NCBI RefSeq assembly: GCF_000002865.3
Contig: NW_001865072.1
Coordinates: 272,655-336,654, forward strand
From: Monosiga brevicollis MX1
Lineage: Eukaryota > Opisthokonta > Choanoflagellata > Craspedida > Salpingoecidae
Length of the DNA: 64,000 nucleotides
Direction of reading: 5' to 3'
Below the pieces are notes generated by a model. It worked only from the letters and a program-made list of their open reading frames with translations. It did no database searches and was not told the DNA's origin. Positions 1 through 64,000 of this stretch are shown here, one piece after another. Each line of letters begins with the position of its first letter. The first letter of the stretch is position 1. A program made the position numbers and the translations under genes.

Positions 1-2680
1 TGTGCTCTTTGTACTCGCTGTGCTCTCTGTACCCTCTCTGTACTCGCTGTACTCGCTGTGCCATGCTACTCTTTATCCTCTCCTCAGTACATCTCTCTCG
101 ACTCGCGACTCTACTCTCTGTCTTCCTACTCTCGCTTTCGCATCAACGTCATTCATACACACACAGCGACATTTGAAAGTGTCACGCTATCTGATGTCAT
201 GCAAAGCAGGTGTTTTTTCTCTCTCTCTGTGGCAAGGCGCGCGTGGAGAAGTGAGCGTCTTCTCTGGAATGACGTGTGAAAGGCTAGGTGTCTGGAGTGA
301 AACCCAGTCTCTGGTACTGATGCTCGAGCACGCGAAAAAGCCACCCGCCAGCATCGCCTCTCTGGTTTGAGTCAACTACTTGATCTTTGAGGAATCGTGT
401 GGCGGCATGGCGAAAGGGGATTGTATCCATGCATTGGGGATGAAAATCAAAGTCGACTGTTGCAACACCAGAGCAGCCGTCACATGACCAGTCACGCATT
501 GCTTACTTGCACCAATATGAAGCTTCATGCACAAGCAAGCAAGACGCTGTGGCACATGCCACGTGAGAAAGAAAAAGTCAGCAGTCTTTGCTCGAGACTG
601 AGAAACTGGAAGACTGCATGCTGGGGGTTTTGGGTATGTTCCCACCAACTACGTGGAGCGACCCTGTCGGTATGCCGTTTCGCCATGCTGGTGCGGCACC
701 AACACCCGTTTGGTCTTGGCAACCACCCCGAGGCAGCGCACCAAACAGGCCCAAAAGCCAACAACCAAAGTGCGCTCTTCAATCCATAAAGGCTCTCGTT
801 CTCCCACTTCGCCCAGCTCGCGCTTTTACGCCGGCTGAAGCGTTCAGACGGCATTTTTTACCACTGGCCTGCTCGCGTCACAGGCAGTCGGCGCCGGCGC
901 CGAAAAGGGCCAATCGTCACTACATTCGCGCGCTGCCCCATGGAGCCACTTTGTCAGACAAATGCGTGCTGCACAAAATGTCTTGCTCGTTCCAAGCTCT
1001 ATGGCCAAGAGCGTCAGAGATGGAGAGCGCGATCAATAGCAACTGAGAGAAGTGTGACAATGGTGAAAGCTCTTACACTGGGTTTCAAAGGTTAAAGAAG
1101 AGGTACCGAGGGCATCTGAACAATTTTGAGAGATGCTTTGAATCAAGTTTGACCTCGCCCTGCCTTTGTTTCTCCATGTGTGCATTGTTATGGGTGCGTG
1201 TGTTTTGGCTGTTGTTGTATCTTGTGACGACGTCAGCAGGGCGGGACCACGCCACTTCCGTGCCTGTCCCTGGCTTTCCAAGGGCTCTTGCTCGTGTTGC
1301 CACAACATGGCAAGGTCGCGGCCTAGCTTCCCATGCCACGGAGCAGGTCAAAAATCGTTTGGCTGCCGTTTGATAAACGATTTAAGGCCACGTTTCCAAC
1401 AACAAGAACTTGGTAGGCGCAGGATTTTTATCCCTACTCTCCTCGTTCTTCTGGTGAAATCGCGGGCGCGCCATAGCGTTTGCCCCCACTTTCCCATTCA
1501 ACGTCATCGTCACACCTGGCCCGTACCTCTCTCGTCCCCGACCAGAACCCTGCCTGGCCTTTCTGGAGCCGTGTCGCATCAACACGTGACTGGCACCGTT
1601 GCAGCCGATTGCACACCTATGCGCTCGGAGGCCTTTTTTTTTTTTTTTTTTTTTTTGTCGTCGAAGCAGATCCCAGACTCGTCAAGATCCGAACGTTGAC
1701 CCACCCCGCCAATAAGAATCGTGTTCCAGTTCAGCATGTTAACATACAATCTTTTCCATGGCCAATCTTCAATTACGATCCGATCGGAAATCGCGCGCAC
1801 GTGTGTCGATAGCGCACACATCGTGATAGATCAAACGAATCAGCGCTCCACGCCGGCCAACCTGTATTTCGGACACGTGGGGAATCACAGATTGATGCAA
1901 GGGAAGAAAATTGGCGCTGGCGCGGAACAGGCGAGACACACGCGGCCCCAACACGAACGCAGAGACAGACAGACCATGCATAGCTGGAACTCACCCCTCT
2001 TTTTTCCATGTTGTGCAACCGCATACGACATCTCGCATCATCCATGCAACACACACCTTTGGGCGCGCTCACGAAGAAGCTTCGGCGCCAGCGCCTGTTT
2101 TCCCAAGCCTCCCCCCCTCCTTGACGACATGGGTTTGGGTGGGTGCGGATGGGTAACGTTTCTGCACGGTTTGATCATCAAACGGGCCAGGCCAAATCAA
2201 GTCGGGGACGGCTTCGAGATAAAAGCATGTTGCTGGCTTGCACGCAGCTTGGACGACATCCCCTAGTCTCGATCTCACACGTGGACCAGGCGGGGCCCTA
2301 CAAGAAAAGGGCGGTCGCCTAGCGATCCCGTACTGCTGCTTCGTATGCACTGGCACCGAGGTAATGGATTGGACACAAGGACGACCCATTGCATGTTCAG
2401 AGAAATTCGCGGGGTCGTGAGACCCCTTCCGATAGGGAACCCGTCATGTAAAAGAAAAAGGGACAGAAACAGAAAAAAAGTCACCTCGACTGACAGCATA
2501 GGGATTGACAGGTCCGGCGGCGCCCCGCAGCTGCTGTGCTCTAGCGGAGTAGAACTAGACCAGGCTTGGCTCTAGCTAGCGGGCTCACTCGTAGAAGGCT
2601 GCCCTTCTCGCAACAACCGCAAGCAGGCCTCACAGGCAAACCTCAGCAAAACCTACCGAAAGTTGCCTACTAATTGACAC

Positions 2681-2735
2681 CTCTCTCTCTCTCTCCTTCT
2701 CTCTCTCTCTCCTTCTCTCTCTCTCTCTCTCTCTC
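2681..2735. repeat. (CT)n microsatellite
   Basis: Interrupted CT dinucleotide tract with two CCTT interruptions. It lies on the coding strand about 1.2 kb upstream of the L-domain gene start; a second CT tract follows at 2989-3018. Confidence 0.9.
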
Positions 2736-2985
2736 GTTCGACTCCGCGGTGCATCCGAATTACCGCTTGATCCATTGATACGTCTGCCCTTTCTTCTGTC
2801 TCACCCCCTTCCCCTCGTCCCAGCCTCCGCCCTTTTGCTCACCCCCGCAACGCGAGCACATCATCCATCCCAGTCAAGCCGATTCTTTTTTTTGTTCACC
2901 CAAAGAGAAAAAAAAAGTTTTTTTTTGATGTTTTTTGACGTTTGAAGCTGACAATTCACATCACTGTTGTTTCTTGTTGTTGTTG

Positions 2986-3021
<36 letters not shown>

Positions 3022-3684
3022 GAGCGCGCAGATTTTTTTTTAATTTTTTTTCCGGATCGTCTGTGTGTGTGTGTGTGACTGCCGTTTTGTGCGCGATCGA
3101 GGCAGTGTGGGGGATGGCAGGGCAGGTGGAAGGAAGGGTGAGGTGGAGAGGGACGGGGGTGGTGGAAGGAGGGCGTTGTGATTGCATGATGGGGTGTGGA
3201 TTGGAGGAAAGAGCTGGCCGCTCTCGACGGAGCAGGTGCGCGAAGGGCAGAGTGTGGAAACGACGATGGTGTACCTGCTCGCCGCTTGATCCCATGACGC
3301 ATGTACCCCTTTGATCAGAGGCACAGGTGGGTCTACCACGCAGCCCACCTGGTGGATTGCTTCACGTGCCTCAATTCGAGTGAATCCGTGATCAAAAGAA
3401 CGGTCACAGCGGAGCTTCAGCACCCCACATCCCCACATGCGAGTGACATCCACCTTGGGTTCAACAATCCCGACATCACATGCGATCCTTTGATCACCTG
3501 CACCTTCGTTCCCCCCCAATCCACCATCCCTCTCCCCCCCCCAACACTGCTCTTCACTGGCACACGCCGACCACCACGAGGTGTCAGGCTGCTCCACTTT
3601 CCACCCCCCCGGATCTTCCTTGCCTTGCTTCGCCCTTTCCTGCCCTTCCCCTTCCCCCACCCACCTGATGCCATCCCGAGCGAG

Positions 3685-3690
3685 TATAAG
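3685..3690 (+). promoter_or_regulatory. Possible TATA-like box of the L-domain gene
   Basis: The hexamer TATAAG sits in GAGTATAAGTAC about 238 bases upstream of the ATG at 3923, inside an otherwise C-rich region. This is only a motif match; the distance implies a 5' UTR of about 200 bases. No transcript evidence is available. Confidence 0.25.
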
Positions 3691-3922
3691 TACGGCTTTC
3701 TGCCCCGAGATGGGCATTTTCCGGCATCGGCATCAACAGCACCAACAACGAGGCCCGTCCAGATCTCGGACCTCCTGCCCACATCTTCTTTTCCTCGAGT
3801 CCCAACAGCAACACAAGGCCGGCCGCATCAGCACCGCCAGTGCCACCGACATCACCAATACCACCGACCCGACCCCTCTTCTCTCTCAGCACCGAAGAAG
3901 CTTACCCCTACCATCCAGCACC

Positions 3923-6552
3923 ATGCTGCGCCAGGCTGCCGTCCTGGCCCTCTTGGCCTTGATGGTCGTTCCTGCCTCGACCACCCCCGTCGATGCTATG
4001 GAAGGTACGTCGAGTGTGCGCTTTTGGGAGAAAGCAGGATTCGAGCCTAGCTCTCTCTAAGTCCTTCATCTTGCATGTTTGCTTGTGTGGTGACGGATTG
4101 TATTTGGGGTTGAGTGACTTTTGCTGATATTATTGTTTTTTTGTTGTTATGGGAGTGGCGCTGAATGATCTTGATTTTTAACTCACTGACCTGTATGACT
4201 TGGCCGTTCTTAGTCTTGAATATTGTCAAGGACTATTTGTTTCCCGTGTGCACCACTCATGGCGTCTCTCAGATTGACAACGTGTCCCATACCAAGTCTT
4301 GCGAGTGTGACAGCGGCTACGAGGGTGATTTTTGCGAGTAAGTCACCTTTTCGTTGACTCGCACCAAGATGCACAGCCGTTGAGATCAAAATGGCCCGAC
4401 TCATCCCACTTTGCTTCGATTGTCTTGTAGAATTTATGTGGGAGATTTGCACTGCAACACCACAAACGACATCCCACTCTTCATCGCCGCCGTCGAAGGC
4501 GTGACCACCGTTCGCGGCAACGTCTACATTACTGCGCTCTGTGTGGTGCCCGAGAGCATCGCTGCGGCCAACCAGCTCAACACCATTGACGGCAGCGTCT
4601 TCTTCTATGAACCGACCGACTGGAGGCAGTTCTGGGTTACCTGGCCAGAGAATGCCTGGGAAACGGTTACTGGCTGCGTGATCATCGCTTATATTCCTCA
4701 GGCCAATATCATTGGTTATCCTGTCTTCCCCAAGCTCTCCTCCGTCGGCTCGTGCTCGCTGAGCGAGGTCCAGGCCGTCCTCCCCGCTGGCTACACTCGT
4801 ATGCTTGTGAACCGCTCAATCACCCCACGCGTCTCCATGATGCTCAGTACGTTTGGCACCGGCTATGAGGATTGTCATTACGGCTGCAATGACGTCACCT
4901 TCTTCGGCAAGCTCCGCACCATGCCCGGTGCCTTGGTCTTTGACAACATGCCCTTGCATTATGGCAACGATATGATTCTGGAACACGTCGGTGGTCTTTA
5001 TGTGATCAGCTGCTACCACCTGCGCCGAATTGGCATTCCTCACCTGGCCACCATTGGCGAACACGGCTTGTTGCTCGAGGATAGCAGCCTCGACAACCTT
5101 GATGACTTTGCTGGTGTTCGAACCGTGACTTTGGGTTTTGTGGACATCAAGCACATGTACGAGCTCAAGAACGTTCTTAGCTTCAACCCCACCATTATTG
5201 AGCGCACCGGCACGCCCAGCACCTCCATCTCGATCCAGCTCGCTTGCCAGAACGGCTATCACCACGGCTTTCCCGAGTCACAGTGCACATGCAGCTCCCC
5301 CGAGTACTCTGGCATCCTCTGCGATACCATCACGGGCACCTTCTTGTGCATGGATCCAGTCCAGGCTGAGCAGCTTAACCAGACTCTTGCCAATGTTCGC
5401 CATGTTGTCGGTGACATCCACTTGACCGACAGCTGCCTTGAATCTTCCCTCCTTTTCTTGCCCTACCTCAGGACCGTCGAGGGTAGCATTTACATCAACT
5501 CCTTTGGCCTGCCTATCATCGAGCCCTTCTTTGGAGCACTTGAGTCAGCCTCCGTCATCACGATTGAATCCGTGCCCAATTCGCCGCTGCACTGGTTCCC
5601 CAGGCTGGAGACAGTTGGCTCCTTGGGTATCCTGAACGTCGACGAGTTTGTCAACTTTACCGGTTTCCCTGAGCTGACGACCATTACTGATGGCCTCGAG
5701 GTTGTCAACTGCGCCGGCGCCACCTCTTTTGCTGGTCTTGAGAACGTGGCCGAGCTGGGCACCTTGTCCGTCATCGCATCGCCGCAGCTGACTGACTACT
5801 CCGCGTTCAACGGTCCCGAGAAGGTGGCGCTGCTCAGTCAAAACAATGCCCCTGCACTCAGCATTGACGCTTGTACGGACTGTGAAGCTCTTCTCCTGCA
5901 CTTGATGGACACGGTCGTAATTGCTGACGGTGCTGCGATCAACGTTCCTTGGACTACCTGCAGTGGTTTCGGTCTTGTTCACCCCGGCGACTTGGGATGC
6001 ACCTGCAACCCAGGCTACACCGACTTCATGTGCCACGGCTACAACGGCGACACCATCTTCTGCAACACTTCCAGCGCTCATATCGTTGAGTCCATGCTTG
6101 CGGGCGTTACCCACATCTACAGCAGCCTGGTCATTCAGGAGCTCTGCGGCTATGACACCAACCTGGGTCTGCTGGACACGGTGGACTACGTGGCTGATTT
6201 GTACTTCAATACGCAGTCGATGTACTATGGCAAGATCCCTCCCCACATTGGCAATGTCACGATTTTTGACACGATGTTCTGGACCTTGGAGGGCTTTGAA
6301 CAATCCCTTCACATTGACAGCCTGGTCGTTCAGGGCAACAGCGTCATGTACTCGCTTGAGGGTATCAACAACCTCGAAACGGCAGGCCAGATCGTGATTT
6401 CCGACAACATGGCCCTGACCAACGTCGATGCCCTGAGCCAGCTCGTCAGCGTGACCTACAGCCTGGTCATCTACAACAACGACGTCGATGTCAACAGCAT
6501 TGCGTTTGACTACAACTCCATTCCCACCGCCTACACCTACGTCGCCGGCTAA
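3923..6552 (+). CDS. Secreted receptor-L-domain / EGF-like repeat protein
   Basis: Three exons (3923-4004, 4214-4337, 4431-6552) join in phase to give about 775 residues. The first 25 residues are a signal peptide (MLRQAAVLALLALMVV then PASTTP). The mature part alternates short EGF-like cysteine motifs (CECDSGYEGDFC; CTCSSPEYSGILC; CTCNPGYTDFMC) with leucine/valine-rich beta-helical stretches resembling the receptor L domain of insulin and EGF receptors. Three units can be aligned; each L part opens with a G-D/T-x-x-C motif such as VGDLHCN, ITGTFLCMD and YNGDTIFCN. The protein ends after the third L unit (SIPTAYTYVAG), with no transmembrane segment, kinase or GPI-like tail, so it is probably secreted. 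Its ligand is unknown. The start is the ATG that opens the signal peptide. An alternative fold label is leucine-rich repeat, but spacing fits L domains better. Confidence 0.85.
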
Positions 6553-7271
6553 GGCTCGAGCCGTAAGGACCAACTCGACATGCGCTATGATACGTCTGTG
6601 ACCTATCGAGGGCAAAGTTTTTCTGTGCTGTGTTTTGTGTCGCTGCAGTACCCGACTTGTTTCTGTGTAATGCTTTTGTTCCTTCGATTCCTAGCGTGTT
6701 TGTTCCACCTCCCTTTTAGAATTCCCGACAGTTATAATTCACATCCTGACCATCTTTTCCACATGTTTTCCATCTCTCCTTGCGTGGCGATGACGACACC
6801 AATCAATCCGATCTCCTACCACACAGATCATCAAGATGCTTATAAGACTGGCGCGCCAAAATGGGAAATTGGTGCGCCAGACAAGTGACCGTTACAAAAA
6901 CACAAAAGCATTACATGTAATGACATTCTTGGTCTTGCTTTTTATCTGACATATGGTTCCAATTTCAATTTTTCAATTTTGGGGAGATTCCGGCTTTCCT
7001 CTTTTTTTTTTCGTGTCGTGTGTGTGTGAGAGAGGTGAGAGCGCGCGCGGGTCGAGGATCATCTTGAGGCGCTGTCGGGTAGAAAGGGGCTGGTGATGGT
7101 GGTGGTGGTGGTGCTGTTGGTGGTGCTGTTGCTGGAGCTGGAGCTGGAGTTGGTGGAAGTTTTTGGTGGTGCTGGTGGCGCTAATGGCGTTGAGCGTTGG
7201 GTTGGGGAAAAGACGAGAGTGAGGCTCGGTGTTCTGACCTGTTTGGGCTGGCTTTTCTAGACTGGTGCAGA
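6553..7271. other. Intergenic stretch
   Basis: Holds the 3' UTR of the L-domain gene and the 5' region of the PANTS-like gene. A GGT/GGA-rich imperfect triplet tract lies at about 7090-7180. I see no coding signal. Confidence 0.6.
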
Positions 7272-7995
7272 ATGACTGAGCGTGACGCAAGAGCTGGCGC
7301 CTCAACGGCCAGCGCAAGCACAAGTACGACTGCGGCAGAAGACGGCCTGGAATCGGTCGATCTCAGCCAGTATCTAACGGACGAGGATCGCTTCGAACGG
7401 CCGGCCTGCTGGGACATTTTTGCCAAGTGGCGCTTTTGCACCAGTGCGTACCCAGTCTTGGCCGCTTGACACCCAACATGTGTTACTTGAAGGGCGTGCA
7501 AGGCATGCCACGGCCGCGGTGCTCACGGTTGCATCCTTCCTGCCCTCATCCTCATCTTGATGCGGGGCTGTTGTCTGTCTAGCTCCAAGCCACCAAATTA
7601 AGAATTATTACATCTACGGCGAGGTCGACCCGTGTCTCTGGCAATGGGAAGACCTCAAGCTCTGTCTCAAGCTCAAGCTTGAGCGGCCCGAAGCAGCAGC
7701 GGTGAGTTCTTTTCCTCGCTCTACCACTTTGGCCACGCCACGTGATCAAAGCCCCTCCCAACTCCGGCTTTGAATTCTTATGACCTCTTATTTTTTTTTT
7801 TTTGGTTGCCGTGGTGTGCTGCAGCGCAAGTGGGAAGCCCGACAACAGGAAAAGTTGCAGAATGAAACACCGCTTGTGAGCGCGGTGGGGACCGTTTGGG
7901 AGGCTCGGACCGAGCCTCCAAAGCCCACCCTGCCTCGTACGCACGAGCAGTACTCCGCCCCAAAAGAAGGCAAACATGACGTGGATGCCATCTGA
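7272..7995 (+). CDS. C22orf39/PANTS family protein (DUF3128, UPF0545)
   Basis: Exons 7272-7443, 7583-7701 and 7825-7995 join in phase to 153 residues. The core runs from about residue 48 to 90 and shows the family pattern C-x5-W-x2-C, then NYYIYGE, then a C-x-W-x-W-x-D-L-x3-C block (PACWDIFAKWRFC ... DPCLWQWEDLKLC), that is, a twin CX(n)C small helical domain. A TVWEARTEPP segment near the C terminus matches the conserved VW-x-PP region of the vertebrate proteins. The vertebrate member is described as a regulator of synaptic plasticity, and fungal members as small cysteine-motif proteins. The role in a unicellular organism is unknown. The N-terminal 45 residues are Ser/Ala/Thr-rich. The start is the first ATG of the open frame. 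Confidence 0.8.
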
Positions 7996-8764
7996 GCATC
8001 CCACGTGGACGAACTCGCGCACACAGCTCTGTGTGGCTAAAGGGATTCCACAAGCAAAGGATATGAAGCATGCGGACAAGGTCTTCGTGTATCAAGCACC
8101 CCGATGCTCCTGCTAACCGGCCGAGCCGGTCCCTGATTCCTCAGCCTTCTTGATCCTTTGCAATTCAGGATTCGATCGATTTTGCCTTGCTTCTACTACT
8201 AGCCTGCCCACACCCATCCCAGGTTTGGAGGGATCCTCGTACAGTTGGCTGAGATTTGACTGGCACGCAAACAAAATGTCCGAGGACAACGCATGAGGCT
8301 CAAGGAGAAAAAAAACTCGTGAATTCTTGACCACACCAGACAGGGTGGCAAACCACAAGACGCATAATGAAAGGGTCATACTACTATGGCGTTCTTATTA
8401 CGAGGCGATCCTTGGCGAGCCCCCGAGACAGGCATTGTGCCCGTCCATCAAAGCAAAGAGAAAATAAAACAAAACGACAAAGAAAAAAGAAAAAGACTTA
8501 TTAACCAAAACGAACGCTGAACTCTGGCACTGCTGGCCTCCCTGGAGGCCGATACAGCTTATAGTTGGCAATTCATTGAATTGCCTTACAGGCAAAGCGC
8601 ACAACGCGCAGGCCGGACATGACACCAAGCATGAGGTATATGGCTTGTCATGGCGCAGGAATATACACTAATGGTCATATACGTGGTCATACGGCACGGA
8701 AGGACGGAAGGACGGGCTGCCGCCCAGCGCCGAGCTGTTGGGTGGGGTGAGTGGAAGCATCGTT
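7996..8764. other. Convergent intergenic region
   Basis: Lies between the 3' ends of the PANTS-like gene (+) and the SH2 gene (-). I see no coding signal or notable repeat. Confidence 0.6.
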
Positions 8765-10216
8765 CTAGGCTTCGGAGGCCCCCAACGCCTCGGAAGCATC
8801 AATATCAAGCTGCAAAGTCGGCACGGGGCAGTAGGGGGAGAGTTGGTGTTTTAGGCGTTCCTCAGGCGCCATGCCACGGAAGAAGCGGTGGGGTTGGTCC
8901 ACGTAGAATGCCACCAGCTCTGGGATGGAGCGAAAGCATTCCGAATCCGCTACCCGATACATCTGCAAAGCGAGGGCGGAAGCATGGGTAGGTGTGAGTT
9001 GTCACCCAGCCTGCAAGAGTCAAGTGGCAGCATCGAGACAAGGCAGCACACGAGCCGATCAACTCCACGCGGACCAACCGGTTCTTCGTAAGTAATGCGC
9101 ACGTGAAAAAAGACTTTATCTTTGGCGACGGGGAATTTGAGTGTAATGACGCGCGAGCTGCGGCCTTTGCGCACGGCAAACGTGCCCGTGGGCCACGCTC
9201 GCAGCAAATCTTCAGCCTCTTTTCGATCAACAGCACCCAGGTACCACTGAAAACCGCGTAGCTCGTGTTCTTCCTCGCTGATGGTTGGGGGAGTTGTCTC
9301 TTCGTCTTGTTCAGGGCAGGGCTCACAAAGACTCATGCGACTCTTGCGGCGTTCAGCAGCCAGGCCTGCTTCAGGGATCATGTTATCTGCAGCAGCAGCA
9401 GAGCTACTGCTCCGATGGGCCCGACGGAGTGAGGGGCGCGGTGGCGTGGCGGGTAGCGGTCGGCTGGTGGTATGGTGCGAGGCGGCGCGGCGTGGGCCAT
9501 TGAACTGTGAAGCAGAGTCTCGCTCGTGGTGCAGGCTGGCAGAGCGTTGCTGCGGGTGGCGATGGTCTTCCTGAAGCGAATCTGCCCCAGTGCCGGCGCT
9601 ACTGGCAATCGAGGACGGTCTGAGTGGACGGGGTGGGGCCGGGCCGGTTGTGGATTTTGGGGCTTCGTACATGTCCACTTCTGGTTCTGGTGTCTCATAG
9701 ACGGGCTCGGGGCGCCCCGTATCCGAGGCAGTCATACTGCTGGTGGGTGTGTTATTGGTTAGGCTGATGTGGCCCGCTGGAGGTGGGGGTGGGGCCGGCG
9801 TAGCAAAGGAGGACTGGCGACTGGAAAGGGTTTGCGATTGATCGATGATGTTGCCACCAAGCCGGGGCCCTGAGGATCGCTGATTCTCCATGCGGGCACC
9901 GCCCTGTATGACAGCGGTAGGAAGTGACATGAAGGAAGCAGGAGGGCAGGGTAAGAGAGAGGGCGAGAGAGAGGAGAGAGAGAGAGAGAGAGAGAAAGAG
10001 GCGAGAGTATGTGAGGACAGATGCACGGATACATTCATGGAAGCGATGCCTGCATAGCTTGGGCTGGGCGATGAGCATTCTTCAACTAACCTGAAGCTTG
10101 AGGATAAGATCAAAAAGGGATTCCTCCTCCTCGTTGCGGCCGAGCATGGCCATCTTGGGTGTGGTAGTGGGTCCGGAGTTGCGCCGGCTTTTGCGAAAAC
10201 TAAAAGCTTTGTTCAT
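8765..10216 (-). CDS. SH2-domain adaptor protein
   Basis: Three exons on the minus strand (10216-10091, 9903-9079, 8962-8765) give about 382 residues. Residues about 1-230 are disordered and rich in Pro/Ser/Arg, with YETPEP and MYEAPK sites that could themselves be tyrosine-phosphorylated and PPRP-type SH3 ligands (PAPPRPLRP, PLPATPPRP). The C-terminal domain is an SH2: FQWYLGAVDRKEAEDLL is strand A/helix A, TGTFAVRKG carries the phosphotyrosine-binding arginine in an F-A-V-R version of the FLVR motif, and SIPELVAFYV is helix B. No kinase, phosphatase or membrane segment is present, so it reads as an adaptor. The intron between exons 2 and 3 falls inside the SH2. Intron 1 contains a CT tract on the coding strand. 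Confidence 0.87.
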
Positions 10217-11240
10217 GTTGGCGGTCGTGCGAGGGCGCTGCTCTTTCGAACCGACGTGGTGACTGCCTGCTGGCACGCGTGAAGGAGCGCGGCCTCTTTC
10301 GTGCTTTGGGGCAAATTTTCAAATTGTCTGTCACAGGGTCTCAGAGATGAAATGGGGACCATGGGCACGCCAGGGAAAAAGCCTTGATAACTGTCAAGTC
10401 TGGGAAGAAGCTTGACAGATGTGGCCACAGAGACGTGAGATGGGCCGCGGGCTGGGGCTCTGGTCTGGGGAAAAACTCGTCTCCAGATGGGAAACAGTGT
10501 TTGTGTGTTAAAGTGCGTGTGGTCACGGGTCGTTGTGTTTTGATGCTGACCCTGAGACAAAAGTGGCAGCCCAAGGGGTGAGTTGTGAAGGCAAGCAGGT
10601 GTTTTAAAGAGAGGACACAAAATTGGACGTGGGCTGGCCGAGGCGGTCGCCGGGCAAAAAATCACAGGTTGTTGCTCCCCAGCACTCGCATTGCTCTCTC
10701 TTTCCCGTTTGTGGCTGTTGTTACAGACTTGACTGGCCGGGCGAGCGCGTGACATACCAAGGGAGGGCGAGCTGCAAGCTGAGAATGAGGGTCGATCTAC
10801 TTGGCAGGAAAGAGAAATTGTTTGTGAGGCAGAGACGCAGAAGTCTCAAGATGTGCTCCGAGCCGAGGCGTGTTTGGTGGCACAAGCTCGGCGTGGAAGC
10901 TCGATATGTCCGCGCCTCAGCGCGTATGCCAACCACTCGCAAGATGCATTCCGACTGACATGAACCACGAGCCGAACAGGAATCAGAATCGGGGGTGGAG
11001 GCGGGGGGAAGATCAGGAGCGAGACGGAATGCACCGACGGCGGACATGGACGATGCCCTTGCACGATCATTTGCATGCATGTAGGCATCAAATACACCAG
11101 TGCGCGAAGAGAGTGAAGTTAAAACTTATTCCTTAATGAGATGTCGTATATATTATCGGGGTTAATGCAGATGTATAAGGGACAGCTTAGTTAGAAGTTG
11201 TATTTAATGGTAGAGAAGATGCGGTTACGGCGGATTCGTC

Positions 11241-11276
<36 letters not shown>

Positions 11277-11658
11277 GATATGGCAGCGCACTCGAGTGAG
11301 TCGAGCACCCGTCTGCCGCCACCCACTGCTTGTGCCATGTGAGGTTGTGGCACTGTCCGTCGTGTTAATCGAGCAATTTGCGCTTTTCAACCCCCGGCGT
11401 CAAGCGCCTATGGGCTCCGCGGCGAACGAATTCGAGCGGGCAAGAGCTGCGTGACAAGCCCCTGTTCGTTGTTGGGTAACATCCAGTCCATAATTACGTA
11501 CACACACTCTCTGCGCCACACACCCGATTCAAACCCACTCTCTGTTCCACCGTTAGAATCTGCATACAAAATCACACAAATTAAACACCAAAGTTACACA
11601 CTCTCTGAACACGACCCCTCGGCGCCAACCATTCTCTTCTCTGTGCGCCAACTGCTGC

Positions 11659-11707
<49 letters not shown>

Positions 11708-12700
11708 GCGCGCAGCGCGCAACAGGTACGTCGTCGGGTGTTGTGGGCGCCCTCTTCTTCCTGCTGCTTCGCGTGTGTGTTCGAGCCAGCCTTGCTGTCT
11801 GCTCTGCTCGTCTGTGGGCTAGCTGCCTCGACACTTCTCTCTCTCGTCCCCCGCTGTCCCCCGCTGTCTCCTTCCGCTTCCAACACACACCCACGCTTGC
11901 TCTCTCTGCCCGCCCGCCCGCCCGCCCGGTCGGTCGGTTGGTCGCGCTCGCCACCTCGCTTGACGGACAAACACGGACAAGGGGCAATCGGTTTGGGGCA
12001 CACACAGCCTCAATTTATCCATCCATCCGTCTGTCCGGTCTCTGACCACCACCAGCTCCCACAGCTTGTGCTGTTGATGCTTCTGGTTCGGTGTTGGGGC
12101 CGCATTTTGTCCTTGATCCTCGCCGCTGTCGTCGCATCTCGCTGTCCACCTCGCTGCCCATCTCGCTGTCCACCTCGCTGCCATCCACTGCCGTCCACTG
12201 CTCTTGGTCGCCTTGTGATCTGGCACCACGCTGCTCGCTATCATCCAACCACCCACTGCCACTTGAACTCAATCCCATCCCATATCACCGATCGCATTCT
12301 CCTCAACGCGCAATACCTTGCGCCTGCCTCTCCCCCCCCGCCACTTGATCAATTCCTCACATCTCCTTTGCGTGGCGTCCTCGCTGCCGCTGCTTCGCCG
12401 CCAACTGCTACCACCGTTTTTTCACCACCTTGTTGTTCTTGTCATCTGCCGGCCCGCTTATGGAAAAAAAGATGACGCTGCCCTCGACAGCTTTGCCCCA
12501 GCGAGGTGTGTCAGACACTCTCTGGCTTTGGCCGGCTGCCGCTGACTCTCCCATCAATGCTCCCTTCCGCTGACGGCTTGCCTAAAGTCTCACTTTTGCT
12601 CCCACTCCTTGTCGTGTCGCTCTTGCAACCCCTCGCCTCCATCTCGTCAACTCGCTGCGCTCTCCTCGTAGTGCTTGCAGAACGCTATCTGATCAAGCCA
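10217..12700. other. Divergent intergenic region, SH2 gene / phosphatase gene
   Basis: Upstream sequence shared by two divergent genes. Holds a run of 30 T (11244-11273), a CA tract (11660-11704) and imperfect 22-base repeats of CTCGCTGTCCAC/CTCGCTGCC type at about 12133-12190. Open frames here are low-complexity Pro/Ser/Cys and not convincing. The phosphatase 5' UTR, or an unseen first exon, may lie in 12400-12700. Confidence 0.5.
11660..11704. repeat. (CA)n microsatellite
   Basis: Uninterrupted CA dinucleotide tract followed by CGCGCG, about 1 kb upstream of the phosphatase gene. Confidence 0.95.
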
Positions 12701-14693
12701 ATGGCCTCTCTTCGCGCGTCTCCTTTGTGCAAACGGGCGAGCCTGGGCCCGCTGGCCGATTCGTCTGCCGCCTCGGAAGAAGAAGACGATGATATGCCAA
12801 AATACAACTACCGCGAACTCTATGATCTGGCACATCGCCGCTTCCTCTACGATGAAGCCAACAACGTCGCTCTGCTCCCCGATGAATTCCGCCAGTGGCC
12901 CATCACCCTTGGCCCCGTCGAGCTCTCCACCGCCCAGCCCCCACCGCCGTCGGATGAGCCCGGGACCTACCACAAGCGTCTCAGCACAAAGTACCGCCAA
13001 CTCAACGAACACGGTTATGTCAAAGCCCACGAGTATCTACCTGGCCTGACCCCGGGTAGCCTTGATCGTCAACACAGCAAGGCCACCTCCCTCGTGCTCC
13101 GGACTGAAATTGCCAACAGCGTCAACGCACATTTCCGCCACGGTGGCGAAATGAAGGTCACCGCCCTTGAGGTTCTGGCTGCCCTCGAATATTTCCTTCC
13201 CGTCGTCAGTGATTTTGAATATGAACACGGACGCGCTAGTCATGTGTGGACCAAGTCAGAGGACGGTAGGCTGACACGCCCAACCCCTTTGCCCTTCCCC
13301 CACAGCCTTAGCCCTGCACACACGGCTTCTCTCACATGGCCATGATCCTCACCCTCATACACCATGCCTTTCTGCCTTGAACTAGGTCGAGTTTGGTTGA
13401 ATACCTTCTTGGACCTTCTGCCCAGCCTCTGCGATGTCGCCATGCGTCAACTGGCTGCGGATGAAGTCCTGCTCGAGCTCGAGTCGCCCACATACGTCCT
13501 TGGTCAGTGGTCCCTCCAACCGTATACACGTTCCTTGTGTTGACGCCATCTGCGCCAGGCTCCACACGGCTACCCCACAAGGCTACCCCACACGGCTGCC
13601 GGGCCATGGGCCCATGTCTTCTCAGCTCCACCTTGTCTCATCGCTCCGCCATTGCTTCCTGGCCATGCCACCCTCCCTAGGCGATTTGCACGGCAACTAC
13701 CGTGACCTGCAGTATTTTGCTTCCCAGTTTTGGCGCACGGGCGTCGACATTTGCCCCTCCAACCTTCTCTTCCTGGGTGATTACGTCGATCGAGGACCTC
13801 ATTCGGTCGAGCTAATCGCCTATCTACTGGCCCTCAAGGTCCTATACCCTAGCAAGGTCTATCTCCTGCGTGGTAACCACGAACTTGAATCGGTGTGCGG
13901 TAACATTGAATACTATGGAGCTGGCTCTTTTCGCCACCAATTGCACTCTCTCCTGGTGGCAGCTGGCCGAGGGGACCAGCTCGAGTCTACCTGGGGCGCT
14001 TTTATGAATTGCTTCAATTGGCTCCCTTTAGCCGCCACCATCGACCGCACTGTCTTCTGCTGTCACGCGGGTATTCCCCGCGCCATCATGACCCAAGCCC
14101 CTACAAGCCCAGCCCAGAATATCCTTGAGCGCATTAAAGCTATGCAGCGCCCCCTCTGCGAGGACGACGACATTGACGGCGCCCCCGATTGCATGGCCAT
14201 GGACATGCTTTGGTCTGACCCCGCCTCAGGCCGTGACCTGCCTTTCATGGGACATCAGGGCCTGCCTGCGGGCTTTGCTCCAAACATGGATCGGGGTGGT
14301 GACTCTTGCGTCTTTGGCGAAGCCGCTGTTAAGGCCTTTATGAAGCAGACAGGATGTGACTTTATGCTTCGCGCCCATCAGCCTCCAGACAAGGGCATCC
14401 GCTATCAGACGGGCGCGCGCGTTGTGACTGTGTTCTCCAGCTCTCGCTACTGCGGCCTGAGTAACTCAGCCGCCCTGATTGTCATTTCCAAGTCCTCGAT
14501 GGACATCGTCACCACGGGACCGACCGATGAGGTGACCGAGCGTCCTGGTTCACCCTCCAAGCAGCAAATGCGACAGGGCGTGACTGCCAACGCTGGAAAC
14601 GCCATGGACTCGCAAGCCGATCAGCAGCAGCAGCAGCAGCAGCAGTCACAAACGCAAACGCCCCAGCGGGCGCCACGCGGCACCCTCCTCTAG
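12701..14693 (+). CDS. PPP-family serine/threonine protein phosphatase, divergent
   Basis: Exons 12701-13265, 13386-13502 and 13681-14693 join in phase to about 564 residues. The catalytic part has all PPP signatures: GDLHGN (split by intron 2), GDYVDRG, RGNHELE and the metal-binding HAG, so two metal ions can be bound. Between them lies a loop longer than in PP1/PP2A (ILERIKAMQRPLCEDDDIDG) and HQPPDKGIRYQTG replaces the usual HQ-x-x-x-x-G region. About 230 N-terminal residues have no domain I recognise; the C terminus is Gln-rich (nine consecutive Gln) and probably disordered. It does not match PP1, PP2A, PP2B or PP5 closely and resembles the orphan PPP enzymes of protists. The start is uncertain: the frame is open upstream to about 12506 with a hydrophobic leucine-rich stretch. 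Confidence 0.8.
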
Positions 14694-14989
14694 GACAGGG
14701 TCAGAAGAGCGGCTTTGCCACAGTTATTTCCTTGCCTTCGATTGCATGTTCATTGTTGTTGCATCTCAATGCCATTGAGCTATGGTATGCTTGTTCTTGG
14801 TGCTTCGCTTTCCCATACTAATCCCTACTTTCGCCTCCATCTCTCCTCGTTGTTTGAGCCATTAACCAACCTTCACTCGGGCTTTGTAGCTCTGCGAGGT
14901 TGAGCGTGTTTCGCCCCCTTGCCCATTGTACAAATGGACTTGCCCAATCCACAATTCAACGTGTACCCAATTTGGCTTGTCAGTGGTTT

Positions 14990-15071
<82 letters not shown>

Positions 15072-15648
15072 AACGAGGCTTTGCCAAAGCAACTGCCCAT
15101 GAAGATGAATTTGATCCACAGAATATTTTTTTATTGTTTGTTTTCAATGATGAATTGTACATGAGCAACGCGTCTCACGCAAAAGCAACAAAAAAGAGAA
15201 CTCATCAGGCAATGTGCGACACAACAGTCACAGACGTTTGTGCGCTAGCGCTGGGTCAACAGTGTAGTAGATAAAATGAGCATAAAGTTCTAAAACATGG
15301 TCAGGAATTAAGATAACGACAGAAGGCCTGTCCACATGCTCACGGTGCAAAGCCGACCCACCAAACGGGGTCACATATCACCGAGGGAGGAAGCATAAAA
15401 TCAAAAAGGTGCGTCATGATCAGACAGCAAAGCTGGATTCTCGTCCCATTACATGTGGGACAAGTGTCAGGAGAAAGCATAGACTGGGAACGGCTCACCG
15501 GGAGCTGTTCACGTCGCCAGAGAAAATGACAGACAAATCAGGAGAAAAACCAAAAGAAAAGCAATGGGTAGAGTGGTGTATAAAATATGATGAATGATAT
15601 AAATAATAAAGACGAGTAGCATGACGAGGGCTAAGCGATCTACGCTAG
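14694..15648. other. Convergent intergenic region with long CA tract
   Basis: 3' flank of the phosphatase gene and of the kinase gene. Apart from the CA tract at 14991-15069 nothing is recognisable; the 15400-15640 part is A-rich. Confidence 0.55.
14991..15069. repeat. (CA)n microsatellite
   Basis: About 39 perfect CA units, downstream of the phosphatase stop codon and probably outside its transcript or in its 3' UTR. Confidence 0.97.
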
Positions 15649-16656
15649 CTATCTGAGGTCAATCGNNNNNNNNNNNNNNNNNNNNNNNNNNNNNNNNNNN
15701 NNNNNNNNNNNNNNNNNNNNNNNNNNNNNNNNNNNNNNNNNNNNNNNNNNNNNNNNNNNNNNNNNNNNNNNNNNNNNNNNNNNNNNNNNNNNNNNNNNNN
15801 NNNNNNNNNNNNNNNNNNNNNNNNNNTGGGGTCGAAACCAGGGGCGATCCTCGAGCAAAAAGTCGTAAACCTCATCGAGGGTGGCGCGACTGGATCGGGT
15901 AGGATGCAGCATGCGTTCGAGCAGATCGACAAGCTCGTCACTGAGCAGATCCATGGTAGGGCCCGGCAGAGCATGAGTGCGCACATAGCGCATGTAGTCG
16001 ATGTCGTGAATACAGGCCTTGTTCCAAGGGAGATCGGCAAAGAGGACGGCATACCAGGTCAAACCGATGGCCCAAACGTCCTGTGCCACATCAAAGCTGT
16101 CTCGCACCAGCATCTCAGGGGCCATGTAGAACTGAGTTCCTGGGACGCGGATGGTCTGGGGAACGTGTCCAACGGGCTGGATGTTGCCAAAGTCATGCAG
16201 GAGGAGGTCGCCGCTTTCCGTGATCAGGCAATTCTCTGGCTTGATGTCACCGTGAACAAAGCCAGCCTCTGCGACACCACGGGCAGCAGCCACCAGTTGT
16301 CGCATCCAACGGTGGGCAGAGGCAATGGACACGTCTTCTGCGGCAGTGGGTTTGATAAAGTCAAAAAGGGTTCCCTTGGCCAAGGGCAACACCATGGCAG
16401 GCTTGCCGTCGATGCTGCTCGTGTCCAAAAGGGGGCATACGTGTGGAACCTGGCGCATGCGTGCCATGGCACGAATTTCGCTGCCAAAATCATGTTGGCT
16501 CTTGTTGATCACCTTCAGGGCCACATCTTGTTGCAGTTCATGGTCAAAGGCTTTGTACACGACGGCAGTGGCACCGGCGCCCACCTTTTGGTGAATCTCA
16601 AACCGAGATGCCACGGATAGTGTCGCTGGGCCATCCATCATGGCAGTCAGTGCCAT
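15649..16656 (-). CDS. Protein kinase, 3' end lost in a gap
   Basis: The sequence from 16656 down to 15827 encodes about 276 residues without an intron. All main kinase motifs are present: glycine loop VGAGATAVVYKAFD, ATP-binding lysine in VALKVI, helix C glutamate in FGSEI, catalytic loop HGDIKPEN, DFG and APE, and the DVWAIG helix F. The catalytic aspartate and asparagine are intact, but the arginine of HRD is glycine, as in kinases not regulated by activation-loop phosphorylation. The text around KPENCL, the GT-x-FYMAPE stretch and LPWNKA resembles the SBK/SgK group of orphan serine/threonine kinases; that assignment is tentative. Only the N lobe and most of the C lobe are visible; the stop lies in or just past the gap. 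The start is the first of three near-by Met codons. Confidence 0.85.
   Translation of the reverse strand: MALTAMMDGPATLSVASRFEIHQKVGAGATAVVYKAFDHELQQDVALKVINKSQHDFGSEIRAMARMRQVPHVCPLLDTSSIDGKPAMVLPLAKGTLFDFIKPTAAEDVSIASAHRWMRQLVAAARGVAEAGFVHGDIKPENCLITESGDLLLHDFGNIQPVGHVPQTIRVPGTQFYMAPEMLVRDSFDVAQDVWAIGLTWYAVLFADLPWNKACIHDIDYMRYVRTHALPGPTMDLLSDELVDLLERMLHPTRSSRATLDEVYDFLLEDRPWFRPXXXXXXXXXXXXXXXXXXXXXXXXXXXXXXXXXXXXXXXXXXXXXXXXXXXXXXXIDLR
15666..15826. other. Assembly gap
   Basis: A run of 161 N. The true length is unknown. It removes the C-terminal end of the kinase gene. Confidence 1.
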
Positions 16657-17883
16657 GAATGGAAAGGCAAAGACGAGGGAGAGAAAAAGAAGAAGTTATT
16701 GCAACTGCCAAACCTGGTACCCTGCTGTGTTAAAGCAAGAGGGACAAGATATGACTTGGCTCGAGACAGTTTGAGGCGCTGCTGAGCGGTGCAGACGATG
16801 GCAGCTGCAACCCGTTGTTCTCGAAATAGAAGTGCAAAAGCCAATATAAACGCAAACACAACTGCCAGCCGTGTCTGAAACCGTGCGGACAACTGAGCAG
16901 CACCGCACACACTGATCCAAAACCGTCAACGCGGGGGTTAGATAAAACGTGGTACCCGGTGGCAACCACAAGTCCACAGAGTCACTTGGCACCGCCGTCC
17001 GTATCGGAGAAAATGCCCAACCATGAGGCAGCGCGGTCTTCCCTCGTGTGCGTGTGTGTGTTTCCTATGGGCGTTTGGTGGTTGTGGTGGGGCGCGCTAT
17101 TGCATGCAGAGTGAAGGTAACACACAGAAAGAAGGTGCGGTGACGATTTTGGGGGGTATTATGGGTATCAACCAATCCAGTGAGTAAGGGGTGGGGTGTG
17201 AGAGAGTTTGAGAGGTTTGGGAGAGATTGAGAGAGATTGAGAGAGTTTGAGAGGGAGTGAGAGGGAGTCCGAGTGAGTGTGTGTGAGAGACTACAGAAAA
17301 TCAGAGAATATATAAAAAAACCAGAGATTGAGAGACATCTGAGAGACACATCGGAGATGCGTGTGTGTGGGCCGTTGGTTGTGGGGTGTGTGTGGAAGGG
17401 TGTGGCTAATTGTGGCGCATGGCGATCAATGTGTGCTCTGTATCAAAAATCAAAAATTACGTTCTTTGGCTTGTGATGATGGCTGGCGCGGAGCCAACTG
17501 TGCACAAGGTGTCTTGTGTGATGGCAGATGAAATGGCTTGGGAGGCTGGTTGGTGTAGGGTAGAAAGGAGCCCTGCAGTGCCTTTGGCTCGCGAGGAGCT
17601 GTGAGTGCCCCATCTGCGCGCGCCCGTCGAGGATCATCCGTGCATGATCATCATGTTACGATGATTGCCGACAACTTGCTTTCCCTGCAAGTTTGCTCGG
17701 TTGAGCGCCTGACTCGAATTCAGTACTCCCCGCCATTCGTTCGAGGCAGAAGCATACGGTCCCACCAGTTTTGCAGAAGTGGTCTCTCTCACTGCTATGA
17801 GTAGGAGAGACAGCGAGAGAAGCGAGGCAAAGGAAGAAGCATGGATCACCCAAGCTTGCTCGGAGGATTGGCAACAAAGGTTA

Positions 17884-18066
17884 TGACGTCAGGACGCTCA
17901 TTTACCCAACTGATTGAAACCTTGATGGGTAAAGATTTCAACCATCTTTTAAGACTAATCTTTTTCAGTTTTTTTTTCGGTTTGGCGTCATGTGTGACGT
18001 CAAGCACAACAACTTGTGGACCTACCAACCCGATCCCATTTCATCCCCAAATGCTTTATGACGTCA
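17884..18066. promoter_or_regulatory. Cluster of three CRE-type bZIP sites
   Basis: The perfect 8-base palindrome TGACGTCA, the cAMP-response-element/ATF consensus, occurs at 17884-17891, 17995-18002 and 18059-18066. Three copies in under 200 bases is far above chance for an 8-mer. The nearest gene start is that of the kinase (16656, minus strand), 1.2-1.4 kb away; TAF11 ends on the other side. Function is inferred from motif only. Confidence 0.4.
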
Positions 18067-18299
18067 CACCAACCATGTCAAAAAACAGCCGTTGAAGCCA
18101 CAGCCAGTTGTATCAACCGCCACATGCTGTCCCAAATCCGCACAAAAATCAACGGCGCCAGCAACACAGCAAGCCAACCGCACACACACACACACACATA
18201 ACAGGACCTTGGACAGGTGTCATCAGTGGCAAAACTTTGGAAACTCTTCGTTGTTCTCCCCGCGCGCGTGTTGGCAACAGGCGGAGCCAAGAACGAAAC

Positions 18300-18350
18300 A
18301 AGGAGACAGGGAGACAGGGAGACAGGGAGACAGGGAGACAAGGAGACCGG
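18300..18350. repeat. 10-base tandem repeat
   Basis: About five copies of GGAGACAGGGAG-type sequence with a period of 10 bases; the last copies are degenerate. Confidence 0.85.
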
Positions 18351-18544
18351 GAGCTATCCATAAGAAAAGCGTGCGAAGTGCGTGTTAGTGTGTGGTGAGC
18401 CAAAGGCCAAGGCTTTCAAGTCAACCCATCAACCAATCGAGGCACGGTGACTCGAACAATCTGCTTGGAGAAGAGGCAGCTGGCCGTGGGGTGTGTGATC
18501 AGAGTTCGCTTCTTCAGTATCATGTCAAAAACGTGATTGTACAT

Positions 18545-18588
18545 CTGGTGCACATTCATCTGGTGCATGTGTGATGCATGTGCACCAG
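18545..18588. repeat. Inverted repeat (hairpin-forming)
   Basis: Perfect 11-base arms, CTGGTGCACAT at 18545-18555 and its complement ATGTGCACCAG at 18578-18588, separated by 22 bases that hold a further copy of CATCTGGTGCA. No gene overlaps it. Confidence 0.6.
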
Positions 18589-18975
18589 CTTGCCAATGTG
18601 CCAGCAGAGCCTTTGTTACAGCCCCCCTATTCACACGGCGCGCAAAGGCCTTTGACCGTCAAAGATCTTTCTTTTGATGGGCCGGTAGCTCAAAGGGTCG
18701 CTCAAAGGCGTGGTGAAGCTCGTCAAGAAAAGGCGCAATCAGTAGAAAACAGTCGATTAATTTTCACATGACGTTGACGATGTTGTCTTCATAACCCTCA
18801 CGAACCTCTTGCTTTGTGATACAAAGACGTCAACCACAACAATGTACCACCCTTTGGCACACGAAGAGATTTTGAGGGCTGGGCATGCAACAGCTAGCGA
18901 CACACGAAGCAAGACTTTCAAACGTACAAGAAACACCCAAGATACCGCTCAACGGCACATGACATGGTTCTCATG

Positions 18976-19890
18976 TCAGGCGGTGAATAGGCCGCGTGAA
19001 CCCACAGTCTGCGAGGCAGTCTTGCCCGCTGAAGTCAAGCGCCGGTGAGCCTCACGGATGTGACAGGGTTCCAAAGCCCCCGAGTCGCCCCACTGCTCTT
19101 GGACATCCAGCGCTGTTTCCACCAGCTCACCCGTGTACACCTTGGCAATAGCACCCATTAAAATGTGCGTTGTCTTGTCACAAGCTACCGTGTCAAGAAC
19201 GCTGCCCATAATCTTCGCTCATAACCATGTCGACAGGCAAGCGAGGGCAAGGGTGGCGAGTCGGTGCACCATGCCAGGGAAAAGAAAAAAAAAAGCAAAG
19301 CAGAAAATCAAGCGTTAGCAATCGAGTGGCCTGGCTTGCTCTGTATTGGCCGATGATGCTTGGGAGCAATGCTAACTTTGCGAATGTTGTTCGGTTTGAA
19401 TTTGGAGCGGCGGTAAATAGCATGCCGCTCGTGCTGCTCAGGCGTAAAACTGTCGAGTAGCAGCCTATTGTAGAGACAGGGGAGAGCGGCACAGTCATTG
19501 ACTCAAACGCGAGGGGCTTGGGGTCTGAGCCAGGCCTTGGTGTGACGATTGCAGTGTTTGACCCCACACCAGCCGGCAAATGCATCTCTCCCTCGAAAGA
19601 CCCCAGTCTTACTTGAGCCCGCGGGCGTATTGTTCTTGCTCGCGACGCTCCTGTTCCGTATCATCATCCAGGAAGCCCTGAAGCTGCGCACGATCCTCTT
19701 CATCCAGAGGCGCCTCTTGGTCGTCTGCATCGCGCACGCCCGTGGCCGTCGAGGCTGCGCACGCACCAGCCCTCGTAAGGAGAGCACACACCACACCTGC
19801 GAGGGCGAGATGCTCATGCACGTCGCAAGCAGCATTGGACCAACCTTTATCGTCTTCTTGCAAAGTGACACGCTTTGCTGGTGTACCCAT
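18976..19890 (-). CDS. TAF11: TFIID subunit TAF11 (histone-fold)
   Basis: Four exons (19890-19845, 19754-19613, 19464-19377, 19212-18976) join in phase to 170 residues. Residues about 1-60 are acidic. The TAF11 histone fold follows: SFTPEQHERHAIYRRSKF is the signature helix alpha-1 entry, then NIRKIMGSVLDT, then TTHILMGAIAKVYTGELVE and ETALDVQEQWGDSG, closing with LEPCHIREAHRRL, the conserved C-terminal helix. TAF11 pairs with TAF13 in TFIID at core promoters of RNA polymerase II. The last 15 residues after SAGKTASQ are not conserved in the family. Length is close to yeast and animal cores without their long N termini. The neighbouring glutathione reductase gene is divergent, 900 bases away. 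Confidence 0.9.
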
Positions 19891-20061
19891 GTTTCTGATA
19901 CGCCTCAAGCCCTTGACGTAAACAGCATAGCCTTGAGGGCCCGTCACTCACCCACCGTGCACCTGATCTGCTGCCGGCGTGAAGTGATCAGAAACGCGAG
20001 AGAGAGAGAGAGAAAGAAGGAAAAGAAAGAGAAAAGAGGGAGAAGAGAGAGACAGAGAAGT

Positions 20062-20110
<49 letters not shown>

Positions 20111-20786
20111 TGCCTCCGCCACAACACCTGTTAACAACAATTCCAAAGGAAACATGGACATCTTTAGCCGGGTTTCATCGATGGCCGGATGGTGTGGAAT
20201 GGCAGCGCCGATGTCGCCCCTGCCCGCCAACCGGACTTCCAAGCCCCTGGGGGGCGCTTGGACAAGTTGCAAGGGCTGAACACGGGCCTATTGCCACCCT
20301 TGACCGCCCCTATAGTCGAGGAGAAGGACCAATTGCATTTCCAGTTGTCTGCAGGTTTGCCATCAGTGTGATCTCGAATCAACTCATCGTGACGAGAATC
20401 TGTAGTTTTCTTCCTCTTCATGTTCTTCAGTATCCCAAAGGGTGAGTTGGCTCAGCCAGTGGCAGCTGGACCCGAGATGAGACGACCAGGTGGCACGTAC
20501 TCGGCAACTGCGGCTGTATTTCTCGCGCCTCTGAGGTGTCGTTATGGAGTGTAGCTTGAGCTGTGTATGCGGTGGGCCCTTGTGTCTGCTGCGGCTGATG
20601 ACGAGGACCCGGACACTCGTTCGGGCCGGCGTCTCTCTGGGCTGGACTAGGCCAGACTTGCATTTTCTTAATTTGTTTTCTCAGACCTCAAAGAGAGCTC
20701 GACAGTCGTAGCTTGACTCACGCGGTGCTGTTGATTTGCACTCTTGATTCTGTGGCTTCTTTGGTCTACTCCATTGTGGTGCTACC
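19891..20786. other. Divergent promoter region, TAF11 / glutathione reductase
   Basis: Holds GA-rich sequence from 19998 with a perfect GA tract at 20063-20106, which is CT on the TAF11 coding strand about 170 bases upstream of its start. No coding signal seen. Confidence 0.6.
20063..20106. repeat. (GA)n microsatellite
   Basis: About 21 GA units, preceded by a degenerate GA-rich stretch from 19998. Confidence 0.95.
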
Positions 20787-23330
20787 ATGGCCACGGACAC
20801 TGCTGCGCAGACCGACGCGATGGCTGCTGCTCGTTCTTTTCAGTTGCTCGTGATTGGCGGGGGTTCGGGTGGTCTGGGCTGTGCTCGCCGTGCCGCTGAA
20901 TTTGGCATCAAGGTAGGTTCATCTACACATGGACCTGTGTCATGGATGCCGCGCCTGTCTGCCCTGCCCTCACCAATGCCCACCCTAGGCGGCTGTCGTG
21001 GAGGGCGGCCGAATCGGTGGCACTTGTGTCAACGTGGGCTGTGTTCCCAAAAAAGTCATGTATGTCCACCTCTATTTTTGTATCGCTGGTGGTCGGCCTG
21101 CCTGGCTGCCTTTTGCTCAATCTGGGAGTAAACCTGATGGTTCAATTTTGTATTGTTCTGTCTTGAACCTCTGCTGCGCGTGCAGGTACTACGCGGCAAC
21201 GATGTCCGAGGCCCTGCATGACGCCAAAGACTATGGCTTTGACATCACCCAGCATGCGCCCTTTGACTGGCCCACTCTCAAGAAGAAGCGAGATGCCTAC
21301 ATTGAGCGTCTCAATGGCATCTATGACCGTAACCTGGAGAAAGGCAACATCGAGAAAATTGTCGGCCACGCCAAATTTGTTGACAAGAACACGGTCGACG
21401 TTGATGGAACCCAATACACTGCTGACCACATTGTCATTGCCACTGGTGGCTACCCGACGCTGCCCAACATCCCCGGGGCGGAGCTTGGCATCACTTCTGA
21501 TGGATTTTTTGATCTGGAAACCCTTCCCAAGAAGGCACGTTGGCTGCGCATGTGACAAAACTTGCACCTTCACTAGCCCGTCCAATGGATCACTTATTCT
21601 CTCGTGCTTGCATGTTCAACTTGATTTTTGCGTGTAGGCTCTGGTGGTAGGCGCAGGTTACATCGCCGTTGAGATGGCAGGCATTCTCAACGCACTTGGC
21701 TCGGATGTCACTCTCTCCATCCGCCACGATGAGGTCAGAAAATGCGTGTGACCAGCAACTGCGATCGTTGCATCATCCCTTCTGTTGGCGGCTTCGAATC
21801 ACGCTTGCTCGTTATTGCCGCGTTCCCGTGTTGTAGTTCCTCCGACCCTTTGACGAGCTGGTGCGCAAGCAGCTCATGGAGGAGATGACCGCCGCTGGCG
21901 TCAAAGTTGTGACTAACAGCAGTGTACGTAGCTTTTCTTCTCTTTGCAGGCGCGGGCTTTCTGTGCTAGACTGCTTGTCCACAATGTCCAAGTCTTTCTC
22001 ATTGGCGTGCTGTCTGCATTTTGAATCGCGTACAGGTCAAGGCCCTGAGCAAATCCGGTGAAACCATCAAGGCCGACATGACGATCAAGGATGATGCGGT
22101 AGGTGCTGCACTCCAGTGTGCAGTGTGGTTAGGCTGGACTCAAAACCCTCGTCCGTGCAAGCGTGCTGCCTTGTCTCACAGCCCTCCGCTGGCCTTTTCC
22201 AGACCTCAATTGAGGAGCTTGACTGCGTGCTGTTTGCCATTGGCCGCACACCTCACTCCAAGATCAACCTCGAGGCGGCTGGCGTGCAAGCCGATGCGAA
22301 GGGCTATATCCAAGTGGATGAAGACCAAAACACCTCCCAGCCTGGCATTTACGCCTTGGGTGACGTGTGTGGCAAGTATGAGCTGACGCCTGGTAGGTCG
22401 GCCGTTTTCACAACCTGCCCGCCAAGATACCGTCTGCGCAACACTGGCGCGCTGCCTCTTCTTCATGTGCCATCATCCTGCGCGTAACCTTGCCAATAGT
22501 GGCCATCTCGTGCGGTCGCAAATTGGCACACCGCCTCTTCGAGCCCAATCCCAAGAGCAAGCAAAACTGGGACTACATTCCCACCGTCATTTTCAGGTGA
22601 ATCACCCTTTTTTTCTCGCTCGTCCTAATGAGCAACGATAGAAAGCAAAATAGGCCTACAGTTGCTCACTCTCGGCCACGCACTGCACAGCCACCCGCCC
22701 ATTGGTACTTGCGGCTTCACTGAGGATGAAGCTCGCGAAAAGTTTGGCAGTGACAACATCAAGGTCTACAAGGCTACTTTTACTGCCATGTACCACGGTA
22801 TGGTCAACCTTTGTATTGCTGCCAACAATCACATCAAGTGATACACGGTTCTCTTCATTTCATCACCACGTACGATTTCTGGCCGTGATGCTCGTCGGGG
22901 TGCAATCTAGCCATGACTGAGCGCAAGACTAAGACGGCCATGAAGCTGGTCTGCAAGCTCCCAGAAGAACAGGTGCGCATTAACCTTCCAGCCGATAACC
23001 TATGCCTTGGCGGTCACATCTCACTAGCTTGGGCATTGATAGGTCGTGGGCTTGCATATGATCGGCCTTGGGTGCGATGAGATGCTCCAGGGCTTTGGCG
23101 TGGCCATGAAAATGGGTGCTACCAAGGTACATGGATGCTCGACAGCGCGCTGAAGCATGTGCATCGAGAGCTCGGTGCTTTTTGTGATGGGAAACTCTGG
23201 GTGTTTGTGTCTCTGGCCTGTTGCCTCATCCGGTGCCTCTGCCACGTACCCTTTCCTCGTGTAGGCTCAATTTGATTCTTGTGTCGCCATTCATCCTACG
23301 TCTTCGGAGGAGCTGGTCACCATGCGATGA
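20787..23330 (+). CDS. GSR: Glutathione reductase
   Basis: Twelve exons (20787-20912, 20989-21059, 21186-21534, 21638-21733, 21837-21923, 22036-22098, 22203-22392, 22500-22596, 22691-22797, 22911-22972, 23043-23126, 23265-23330) give 465 residues, the usual cytosolic length. It reduces glutathione disulfide with NADPH. Seen motifs: FAD-binding [19 protein letters not shown]; the redox disulfide in [13 protein letters not shown]; the NADPH-binding [11 protein letters not shown], followed by SIRHDEFLRPFD with the arginine that selects NADPH; the second FAD motif [10 protein letters not shown]; and the C-terminal catalytic His-Glu of [14 protein letters not shown]. No mitochondrial presequence is evident. 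Intron 3 (21535-21637) must begin with GC rather than GT for the frame to stay open, giving AAG/GCACGT; every other intron is GT-AG. Confidence 0.96.
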
Positions 23331-23850
23331 GCACCTAGCGTATCTGGGATTTGAGATTCCTTCTCCCTTTGATCGTCGCTGTTTTATAAGAGTTGAAAGT
23401 CGCACGTGTGTTTTCAAACTTGGGATGTATCGCTGCTAGTGAACAGTTTGATCAATTTTTGACAGCCAAAACAACCCATAGGGGTTTAAAACACTCGCAG
23501 GACAAGGTACTGGTGGACCTTTTGTCTTGAAAAGGCATACATAGTCAGGTAAACACGCGCAAGAAACGACAGCACATCATCGAGACACAAATATCGGAGC
23601 ATCGCACAGCGACTCTTTCGATGTTTACACAACAGAGAAGTTCAAATCGGGCAAAATTACAAAACAAATCCCAAAAAGTAACCAACACAAACGGGATTCT
23701 TGAATGCTGTGGCCTCAACCACAAGCGTTGCTTGGACCAAGGTATGCTGGCCAAAGAGCCTCGGCAATGAACCAAGGTAAAAGCATCGGGGAAGGGAAGG
23801 AGAGCAACGACGGGTAACAAGGGCACCTGGCCAACAGGCTGAGCATATGA
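23331..23850. other. Convergent intergenic region
   Basis: 3' flanks of glutathione reductase (+) and of the giant membrane protein (-). No further signal seen. Confidence 0.6.
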
Positions 23851-26800
23851 TTAGACATCTGTCATCATCATTGAGGCGTCGGGGGCAGCTTCATAAAGGT
23901 CACTTCCAAACGATCCGTGGGAGGCATGTGCAGCAGATGCCGCACGCGTTGCGCCAATTTGGGCGTAGGCATCTGTGCACGGACAAGAAAAAGGAGCGGG
24001 ACAAGAAAAAGGAGCGGCCCAAGCCGCAGAGGTGAGGAAACACAAGTTTGAGGCGCGTGGAAACGAGGACAATCAAACCAAAAACTGATCTTGGGGTGCG
24101 ATTATACCGCCATCAGTCTGCGCGGCGTTTGCTTGACCATAGGTCTGGTGATTACTTTGTAACGTAGCATAGTCTGGACATAGCGGTGGCAAATTCTATG
24201 AGTTGCGGGCCGAGTGGCATGATATCATTTCGCCCCTCTCTTCGCGAGCTCGCACGCTGTACTGCGTTGATTGCAATGACCCAACGAACCCAGTCGAGGC
24301 ATTTCGTAAGCGGAATCAGCCCACGCCGGCGCATTTTTGGTTACAGCAGCATCAGATGTTGGGGCTGCGTATAGGTGGTGCCCCGCTGCAGGGGTGGCTG
24401 CAATACTGTATGCGCTCGGGAGTGCCGAGCGTGCTTCAGTCACGGCGTAGCCATAGGCGTCAAGGCCAGTCTGCGGCACCTGTGACGGCGAAGCATAGCT
24501 ATAGGCAGACAAATCTGGGCCAACAGTATGTTGTGGGTTGAGGCTCATCCCGGGGTGAACCCCATCATTACTCTGCGCCGCCCACTGGTTGACCCTACAC
24601 GCACGTGACAAGCAGTAAGCAAAGGGCCCAGAGCTGCTCAAGAAGCGGCGGATGACAGCAGCTGTCGCTCTGCTGTCGTGATCCTCTGACGCACCTGAGC
24701 ACGCTGAGCTGGTCGTTAGCCTCGGCAATGGCTGCCGGCGTCATGTCATTTTGCAAAAGGTCACGGCCCTGTAGTTCACGACGAAGGAGGGCGTGAGCAA
24801 GAAGCGAGCCTTGGTTCGAAAGCAAGCCAAGCAAGCGATGTACTATACCTTTTTAGGGCCTGGTCGACGGGGTCGGCGTTGGCGCAGCCAAAGCACCAGC
24901 AGCACCGCCAGCAAGAGCACACCTCCAGCTGCGCCAGCCGCAATGGGTACCAGTGAAGATGCATTTGAGGATGAGGATATCGAGTCCGGCGCCAGCGTTG
25001 TGGTCACTGAGTACGTTGGTGAGGTGTTTGGCGCCGCGGGGGTCGTTGTTGTTTCAGAAAGTGTGCTCGCACTGGTTGATGTGGCAGTGGACGTGCCGAC
25101 AGTGGTGGTGATGGTGGGGGGCTCAGCTATGAGCGGCAGGGGTGCATCCACGTCCTGGATACCTATCCAGATTGGTGAGGACGGTTTGACCCAGGGCGGC
25201 TGTTCAAAGCGCCGGGCACAGGACACGCCTAAAAGCAAGTAGGCTCGGGGCCATGGTAGGCCATGAAAGCTGACATTGTACACAAATGTACTCGTTACCA
25301 TGTCACCGTTCACAGCAACAGAGGCTGATACATTGGGAACACGCCGCAGGGTCAAGCGTTGTGGCGCCGACGCACCACAACCAAACGTAGGTGCGCTGGT
25401 CCCTGGTCGCCAGGCAGAGTAGGGATCCAGGGGCTGAAGAAGTATATCACACGCGCTAAACCCAAAGTAGGACAAGGTCAATGCGTCACGTTTCGCCTCG
25501 GAGACGTTGACGGCCTCCGTCGCGTTCAGCTTGAGCGTGATGGTGGACCAAGCAGAAGCATTGACAAAGTAGCCCGCGGTCAGGTCCGGGAAGGATGGGT
25601 CAACAGGTACGCCCAAAGCTGCTAGAGCTTGAGGACTGATCCCATCGTGACGGATCAAGTCCAATTGTACGGGCCGGGCCAAGCCGCCATATAACTCGTG
25701 AATCAGATTGACATTTGTGGCTGCCTCCCCACTTTCGCTGTACAGAAGCAGAGTGGCTTCGTCAAACTTCACGGTACCGAATTGAAGCTCATTGATCCGC
25801 CAAAGGCCGGGTGCCAGGCCATTGGTTAAGGAATCGAGTGGAATCGTCACGGTATGGACGCCTAGATATCCCGCGCACGTGTCATCATCTCCCTGGGCAA
25901 TGCCTGACCAGTCGCAATGAGCACCTGAAGAGCTTCCAAGCCACACCCACGCACACCATTCTGGAAACGACAGATGGCATACGCGAATTTGTGCGCGCAA
26001 AGCCCGTGGTGCAAAGCCCAACACTCGGACGCGCACAGTCTGTCTGTGCAACCCCAAGGGCGTCACATCGACGGACAGAAGTTGGGGCGCATAGTTTCGG
26101 CTCATGACCACCAGTGTCGCGGCGTCGTCTTGAAGCGATTGGTTGTGCCACGTGAGGCCAAAGACCCCAGATGGAGACCAGGATCCATCTGGAGTACGAC
26201 ATTCCAAGCCATGGAAGAACAGTCTAGCGGTTGTTGAGTCTGCAAAAAACCGAAAATTTGACCTTCCACGCAGTTGCAGCCGGGTGCCGTTTTGACGCAG
26301 CACATCCGTATCCAACGCAATCCACGTGATTGACTCAGTCGCAGCTCCAGGTTTCTGAGCCAGGGCGGCACGGCAGTCGGGTCGGCGCGCAAAATCCGAG
26401 GGGGTATCCACCTCAAACAGCACTCGAAGCTGGACAACACCGCCTGATTGTGACTTGGCGGGCATAAAGTGCGCGGACAAGATGCGCGGGGGTAAAAATG
26501 GCAAGGCCCGACCGGCTCGCGTCGGAGAGGCCAGCGGAGGGCACGTTGGGGCCGCCAGCTCTGCCCACAAACCCGCCTCGGTCAGATCATCGGGATGCCA
26601 GCCCGGGGCGTTTTGGGGAACTTCGGGCTGCTGCTTATGTACAAAGCTTGGGACGTTCTCCGGCGGAAGGTCTTGACCATACGTGCGGGTCTCCAGACGC
26701 CATAGCAGACGTCGAACGCGGTGGCTGTGCAGAGGTTGCGGCGATATCACCGAGGCCAGCATCGGGGCAATGGCGCTGGCGTCGAGTACCCAGACGTCCC

Positions 26801-29800
26801 TTGCCGCTGTGACAGGTTTCAGCGCCACGTTGAAATAGCCGGGCACAACCTCGTTTGCACCTTCAGTGTTCCCTTGAATTTCTACGATTGCAACAACGGC
26901 ATCGACGGAGCCACTAAACACGAGCTGCATTGATGCACTCGAGTTGTCAGAGAAGCTGGTGTCCTTGACAAAAACCACGCTCTCAGACGACACGTCCGTG
27001 TGCATCGTGGGAGCGGTTACTGGCACGCTCGCGCGGACAACGCGCTCCCGTCCTCGCATAACGCACTCGAGTAGACCTTCAGTTGGCAGGGCCTCCATTG
27101 CAAGGTGCCAGCCCTCAACGGCACGCGCCCCATTATGCACGGGACGTAGGTCAAGTAGATCAGGCAAGCCCCCCGTAAAGTTGAAAGTGCATCTTCCAAT
27201 GAGCCCATGGTCAAAATCACCCAGGGTGAGTTCGAAATGCCACAGTGGGATATGATTGATGGTGGTGCTGGTAAGGTTCAGCGCTGCCTCGTCCAAACGC
27301 ATGGGGACAAGCGCGGCATTAAGGCTCAGAGTGTTGGTCGCCGCCCATCGACCCCAGCTCGTCATGCAAGCAATTTGACCATATAGGGTATTGGGAATGC
27401 GTGCGTCGGCAACGGCAGTACCCGCATGAGCCAAACTCCACGTGAAATTCCAGCGCGCGTTGCTCAACGCCACCAAAGTCACTGGACGATACTCATCAAA
27501 AGCCATCTCTTCGAACAAAAAGGAACAGCCTTCCAGCTGCTCGCCCTCAGCCAAGTTCAGGGTAAAGGCAACCGTGAATGTCTGCATGCCCGACTTTGAG
27601 ACCTCCTGAATCCATTCAAGCTGAAGGTCTGGGGGCAAGAGCGTGGTGCCGACGAAGGAACCAAGCTGAGCCAGAGCTTGTCGCGTTTGCATGACAGGGT
27701 CAGCATAGGCATTGTAACACTGCGTCAGAAAGAGCCCCGAGGTTGCTGACGCCAACTGCTCCATCCCCATCGGAAAGGGCTGAACCCCTATGCATCCAGT
27801 TCAATGTCAGCACAACAGCTCGAGCACGAAGAGGAGACTGCGTCATAGAGCATGCGCGCAAGCAAGGGAGTACGAGAGCAACGTACCAAGAACGGCGTCG
27901 TGGGACATCAACCTTGGCCAAACAGGCACGAGTGACAAATGAATCTCGCCCTGGGCCAGGCGTGGGCGAGGCAGCGTTGCATAGAGGGCCGACTGCGATT
28001 CGTTGTGTCGAAGGAGGAGTGCCGGCACGTTGATGGTCAGGACGGGCATGCCGTTGGAACTGCTCACGTCCAGTGCTTGGGTACACGCTTGCAAACCCTC
28101 TCCTTCTAGCTCGGTCACAAGTGTCATGGTCTTGGCAGGCGCTAGCAGCTCCATGCCCGCAGCATGCACACGACCCAGATCCTACCAGGAGCAGCGTGAG
28201 TTTGAACAACGGCTAAAAAAGCGCCCAGACACCTTCGAGCGACATCCTTCATGTCACCAAGGTGGACCCACCTCAATCCTTACGAGCGAGTCATTGTGGC
28301 TCACGCTGGCCAAGTCAGCGCGCGTGAAAGAAACGGTGCGTTGCCAACCCTGGCATTCAAGGTGGTCGATCACAAAGTAGGAGCCAACCTGTGGGTTTGT
28401 GAGAGCAAAGCGTCAGTTGGGCTCGAGTCTCAGAACCAAGGACCTGATAACCTTACCCGCATCTTAAAAACGATTGTGACTGGCTGACCCTGAGCGTGCA
28501 CAGGCACTGTCACGCGGCTAGTCTGAGCAGCGCCGCCTTGGAGGACAAAGTAGACCAGAGTACAGGATTGTAAATGGGAACCCGCGTCTTTGAGGGCAAC
28601 CTTCAACACGAGCTGAGACCACGAGGCCAGATTGAGGCTTGTATTGAGCAAAGTGACAGATGGCTGCGTCACAGGGTAGACCGTGCCCAGCTGAACCCAG
28701 TCAGCAAGCGCTGCATTGAAATCAGTAGGCCCATCGATAAACGCAATTTCCGTCAGGTTCCAAGTCAAGCCGGTCTCAAGGAGAAAAGCAGGGAATTGCC
28801 ACGCCAACAAGGTTTGGACGGTGGAATTGAGTACGACAACGCTTGAAAGGCTGGTCCGCCCAGCCGACTGAGACAGGAGGTGAGAGCATCACGTTGATGT
28901 GAGGGAAATGGTAACGCAGGATCAGAGCAGGCCAGAAATAGACAGAGATAAAAGGCAAGGTGGCATAACCGAGTGGCAAATTGTTCTGGCCTAATTGGAA
29001 CTTACATGAGCCAAACTCAGACGGCGCGCGCTCATATTGAAAGCCTGCGCGTGCACAGCAAGACAGACAGTGATCATTAAAAATGAAATTTCCCAGTCAT
29101 CAAGCGCACGGCAAAAAGGCACGCAGGAGGGAACACACGAGGAGCGAGGGCTGGACAAAGTGTCCACCATTTCAGCCCACAAAGGCAGCATGCAGGACAA
29201 GCACGAACCTCAAAAGGGACTATCCCATCCGTGGTCAAGACGGCCATGACGTGCGCGACGCCACAGGCCCAGGAGGTAGCGAAGCCCACTTCAATGTCAC
29301 CGTTGTTCATACTGTCGTAATATATAAAGCTTGGGCGGGGTTCAATGAGTGCTGTGATAGCAGACATGTTTTCAAAGGTCGCAGACGTTTCAAGGGTAAG
29401 ATTGCTTCCAACAGCACTGAGGTTGCAGCGGGAGATGGTCCAAGTCACTCGAGGAATCTGCTTTGAACAGGTGCGCAGGCTCAGTACCAGCCAGTTGGAA
29501 AGGCCATCAGCAAGTGAAAAATCAAGGTTCGTACTGGTGCGGCCGTTCGCCGCGGCGAGGGCCACACAAAGACCGGAAGCCGCGATGTTGGTGCGGAGTC
29601 GGGAGCGGATGTCTGTCGCTTGACCGTGTGCATCGAGTAACAGCTCCGACTCGACACGGGCTTGCAAACTTGGCTGTGTGACTTGAATAAAATTACCAGT
29701 AAGTGGCAAGGTCACGCGTTGGTTGCGCAAGTCAATGCAAATCACTTGGGACAGGTTGTAGCTTCCTTGGTCGGCGCCAGGGTAGAGATACAGCTGACCA

Positions 29801-32800
29801 TGCAAGCTGCCGACCCGTGTTGGCAACAGCAAAACTTCATATTCTGCAAAAGAAGAGACAAAAGTGGCATTGCAGTAGGAGAAAAAGCTGTCAAAGTTTG
29901 AGTAGGTCACGGTGATGGAAATGGGTTCTTCCTTGTTAGTCACGGCAATTGCGGCCGGATTCAGCACCACATCGGCAATGACGTCGTTCTCTTGAGCGTC
30001 AGATTCAGGACAAGTGGTGTTTATGGGAAAGGCTGTGGCTCCGTCTTGCACAAGTCGCCAGGCGGGGAAGATGCTCATAACGCCTATTGAATACTCTCTG
30101 ATTACAATCTCCTTGAGCATCAAGAGAGAGTGGCTTTTCACTCTGCGCGGGCACGGGCGTCTCGCGTCAGCAACAAGGCAATCCAAAGGCATTTGAAGGG
30201 GTTGGATGACAAGGACCAAACGTACAAGGGAAAGGTGAGGTTCAAACGCTCAGGTGTGGGGATGGCCCCGGACATGTTGTGTGAAAGCGTGATGTTCAAG
30301 TCTAACTGCGCTAGAGGAGCCAATACAATATCCAAGTCCCACGCTCCGGCTAAAAGTGGGGAAGGCCCAGAGGCCAAAGGAAAAAAAAGAAAGGGGCATG
30401 AGAGAATTCAGAAAAATGCGCAAAGTAGCACAAGGTATCATTCTTGACTGCATGCAAGACTGTGCTGCTGTATTTGCTTACTCAAGGGCGTCCAAATTTC
30501 TATTTCCAGTAAAAGCTGGCCGTCTTCACACTCCACTCCATTGTCCCACAGACGAAGGTCGGAGACGTGAGCGAGGGGCCGTATTGATGGAAGGAATGGC
30601 TTGAAATAAAACCAAGAATCGGCGTTGGGATGGGGTTCAGCGAAAATATTGTGTGTTACAGAGTAAGTGCTGGTCAGCTGGAACTTGAACCAGGCTGGCG
30701 CGTAGTAATTTGCACTCAACCCGAGCAAGTCCGCGCCCATTCGAAGAGTGCAACGCGTCTGGTTGGTTCCCGAGATTGGCTATTGGCAAAAAGGTGGACC
30801 ATCGCATTGAAGCCATGGATGTGGGTCAAGGGTTGGCGTGCAAGCTCAATCTTCCGGACCATCAACGCGGACGACGGTCAAAACCGAGGAGATATCAGGG
30901 CAACAAGTGATGCGCCCGCATCATCATTATCAACAATATCGTTGTTTCCTAAACACATACTTGAATTTTGAGAGGAAAAGCCCGCAATTCGTTGTTGTCC
31001 ATGTGTTCGGCCAGAAAGGTTGGAAATTGTTCAGCTGCAAGCAGGGCAAGAGTGGCTGCCTGAAGCGCAACTGCAGATTCTATCACCACCTTGATCCCCC
31101 AAGGCGATTGACCGATAACATATCATGTAAGCCAAAGTGATCATGCATTAGTTTTGAAAGTGCATGTAGATACAATGACTGAAGTAAGACGCACCTCAAG
31201 ATCATAGCTATCCGCGCGCTCATCCTCATGTCGCACGGGTACCGTTGTGTAACTGGCAGAGGGGACGAGAAGCAAAGGGAGAGGCGTTTCCATCAACAAG
31301 AAACACACCAGACAAGAGGTTTGAGCATGTCAACCGAACAACAAACAAGAAAATAAGCAGTCTTTGTGCAGAACGCAATCTGCACGTGCCAGACACATAC
31401 TTGACAATGCGGTAGCTGGCGCTATAAAAGGCAGGCGGCAACAAAGTTTTGTTTCCTTCGATAAAAATCTGAGCCAACAATGAAAGCTTGAGCTGATTCG
31501 AAATCTCACGAATGGTCCAGATTCGGGTTGTCAGGATGCAAGCCTACCGTGTTGCCGGCAAAGTTTGTGCATGCGACATCATTCAAAAGCCACGGCCTGT
31601 TGCTAAGTACTGGGATGTGCACAGAAGCTATGCCTTCAAATCGGTTGGACCAAAGAACCATCGAATATTTTTGTGTCTGCCCAGATGTTAGGGAAACCGT
31701 GGCGGTACAACTTGCCATGCCGCTGTGATTATCCTGGTATGAAACCATGACTTCAAGTGGCAGCGACCAGGATGACGTGTTCAGGCTTGGCTGGACCCAC
31801 TCCAAGATGGGCGTGCTGTGCGTCACATCAGAGCTGTAGCTGAGGTCAAAGGCGGCAGCCGTTGCACCGTGCAGCTCATGTGTGGTGTTAGCAAAATCTC
31901 GACATTGCTGAACTACAACGCGAAGCCGACCGTTGGCACGCCGGAAACCTGGTACACGCAGGGCGTGCCAGACATGCAAGCGCCTTGCAAACTTTGCATC
32001 GGGCCAAAGGTGTGCCGTCGACATGTTGAGCGTGACCATGGCCTCATCCACGGTCTGCATTCCATCGACTGATGTGATTTGCCAGTGCAAGGTGCAGTCC
32101 ACCAGCTTGGTGTCCCCAATGTTGAGGACTAGCGTGATGGGGCGAGTGACAAAGGGCTTGCGCCCTAAGAAAAGGGGGCTGGGATCGACCAGAATTTCAA
32201 GCAACTCAATGTTGCCAGTCGAGGGGCCCTTGGTTGACATCACAGTATTTGTGATGCGGAATGGTTCTGCAAGAAGATAGAGGAAGCACACGTAGATGCG
32301 AGTAAGATACGATGTTGAGGAGGCGGAAACGCCAACAGCGCCTTCTTGTGTGGGCCATGCTTACCGGCGCTGCTTTTGGCTTGATCTGCGCACCTGACTG
32401 TGTACTCCTATCAAACGCATTGAGGAGGGCATGAGGTCAAGAAGCGAGTTGAGAGCTGAAATGACAAAGTGGGTCAGCAAAAAGTCAAAGCAAAGTGGGT
32501 TAAAAAAAGCTTCAGGTCAAGGAAGTAACATGCTGGCCACGCACAAGCCTCAAGTGACGGCGCTAAGCCCAACTTGGGACTCTTGGGGAGCACAAAGAAC
32601 CGACCTACCTCTGGGAAGCAAGCGTCGAGGTCATAGGGATCATACCAACGACCAAGAAGAACTTGATAGACAAAGGCGTCACCATGAGGTGTGGCCGTGT
32701 GCGATGCAGTGATGGGCAGCAATGTTCCGAGCCCACAGCGGGGGCTGGCCACGGTGCAGTTCATGTGCAAATGTTGGTCATCGTAGACGGCAACGGTCAG

Positions 32801-33331
32801 GTAGAGCACCTGGGTTGTGGAAAGGTCTAGGAACGCAGGACTGGCAACGGCGCTGGTAATCAAAGGGTGGTATTGGTCCTCTTCAGACGCAGCATCGTTG
32901 GTCACATTCCCTTGGTGCACACGACAACCCACGTCGGGCGAGCACGTGACCTTCACACCGATTCGGCCCAGGGGCAAGAGCGGCGGGTAGCCGATTGACC
33001 ACATCATGGCGTCTAAATGACCTCGAAATGATAGTGAGGTTGCCGCAGTCCAGCTCGTGCGCGGAATCAGAGTGATGCTGGCGTTTGACTGGGTTGACAC
33101 AACTACTTGGCGCTCAGGCCGGGGTGGCAAGAGGAGCTCGATGTTGCAGAAGCTGTCCACATTATCCCGGTCATTGGTTGTAGAGATGGCCACGACGCCC
33201 GAGCTCAAACTACTAGAGTTGGGCAGCGAGGGTGGAGCAACCGAGGCATCACACCCTTGCCCTCGGACGCCGTGCAGACCAAGGGCAAGCACGACAAAGC
33301 AGGCAAGGAGCACCCGCGCCATGTGGGCCAT
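23851..33331 (-). CDS. Giant single-pass membrane protein with repeated two-cysteine ectodomain and phosphotyrosine-type tail
   Basis: I could join 18 exons in phase: 33331-32609, 32407-32365, 32266-31548, 31504-31401, 31252-31195, 31089-30961, 30779-30482, 30349-30222, 30111-29209, 29044-29006, 28867-28457, 28388-28272, 28181-27887, 27787-24849, 24768-24695, 24594-24290, 24173-24108 and 23972-23851, giving 2490 residues. A signal peptide opens it (ARVLLACFVVLALGL then HGVRGQ). The ectodomain of about 2270 residues has many N-glycosylation sites and at least eight degenerate units: a hydrophobic strand leading to a first cysteine (KLVDCTLHW, GMASCTATV, LQSCTLVYF, LEGCSFLF), then 50-70 residues later a second strand ending in cysteine (YTVRCADQ, NDVACTNFAGN, LSQVICIDLRNQ, YGQIACMTSWG). 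A Ser/Thr-rich stalk, one transmembrane helix (VLLLAVLLVLWL, residues about 2271-2290) and a basic stop-transfer follow. The 200-residue tail carries SAYSYAS, SAYEMPRL, DYATLQ, DAYAQIG and DLYEAAPD, tyrosine sites suited to SH2 or PTB partners. No known family recognised. Confidence 0.75.
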
Positions 33332-33500
33332 CCCTCGGCCAAGGAGTACAACCACAAGTCTGCGCCTCAAAAACACCAACCCATGACGGGCGTGGCGCGC
33401 GCATGCAACCCTGCTACCCACAGATGCCCATACACGACCGTGCACACAGATCAACAAGGCGCGGCGCAGGAAGAAACGGCTCGCACGAGGAAATGGGAGA

Positions 33501-33597
<97 letters not shown>

Positions 33598-33988
33598 AAA
33601 GAGCAAAGACACAAAGGAAAAGTACAACGCACACCAGAGTCCTCCTATGATGCTGACAGATGATGCTGACAATGAAGAGAGAGGAGAGAGTGTGTGTGTG
33701 TGAACAGGAAAACATCATGTGGTGGTGACATGAAAAAAAAAAGGGTGTGAGGCGAGATGTTAGGGGCTTGCAAACACGAAAAGGAGGAGCAGTTGCATGA
33801 TCAAGATTATTTTTTTTGGGAGAGGGTATTCAATTATCGTTCAGGGGCGCACGACCAAAACGACAATGATCACCCGACACCAAAGCCATCGAGTTGGGGA
33901 AACACGAAAGGCAGTATTAGGCAGGCAAGCAAAAGACATGGATTGAATGGTCACCTCTGAGTTGCGGCGGGAGTGTGAGTGTCACCTC
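33332..33988. other. Upstream region of the giant membrane protein gene
   Basis: Contains a long GA tract (CT on the coding strand) and nothing else recognisable; the 3' end of the aldo-keto reductase transcript also falls here. Confidence 0.6.
33509..33594. repeat. (GA)n microsatellite in 5' flank
   Basis: About 43 GA units on the plus strand, that is CT on the coding strand, starting some 180 bases upstream of the ATG of the giant membrane protein. Confidence 0.97.
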
Positions 33989-34962
33989 TTAGTTGCGGCT
34001 GGAGTGTGAGGTATTCATGGGCGCGTCCGGCACGACGTGATCATGAGGCAAATCATCCTTGAAGGGGTAATCCGGGTGCATGGCCGTCGCATCCCACAAC
34101 AGGTGGCGCCAGCCCATGTTCATGTCCGAAAGCACCTGGAAGACGAGACGTCCAGTGTTCAACATCAAAAGACAAAGCGTGAAAATGCGTGGCAACACAC
34201 CAACGATGCTTCCGCAAAGTACGCAAAGCAAAAACAACCACAACCAAAAGCGGGATAGCAGGCACGTACTGCCATGTCTTCAGGGGTGAGCTCAAAGTCA
34301 AAGACCTGGAAGTTGGACTCAATGCGGGCCGGGGTCACCGACTTGGGGCAGGCGGCCGTGCCACGCTGAATGTGCCAGCGCAGCACAACTTGAGCCGTGG
34401 TCTTGTTGCCATGACGGGCACCAATTTCCTTCAGGCGAGGATCCTGAACAAGCGAACCGACCAAAGGTCAAACAAAGGCAGACGGCGGGAAAGAAGAGGG
34501 AGAACAAGACAACTGCGAGCAGGTCAACCAAGGCACTACCGACCTCAAGCAATTCGGGTTCGCCGGGCTGCGCCCAGGGGCGATCATAGGAGCCCAGGGG
34601 CGAGTAGGACTACGTTGCAAAGCGGAATGTCATCACGCATCAGAGTTGAAAAGCGCCACAAGTCGGGTGAGGAGGACAGCACAAAAGTGGGCTGTGCAAG
34701 GCGGACACATACTTGGAATTGAACGCCCGTACGCTGGCAAAAATCAATCAGATCCTTGTTTTGAAGGTATGGGTGACATTCATTTTGAAGGATGGTGGGC
34801 TGGTACTTTCGGGCAGCCGCCTGCACCTCGGCCACTTGACGGCGATTGAAGTTTGACAAGCCAATGGTGCTATTCATGGTCAGGCATTGCGTCAGTAGTG
34901 TCAGTAGTGAACACAAGTCAGGTAGCTCGGAACGCACACCGTGCAAAAAAGGAGGTATTTGG

Positions 34963-34994
<32 letters not shown>

Positions 34995-36149
34995 AAAAAA
35001 AGGGGAGGGGTGGAGACCATGTTGGCGCGCCCTACCGCACGAGGCCGGCATCCACGAGCTCTTCCATGGCGTGCCAGGTGTCCACGTAGTGCGACTCGTT
35101 GTCACTGCTGTATTTGCCGTCGGCCTCGATGGGAAACATGGTGCCTATAATCATGGCAACGGGTGGTTGTCGGTTGTCAAACAAGTTAGCATGACGTTTG
35201 CCTCGCTGTAATAGCCCGAGGGTGCATCTGGCAGCAGTGCTGGCGTTTGGCGGCTTTGAAAACGGATGCATCTACCTTGTTCCTTGGGAGCAGGCTCGTT
35301 GGTACCGTCAATCACGCGAAGGGTGTTGTCGGCGGGACAAGCCTGTTTTGGCCGCCCGGGATGAGAGCTCCCCAAGCCCTGACATGGGTTCATGAGGTAT
35401 GCGCGTATCACACACCTGAGGCCAGTGGATGACAAAGGAGTCGACATAATCGGTCTGGAGGTCACGAAGAGTGGCCTCGAGATCGGCTCGCACATGTTCA
35501 GGGCGATGGTTTGAGTTCCACAACTTGCTCTACCAAAAAGCACAAGCCGCGTGATGACACAATCAACACAAAAATTTGCGGCGGCTTGGCGTTTCCACGA
35601 AGAAGCAGAAAGACCTTGACACACCTGGATGAAAATGTCCGAGCGCTTGAGATCACCCTTGGCAAAGACGTCCTGCAGAGCTTCGCCAATCTCCGCCTCC
35701 TAAAGCAAGCCCACCCGGGGCGAAATGAGACGATGTCATCAAGAAGCGCCATGAACAACGAGTAAGAAGGATGAGGCATTATCAATATGTTTGATATGCA
35801 TAAGACAGACGTTGGCATAGTCGTTGGCAGTGTCCAAGCAACGGTAGCCGCTCTCGAGGGCCACCTGTGCGCAAGGAACAGTCGACATGCGTTCAGTGAG
35901 CCGAGGCAGACCAAGGCAGATGGCGGGCAGCGAAACGAGGGGTGAACCAACCTTGACAGCTGCACCCGTCTTGCCAAGCGGGGATTTCCAGGTCCCTTGA
36001 AGATCAGACCCAGGTCAGAGAGAGTGGGATGAGCAAAGCGCAGCGAAGGACTTGGTGCCCACGTTTGACCAAAAAGTGTCTTTGCAACGCATCCAGCAAC
36101 AGGGGGCAACTCAACACCACATGGTCCTACCAAGGCCGATCACAGGCAT
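33989..36149 (-). CDS. Aldo-keto reductase (AKR superfamily)
   Basis: Eleven exons (36149-36131, 35995-35952, 35864-35811, 35699-35625, 35529-35416, 35342-35276, 35144-35036, 34869-34713, 34609-34544, 34443-34270, 34135-33989) give about 341 residues forming an NADPH-dependent (alpha/beta)8 barrel. The family signatures are all visible: MPVIGLGTWKS; the catalytic tetrad Asp and Tyr in [10 protein letters not shown], Lys in IQSKLW and His in FVIHWPQ; the third signature [19 protein letters not shown] with the cofactor-binding Lys and Arg; and [10 protein letters not shown]. An insertion of about 40 residues ([16 protein letters not shown] to YSSDNESHY) lies between strand 4 and helix 4, longer than in most animal AKR1 enzymes. 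The substrate cannot be told. The start given is the first Met of the signature; the frame is open upstream (TTLSDGVE), so a short first exon is probably missing. Confidence 0.88.
34963..34992. repeat. Poly(A) run in an intron
   Basis: Thirty consecutive A within intron 7 of the aldo-keto reductase gene (T run on its coding strand, close to the acceptor at 34869). Confidence 0.9.
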
Positions 36150-37065
36150 CTCCACACCATCACTCAAGGTAGTCCAGCCTTCCTTAGCACCTCTATCCGG
36201 CCGAACGGAGCAAATAAGGATGCCGTTTGCACAAAACCCCACCAACCGCGCAAAGTGTGTGAAATCAAGGATCTCGCGATCTCGCCCAAATCACAAACAA
36301 AACAAAGGCATTCAAACACGTTGGCAGACTGCCGGCGATTCAACGCACGTGCTGTAGGCCAAACGACTGGCTGGTGCCAGTTGCGCAAACACGCGCACTG
36401 CAGCCGCACCGCGCCCAGAAACCAGAGCCAAGGCCATCTTTTGTCGGCACAAGTAGAGCAATCACACACTAAAACAAGAATACCCGGAGCCAAGAACCGC
36501 ATGAGCATCAAGCAGCGTCGCAAAAAGACCTTCAAGAGCGCAATCCATCTTTCAAAACTGCCCACCGTCGCCTCATATTCCCAATCGCTTTGCGTGGCCC
36601 TCCCCGATCCCCACGCACGGCCTTCCCGCGCGCGGCCTTTCCGTCCCCGTCCGCTTTCACCACTGACCGCCGTTGATTCAAACACAACAAACCAAGAGAA
36701 AACAATAAAAAAAAAAATGAAAATAAAGACCACAAACGCACAGGCACGGATCCTGGAATTCAAAATTACCACAAGTAAGAGACATATCAACCAATAGCGG
36801 TTAGCGTGGTATTCATCGGGGAAACCAACAGTGAAGGGGGTTGAGGTGCGATTGTCCCAGCAGTGTGGGCCGTAAACGACTCTGATCGCATTCACCGTGG
36901 CCGACTTGGTGGTGCAGGGATGGAGACGGCAAAAGCCGCGAGTGCCAATTTGATTTGGGTGGCAATTTTGCCGAACGAACCAGAGAAATGCAAAGCGAAG
37001 AGCAGAATTGGTTGGCTTTCTGCCGTCCTGGCCTGTCAATCTCAATTGCAAGGGGCCTGGCAATT
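36150..37065. other. Region between CFP1-like and AKR genes
   Basis: Both flanking genes are on the minus strand, so this is the 3' flank of one and the promoter and possible first exon of the other. One A-rich stretch at 36700-36725. No domain-bearing frame seen. Confidence 0.45.
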
Positions 37066-40000
37066 CTATCGGTATGGTCGGTTGGGCAGGTTAACAGTGC
37101 CGCCCGTAATCGCGGGCCGATCGTCGGCAAAGAGGGCAGGCGTGTCCATCTCCAGGAAGCGCTTCTCCCAGCCAACCTCGGCCTGAGCCACACGGTCCAG
37201 CTAGCAAGACAACAACACCACGGTGAGGTTTCTCAGTCAAAGCCAACGCGACGAGAGAGAGAGAGAGAGAGGAAGAGAAGGTAGCTCAGGCCACAAGTAA
37301 GAGCACTATTGGGAAGAACGGTAGAAGCACACGGTCAAGTGTCGTACCACGCGCTGCGATGCGAGGCGAGAAGCCTCGCGACTCTGAGCCTGCTGCGCTT
37401 CATCAAGGGCCGCGGGCATGGATCCTAGTTGAGTCTGCACACCACAAAAGGCACACGCACACAACAAACACACCAACAAACACACGCGAAGATGGTGAGT
37501 GTGAGTCAGGCCTCGAGAAACACGATCAAGCATGCTACGCATCAACCTACCAAGACTAGAGTTTGACGCGCCATGAGCGCCTCGTTGTAAGCTACCGCCT
37601 TCTCAGCATAGCCCAGCAGGATCGCTTCTGACACGAGGTCGTGTGCCACCGCGTTGAGGGCTGCATAGCGCCAAACAGCATGTTGGCCACACTCGTGCCG
37701 CCGACGCGTACACTTTTGCACACGATGAAAGTCAGACCCGTCTGGGTCTGATACGACCCCCAGCTCAGCCAGCTGCACTTCCAAAGGTTGCAAAGGGTAG
37801 CCGCAAATTGCATCTCCCGGCTCACGACGCTATTTGAGCCATTGGTAGCATTGCCCGATCCACTGGCGTGAGGCTGCACTCTGAGTTGGAAACCAAAAGC
37901 AGGTCATGGAGCTTACCAGCAAGTCTCGCCCAGCGCCATGCTCTACACACTGTGCATACAAGCGTCGACAAAATCCTTGACGCTGCAACCACCACACAGT
38001 TCAAGGTCAGCACAAGACAAACTCGGTGCGAGCAGGACAAGTGCCACTTATGCCGCGTCATGAGAACAGAAAGACGACAAAAGAATCGCAGCGTCAACGT
38101 ACTCGAATTTTAAAGTTGCAGTAAGCTTTGATCGGACAGCCCGGCAGCACCATCTCGTGCGCAGCCGAGACAGTAAAGCTCTTCTCAATCTGAGACCCAG
38201 GCAAAACATGGTCATCCACGTCAGCAACATGGGGAACTGCACGTCTCTGAGTCTCCCAGATATCAAAAACGCGCGAGCCACGGGTTTTAGCTTACAGTTT
38301 GAAAGCACTTGAGCAGATGGCCCGGTAGCTCTGACAGCGCTAGCTCCCGAGAGCAACTGGGGCATTGGAATGTCCCGTCGTCAAACACCTCGGCTTCCAT
38401 CGACGCTGAAGCATGTAGGCGCACAAGCATGAGAACTTTGCACAAGGATAGCTTACTGTGTTAGTGATAAAGGGAACGAAGAAGAACAAGAAGAACAAGA
38501 ACAAGACTAAGAAGAACAAGAAAGCTTACCTTCTTCTGGTAGTTCATGGCGTGATTGAAGGGCGACAAATTCAATATATGCCTCCAAACGTTGGTAGATC
38601 CCATGCTTGGTAGCCACGGCCTCACGGTGACCCTTGACGTCCTAAGAGCAGGTAGCGCAACATTGACCACCACGACGTCAATGATGGCGAGACGCATGCA
38701 AGCCTGTGATAAGCTGTGACTCAAGCATGGAGCATGCACCCACCTCCCGGGCTTGGGCCAAAGCGCGTCGCTGCTCGCGGGTGGCACATGTGTCTGGCGG
38801 CGCACTGGTGCAGCGCAGCAGCATCGGCAGATGTGCTGCGTTGGCAGCCAGGCCACAAGTGTGACAGCAATACCCAGAACCGGGTCGCGCCTCTCGCTCA
38901 CATTCAGCTCGCCGACAAAGGCGCTTGGTGCTTGCCGAAGAAGGTGGGGGAGTTGAGTCTTCTGTCCTGAGGGTCGCCACGGGTGACGCGCTCGTCGCAT
39001 GCGCGTCTGAACCACGCCGAGATGCGGTCTTGACGCGTCTACAACAACGCCCAGGCAGGCAGGTTGATTCAACAGGAACTGACGCTGCGCACAACAACCA
39101 AGCACGAAGGGAAAGGCGAGAGGCAGCTGGGCGAAAGGCATACTTGGCGGAAGGCACATCCCGTTTCGGTAATGTTGGAGGGGATTGTGCCAGTTGGCGC
39201 ATGCGCAAAGCCTCGGTGCGGGATACCTCCGAGCCCGAGCTACTGGCATTATCATCTTGCTCAGGGGCGGGTGCACACGTGGGGCATGTAAAACTATTGG
39301 CAGCTTCCACCGTGTCTTGATCGGTGTGCACACACTCGGGATGAAACCAGCCTTCACAGATGTCACATTGTCTAGAAAGGCAGGCAATGACATGATAAGC
39401 TTGGCAGAGCCATTGTCGGGATAATTGCACAGGCGCCGCGCGAAAGAATGGGCAAAGGTTCAAACTTACACCATGAAAGAGCCGTCATAGGGTCGACGGC
39501 AAACGCAAAAGAGATCGCCATCCTGACCCGGGGTAGCCGTGGCACCCGTGGAGGCCATCCGCCTTGGTTCCGATGACCCGGACGTGCGCACGGTGGGCTC
39601 GTGGGGCGCCGAAGAGCTCGGCACGTCAGTGGTCTCGCGGGCAACTGCGGTCGGCAATTGCTGAGGCGATGCCACCGGCGATGGTGATGATACGTCCATG
39701 GCATCATCGTCTTGGGTCTGACCTTGAGCCGGGGTAGCGGGTGGCGAGGAACGGCCCAGATTGGTGGTTGAAGTCTGGGTGCTTGCTAAAGGCCCACCAT
39801 GTACTTTGGGTGTAGGGCGGTCACTTGAAAGTGGAGGTTGCTCTGCGGACGTTGTCAAAGCAGCCAACGCGGTCTTGGGCCCGACCTCGTCCATGCGCTG
39901 GCTCGAAGCTGAGGTAGGACGGGCCGTTGGGGGCGACTTTGCACGCTTTGCATCGGGCTGGGATTGATCAACAGGCTTGGCCCGGGGGACAGAGGAGGAG

Positions 40001-41887
40001 GAGGTGGAGGAGGAGGTGGTGGTGGCGACTTTGTGGAGCTCTGTGGCGGCGGTGGGTGCTAGGTGCTCGGTTTTGGGGCCGGCGCTAGAAACGTGTGACG
40101 GGTTTGGTGACGGACTTGCTGTGGACTGCGAGGTAGATGCTGTGGCTTGCTCAAAAGACTGCGCGCTTGGTTTGGTGATGGGCGTGGCGACCTGAACGGG
40201 CTTTGGCGAGCTAGGGGGCTCTTGCGTCGCTGCAAGAACAGAGTCAGAGTCGGGCTGCTTTTGTGTTGGCAAAGATGGTGGTTGCGCAGTGGTTTTGACT
40301 TCCGAGGCAGGGCGCACGTTGCTAGTGGGGTCGGGCAAAGTCAGATCTTGCACCATTGACATGGCTTGAGACTTGCTGACAGCCACGGGCTCAACCTTAA
40401 TCTGGGGCTGTGGGGAGGAACTGGGACCGGGCTTAGATTCAGGCTGTCGCGGGGCTTCGGATCTGGCTGTCGGCTCTGGCTTGGCCTGCTGCGAGCGTTG
40501 GAGCTCGGGTTTGGACGGGCGTTGTACCTGGGACACGGTTGGCTGTGTCTCGTGAGCAGGGCCTGCAGGAGCCGGTTGAGTGAGACCCGCCTCTGATGTT
40601 GAGTGCAACAGCTTTGATGGCTTGGCCGGTTGGGTGCTGGGCTTGTGTGGCTCTTTGGTGATGGCCGTGTTGTCGGCCGTGTTGTCGGCCGTGTTGTCGG
40701 CCGTGTTGTCGGCCGTGTTGTCGGCGGGCGCAGCAGTGAGGGCATTAAGGGGCGGGGAACTAGGGTCGGCTGTCAAAGGTGCTGAATCTCGAGGCTTGGG
40801 GAGCACAACAGGCGAAGGAGGTTGCTTGGCGGCCGGTGCGGGTTCCCCCTTTGAAGCCAAATTGGTGTTCAGGTTGTCGGGCATTTTCTTGGCTGTAGCG
40901 CCGGTGGGCTTTGGGGGCTGTTTGGCGGGTTTGGCGGTCTTGGTCGCTCGGGAATGCTGTGGACCCTTGGAGGCTGCTTTTGTTGCTTTTGTTGCTTTTG
41001 TTGTTTTTGCTGTCGAGGGGTTTGAGGTTGCTCCGAGGTCATTATCAGCGTAAGCAGCTGGCGCGAGAGGGCGTGCGGCCGCGGATGGTGGCCCCGCTGG
41101 CGTCGGGTCTGGTGTTGCAATGCGCCGGCCATGGTCATCGGGGGATACGGGTCGTCTGTAGTCTGGATGATCGTCCATCCGAGCCCGGCGACCTTCCTTG
41201 TCGTCGCTGGAGCCATCGTCGTCTTCGTCCATGCTCTGCAAATTTGCAATCTCTGCATCACTGTCATCATCGTCGCTCGGTACGTGGCGATGTCTCGATG
41301 ATGGTTGTTGTTGTTGTTGTTGTGGGGGTGGCGAGGGTGGGGGAGGCGAGGATGGGGAGGCGATGAGGGGATTGGATCCTGTCTTGGTGGTAGCCTCAAC
41401 GGGTGCGATTGTTGAATCAGGCTTTAGAGGAGAGCTGCTGCTGGGTTGTGGGGTAAGCTGTGATCGAGGTGGGTTACGAGGCTTGCGGCGATCCTGCGTG
41501 GCTCGGGGCCGGCGTGTGGCTCGAGTCGTGGTAACAGAGGGTGCATCAGGCTTGGGCTTGGGCTTGGGCTCGGGAATCGTTTCCTGTTCCTGGACGTCAT
41601 GATCGGCTGAGGCTGCCAGCGATGCGACCATGGAGAGTGTAGCCAAGGGATCGTGTTCTTCGTGGCTCAATGATGCTTGCTCTGCCTGCAAAGCGATGGA
41701 TGACCAGAAAGCGAGGCAAGCATGGCGGGGCAGGACAGCACGGGTGCATTGAGGTCATCATGAGCGAGGGCAAAATTTTGCAAGGAGGAAGGGTTGGCAT
41801 AGCCCTTCCACCCCAAGGGTGGTAATTTTGGCGATGACGAACCAATTGGCGGAGCCTGTCACGATGCGCCTGGTTCCAGGCAGCCAT
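37066..41887 (-). CDS. CXXC1: CFP1/SPP1-like PHD-finger subunit of the H3K4 methyltransferase complex
   Basis: Eleven exons (41887-41843, 41685-39470, 39371-39144, 39038-38744, 38641-38530, 38405-38296, 38189-38103, 37982-37917, 37829-37551, 37434-37348, 37200-37066) give 1219 residues. Residues about 16-735 are disordered and rich in Pro/Thr/Ser/Lys. A PHD finger follows (FCVCRRPYDGS to QCDICEGWFHPECVH to FTCPTC), the type that reads methylated H3K4. Then comes the CFP1 C-terminal region: LCRRAECEREARPGSGYCC and CGLAANAAHLPML, a coiled segment, TFQCPSCSRELALSEL, AYCNFKIR joined to RQGFCRRLYAQCVEHG, ICGYPLQPLE and CTRRRHECGQHAVWR, all matching cysteine/histidine positions of CXXC1 and yeast Spp1. 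No CXXC DNA-binding finger is present, so it is Spp1-like in domains. The gene symbol denotes family. It shares a divergent 0.8 kb promoter region with the arrestin gene. Confidence 0.88.
40664..40725 (-). repeat. 12-base coding tandem repeat (TADN)
   Basis: Five near-perfect copies of GGCCGTGTTGTC on the plus strand encode repeated Thr-Ala-Asp-Asn in the disordered part of the CFP1-like protein. Near identity of copies suggests recent slippage. Confidence 0.9.
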
Positions 41888-42714
41888 GCTGCAGGTGCGC
41901 TTGGTGCTTCAAACGCCAGCCAGAGGGAACGGCAGCAACGGCAGCAACGGCAGCAAATCTGTGAGGAGAGGTGCTTTAAGCGTCAGCCGATGCCATGCCC
42001 TCCCTCCCAAGGCCCACACTGGGTCGGGGACCGTGAGCGAGGTGAGGGCGAGCTGGGGGCAGAGCAGACGGCGCCGTGCACCCGGGAAACGGCTGTCCGT
42101 CCGTGTGTCACTCCGACCAAATACACACCAGCCACAACAACAGTTGACACCGACATGGTGCCCTCTCCTATTTTTAGCGGTGCTTGGTAGTCTATTTCGG
42201 CCAACACACACACACGTACAGCCATGTGTGTGTTTCGCTTACGTGTGCTTCCAAAGGGGGCGGATACATGCTGTGTGTGTGTGTGTGTGTGTGTGTGAGT
42301 GAGTGTGTGTCCTTGCAATGATTACATTTGGTACTGGGTGTGCGTGTGCATGGATGGGAGAGGGATGTGCTGTGGGCAACAGCAAAGAGAGGAAGACTCA
42401 TGATGGTCCAAAATCGGCCCAAGCCATAGGGAATCCCCTACCATTTCAGAGAGAGGTAGCCGAACGTGAGTGAATTTCAGAGAGAGAGAGAGAGCGAGTG
42501 AGAGTGAGAGAGAGCGAATGGTTCATTTTTCTCTCTCTCTGTGCGCGCGCTCTCTCAGCGTCAAAGATCTCATCCCCGCCCCGCGACTGTGGGCTGGTTT
42601 TCTTGTGCTTCCCCGCCTTTGCTCCTCCTCTTTTCCTCTTTTCTGGGATCGGTGGTGCTGCTTCCACACACGCTTGCACAGAGCTTTGTGTAAGACTTTG
42701 ACTGTACCAGGATC
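41888..42714. other. Divergent promoter region, CFP1-like / alpha-arrestin
   Basis: Holds a GT tract (42272-42297), a GA stretch at about 42478-42514 and a CT stretch at about 42530-42556 lying 160-185 bases upstream of the arrestin ATG. No coding signal. Confidence 0.6.
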
Positions 42715-44403
42715 ATGGCAGTGCGCTATGAATTACAGTTGGTGTCGTCCAACGGCGGCAATTACATTGCCGGTGACATGGTTCAGGGCCAGTTGATTGC
42801 CAAGTTTACCCGTAACATCACCGTCGACTCGATGCAAATTCGGTTTGTCTTTCTTCCTCCGCCCCTTTCTCTTCTGGTCGATCCTAGTGCCATGGCTGTG
42901 ATCCCACTCTCAGCCTCGCTCCCACTCTCAGCCTCGCTCCGGCCTTGCTTCCTCCCTTTTTTCTTGCTCTTCTCATGGCCTCGTTGTCACACCCTGCTCT
43001 TCGCTCACAGGATTGTCAGCCAGGTGCGCGGCAAGTCGGGCGGCAACTCGAACAAGTTTCAGGACATTGTGTCCAGTCCAACAACCACACTGCTGAGTGC
43101 CCAGCAGAGCTTCTCCAAGGGCCAATCCCACCAGTTCCAGTTTGCCATTGCCTTGCCTCAGAATGTGCCCTCCAACCTCAACGTCGACTACATGGGCGAG
43201 GCTCGCACCTGCCTCCAGGTGATTGTCAAGGAGAAGAAGCGCCAAACGGTGGACGATGTGCCCCTCAACGTTCAGTCGGGCTACACCGGTAGCTGGCCAC
43301 CACCGCCCCTTGAGTTTCAAGAGCGCAAGGAGGTGTTGGGCAGTGGCTCAATCTTCTCGAGTGCCAAGAACTTGGGCCTCTGCGACTTGTCGGTGGTCGT
43401 GCCATCCCAACTCGTGCGTAGCACGACAGGCACAGCCAGTGTGCGCTTCCACGTGGGCAACCCAGCCAACCTTTCGCGGGATCGCTTGCGCATCCTGATT
43501 GAGCTCAGCGCTGAGGTCACTTGCAAGTTTGGCCTCAATGAGAGCAAGCGCTACTTTGTGTCTGTGGCCGACTACATCCCCACCCTCAACTTTGATCCGT
43601 CGACCTCCACCTTCACGGGCTCTCTCGAGTATCGCTTGGACGGTAGCCAAGCCCCGGCTGGCAAGTCGATTCAGAAGCCTCAGGACGTTTCCAGCTTCAA
43701 GGTCGGCGTCCCCATCCTTCCCACCCTCATTGGTGGCCAGAATTTCAAGGTTGTCACCTCCATCCACGCCCACATTGTGTACTACGAATCTTTCAAGATG
43801 AAGGCTGGTGGTGTGATCACCGTGGTCGACGAGGCTCGCCCCTTTGCGCAGGGCTCGGCGCCCTCGACGCCCCACAGCTCGACCTCGTCGGCACCCATGG
43901 CGCCCCCTGCAGCGGCGGCCGCTGCCATGGCACCCAGCTACGAGGCTGCCATGCAGGATCCGGGCAAAGATGCCAAGGCCGGAGGCCAGCCCTACCCCCC
44001 TCAGCAACAGCAACCGCCGTACCCATCCCAACAGTACCCGCCCCAACAACCGTACCCTCCACAACAGCAGCAGCAGCCTTTCGCGCCTCAGCAGTACCCG
44101 CCTCAACAGCAGTCCCAGCAATACCCGCCCCAGCAATACCCGCCTCAACAGCAACAGGCATCTTACCCACCCCAGCAGTACCCCCCTCAACAACAAGCCC
44201 AGCAATACCCGCCCCAGCAATACCCGCCCCAACAGTACCCGCCTCAAGCGCAACCCACGTACCCACCCGCACCCCAGGCAGCCACCTATCCTCCACTGCC
44301 CGGTCAGGGCGCCCCGGGACCTTATGGTGCGACGCCTCCCCCGTACAGCGGTGACGCTGCTTATCCCGCCGCACCCTACGGTGCCAAGGGACCCTATGCG
44401 TAG
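42715..44403 (+). CDS. Alpha-arrestin (arrestin-domain-containing) protein with PPxY motif
   Basis: Exons 42715-42842 and 43011-44403 join in phase to 506 residues. Residues about 1-320 form the two beta-sandwiches of an arrestin fold: YELQLVSSNGGNYIAGDMV with the typical G-D/E-x-V-x-G entry, then LPQNVPSNLN, and an arrestin C domain from about residue 170 (GSIFSSAKNLGLCDLSVVVP). The tail of about 180 residues is Pro/Gln/Tyr-rich, with some 14 copies of a QQYPP-like unit. It ends in ATPPPYSGD, a perfect PPxY ligand for WW domains of NEDD4-type ubiquitin ligases; APSYEAAM may be a second tyrosine site. Alpha-arrestins bridge ubiquitin ligases to membrane cargo during endocytosis; cargo here is unknown. 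There is no clathrin box I recognise. Confidence 0.82.
   Translation: MAVRYELQLVSSNGGNYIAGDMVQGQLIAKFTRNITVDSMQIRFVFLPPPLSLLVDPSAMAVIPLSASLPLSASLRPCFLPFFLLFSWPRCHTLLFAHRIVSQVRGKSGGNSNKFQDIVSSPTTTLLSAQQSFSKGQSHQFQFAIALPQNVPSNLNVDYMGEARTCLQVIVKEKKRQTVDDVPLNVQSGYTGSWPPPPLEFQERKEVLGSGSIFSSAKNLGLCDLSVVVPSQLVRSTTGTASVRFHVGNPANLSRDRLRILIELSAEVTCKFGLNESKRYFVSVADYIPTLNFDPSTSTFTGSLEYRLDGSQAPAGKSIQKPQDVSSFKVGVPILPTLIGGQNFKVVTSIHAHIVYYESFKMKAGGVITVVDEARPFAQGSAPSTPHSSTSSAPMAPPAAAAAAMAPSYEAAMQDPGKDAKAGGQPYPPQQQQPPYPSQQYPPQQPYPPQQQQQPFAPQQYPPQQQSQQYPPQQYPPQQQQASYPPQQYPPQQQAQQYPPQQYPPQQYPPQAQPTYPPAPQAATYPPLPGQGAPGPYGATPPPYSGDAAYPAAPYGAKGPYA
43990..44270 (+). repeat. Coding QQYPP repeat
   Basis: Degenerate 15- to 18-base units (CAGCAGTACCCGCCT type) encoding Gln-Gln-Tyr-Pro-Pro in the arrestin tail. 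It resembles prion-like or Annexin-A7-type tails and is likely disordered. Confidence 0.85.
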
Positions 44404-44826
44404 ACCCGGCTTGTGCCGAACCATGCCCTATTCTGTCTATTGCTATTGATGTCGTGCGCCCGTATGCTTGTATGTATCTGCATGTCGTGGTGTTTATGCG
44501 TGCGTGTCATGAGTTTCCAGAAGCACCAAATTGATGCAGTCATGTAGCAAACACTTGGGTCCCTACTCGCGATCTATTCTGTCACTTGACAAGCCAGCAT
44601 GGCGTGTACTACCTCCTCAGGAACCGCGTCACACACATCCACTCGTCTTCTACCACGGAGGGAAACGAGTGCTAGAATAGAAAAGCCAGAACCGTGCGTG
44701 CGCGCCACCCGAGAGTCCTGAGAACCGAAATGTCAGATAAAACTCATCGCTGTCGGCCCTGATTTTTTGTATCGTTTTCATATGATTTTTCCGTGTATTT
44801 TGTATACAAACTTGTCACGAACCACT
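44404..44826. other. Intergenic region, arrestin to NDUFS7
   Basis: 3' UTR of the arrestin gene and promoter of NDUFS7. No other feature seen. Confidence 0.6.
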
Positions 44827-46214
44827 ATGGCCGCCTCCGTCGCTCAGGGTACGTCTGGTGGGAGACTGGAGAACGGCAGCGGGGAGAAACGGCAGCGCCT
44901 TGCTGGTTTGAAAGGTGGTTGATAAAGGGGGGGAATGGGTCATCAGATGCTGGTCCTTGAGTCTGCCTCTGCGCAGGCTGGTGGGGATGAGCCTGTTCTC
45001 AGAATGCCAGGATGAGGCAGCAATTCTGGCCAGCTGCGCTTCTTCCGTGCTCGGCGGTGGCGCGCACAGTCTATCCAACCCTCTCATCTTTCTCGATGCC
45101 CGGCCCTTTGCTTGCGATGTTCGAATCTGCTTCTCACAGCTGCGCGGTCTTTCCCGCTCCTTTCGGCCCGCCTCGGGTATGTTGAGCTTGGCTTGGCTTT
45201 TTTTACCGTCAAGCATCCCTCTTTATGAGCGGGGACATGTCTTGTCGGCAAAATAGTGTTGGCCGCCTTGTTATCGCACTCATTCGCGCTCCTGTTTATT
45301 ATAATTATTTTTCGCTACGAATGACATTTGCATAGCCTTAAGTCAGCTTCGGCGACCCTGCCTGCGCTGGCGCAGCTGCGCTCCGTTGCACAGACCACGT
45401 TCGTTCTATTTTCGTCTGTATAATTGCTTGTTCAGCCCATGCCTTCAAGCAATGTCGCGACTCTTATCCTTTGAGTCTTTCGTCTCGACTTCCTCTCTCT
45501 CTTTGTTTAGGCCCTCTTCGGCGGCCGTCCCTGCCCCCGTGTTTGGCAAGAGCAAGATTCCCGCAAACATCGACAACCGTGCTGGTTTGTAGCCCTTGCA
45601 TCCTTCCCCAATGTTTCCTCTGCTGCTCAGCGAGGGGGTTCTTCTTTCTTCTTTTTTTTTCCATTTGATGAGCTTGCGCTCGCCGACTCAAAGTTCTTGG
45701 AACGCCTGGCGTCGGTTCTGATCATCCCATTTACTCTTTTTACTTGGCCACAGACTATGCCCTCGCCAAGCTTGATGATCTCGTCAACTGGGCTCGCAAG
45801 GGCTCAATGTGGCCCATGACCTTCGGTCTGGCCTGCTGCGCCGTCGAGATGATGCACGTGGCCGCGCCCCGCTACGACATGGATCGCTTTGGCATCGTGT
45901 TTCGTGCCAGTCCCCGACAGTCGGACGTGATGATTGTGGCTGGTACCCTGACCAACAAGATGGCCCCCGCCCTCCGCAAAGTCTACGATCAGATGCCCGA
46001 GCCCCGCTGGGTCGTGTCCATGGGCAGCTGTGCCAACGGTGGTGGTTATTACCACTACTCTTACGCTGTTGTTCGCGGCTGTGATCGTATTGTCCCCGTC
46101 GATATCTACGTTCCAGGCTGCCCGCCCACTTCTGAGGCCCTCCTCTACGGTCTTCTTCAGTTGCAGAAGAAGATCAAGCGCGACCGCTCTCTCCAGATGT
46201 GGTACAGGAAGTAA
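44827..46214 (+). CDS. NDUFS7: NADH:ubiquinone oxidoreductase 20 kDa Fe-S subunit (NuoB/PSST)
   Basis: Exons 44827-44848, 45141-45177, 45511-45584 and 45754-46214 join in phase to 197 residues. The N-terminal 30 residues ([20 protein letters not shown]) lack acids and carry arginines, as expected of a mitochondrial presequence. The core holds the ligands of cluster N2, the last Fe-S centre before ubiquinone: the CC pair in [12 protein letters not shown], Cys in [10 protein letters not shown] and Cys in [12 protein letters not shown]. The RYDMDRFG stretch near the quinone site and the C-terminal LLQLQKKI are also conserved. Being nuclear and intron-containing, the protein must be imported. The small N-terminal exons are chosen because phases agree; an alternative 5' exon around 45375-45420 cannot be excluded. 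Confidence 0.93.
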
Positions 46215-46816
46215 ACTCAGAGCGACGCTGTGCATCCTTCTCTTTTCCGCCCTTTAGTCGTCGCGGTGCCACTCTTTTGTAATGTTTTCTCCTTTTGTTC
46301 CTATGTTGCTTCGCTCGTGTGCCGTTGTTGCATTGGACGTGGCCCCCCTTCTCTCTCGTTTGTTTGGTTGTGTTTTTTTTTCCCTACCTTTTTTGTTGAC
46401 CGCCTTTGCGTTCTGGTCTTTCCCGCCTCAAAGGGCGTTCTTCTCCTTGGGCCTGGTCGCGGTTGGATGTCAATGCTTTTGTCGTGGACCTGGAGTAGCC
46501 ATTTGCATGATCCGGCAGACTCAGCATGCTACCCCTCTCGTTGCATGGCAGCCGTTCTCCTCCTTGTTGCTCTTTGCCACGACTCTTCTGTTATCCATCC
46601 CTCCCGCCTCTTCTTGCAAAGCATGTTCGAGCTTTCAAACACCTTGCCATGCGGAGAAAATGCAAATCTAAGATTTAAATTTGATCATCACTCTGGTTTT
46701 GCCCCCAGCTGCCTCTGCTGCCTTGCGGTCCTCCTGGTTCTCGAGCGCGCGTAGACGTGACTTTTGCCAAGACGCCCGTCCTTGCAACGAGGCAAGAAGG
46801 ACCTTGGTACCGAACA
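46215..46816. other. Convergent intergenic region
   Basis: 3' flanks of NDUFS7 and of the PDZ/TPR scaffold gene; T-rich at 46350-46400. Nothing else recognised. Confidence 0.6.
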
Positions 46817-49800
46817 TTAGGAGTTGGCCGCAAACACAACGTTCTCGGCCAAGTCGTCGTCATCATCGCTGTAGTTGTCGTGTGGCGCAGTGCCTGCAGC
46901 AGCTACGTTGGCCACAGAGCCACGCTGGCTGGAAGACACGGAACGTGAATGGCCGTACTCGCCGCTGCGCTGCTGGGGTTCGAGCGTCATGGTGACACTC
47001 GCCCGCTGTTCGGGACCCTCCATCATTCGAGCATTTTCAAGCTGAATAAAAAAACAAAAAACAAAAACACGACAGAGCACGCACGTCATCAAGTCAGACA
47101 GCGCGGTTTATCCCAGCACAATGCACCATGAGAGACACGATTCATATATCAAGGATTAAGCAGGATAGGCATCGAGTAAAACGTACCTGTTGTTTGAGGG
47201 TATCAACCTGTGCCGCATAGTCGGCACCGGCCGGGTCCAGGTCCATGGCCTTTTTGGCTGACGCCAGCGCATCCTGAACATAGCCGGCGTGTTGGTATAC
47301 CACGCTGTACCAATCTGCAGTGAGTACACCGTCCAAACCTGGGGGTCGCAACTCGTACAAACAGCAAGGGCGGGAGGCGGAGGACGATGGAAAAGAGACC
47401 TGAGCAGCGAGTAGGCCAAGGCCGAGTTTGGGTGAAGACTGACGGCTCGGCTACCGTCCTCCATGGCGGCCTGAGTATCGCCTGCAAGCAAATGGGCTCG
47501 AGCTCGACAAAGTATGGCTCGCTCGTAGGATGGGTCCAGCGCCAGGGCTGCCGTACAACTCTCCACAGCCGTAGCCCATGCCTGCGCCGTCAGGGCTTGT
47601 TCTGCCTGCAGCACGAGCGCCTCTAGCTGTTGCGGTACCAACGTGGCGCGGGTCGTCACCAACTATGCAAATGCATGCCACAGCAGCATTGGTTGAGCAA
47701 GGTGGTTACAGTAGGCCCAGCCGCTGGACCACACCCCGCCCCCCTTTGCTTTCACTGGCATTTGATTCCACGGACCAGCCCCTACCCCACTGCAAATAGC
47801 GACGCACCTCGTCTCCCTCCAAATGATGGTAAGACAACAGTTGCAAGTCGCATTCCTGGCTGTTTGACTACATTGCCAGATCAGGGCACCGAACAGTAAA
47901 GATGAGCTCTTTATTTTGTCAGACCATGCTCACCTGCTCCATGAGCCAATCGACATGGATGACACCGCCCGTGAAAACACAGTTTGTTCGGCGAGCCTCG
48001 CCCGTCAGCCAACAAACCTGGCACATGGCAACAACTTGCTCGTGGGTTTTGCCGGCCACGGGTTCACCATTGATGGCCTTGATGCGATCTCCAGGAAGGA
48101 TGCGACCCGATTCGTGCGCCAGTTCGTTTTCAAGAATTTTGGCAATCCGGACCGCTTGTTGACGTTCCTCTGCACCTCCCTAGAATCCTGGGGGTGAGCC
48201 GGCCGACTTACGACAACTTTGGACGGTCCTGGAGCCAAAACGATCCCACCGAGTGTCTCACCTCAATGACAATGCCAAGGCGTGACTTGTCCGGGGTACG
48301 CCGCAATACTACACGACGGGCATAAACAAGTTGCTCGCCGCTCTCGCGACGTCGCGGCGACAATGACTGGATGTCCAAAAAATCAACGTTGAATCGTCAG
48401 CTGTTAGATGCCAAAATTAACGATAAAACATGCATGCAAAAAAACCGCTGAGCGCTTCAAAGTCGTACCCGGTCGCCAGGCAAAGGTTGGCTTGATAGAA
48501 GCACGAGCCGGCACTCGTCAGCCGAGTTCTGCTCGAGCCAACGCAGATAGCACGAGCCAGTGAGTGCCCCAATATACAATTTGGTTGTGCTCAGAGAGGT
48601 CCAAGCGTTGTGTCTGTGGGTGTCGCAAGCAGTCAAACCTGAAGAAGAGCCACCACATCGTCGTGGGCCTTGCCCGAAACGGGGACGCCGTTGATAGCTT
48701 TGATCTCGTCGCCAGAAAACACACATCCGCTCAAAGCGGCAGTTTCTCCTGGAATAATTTGACAAATACGAGGCAATGGAAGCCCCTCAAGCGTCTATTG
48801 GAAACACATGCAATGCGTTGAGAGCGACCACTTGTATGGGCTATATAGGAGCGCGAATCAAATTGGAAAGAAAGAAAAGGCGCGGGGGGAACATGGGCCA
48901 AGCTCGGGCTCGAGCGCATACCTCGACCTGAAATCCTAAGCGTGGTTGCGTGGCATCAGGGCGCAAGACAACGTCCCGCTCGTAGACTCTGGCCCGATCC
49001 GCTTGAGGAGCCTCGGCATGGTCAGGGTGGCGTTGCTGTTTGGTCTTTTTTCGAGTTTCTGCATTGGCAATGGCTTTCATCCTGCCATGGACGCCACCGC
49101 ATGGCAATAAGGTTGGTTGGAGGGGAACAAAAGTTGGTTGGAGGGGAAAAAAACAATATAGGGGACAAGGCGTACGTATTGGCTTGCATCTCAGCCTGAA
49201 GCTTGCGATAGACGGCCTCGCCACCGGTGGTCACACCGCGTGTCAACAATTGTACTTGTTGGATTCTGGCACGGGATAGGGCCACAACGGGTCAAGTTGA
49301 GTGATGCATGCTGTGTGTCTCAAAATGGAGGGGCGGCGAGCCTTGGGCTGTTGTTGACAAACCGGCCAGTCAGTTCTGTCTTGAGCAGCTCAAGGCTGTT
49401 GACTAGATCTTCACGGGATAAAGTAAGATCTTCTACTTGATCGCGTAGGTCGGCATTGCTCTCATAAACTCTGGTGCACAAAACATGGCAGAGATCAGGA
49501 CCCAAAACAAATGGAATGAAGAGCCAAGATTGCAAGGCAGGCGTGGCTCAAGTACGATAAACAAAAAAGCCAAAACAAACCGATGCAGCTTGGACTGCCA
49601 GGTTTCATTGTCCTCGAGCTGCTGGCGCAATTCCTTCACCTGCTGAGTCTATATTCGACCACGCAGGGGGGCACTCATTGGTCAAAGTCGTTTCGGAGGA
49701 GACATCTACCTTTGCAGATTAATGCACGACTTACAAAGGCATCAATGGTGCTCTCAGAGACGGGCCCCAAAAGTCGGGGCTCTGCCTGGGCTAGACGATC

Positions 49801-50359
49801 AAGCTGTGTCTGCAGCCGGCCCTCACTCTGAGCCTAAAAAAGCCACGAAGAGGAGCCCGATTTGAGGGCGTAAGTGTATGTATCCAGATCAAGTATGCAG
49901 GGCCATTGTCGAGCTTCTTGAGAGGCTTCACTGCAAGCACACCTTGAATTGACGCAATGAAACAAGCTCTTGCTGTACATCGCGAATCTCAGCCTCGAGC
50001 GCCAGTATGCGTCGCTCACTGGTGTACAAAGAGGTTGGGCCGTTGGGTCCAGGTTCAGCGGTACGAAGGGCGCAGGGGGCGAGGAACCTTGGCCAGGAGG
50101 CAATCGCATGGGCACGCACCGAGCTGTGGCAGTGTGAGCAGTGTGGGAGAACACAGAGTACATGTCCTGCACCAAGCGGCGCAGTTCATGATACATGGAC
50201 GGGTACTGCTTCTCCAATGAGCGGATAATCTGCAATTGGCGGCCAAAGTCGTTGCGATCAAGCGAGGATGATGATCTGCTGCCAACTAGGGAGGCAAGCC
50301 GGGCGTACCTCAAGCAACTGCGTTGCCTTGTCGTCATATTCACGTTGGCGGGCAGACAT
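46817..50359 (-). CDS. Coiled-coil / tandem PDZ / TPR scaffold protein
   Basis: Sixteen exons (50359-50309, 50229-50120, 50018-49943, 49833-49735, 49648-49581, 49470-49363, 49265-49176, 49081-48922, 48794-48639, 48531-48469, 48366-48262, 48179-48018, 47996-47934, 47662-47400, 47304-47187, 47041-46817) stay in phase throughout and give 638 residues. Residues about 1-230 are coiled coil (heptads such as ERRILALEAEIRDVQQELV). Two PDZ domains follow: the first reads RLGFQVE as its carboxylate-binding loop, then FSGDEIKAINGVPVSGKAHDDVV; the second RLGIVIE, then LPGDRIKAINGEPVAGKTHEQVV. A TPR-like helical region comes next (QAWATAVESCTAALALDPSYE; VQDALASAKKAMDLDP), and a Ser/Asp-rich tail ends in ENVVFAANS. 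It is probably a cytoplasmic scaffold binding C-terminal tails. The intron between the second PDZ and the TPR part is the weakest join; if it is wrong these are two genes. Confidence 0.8.
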
Positions 50360-50884
50360 TGTGCTGGATTGCGGTGCCGTGCTGGCACTGGAATCTACGG
50401 TCGGCGGAACCAAAGGCCCTCCAAAATTGAGGCACGTACGAACAACGGCAATCCACTGCACAACATCTCTCTCACAACAACACTGCCAATCTATCACGCT
50501 CAATAATGGCCATCATCGTCGACAATTGGCAGCTGTGGCGGCCACCGCCGTGGCCCCCGTCTGCCAAGAAAAAGCAAGTCACGCACAAAGCCAGCAGGCA
50601 AGCATCTTCACCCCCACCTCTTTCCTTCGTCTTTGGACCCCCTCGTCGTCAGGCCAGGTGCTCCTCCAACACAGCGATACACCACACCACGACAAAGCCG
50701 ACACCAGCTTGCACGCCACTATCACTCCCTTCCCCTCACCTCCTCGAGGAGCAGACCCAGCGCCTCTCACCCAGCTCCCTCGATCCCACTGATCTGGTCA
50801 AACGTCAGAGAGAGAGAGAGAGAAAATGAATAACTGAGTGAAATTAAAAAGTATTTTACTTTTTATATTTGAATCGAGGTTTTG

Positions 50885-50889
50885 GTGTG

Positions 50890-50987
<98 letters not shown>

Positions 50988-50988
50988 G
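50885..50988. repeat. (GT)n microsatellite
   Basis: About 50 GT units with a few GC interruptions. Apparent frames of alternating Cys-Val across it are artefacts. Confidence 0.96.
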
Positions 50989-51227
50989 AGAAGCTTCTGC
51001 TCGGTCTGTTTCGAACTCTTGAGAAGCTGGGCGAGAGGGAGGAAACACTTTTGTTTGAGCACACCGATGTTTTTAGTGCGAGCTTTGGCAAGGTTATGCG
51101 TACATGTTTTGCTTCAAAGGGGATGGATTTGAGCGCTGCTTCATGATCACAACGGTCAACGCAGTGGTCTTTGTGAAGATGATGAGCAACTAAGATCAAG
51201 GAGATGGAAGGAAAGATAAAGCGCACG

Positions 51228-51395
51228 CGTCGCAGACGCGCAGGCTGATAAGAGGATCAAGCAATGTTGAACCACAAAAAACCTTCCTTGTTCATTCCGG
51301 CAAGAACGCAGGCGTCGCGGGCGCGCAGGCTGGGAAGAGGATCAAACAAAGTTGAACCACAAAACATCCCTCATTCATTCCGGCAAGAACGCAGG
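51228..51395. repeat. Two tandem copies of an ~84-base unit
   Basis: 51228-51312 and 51313-51395 are about 85% identical by eye, both starting CGTCGC and ending CATTCCGGCAAGAACGCAGG. They are non-coding as far as I can see. Confidence 0.85.
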
Positions 51396-51450
51396 AGTGC
51401 ATCGATGGGGACTTGATCCCAAGACGTCTGCTTGGCTGGGTCGGGTTCAG

Positions 51451-52663
51451 TCAGGGTTTCTGTTGACGACCCACGGTGCACACGAGGTCAGTGAGGTGAT
51501 GGTGAGGCGAGCATATCATTTCTTGGCCTTCCAAGATTCAGGGGGGGATGGAACGGAGATGAAAAGAAGATGGAAGAAAAATGAAAAGGCGTGATGGGCG
51601 TGTAGCACGTACGCAAGATTTGGTGGCAGCGCTTGCCACCGGGTGTTTGCTTGGCAAGATGCATGTATTCCATCTGTGCTTTGATGCAGGCAATCTCACG
51701 GTTCATGCGAAGAAGGGAATTGGCGACATGTTTCATACTGCAAGGCGCTGCCTCAGCAGAGTCAGAGGCAGCGCCAGAGACAGGCTCAGAGCCATGGGTC
51801 GCAGCCGTGCGGGCCGTGGCAGAGGCTAGAGTGGCCTCGGTGGCGGCGTGCTTGGTGGGAGAAGGGTGAGACCCATTCTCGGCAACGGCTGGTGCGAGGT
51901 CTTCATCAATGTCGTCATAAGAGAAAGCGTTGACGGCGTCATCGACGGCATCCTCATCCTCGTCTGTATCTTCGCCTTGAGCCGCACCCTTGTCTGGCTT
52001 TGCGGGCACGGACCTGCTTGCATGAGCGTCCTTTTTCGCTGGCTCAGCAGCTGTCTTGTGTTGAACCTCAGCCTTGCCTTCGGCCGTGTCTTCCTCGTCT
52101 CCACTCTGGTCTGAGTCGTCCTCGTCAGCACTGTTCAGGCCGTAGAGCTTGGGGATCAGGAACATGTTGAACTCATGGGGCGTGTTGTGTTGCAAGATGA
52201 CCGGCATGGAGACAAGCGGGCTGGGGTTAAAGTAGTCATGCCCGGATTCATAAAACTCGTGCTCGTCGCAAGCAAACGCATCGTCGTTCTTGTCGTCTTC
52301 CTCTGGTTCCGGGCTGTAGGGGTCAAACTCGTCGTCTTCACGATCATATTTCTCTCTCGCCGCCGGAACAATTGGACTGAGATACTCAATCAGCAGGGGG
52401 GCTAGCTCAACGGGCATGCCAGGAAAAAAGCGTTGACAATAATGCTCTTGACGACCCAACTCCTCAACTCGCGCCCAAGCGGCCGTGAGCGTTGAACACA
52501 GGTATGCGCCTGCAACCTCGGCACGCAGATCGTGGTCTATCCGCCATGCAAACTGCATATCCTTGTCGAGATTAAAGTAAGGGTTATTCACATCGACGGG
52601 CTCAGATTCCCGATGTTCCATGTCCGTCCAAGCCGACCAATCGTGATCAGATCCGTCGTCCAT
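51451..52663 (-). CDS. Acidic protein of unknown function
   Basis: A main exon (52663-51613) and a probable short last exon (51527-51451) give about 375 residues. I do not recognise a family. The first 130 residues look folded, with a helical stretch (AEVAGAYLCSTLTAAWARVE) and HYCQRFFPGMPVELAP. The middle 130 residues are Glu/Asp-rich (DREDDEFDPYSPEPEED; DEDDSDQSGDEEDTAEG) and disordered. A conserved-looking amphipathic helix (LLRMNREIACIKAQMEYM) lies near the C terminus. No signal peptide or membrane segment. The start is the only Met near the 5' end of the frame. The last splice is uncertain because two overlapping donors (GTACGT, GTGCTA) are available and they change the final residues. 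The acidic stretches suggest a nuclear or histone-binding role, which is only an inference. Confidence 0.65.
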
Positions 52664-53973
52664 GGCTCTGGGTAGAGAGGGCTGTCGCCGCGAACGTGTG
52701 GGCTGGCGGAAAATACAGCAGGCGCAACATGTGATGATAAACAAGCTCGACTAACAGAGAGCGAAATTTGTGATCATAACCAGTACGCGAAAACAGTGAT
52801 TATTTGATTCTCCTGCTGCGCTGCTGCTTTGTGCTGGCATACTGCTGTTGTTTTGCTGCTGGTTTGCTGCTGGTTTGCTGCTGGTTTGCTGCTGGTTTGC
52901 TGCTGGTTTGCTGCTGGTTTACTGCTCTCTCTCCTTGATCTCGTTGACAGCACTCGCTCACTGTCTGTTGCCCCAAAACCCCCAACACACGTAACTGCTG
53001 GATATTTGTCAGACAAATCTGTGTCGCTTCGCATCTCTGCAGGCAATGGAAAGTAACGTTAGTTTCCTCGGAATCGCCATTTGTGCGCGTTTCCATCTCT
53101 GCTGTCCCATTCATAACAACAACAGGCAAGATCCCACACACATCTGCTCTGATCCCAGCTGGATCCCCTTAAAGACGCCACACCTGTGATCCCGTTACGA
53201 CCTCGAAACCCGACCTTGACCTAGCTCGTTGTATGGCAGCGCCCCTCCGCTTGGCCGCTCCCATACACACACACACACACGTGTGCCCGCGCACTTGTTA
53301 TTCACGCCATCTGTCTGCCTGTCTCTCCCGCTCCCTCTCTTCCTCTCTCTCTCTCTCTCTGTGTTCTTCTCCTCATCCCTGTGTGTGTGTGTGTGCGTGT
53401 CTCAGATCTTTTGACAATTGGTGTGTCGTCATCCCCATTTCCGTGAGGCGGTCACCAAGGTCCGTCTCACTCGCCCCCTTCCGTCCCTCCGTCCGTTCGT
53501 TTGTGCGTCTGCTCGGCTGTACCCTGTCTGTGTGTGTCTTTGCACTGCCTGCCTGGCTCCTTTGTCTGCCTGGCTCTGCTGCTGTTTGCTCTTCTCTCCT
53601 CTCTGTTCTCTTCTGCCTTCCTCTTGGCAACAACCCTTGCTGTTTCCGCGTGCCTCGCCGTGCCCGGCTTCTGTGATGTCGCCATTGGGGGCCTCCTGCT
53701 TCTGACTGATCGGCTGCAACCGAACTTACGTGCCATACATGCCACTTTTGCTGCTCGTTCCGACTACGTCAGGCTGGACCGTTTCGCTTTGTCTCCACCC
53801 ACCCCTGCCCTGCCCTGCCCCGCTCTATCGACTGCTGGCTGAGCTCGGTCGTGTGCGGCTGCCATCCGTCATCACCAAGTCTTGTCCGGAGCGCCAGCCA
53901 GTAGCCCGCGTCTGTTTATTTTTATTTATTTATTTATTTTTGCGCGCGGCACTGGCCTTCCCTCGCAAGTATC
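52664..53973. other. Divergent promoter region, acidic protein / sortilin-like receptor
   Basis: Holds an 11-base tandem repeat (52856-52930) and CT-rich sequence at 53318-53360 on the coding strand of the receptor gene. Overlapping frames on both strands are low-complexity and rejected. Confidence 0.55.
52856..52930. repeat. 11-base tandem repeat
   Basis: About seven copies of TTTGCTGCTGG, nearly perfect. Confidence 0.95.
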
Positions 53974-56900
53974 ATGACCAGCCCGACTTGGGCTGCCCCG
54001 TGGGCCATGGCCACAGCGGTCGTGGTGGCTGCGCTGGGCCTCGCCTCGCTCGCTTCGGCCATGCCCATGCAAGTGGAGCACTTGGATGCCAGTGCGCATC
54101 AAATCAAGGTGGATCTGGTTGATGGCCACGGCGACCGAGAACACCGACAGGTAATGTTCATGCTCTCATCGCTCGCCAAGGCCGCTGCTTCATTCACATG
54201 GTCATTGACCCCAAGCGTCAGACGCCACTTTTCTGTGCCAGGCACAGCCAATGCTTGCGCACTTCCCAGTGCTTCTTCCGAGCCCCTTTCTTCAGCTTAC
54301 CATGGCTCTTGTCTTTTCCGTCTCAGCTTGTCATTCAGCTGCCCGATGTGATGCCTGCGGACCAGGGCAAAAGCACGAGCAAGCAACAGGCCCAAGCTCA
54401 ACCGCAGCGCCGTGATGTTCAGGCGGATGCGGCCACTGATGGCCCCACCATCCATTCCAACACCCTCGATGACCTGTATGGCAATGCCATCCTGGCCTTT
54501 CCCAACAATCAAAGCGATCTTTTTGTGATGGTGACCCAATTCTATTCGCTCGGCTCGGTGGTGGCAAGTCACGTATACTTTTCGACCGACCTCGGTCGTA
54601 ATGTCACGCGTGCTCCCAAATTCGAGGCCTTTGGAGCCATCACCAACGTCTTTGTCAGCACCACCTCCCACAACACCATCTTCTTCGAGCTGGAAGACAG
54701 CGAAGAGTTTTTGATAACCGATGACGGTGGCCAATCCATCCGTGCCTTTCTCAACGTGACGAACAGGGCCCTTCTTGACTCAACTGTTCAGTACGGCCGC
54801 ATTGGCTGGGCGCAGAACGGCATGCTCTACATTTCCTCAGACATGGGTCTGACCTCGACCCTCATCAACGACGATGGTGAACTCATTTACATCTTTGGCA
54901 ACGTCCATCCTCAAACAGGCAACGTGCCCGAGTACCTTGCATTTCTTGTCAGTTGACTCGCCCGCGTCGTCGCCAGATATGCACAGATGCACACGCGGAT
55001 CTTGATCGAGACCAGCAATGGCCATCAAACGCTCGTGTCGTTTTCACACATTCTCACCTTCTTCGGCACGCCCGCCCGCTTGATATTCTTCTTAGGCTAT
55101 CGTGGATAGTGAGGTTGTCGTCATGACGTACGATTATGAAACGGGGACCCAAACTAACATTGCGACGCAACTGACCCATGACCTCACCATTCTGACATCA
55201 ACATTGAGCACGCCAGAAAACTTGATCTACGTGTATGTGCGCGACAGTAACCTCAACTATGGCCTAGCTATCAGCATTGACGGCGGTGACTTGCACGCCG
55301 TCACGTTTGACAACAACCCAGGTATCTCGGGCCTGCAGGTGCTCAGCTACGTCGACCAGGTTCTTCTTGTACGCGTCCAGGATTTCGCGGGCATCAACTA
55401 CCTCTACGTCCTCGATGTGGGAGGGATGGAGGACGCCAGTGCACCCATTGCGCGGCGCACTCTTGCCGGGCTGCGCTGTTCCATTTCCACCTGCGACGTC
55501 GTCGGATCTTACGCCGTGCGAGGTCTTTTCTTGGCCAACATTGTCAGGAATGGCAACTTCTATACGTTTAAAACAGAGGATTTTGGTGAAAATTGGGAGA
55601 TTTTGTCTGTCGTGTCCGAATCCTGTCCGGCCGGCTCCACTAGCGCGGCATGTCGTCTGCACTTGCACATGGCGGTTGGTACTGCCACCATGGGCCTCAG
55701 CTTCTCCGCCACCCGAGGTTGGCTAGCGGTCCCCCACATGATGGTGGGTCTTGGCAACACTGGCACCACTCTGGCACCTGCAAGCCGGGCCACGGTTGCC
55801 GTCTTTATTTCTAGCGATGGCGGCCAAACATTCATCGAAGCAGCCGAGGAGATCAAGCAGCCGCTGCCCGCTGATTTTGGCGGTGTTCTGGCCCTGACCG
55901 ACATCTATGACACCCAATCTGCTGGCTCGACCACTTTTCAGTACAGCTTGGACGAGGGCGCCAACTTTACGACTGTTGCCTTCTCTGATGCAGCCGTGCA
56001 CGTGGTGGGCACGCTCGCGCACCAAGACATGAGCACGCCCCTGATCATGATGGTTGGCTACGAACGCACCCCTGCCAACAACGACTACCGCTGGCAAGTT
56101 CATGTTCTTGACTTTACCCCAGTTTTCCCGCGTGTCTGCGCTGATGCCGACTTTCAGCGCGTGCCTGTACGAGACGGCGTGAGCACCGCTTGCGTGGCCG
56201 GCGCCACCGAATCTTTTGTCCGCCGCAAACCTGAGGCCATTTGCTTGCAGTCCCGCGAGCACGATGTCGACTTTCAGGCCATTCCTTGCGAATGCCAGCC
56301 TGCCGATGTTTTGTGTGGAGATCATTTTGTCAACAAAAGCGGCGTCTGCGAGCCAACTGCTCAGGCCTGTGCAGCTCTGCCCTTGCCCATCTACCAGCAT
56401 GCAGAGGGGAATTCGTGTGAGGGGGGCCTTCTCGATGAAATGCTCACCATTTGCACCGGCGTATCCACGGCCGCCACGACCACGGTATCCACCCTTGGAC
56501 CGACTACCAACACCATGTCCACTTCTACCCCCGTTACAGCCACCCCCTCCGCGTCCACGACTGCCTTGAGCTCTTCGTCTTTCGCGTCTGCTTCTGCGAC
56601 TCAAGTATCCACCACTACCACCACTACCACCACTACTACTACTACCACCACCACCACTACCACCACCAGTACCACGCCATCAGGAAGTTCTACAAGCACG
56701 ATCAACGGGCAGAATCCAAACGCCGACGCATCTTTGAATGATGGCGGAAATAGCAACAGTGGCTCGAATCAGAGTACCCTCTATGTTGTCATTGGCGTCG
56801 TCCTAGGCCTGGCGTTTCTGGTGTTGTTGGTTGTGGCGTATCGTCGTCGGGAACGCGACGACCCCGTCTATGCCGCCAACTACGGGAACGTCACCGGCTT

Positions 56901-57318
56901 TGTCAACCCCATGCACGACCTTGACAACCCACCCACAGGTCCAGCTGTTGGGATGGGCTCTCGCACAGTGCAAGCCAACCCCATCTACGATAATGCTCAA
57001 CAACAAGCAATGCATGGCAAGCCCATCACCAACGCTGGCTACATGGACGTCGCGGGCTCTTGGGATAAGTCGGGCGAGTATGTCGCTTTTGCCAACGACC
57101 TTGGTGAGGAAGACGGAGCCTACATGAAGGTTGGCACCCCACACGATGCCGACGACGTTGACGGCGCTTATGCTATGGTGACCCCGGGTGTTGGCTTGCC
57201 TGGGGCGCTTGACTCGTTTGACGACGATGACGACAACGATGCAGGCTACATGCATGTGACCAATGAAGATGAGGGAGAGGACGATGGTCTCTATGCGGAC
57301 GCTCGCATCACCAAGTAG
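53974..57318 (+). CDS. Sortilin/VPS10-type receptor with tyrosine-rich cytoplasmic tail
   Basis: Exons 53974-54150, 54327-54947 and 55096-57318 join in phase to 1006 residues. A signal peptide (MATAVVVAALGLASLASA) opens it. Residues about 60-680 are a beta-propeller of VPS10 type, with Asp-box-like turns (FSTDLGRN, ISIDGGDL, ISSDGGQTF, YSLDEGANF). The Sortilin-C module follows: CADADFQRVP, FVRRKPEAICL, then CECQPADVLCGDHF, matching the cysteine spacing and the RRKP motif of sortilins. Next come a Ser/Thr mucin-like stalk with about 20 consecutive Thr, a transmembrane helix (LYVVIGVVLGLAFLVLLVVAY) and a tail of about 180 residues. The tail bears NPIYDN (an NPxY site) and a series GYMDV, EYVAF, AYMKV, AYAMV, GYMHV and LYADA, plus acidic runs. 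Sortilins sort ligands between Golgi, endosome and surface; this tail looks built for tyrosine phosphorylation rather than only for adaptor sorting. Confidence 0.87.
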
Positions 57319-57602
57319 CTGACCCAGGTCTTTTTCTATTGATGTGCGCCCTTGTGTATTATAATATTAAGATAACCTCGGTGTCTTGACGTTCTGACCT
57401 CTTCGTCTATAAATTGTCGTTGTTGTTGTTGTTGTGCATGTGTGTGTGTGTGTGTGTGCGTGCGCGCGCGCGTGTGTTGCAAGTGGCCATAAACACAACT
57501 CTCTTTTGATGCCCATAACAACTTTCATGTGAACGTACATCCTGATGATGTTCAAAATGAATCAAGTCTTTTTTAAGTATTTTTGATGTCGTCTCATCCT
57601 TC
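57319..57602. other. Convergent intergenic region
   Basis: 3' flanks of the sortilin-like gene and of the next minus-strand gene, with a short GT/GC stretch at 57436-57478. Confidence 0.5.
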
Positions 57603-59431
57603 TCAAGGTAGGCGCAAATTGGTCGGTTGGCTGTACTTACAAGGTTGGGGAACGAGTCTATCAGACAAGATTTGGGGTGAGAAGTCTTGCAAAGCGACGT
57701 CCAGCAAGTCTGATTCAAGAAAGATGCAGATTTTTTTGAAAAAAAAAAAAAAAAAAATGCAAGAGAAGAAAGAAACAAAGAAAAGAAAGGGAGCTCACCT
57801 CGCGTGCCTCACGAAAGGCTGCATCAATGTGCTCTGCTGACGTCGCCGTCTAAGTTCACATGCAAGCAGAGGCGGGCGAGTCAGCGATGGTGCTGAGCGC
57901 CTCAAGCATTTTCCCTGTCAAAGCTTTGGCACCACGTATTCGAGTATATGCGACGTTCGCAAGATGTTGATGACCAGCATGGATCCAAAGTGTGTGTGCA
58001 TGTGCGTGCGTGCGTAAATATGCGTGCGTGTGTGCGCGTGTGCGTGAATATGAATCATTTATTGACTTGCCTGTGCTCTTGGCGCGGTGGTTGCTTGGGC
58101 TACCCCACCCGCCAGCAGCGTCGCCTTTTGATGGGCTTTTACGCTCACTGAGGCCGAAGTTGTGTTTGAGCGGCCAGTGTTCGCGACCTGAGCTGTCTCC
58201 ACAGCCACAGCCGCAGTGGTTTGTACAGACTCCAGAGTGCTCTGCACTACCTGGCTCTGAGGTGCGTCTACCGACCCCGCGGGTGCTGAGCGCGAGGGCG
58301 AAGGCTGTGCTGTCCGTTTTGATGACACCGGTGATTTAGCTGAGGATCAGCCAGTGTGGACAGAGCAGGTGAGCTGATTGAAGAGTGGGAACTGGAGACA
58401 TGAGACACCGGGATGAAGAGCCGTCCAAAATGCAAAAGAATAACTTACGCTTCGCACTTGAGGCCTTGCGTTTACCCTGACGGGTTTTTGTGTGTGTCGC
58501 CGGTTGTTCGGAGACGGGAACTTTGGTAGCTTGGGAACGGGCTGCTCGTTTGTTCTTGGCACTCTTTTTGGTGGCATTCGGGCGTGCTAAAGAGGGGGTT
58601 ATCTGACGCTCGTGCCGACGAGATCGGCCATGGGACCCTGTTGATGATGCTGTCAAGGATGACGACGATGGTGATGATGATGATATCGCAGAAGTTGTGA
58701 CTGGTTTTGGCGCTGATGATGCTGAATGAGGGGTCACGTCGCTCTGTGCGGTCGCCATGTAAGCCTTTGCTGCTGTTGCAGTGGCGAGAGTTGGTGTTGC
58801 AGATAGAGTGGGATTCGATCGACGCAAAGCGGCTGGAATCATGTGAATGGTGACGATAAAGAGGTGCTGATCGCATGATAGGTCATGCTCTTGTGCGCGA
58901 AACACCAGCTTTTCACCCATGCTCCATCGTTGGCGCTCTGTATGACATTATCCCACCATCACCGTCCATGTGTTGAGGAGCAGGTGCCTTGGGACGCAAG
59001 CGGGATTGTGCAGCAAGGGCACAGCCACGTACCAATGATCAGAAGCACGGCTTTGGTCGCAATGCTGGACGCTTCCGAGGCAAACGCGCCATGCAGGGCT
59101 CGCTAAAAGCAGAAGACCCGGATGAGCATGTCCAAAGGCAAGAACGCGAGGTCTGTTGCAGTACGCTACGCTTGCTTACACGGAACTGATTCTGCACGAC
59201 AGGCTTGCAAAAACGAGCCCACTGTTCTTCTGCAGTGCTGCGCTCATTTCGTGCATGCCCGAAGCGCCATCATCAAGGTAGATGGCCAGAGACGGTTGGG
59301 GAAAGAGGCTCGCCAGGCAGTGCATTTCAACTGTACCTCGCAAATTCAAAGCGACATTTATAGACGCGATCATTACAAACAACAAGGTGCGGTTGATCAC
59401 CGAGCAGCGCACGGTCCTCGAGGCCAAACAT
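57603..59431 (-). CDS. Unrecognised, probably nuclear protein; faint REC114-like features
   Basis: Exons that join in phase: 59431-59337 (perhaps from 59456), 59237-59180, 59102-59033, a 21-base exon 58937-58917, 58832-58449, 58339-58071 and 57849-57799 (or -57813); a last exon near 57690-57603 is unsure. The N-terminal part reads ALLGDQPHLVVCNDRVYKC, then FEFASTAEEQWARFCKP, then helices (EASSIATKAVLLIIGERQ). The middle is disordered, Ser/Thr/Ala-rich, with basic clusters (ATKKSAKNKRAARS; KTRQGKRKASSAK) that look like nuclear signals. The end has HIDAAF and LLDVALQDFSPQI. The R-V-Y-K-x-x-F strand before a helix and a short C-terminal helix recall the meiotic protein REC114, but this is from memory and weak. 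The intron after 58071 begins GCAAGT, a consensus GC donor. Confidence 0.5.
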
Positions 59432-59751
<320 letters not shown>

Positions 59752-62613
59752 ATGCAGCTGGGGGTGTTGACTGTGACGACGTCGCGGACGGCGGCGACGG
59801 ATGCCAGTGGCGGGGTGTTGGCGGAGGCTTTTGATGGGGTGTTTGAGCGTGTTGAGCGCGGCGTTGTGGATGATGATGTGGAGGCGATTCAGGCGGCCAT
59901 GCTCTCGTGGATTCGCGAGTGGGACCCGGACTGCATACTGACAACCGGTGGAACGGGACTGGACGCTCGCGATGTCACACCCGAGGCAGTACGCGGGCTG
60001 TTGGATCGGGAAGCACCCGGAATTGCCACCATGCTGACGGTTCAATCTTTGGCCAAGACTCCGATGGCAGCGCTCTCACGGTTTGTCGCCGGTGTCAAGC
60101 GTCAGACCCTGATCATCTGTCTGCCTGGCAGCCCAAAAGCCTGCCGTGAGTGCGCTGAAATGTTGCATCCCGTGCTGCGCCATGCCATCGATACCATCCG
60201 GGGTCGCAAGCGTGCTGTTCAAAAGGTGCACCATACGATGCAAGCTGACACTGCCACAACAGGGAATCAGGATCACACCGTGTCGGCTCCCACGCCTCCT
60301 GCACACACGGGCTGCAATTGTGGCCGAGATGCACCCGTTACGAGCGTGCAGACGAGCGACTATCCTGTATTTTATGCAGCACCTCCGGTTCCCAGTGAAA
60401 CGGCCTCTGAGCGTGGCTCTGGGGCAGCCGCACGTCACCGCAAATCTCCCTATCCCATGCTGCCCTGGTCCATGGCTCGCCAGCGTGGCCTGGAGGCGCT
60501 TACTCCGCTACGTCCCGTGCAGCGAGACGTGGCAGCAGTAGCACTGCACGAGGTGCTTGCCTCACCCGTCACAAGCACTGTCAACGTTCCCGCCTATCCA
60601 GCCTCTATCAAGGTTTGGCCAAGATCTGGACCCAGGCGCCCGCTCACCCCTACCTCGCGTCGCAAAAAAGTCCACGTGAAAGCTTACCAGGAATATGTTC
60701 TTTCTATTTTCTCAATGTACCCTTCCCCTCCCTGCCTCCTCCGACTTTCTCCTGCCGGCTCCAAAGGATGGCTATGCCGTCCGGGCTGCTGATGTTGATG
60801 TGGAATCGTCCGCCAGCCCTGTTCAGCTGACAGTGCAAGGCGTTAGTACGGCAGGTCAGATGACGCACCCTGCAGCGCAGCCTGCTTCATTCGTGGCAGC
60901 TGGTCACCCGAGCTCATTTCCGTCTCAACGTCTCATCGCTGGACTTGTTAGGTGCGGGCTGGACCGGTGAGCTGCCAGCTGGGGCGGCGGCTCGGATCTC
61001 GACTGGTGCCCCCGTTCCTGTCGGTGCAGACGCCGTTGTGCAGGTGGAGGACACGCGTCTCATTGCCACCAAAGATGGGGGTGCAGAGGAGGCCTGTATT
61101 GAGATCCTTCATCCCGTCAGCCAGGGTCAAGATATCCGACCTCCGGTTTGTGACTGATTGATTTGAGTCCTAGCATGCCAGCCGTCTCAGCTGCCTCGGC
61201 TTCATGCAGGACTCTGGTTTGCTGATCGCTTGCTTGCTGTGACCGCTTTTCAGGGCTGTGATGTGCAGGCCGGAGCGACTATACTCGATGCTGGTGTCAC
61301 CCTCGGTGCCGCCGAAGTAAGTCTCTGTAGCACGGGTCTCCTCTACTCTTCCTGGGCATATAACTACACCTCTCCTTGATGTACACCATATGTGCGTGGG
61401 TGTGTGGATTGGTTTGCCACTAGTGTGCATTGTTGCGAATGTGTCGTGTGGCAATGGTGGATGTGGTGCCACGGCCGACCGTTTGTGTGTTCTCTACCGG
61501 GGACGAGCTGATTGCCGACCCAGCCTCAGCCGATGAGCAGCGCGCAGACCAGGTCATTGACACGTAAGTTTGTTCTCTGCTGCCAAACGCATCGGGTGCC
61601 TTGGTGTCTGGTGTTTGCCTTAATACTGAGTTTTGGCATCCGTTACTTGGTGAGCCAGGAACCGACCCATGCTACTGGATCTGCTTCGAGCGCATGGTTT
61701 CGATGTGGTGGACGGTGGTATTTTACCAGACGATCGGGAACAACTCGAGGGCCATTTACGCACCATGTGCAATCAAGTTGATGTCATGATCACGTCGGGC
61801 GGCGTTTCCATGGGTATGCCAACTGTTGAAGGCAAAGGCGCTTTGCTCAAATCACGGCGCGCGTGCGTGCGCGCGGATGTGCGTGGATGTGAGGCTGAAC
61901 AACCCTCCTTGGCCTCACCCAAGTTGCTGGCTTGGCAGGCGAGAAGGACTTTGTCAAGGACATGATTTTTGCGCTGGGGGGCGAAGTACAATTTGGCCGA
62001 GTGTGGCTCAAGCCTGGCAAACCAACAACCATGGGCACCTTCTCTCGCACAGACTCACGGTGCCGAGCCTTCTTCGGTCTGCCCGGTATGTTAGCTTGGC
62101 TGATGGACCTGCCAATCCTGAGCCTTGCCATTAACGTAATGGACGTCTGCGTTGCCTCACCTCCAGTCTGGCGATGGTAATCTGGCGAATGTCTGACGAT
62201 AGGAAATCCGGTGTCTGCCTTTGTCACGTGGCATCTCTTTGTGTTGCCCTGTCTGCACAAGCTGGCGGGGCGAGCAACGGGATTGCCCGTCCTGTGGGCA
62301 ACCTTGGCCGAAGAGGTGAAGCTGGATGCGCGACCCGAGTTCCAACGCGTGGAGCTGGAATGGGCGTCTGTGACCGGTAAGCCGACTGCTCTCTGTTGCT
62401 CGTTGGCGGGGGTTGGGGCACAAGCTCAGCATTGCTTTGGCGTTTTCGGAAGCAGGAGCCTTGCCCGTGGTCGTGCCACAGCCGGGGTTTCTCAGCTCAA
62501 ACTTGACCAGTGCCACTCGCTGCAATGCCTTGTTGGAGCTGCCGGGGGCCACCGCGCAGCAACCGTCACTACCGCGCAATGCACGAGTCCAAGTCCATCT
62601 CTTGGGCGTGTAA
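59752..62613 (+). CDS. GPHN: Gephyrin-type molybdenum cofactor synthesis fusion (MogA-MoeA)
   Basis: Nine exons (59752-60612, 60767-60854, 60952-61145, 61254-61316, 61424-61563, 61659-61813, 61939-62085, 62203-62376, 62456-62613) give 659 residues. Residues about 1-155 are the G (MogA) domain, which adenylylates molybdopterin: QLGVLTVTTSRTA, LTTGGTGLDARDVTPEA and LPGSPKACRECAEML. A linker of about 100 residues follows with a Cys/His patch. The E (MoeA) domain, which inserts molybdate, runs to the end: PAYPASIKDGYAVRAAD, ISTGAPVPVGADAVV, VFSTGDELIADP, ITSGGVSMGEKDFVKD, WLKPGKPTTMG and FFGLPGNPVSAFV. The G-then-E order is that of animal gephyrin; plant CNX1 has the reverse. The glycine-receptor role of vertebrate gephyrin is not implied here. 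Confidence 0.94.
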
Positions 62614-62909
62614 GGGGGCAAGAATGACTTGAGAAGGAAATGGCGGGGTGGTTTACTGTTTTCCTGGATTGATTTAGGCTTTGAAGGTCTTCAGTTTCAA
62701 GCACATTTGTGTGTGTTTCTTCACCGAGAGATCGATGAAGCTGCTTTTGAGACCGTTGGTTGGGTGTCACTGATGCCAGCTGCTCAGCTTGTCAATAAAT
62801 TGATCGCCGCCTTGGTTGAAGGCTTGGCAAGGGAGAGCCAACAAACGGCTGGATCCCTGTTGTGAACCAAGAACTTCGCAGGGTTGTGCGACGTATCGGA
62901 AAGAGGGGC
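62614..62909. other. Convergent intergenic region
   Basis: Under 300 bases between the stop codons of gephyrin and of the ependymin-related gene; no feature seen. Confidence 0.6.
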
Positions 62910-63742
62910 TTACTCGCAGTTACTGGGAGGCACAAACGCGTTGGGGTCGCTGATGCCGATGGTGAGGTCGAAAAAGTGACGAGTGATGGAGTCGGCCACG
63001 TCGTAGGCAATGACCTCGGAAACGGGAACGCAGTATTCAGTGGTGAACTGGCCGTGCCATTCCCAGCCGCGAGGATGCTGGTAGGCGGGCATTTCCCACG
63101 AGCTCAGGGTGATGGTGTAGTCAAGGGCACCGATTGTGGACTCGCCTTGGAAGGTAGAGTTGTCGGGAATGCCCCAGGCATGCCACTCAAAGTGAGGATC
63201 GATGGGGCTCTTGGTGCAGTTACGATCGGTGACGTCGACGAGGTATTGCACACCCTCGTTGAACAGGACCAGGCGCTCATACACGTGTCTAAGAAAGGGA
63301 CGAATTTCAAGGCAGATCACAAGCATGAGGCATGATCACGTCAGGAGCAACAGCCATGGTGGTGTGGCACGCGCCACGATGCGTGGCCATCATCGGCAGC
63401 GTTGATACGCCGCGGCCAAGTTTTTGAGCACTTCCAAACGAGACGTTGTCGCCACAACCGCGTGCGTTGCTTCAAGAGCCACGCGGACATGCTCTGCCTC
63501 CCCAAAAGCAAGCGAGAGGGCAACACAACAACTCACTGGCCGGAACGATGGGGATCAATCTCATCAACAAAGCGCAGGCGCTTGTTGTGGGAATCGTAGC
63601 TGATCTTGGAAAAGACTTCGGTGTTCTTGCCGTGATCAAAGGTGGACACACGCCCCTCCCACTCAGGCGGGGTGGCACACTTGGCCGGGATCTGGGCCTG
63701 AGCCATGCCCAGCACCAACAGCGCTGCCATCAAACGCATCAT
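62910..63742 (-). CDS. Ependymin-related secreted protein
   Basis: Two exons (63742-63537, 63288-62910) give 194 residues. A signal peptide (MMRLMAALLVLGMAQA) is followed by the ependymin pattern: CATPPEWEGRVSTFDH, YDSHNKRLRFVDE, LVLFNEGVQYLVDVTDRNC, IPDNSTFQGESTIGALDY, then a late cysteine in TEYCVPVSE and the terminal GISDPNAFVPPSNC. The four cysteines sit where the family has its disulfides. Ependymins are small secreted, lysosomal or extracellular-matrix proteins with a hydrophobic beta-sandwich pocket; the ligand here is unknown. Length is normal for the family. The start is the first of two adjacent Met codons that open the signal peptide. Confidence 0.88.
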
Positions 63743-63806
63743 CTTCAAAGTTTTTTTGCAAGAAGAAGAAGCACAGAGAGAGAAGAGAAAAAATTGAAGC
63801 AAATTG

Positions 63807-63837
<31 letters not shown>

Positions 63838-63875
63838 ATTGGTTTGAGAGAGAGAGAGAGAGAGAGATGAATTGG

Positions 63876-63911
<36 letters not shown>

Positions 63912-63944
63912 TTGGTGAGAAAGAGTGAAATAAAGCACAACTAC

Positions 63945-64000
<56 letters not shown>
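63743..64000. other. 5' flank of the ependymin-related gene, GA-rich
   Basis: Almost entirely GA repeats (63807-63837, 63848-63865, 63880-63906, 63949-64000), CT on the coding strand. Three copies of ATGAATTGGTTTGAGAG-like sequence (the last degenerate) sit between the tracts. The tract runs off the window end. Confidence 0.9.

Follow-up and report, generated by a model that had tools for sequence, protein, structure and literature searches.

A window of 64,000 nucleotides from the genome of Monosiga brevicollis (C23:272655-336654) carries a gene for a large membrane protein on its minus strand. Two questions are raised by this locus: what is the ectodomain of the protein built from, and what kind of protein is it? 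An earlier note, made from the letters of the DNA, had described the ectodomain as a series of degenerate two-cysteine units, had suggested for them an Ig-like sandwich fold with one disulfide each, and had put them forward as a candidate for an undescribed domain family. The reading favored here, to which we assign a probability of roughly 0.6, is that the protein is a single-pass, kinase-less receptor belonging to a small M. brevicollis family with Ig-like units, and we infer that its cytoplasmic tail functions as a docking platform built on tyrosines.

The receptor gene is predicted to run from 33331 to 23851 on the minus strand as 18 in-phase exons encoding 2480 residues, with GT-AG introns of 55-201 bases. 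The splice sites were picked by hand to preserve the frame and therefore, exon phase alone is not independent evidence for the model. By codon usage, the chosen frame is the best of six in 15 of the 18 exons, with the misses being exons 2, 10 and 12 (43, 39 and 117 bases, respectively). When exons 1-14 are joined, they encode 2291 residues up to a stop at 24849, which falls inside a GTATAG splice donor just past the membrane helix. Four further exons (15-18, 24768-23851) stay in frame to a stop at 23851. The span originally assigned to the gene, 24849..33331, holds exons 1-14 only and has to be extended, as the tail exons lie beyond it; the 18 in-phase exons of the earlier model are retained, at a length of 2480 instead of 2490 residues.

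The least certain part of the gene model comprises residues ~496-590. At the end of exon 3 (about 31548-31500), the frame may read on through GNTVGLHPDN, and exon 4 would then be doubtful. This possible extension mirrors GNTVVSHPDYTL, a unit end in a second gene of the same genome (C50, described below). In the surrounding DNA, a long run of AG dinucleotides is present at about 33510-33594 of the window, ~180 bases before the start codon, and a stretch of N lies within 15649-16617, in a region where the minus strand has a kinase-like frame. Rfam reports no family above its gathering score over positions 23000-35000 of the window. Elsewhere in the genome, one exon aligns with the UNC18 chain of PDB entry 2xhe at 47 identical residues out of 50, with mismatches at the first and the last two positions. 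A Unc18-syntaxin complex of M. brevicollis has reportedly been crystallized (PMC4224468), and the match fits this species. Another Sec1-family exon is nearest to Vps45.

As read from its translation, the protein is predicted to be ordered as follows: a signal peptide, a large ectodomain, a stalk rich in serine and threonine, one membrane helix and a tyrosine-rich tail. There are 40 cysteines up to the helix (39 after the signal peptide), together with 39 N-glycosylation sequons. The positions of these features and of the individual units are collected in Table 1.

Table 1. Features of the predicted receptor gene, from the start codon to the stop (window positions; residue numbers refer to the 2480-residue model)
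Feature	Positions	Strand	Evidence
Start codon and signal peptide, residues 1-24, exon 1	33260..33331	minus	Hydropathy and translation; putative cleavage site
Possible unit a, residues 43-142	32906..33205	minus	Weak: score of residues 25-150 matched by 18-38 of 1000 local shuffles
Unit b, residues 157-254, intron 1 inside	32369..32863	minus	Other-gene profile at residues 152-196 in 3 of 3 settings; hhalign alone E 0.018
Unit c, residues 276-383, Cys313 and Cys377	31884..32207	minus	Cys377 motif; in profile of N-terminal units; alone E 0.41, not significant
Unit d, residues 408-495, Cys442 and Cys488	31548..31811	minus	AlphaFold2, fold matches, profile and motif; hhalign alone E 0.1
Unit f, residues 770-855, Cys804 and Cys849	29719..29976	minus	Best single unit; hhalign alone E 2.7e-4
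Unit h, residues 1107-1194, intron 11 inside, Cys1140 and Cys1187	28332..28663	minus	Motif; self-match with unit d; hhalign alone E 0.07
Possible unit i, residues 1218-1304, second Cys absent	27912..28172	minus	Weak profile signal; hhalign alone E 0.14
Exon 14 ectodomain, candidate units j, k, m, n, o	25191..27626	minus	Weak hhalign and HMM scores
S/T-rich stalk	24960..25127	minus	Sequence
Single membrane helix, ~residues 2258-2281	24882..24953	minus	Top 19-residue hydropathy windows start at 2256-2263
Exon 15, start of tail	24695..24768	minus	Gene model; best codon-usage frame of six
Exon 16, Tyr-rich (AYSYASP, AYGYAV, AYSIAA, HLYAAP, AYEMP)	24290..24594	minus	Gene model, codon usage
Exon 17, Tyr-rich (DYATL, TYGQA)	24108..24173	minus	Gene model, codon usage
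Exon 18, Tyr-rich (AYAQI, LYEAAP), C-terminus -MTDV, stop	23851..23972	minus	Gene model, codon usage, PDZ motif

Five units (b, c, d, f and h) share a layout in which one cysteine is positioned just past the second hydrophobic strand and another is located near the end of the unit. A self-comparison of the protein, a profile form of which had been proposed as a check on the repeats, was done using tiles of 130 residues, and its scores are overall only slightly above those of shuffled sequences. Only the alignment of units d and h exceeds the shuffle maximum of 67; it scores 83, and a tile overlapping it gives 69. The remaining scores are close to the null. Since one alignment stands above the null and the rest lie near it, the repeat pattern cannot be accepted on self-similarity alone.

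Relatives of the protein were sought in the genome, which comprises 39.5 Mb in 57 contigs. Exon 14 retrieved itself and nine weak matches to the stalk and helix, one of which, on C50, was the first related locus. Here, an open frame holds clearer copies of the unit, including one that ends in LACSDEIGN. A second gene, on C45, encodes a signal peptide, units, a stalk and a helix, and is accompanied by a downstream frame with 12 tyrosines in 190 residues. The C50 locus has a like order, with a downstream frame of 165 residues that contains 11 tyrosines. The C45 and C50 genes are represented by open frames and not by spliced models, and the C50 frames L037 and L024 are presumed to belong to one gene. 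As two other genes of the genome share the repeat, the window protein looks like one member of a small receptor family and not a lone oddity.

The outcome of the genome searches depended on the query. A hand-written consensus of the unit, composed after some units had been seen, ranked window unit d first (E 9.4e-6), followed by two C50 units, window unit f and the C45 gene. A consensus computed from the C45 and C50 units retrieved units of both loci and three weak rows elsewhere, with the window gene absent. When one C50 unit or window exon 3 was used as a single query, each found only itself in the genome, and one C45 unit found no relative in the viral contigs that were searched. Other frames were noted by eye. 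L025 (G000:C41:149600-154500, minus strand) reads as a membrane protein that bears Ig-like repeats, a tyrosine-rich tail (YADVDASTYDTLP) and, at its C-terminus, a stretch resembling an SH2 domain. L038 (G000:C43) and L039 (G000:C50 near 1294592) are near-identical long frames with an Ig/Fn3-like two-cysteine unit, and this pair is probably the product of a recent duplication.

Further evidence for the unit came from profiles built on the C45 and C50 genes, with the window units excluded. The first of these profiles contained 10 units and set the window protein only narrowly above shuffles. Its full score on the window protein was matched by 30 and 67 of 1000 shuffles and its best-domain score by 53 and 92 of 1000, and six of the seven stretches that it listed coincide with proposed units. 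The second profile contained 12 units, two more from C45 having been added, and was used in three alignment settings. It detects the window protein with E-values of 3.2e-7, 1.7e-7 and 1.3e-6 (for a search space of one sequence), and the full score was not reached by any of 2000 shuffles in any setting. In one setting, a single local shuffle in 1000 equaled the best-domain score; the reversed window protein scores far lower. Within the protein, unit f gives domain E-values of 1.2e-6, 8.9e-6 and 0.0018 across the three settings.

Further support came from the comparison of one alignment with another using hhalign. Eight window units, including j, k and m of exon 14 (alignment A1), were matched to 10 of the 12 C45 and C50 units (alignment A6) with a probability of 92.4 and an E-value of 5.1e-7 (7.6e-6 in a rerun). 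Units b, c, d, f and h alone matched the units of the other genes with an E-value of 8.2e-6. For both the eight-unit and the five-unit sets, 0 of 150 column shuffles reached the score and reversed alignments went unmatched. When the units are tested singly, f is the only one that is clearly significant, the rest being weak or short of significance. By these profile comparisons, units b, c, d, f and h, as a set, are demonstrated to be homologous to the units encoded at C45 and C50.

The cysteines themselves were scored by motif. Using a motif for the second cysteine that was trained on the C45 and C50 genes, Cys849, Cys488 and Cys377 rank among the top 0.3% of positions in the ectodomain. For the first-cysteine motif, the context of Cys1140 in unit h is in the top 0.8%. 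The layout of the unit, with its second cysteine before a D-x-x-G-N-like end, is found at Cys377, Cys488 and Cys849, and that of the first cysteine at Cys1140, and neither is found at most of the others. Over all 39 cysteines the result is modest: the mean motif scores are ordinary, being reached by 1909 and 1767 of 5000 random sets, and six of the 39 fall in the top 5%, versus 3.7 expected. Only the best-of-two score is unusual: 153 of the 5000 sets equal it.

What is the likely fold of the unit? An AlphaFold2 model of unit d, built on eight sequences from one gene, matches Ig, Fn3 and other sandwich folds, with a best Foldseek E-value of 0.043. Alignments A1 and A5 were taken for modeling, whereas A3 and A4 each had a cysteine column out of register and were discarded. 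In the models, it is the third and sixth strands that carry the two cysteines, and the unit is tentatively modeled as an Ig-like sandwich with that arrangement. Classical Ig domains pair the cysteines of strands B and F. In contrast, the cysteines of the modeled window unit are read as lying in strands C and F, which suggests a C-F disulfide instead of the classical B-F pair. Separately, the A6 profile gave two PDB sequence matches, both to the Rubisco small subunit (E 0.14 and 1.6), and these were taken as chance.

How far does the unit extend along the ectodomain? The signal is clear for residues ~153-1196 when these are represented by units b, c, d, f and h. A weak signal is present in residues 25-150, residues 1215-1313 and exon 14, and the profile HMM detects no unit in residues 500-760 and 861-1100. 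As the exon 14 signal is weak and these two stretches are blank, it is not established that the ectodomain consists wholly of one unit. The description of an ectodomain of repeated two-cysteine units is thus supported within residues 153-1196. The proposed Ig-like sandwich fares similarly: the model of unit d lends it support in the N-terminal half, but a model of unit k from exon 14 has a pLDDT of 61.2 and no clear Ig match.

These observations leave room for a composite protein, in which the Ig-like units are confined to the N-terminal part and exon 14 forms one or more different beta-rich domains, with the pattern there being a chance resemblance. Exon 14 contains two of the strands (LEGCSFL and IACMTSW) on which the repeat was originally based. 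Its signal is weak: for units j, k, m and n, hhalign gives an E-value of 0.097 over 29 columns. Against a chance resemblance, this score is reached by 0 of 150 column shuffles and, when the window units are added to the profile, the HMM score of exon 14 is reached by 13-22 of 1000 local shuffles. With the same supplemented profile, exons 13 and 14 together give a score that is reached by 0-8 of 1000 local shuffles. A two-cysteine unit in exon 14 is only suggested by these results, and the chance that the protein is composite is placed somewhat short of even.

The unit was also compared to known families. Pfam and NCBIfam models gave nothing above cut-off for the five largest of the 18 window exons (1, 3, 9, 11 and 14); the exons were scanned singly, with units b and h covered in part and unit i outside. 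Among the matches listed for these five exons there is no Pfam Ig family, and the hyalin repeat (HYR, E up to 10) is not listed; Big_3_2, DUF7743 and DUF7035 are not listed either. Sub-threshold rows for PYCO1_repeat, TRAPPC13_N and Mucin were taken to be the result of chance or composition.

For the related genes, the picture is more specific. For the C45 frame that has the clearest unit, Pfam lists DUF7743 (PF24893) and DUF7035 (PF23034) and no other family, both below cut-off; we take these two to be domains of dictyostelid surface proteins. Of three consensuses computed from units of the other genes, all three matched DUF7743, one matched DUF7035, and no other Pfam family was found. These matches reach at most 18.5 bits versus a gathering score of 27. 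Neither family is listed by Pfam for a second C45 frame or for two C50 frames. When the Pfam models of both families were run against the genome there was no match, and the control genomes were equally silent. The hand-written consensus, composed after units had been seen, exceeds the cut-offs of DUF7743, DUF7035, DUF7034 and Big_3_2.

Bacterial Ig-like modules (Big_3_2 and similar) had been brought to mind by the C-x-D/N-x-x-G-N end of the unit. The likeness is borne out in the C-x-D-x-x-GN end and in the order of strands, but the window pieces were not matched by Big_3_2 and the window units typically have paired cysteines, which to our knowledge are not typical of that family. By its sequence, the unit belongs to a small within-genome family that comes close to existing Pfam families without reaching their cut-offs. 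With respect to the proposal of an undescribed domain family, no Pfam family exceeds its cut-off in the pieces scanned, and the nearest ones, below threshold, are DUF7743 and DUF7035. At the level of abstracts, the literature retrieved on Ig domains and extracellular Ig-like repeats of choanoflagellates and M. brevicollis does not describe the family, and no literature on DUF7035 was found.

The cytoplasmic tail is 200 residues long, is derived mostly from exons 15-18, and contains 11 tyrosines distributed across three of these four exons. The enrichment is modest, at 11 of 200 residues in the tail versus 48 of 2232 in the ectodomain (binomial 0.004). A Pfam search of the 200 residues (E up to 1) gave no match, and with it no cytoplasmic kinase domain of the sort that marks a receptor tyrosine kinase. 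The -MTDV end fits the class I PDZ ligand pattern, which is described as a C-terminal X-S/T-X-hydrophobic sequence (PMC8512817), and PDZ binding is predicted from this motif. The tail aligns weakly with the tyrosine-rich frame at C50 (4 of 500 shuffles equal the score) and not significantly with that at C45 (131 of 500).

Does this tail signal? A passive adhesin or surface coat could have much the same anatomy, using its repeats and stalk for attachment or prey capture and its tail for PDZ or cytoskeletal anchoring, with tyrosines that do not signal. In favor of this reading are the long ectodomain with its 39 sequons, the S/T-rich stalk, the -MTDV end and a tail in which no Pfam domain is matched. 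It is made less likely by the spread of 11 tyrosines through three of the four exons of the tail, together with the tyrosine-rich frames that lie beside the two other genes of the family. It is improbable that more than one gene has been joined in the model or that its tail comes from a neighboring gene: the exon joins do rest on splice sites chosen by hand and intron 14 (24848-24769), if unspliced, opens with an in-frame stop, but phase is kept over 18 exons with the best coding frame in 15, and at the C45 and C50 loci a signal peptide is likewise followed by units, a stalk, a helix and a tyrosine-rich frame.

The receptor reading has counterparts in other organisms. Some animal Ig-superfamily receptors consist of an Ig-like ectodomain, one helix and a kinase-less tyrosine tail, and the window protein is predicted to have the same layout. 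In the literature, the Tgr receptors of Dictyostelium (TgrB1/TgrC1) are membrane-spanning proteins that carry Ig-like TIG/IPT repeats, bind across cells and signal through their tails (PMC12324515, PMC11088635). When compared by description, they are like the window protein in being single-pass, with Ig-like ectodomain repeats and a tail; they are known for allorecognition, and those descriptions make no mention of a tyrosine-rich tail.

If the protein is a receptor, its ectodomain would bind a partner on another cell, on prey or on a substrate. Clustering would then allow other tyrosine kinases to phosphorylate the 11-tyrosine tail, and SH2 or PTB proteins could dock on the resulting phosphotyrosines. 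In addition, the -MTDV terminus may anchor a PDZ scaffold. M. brevicollis is described as rich in tyrosine kinases, phosphatases and phosphotyrosine-binding domains (PMC3082566), and as having over 150 PDZ domains (PMC8512817). A much broader proposal, which we regard as improbable, is that choanoflagellate proteins of this kind are pre-animal cell-recognition receptors: kinase-less, with Ig-like units that have a non-classical C-F disulfide, ectodomains related to those of dictyostelid recognition receptors, and phosphotyrosine docking tails. They would share the layout of animal Ig-superfamily receptors but have a separate domain origin.

With its tail beyond the span first assigned to the gene, the interest of the protein lies more in its being a candidate receptor than in its unusual domain. 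Proteins such as this are easily left as hypothetical, because no Pfam model exceeds its cut-off in the pieces scanned. If the reading is correct, kinase-less, Ig-like receptors with tyrosine tails would be candidate inputs to the phosphotyrosine toolkit described for choanoflagellates (PMC3082566), and they would help to test whether the animal Ig receptor layout has more than one origin.
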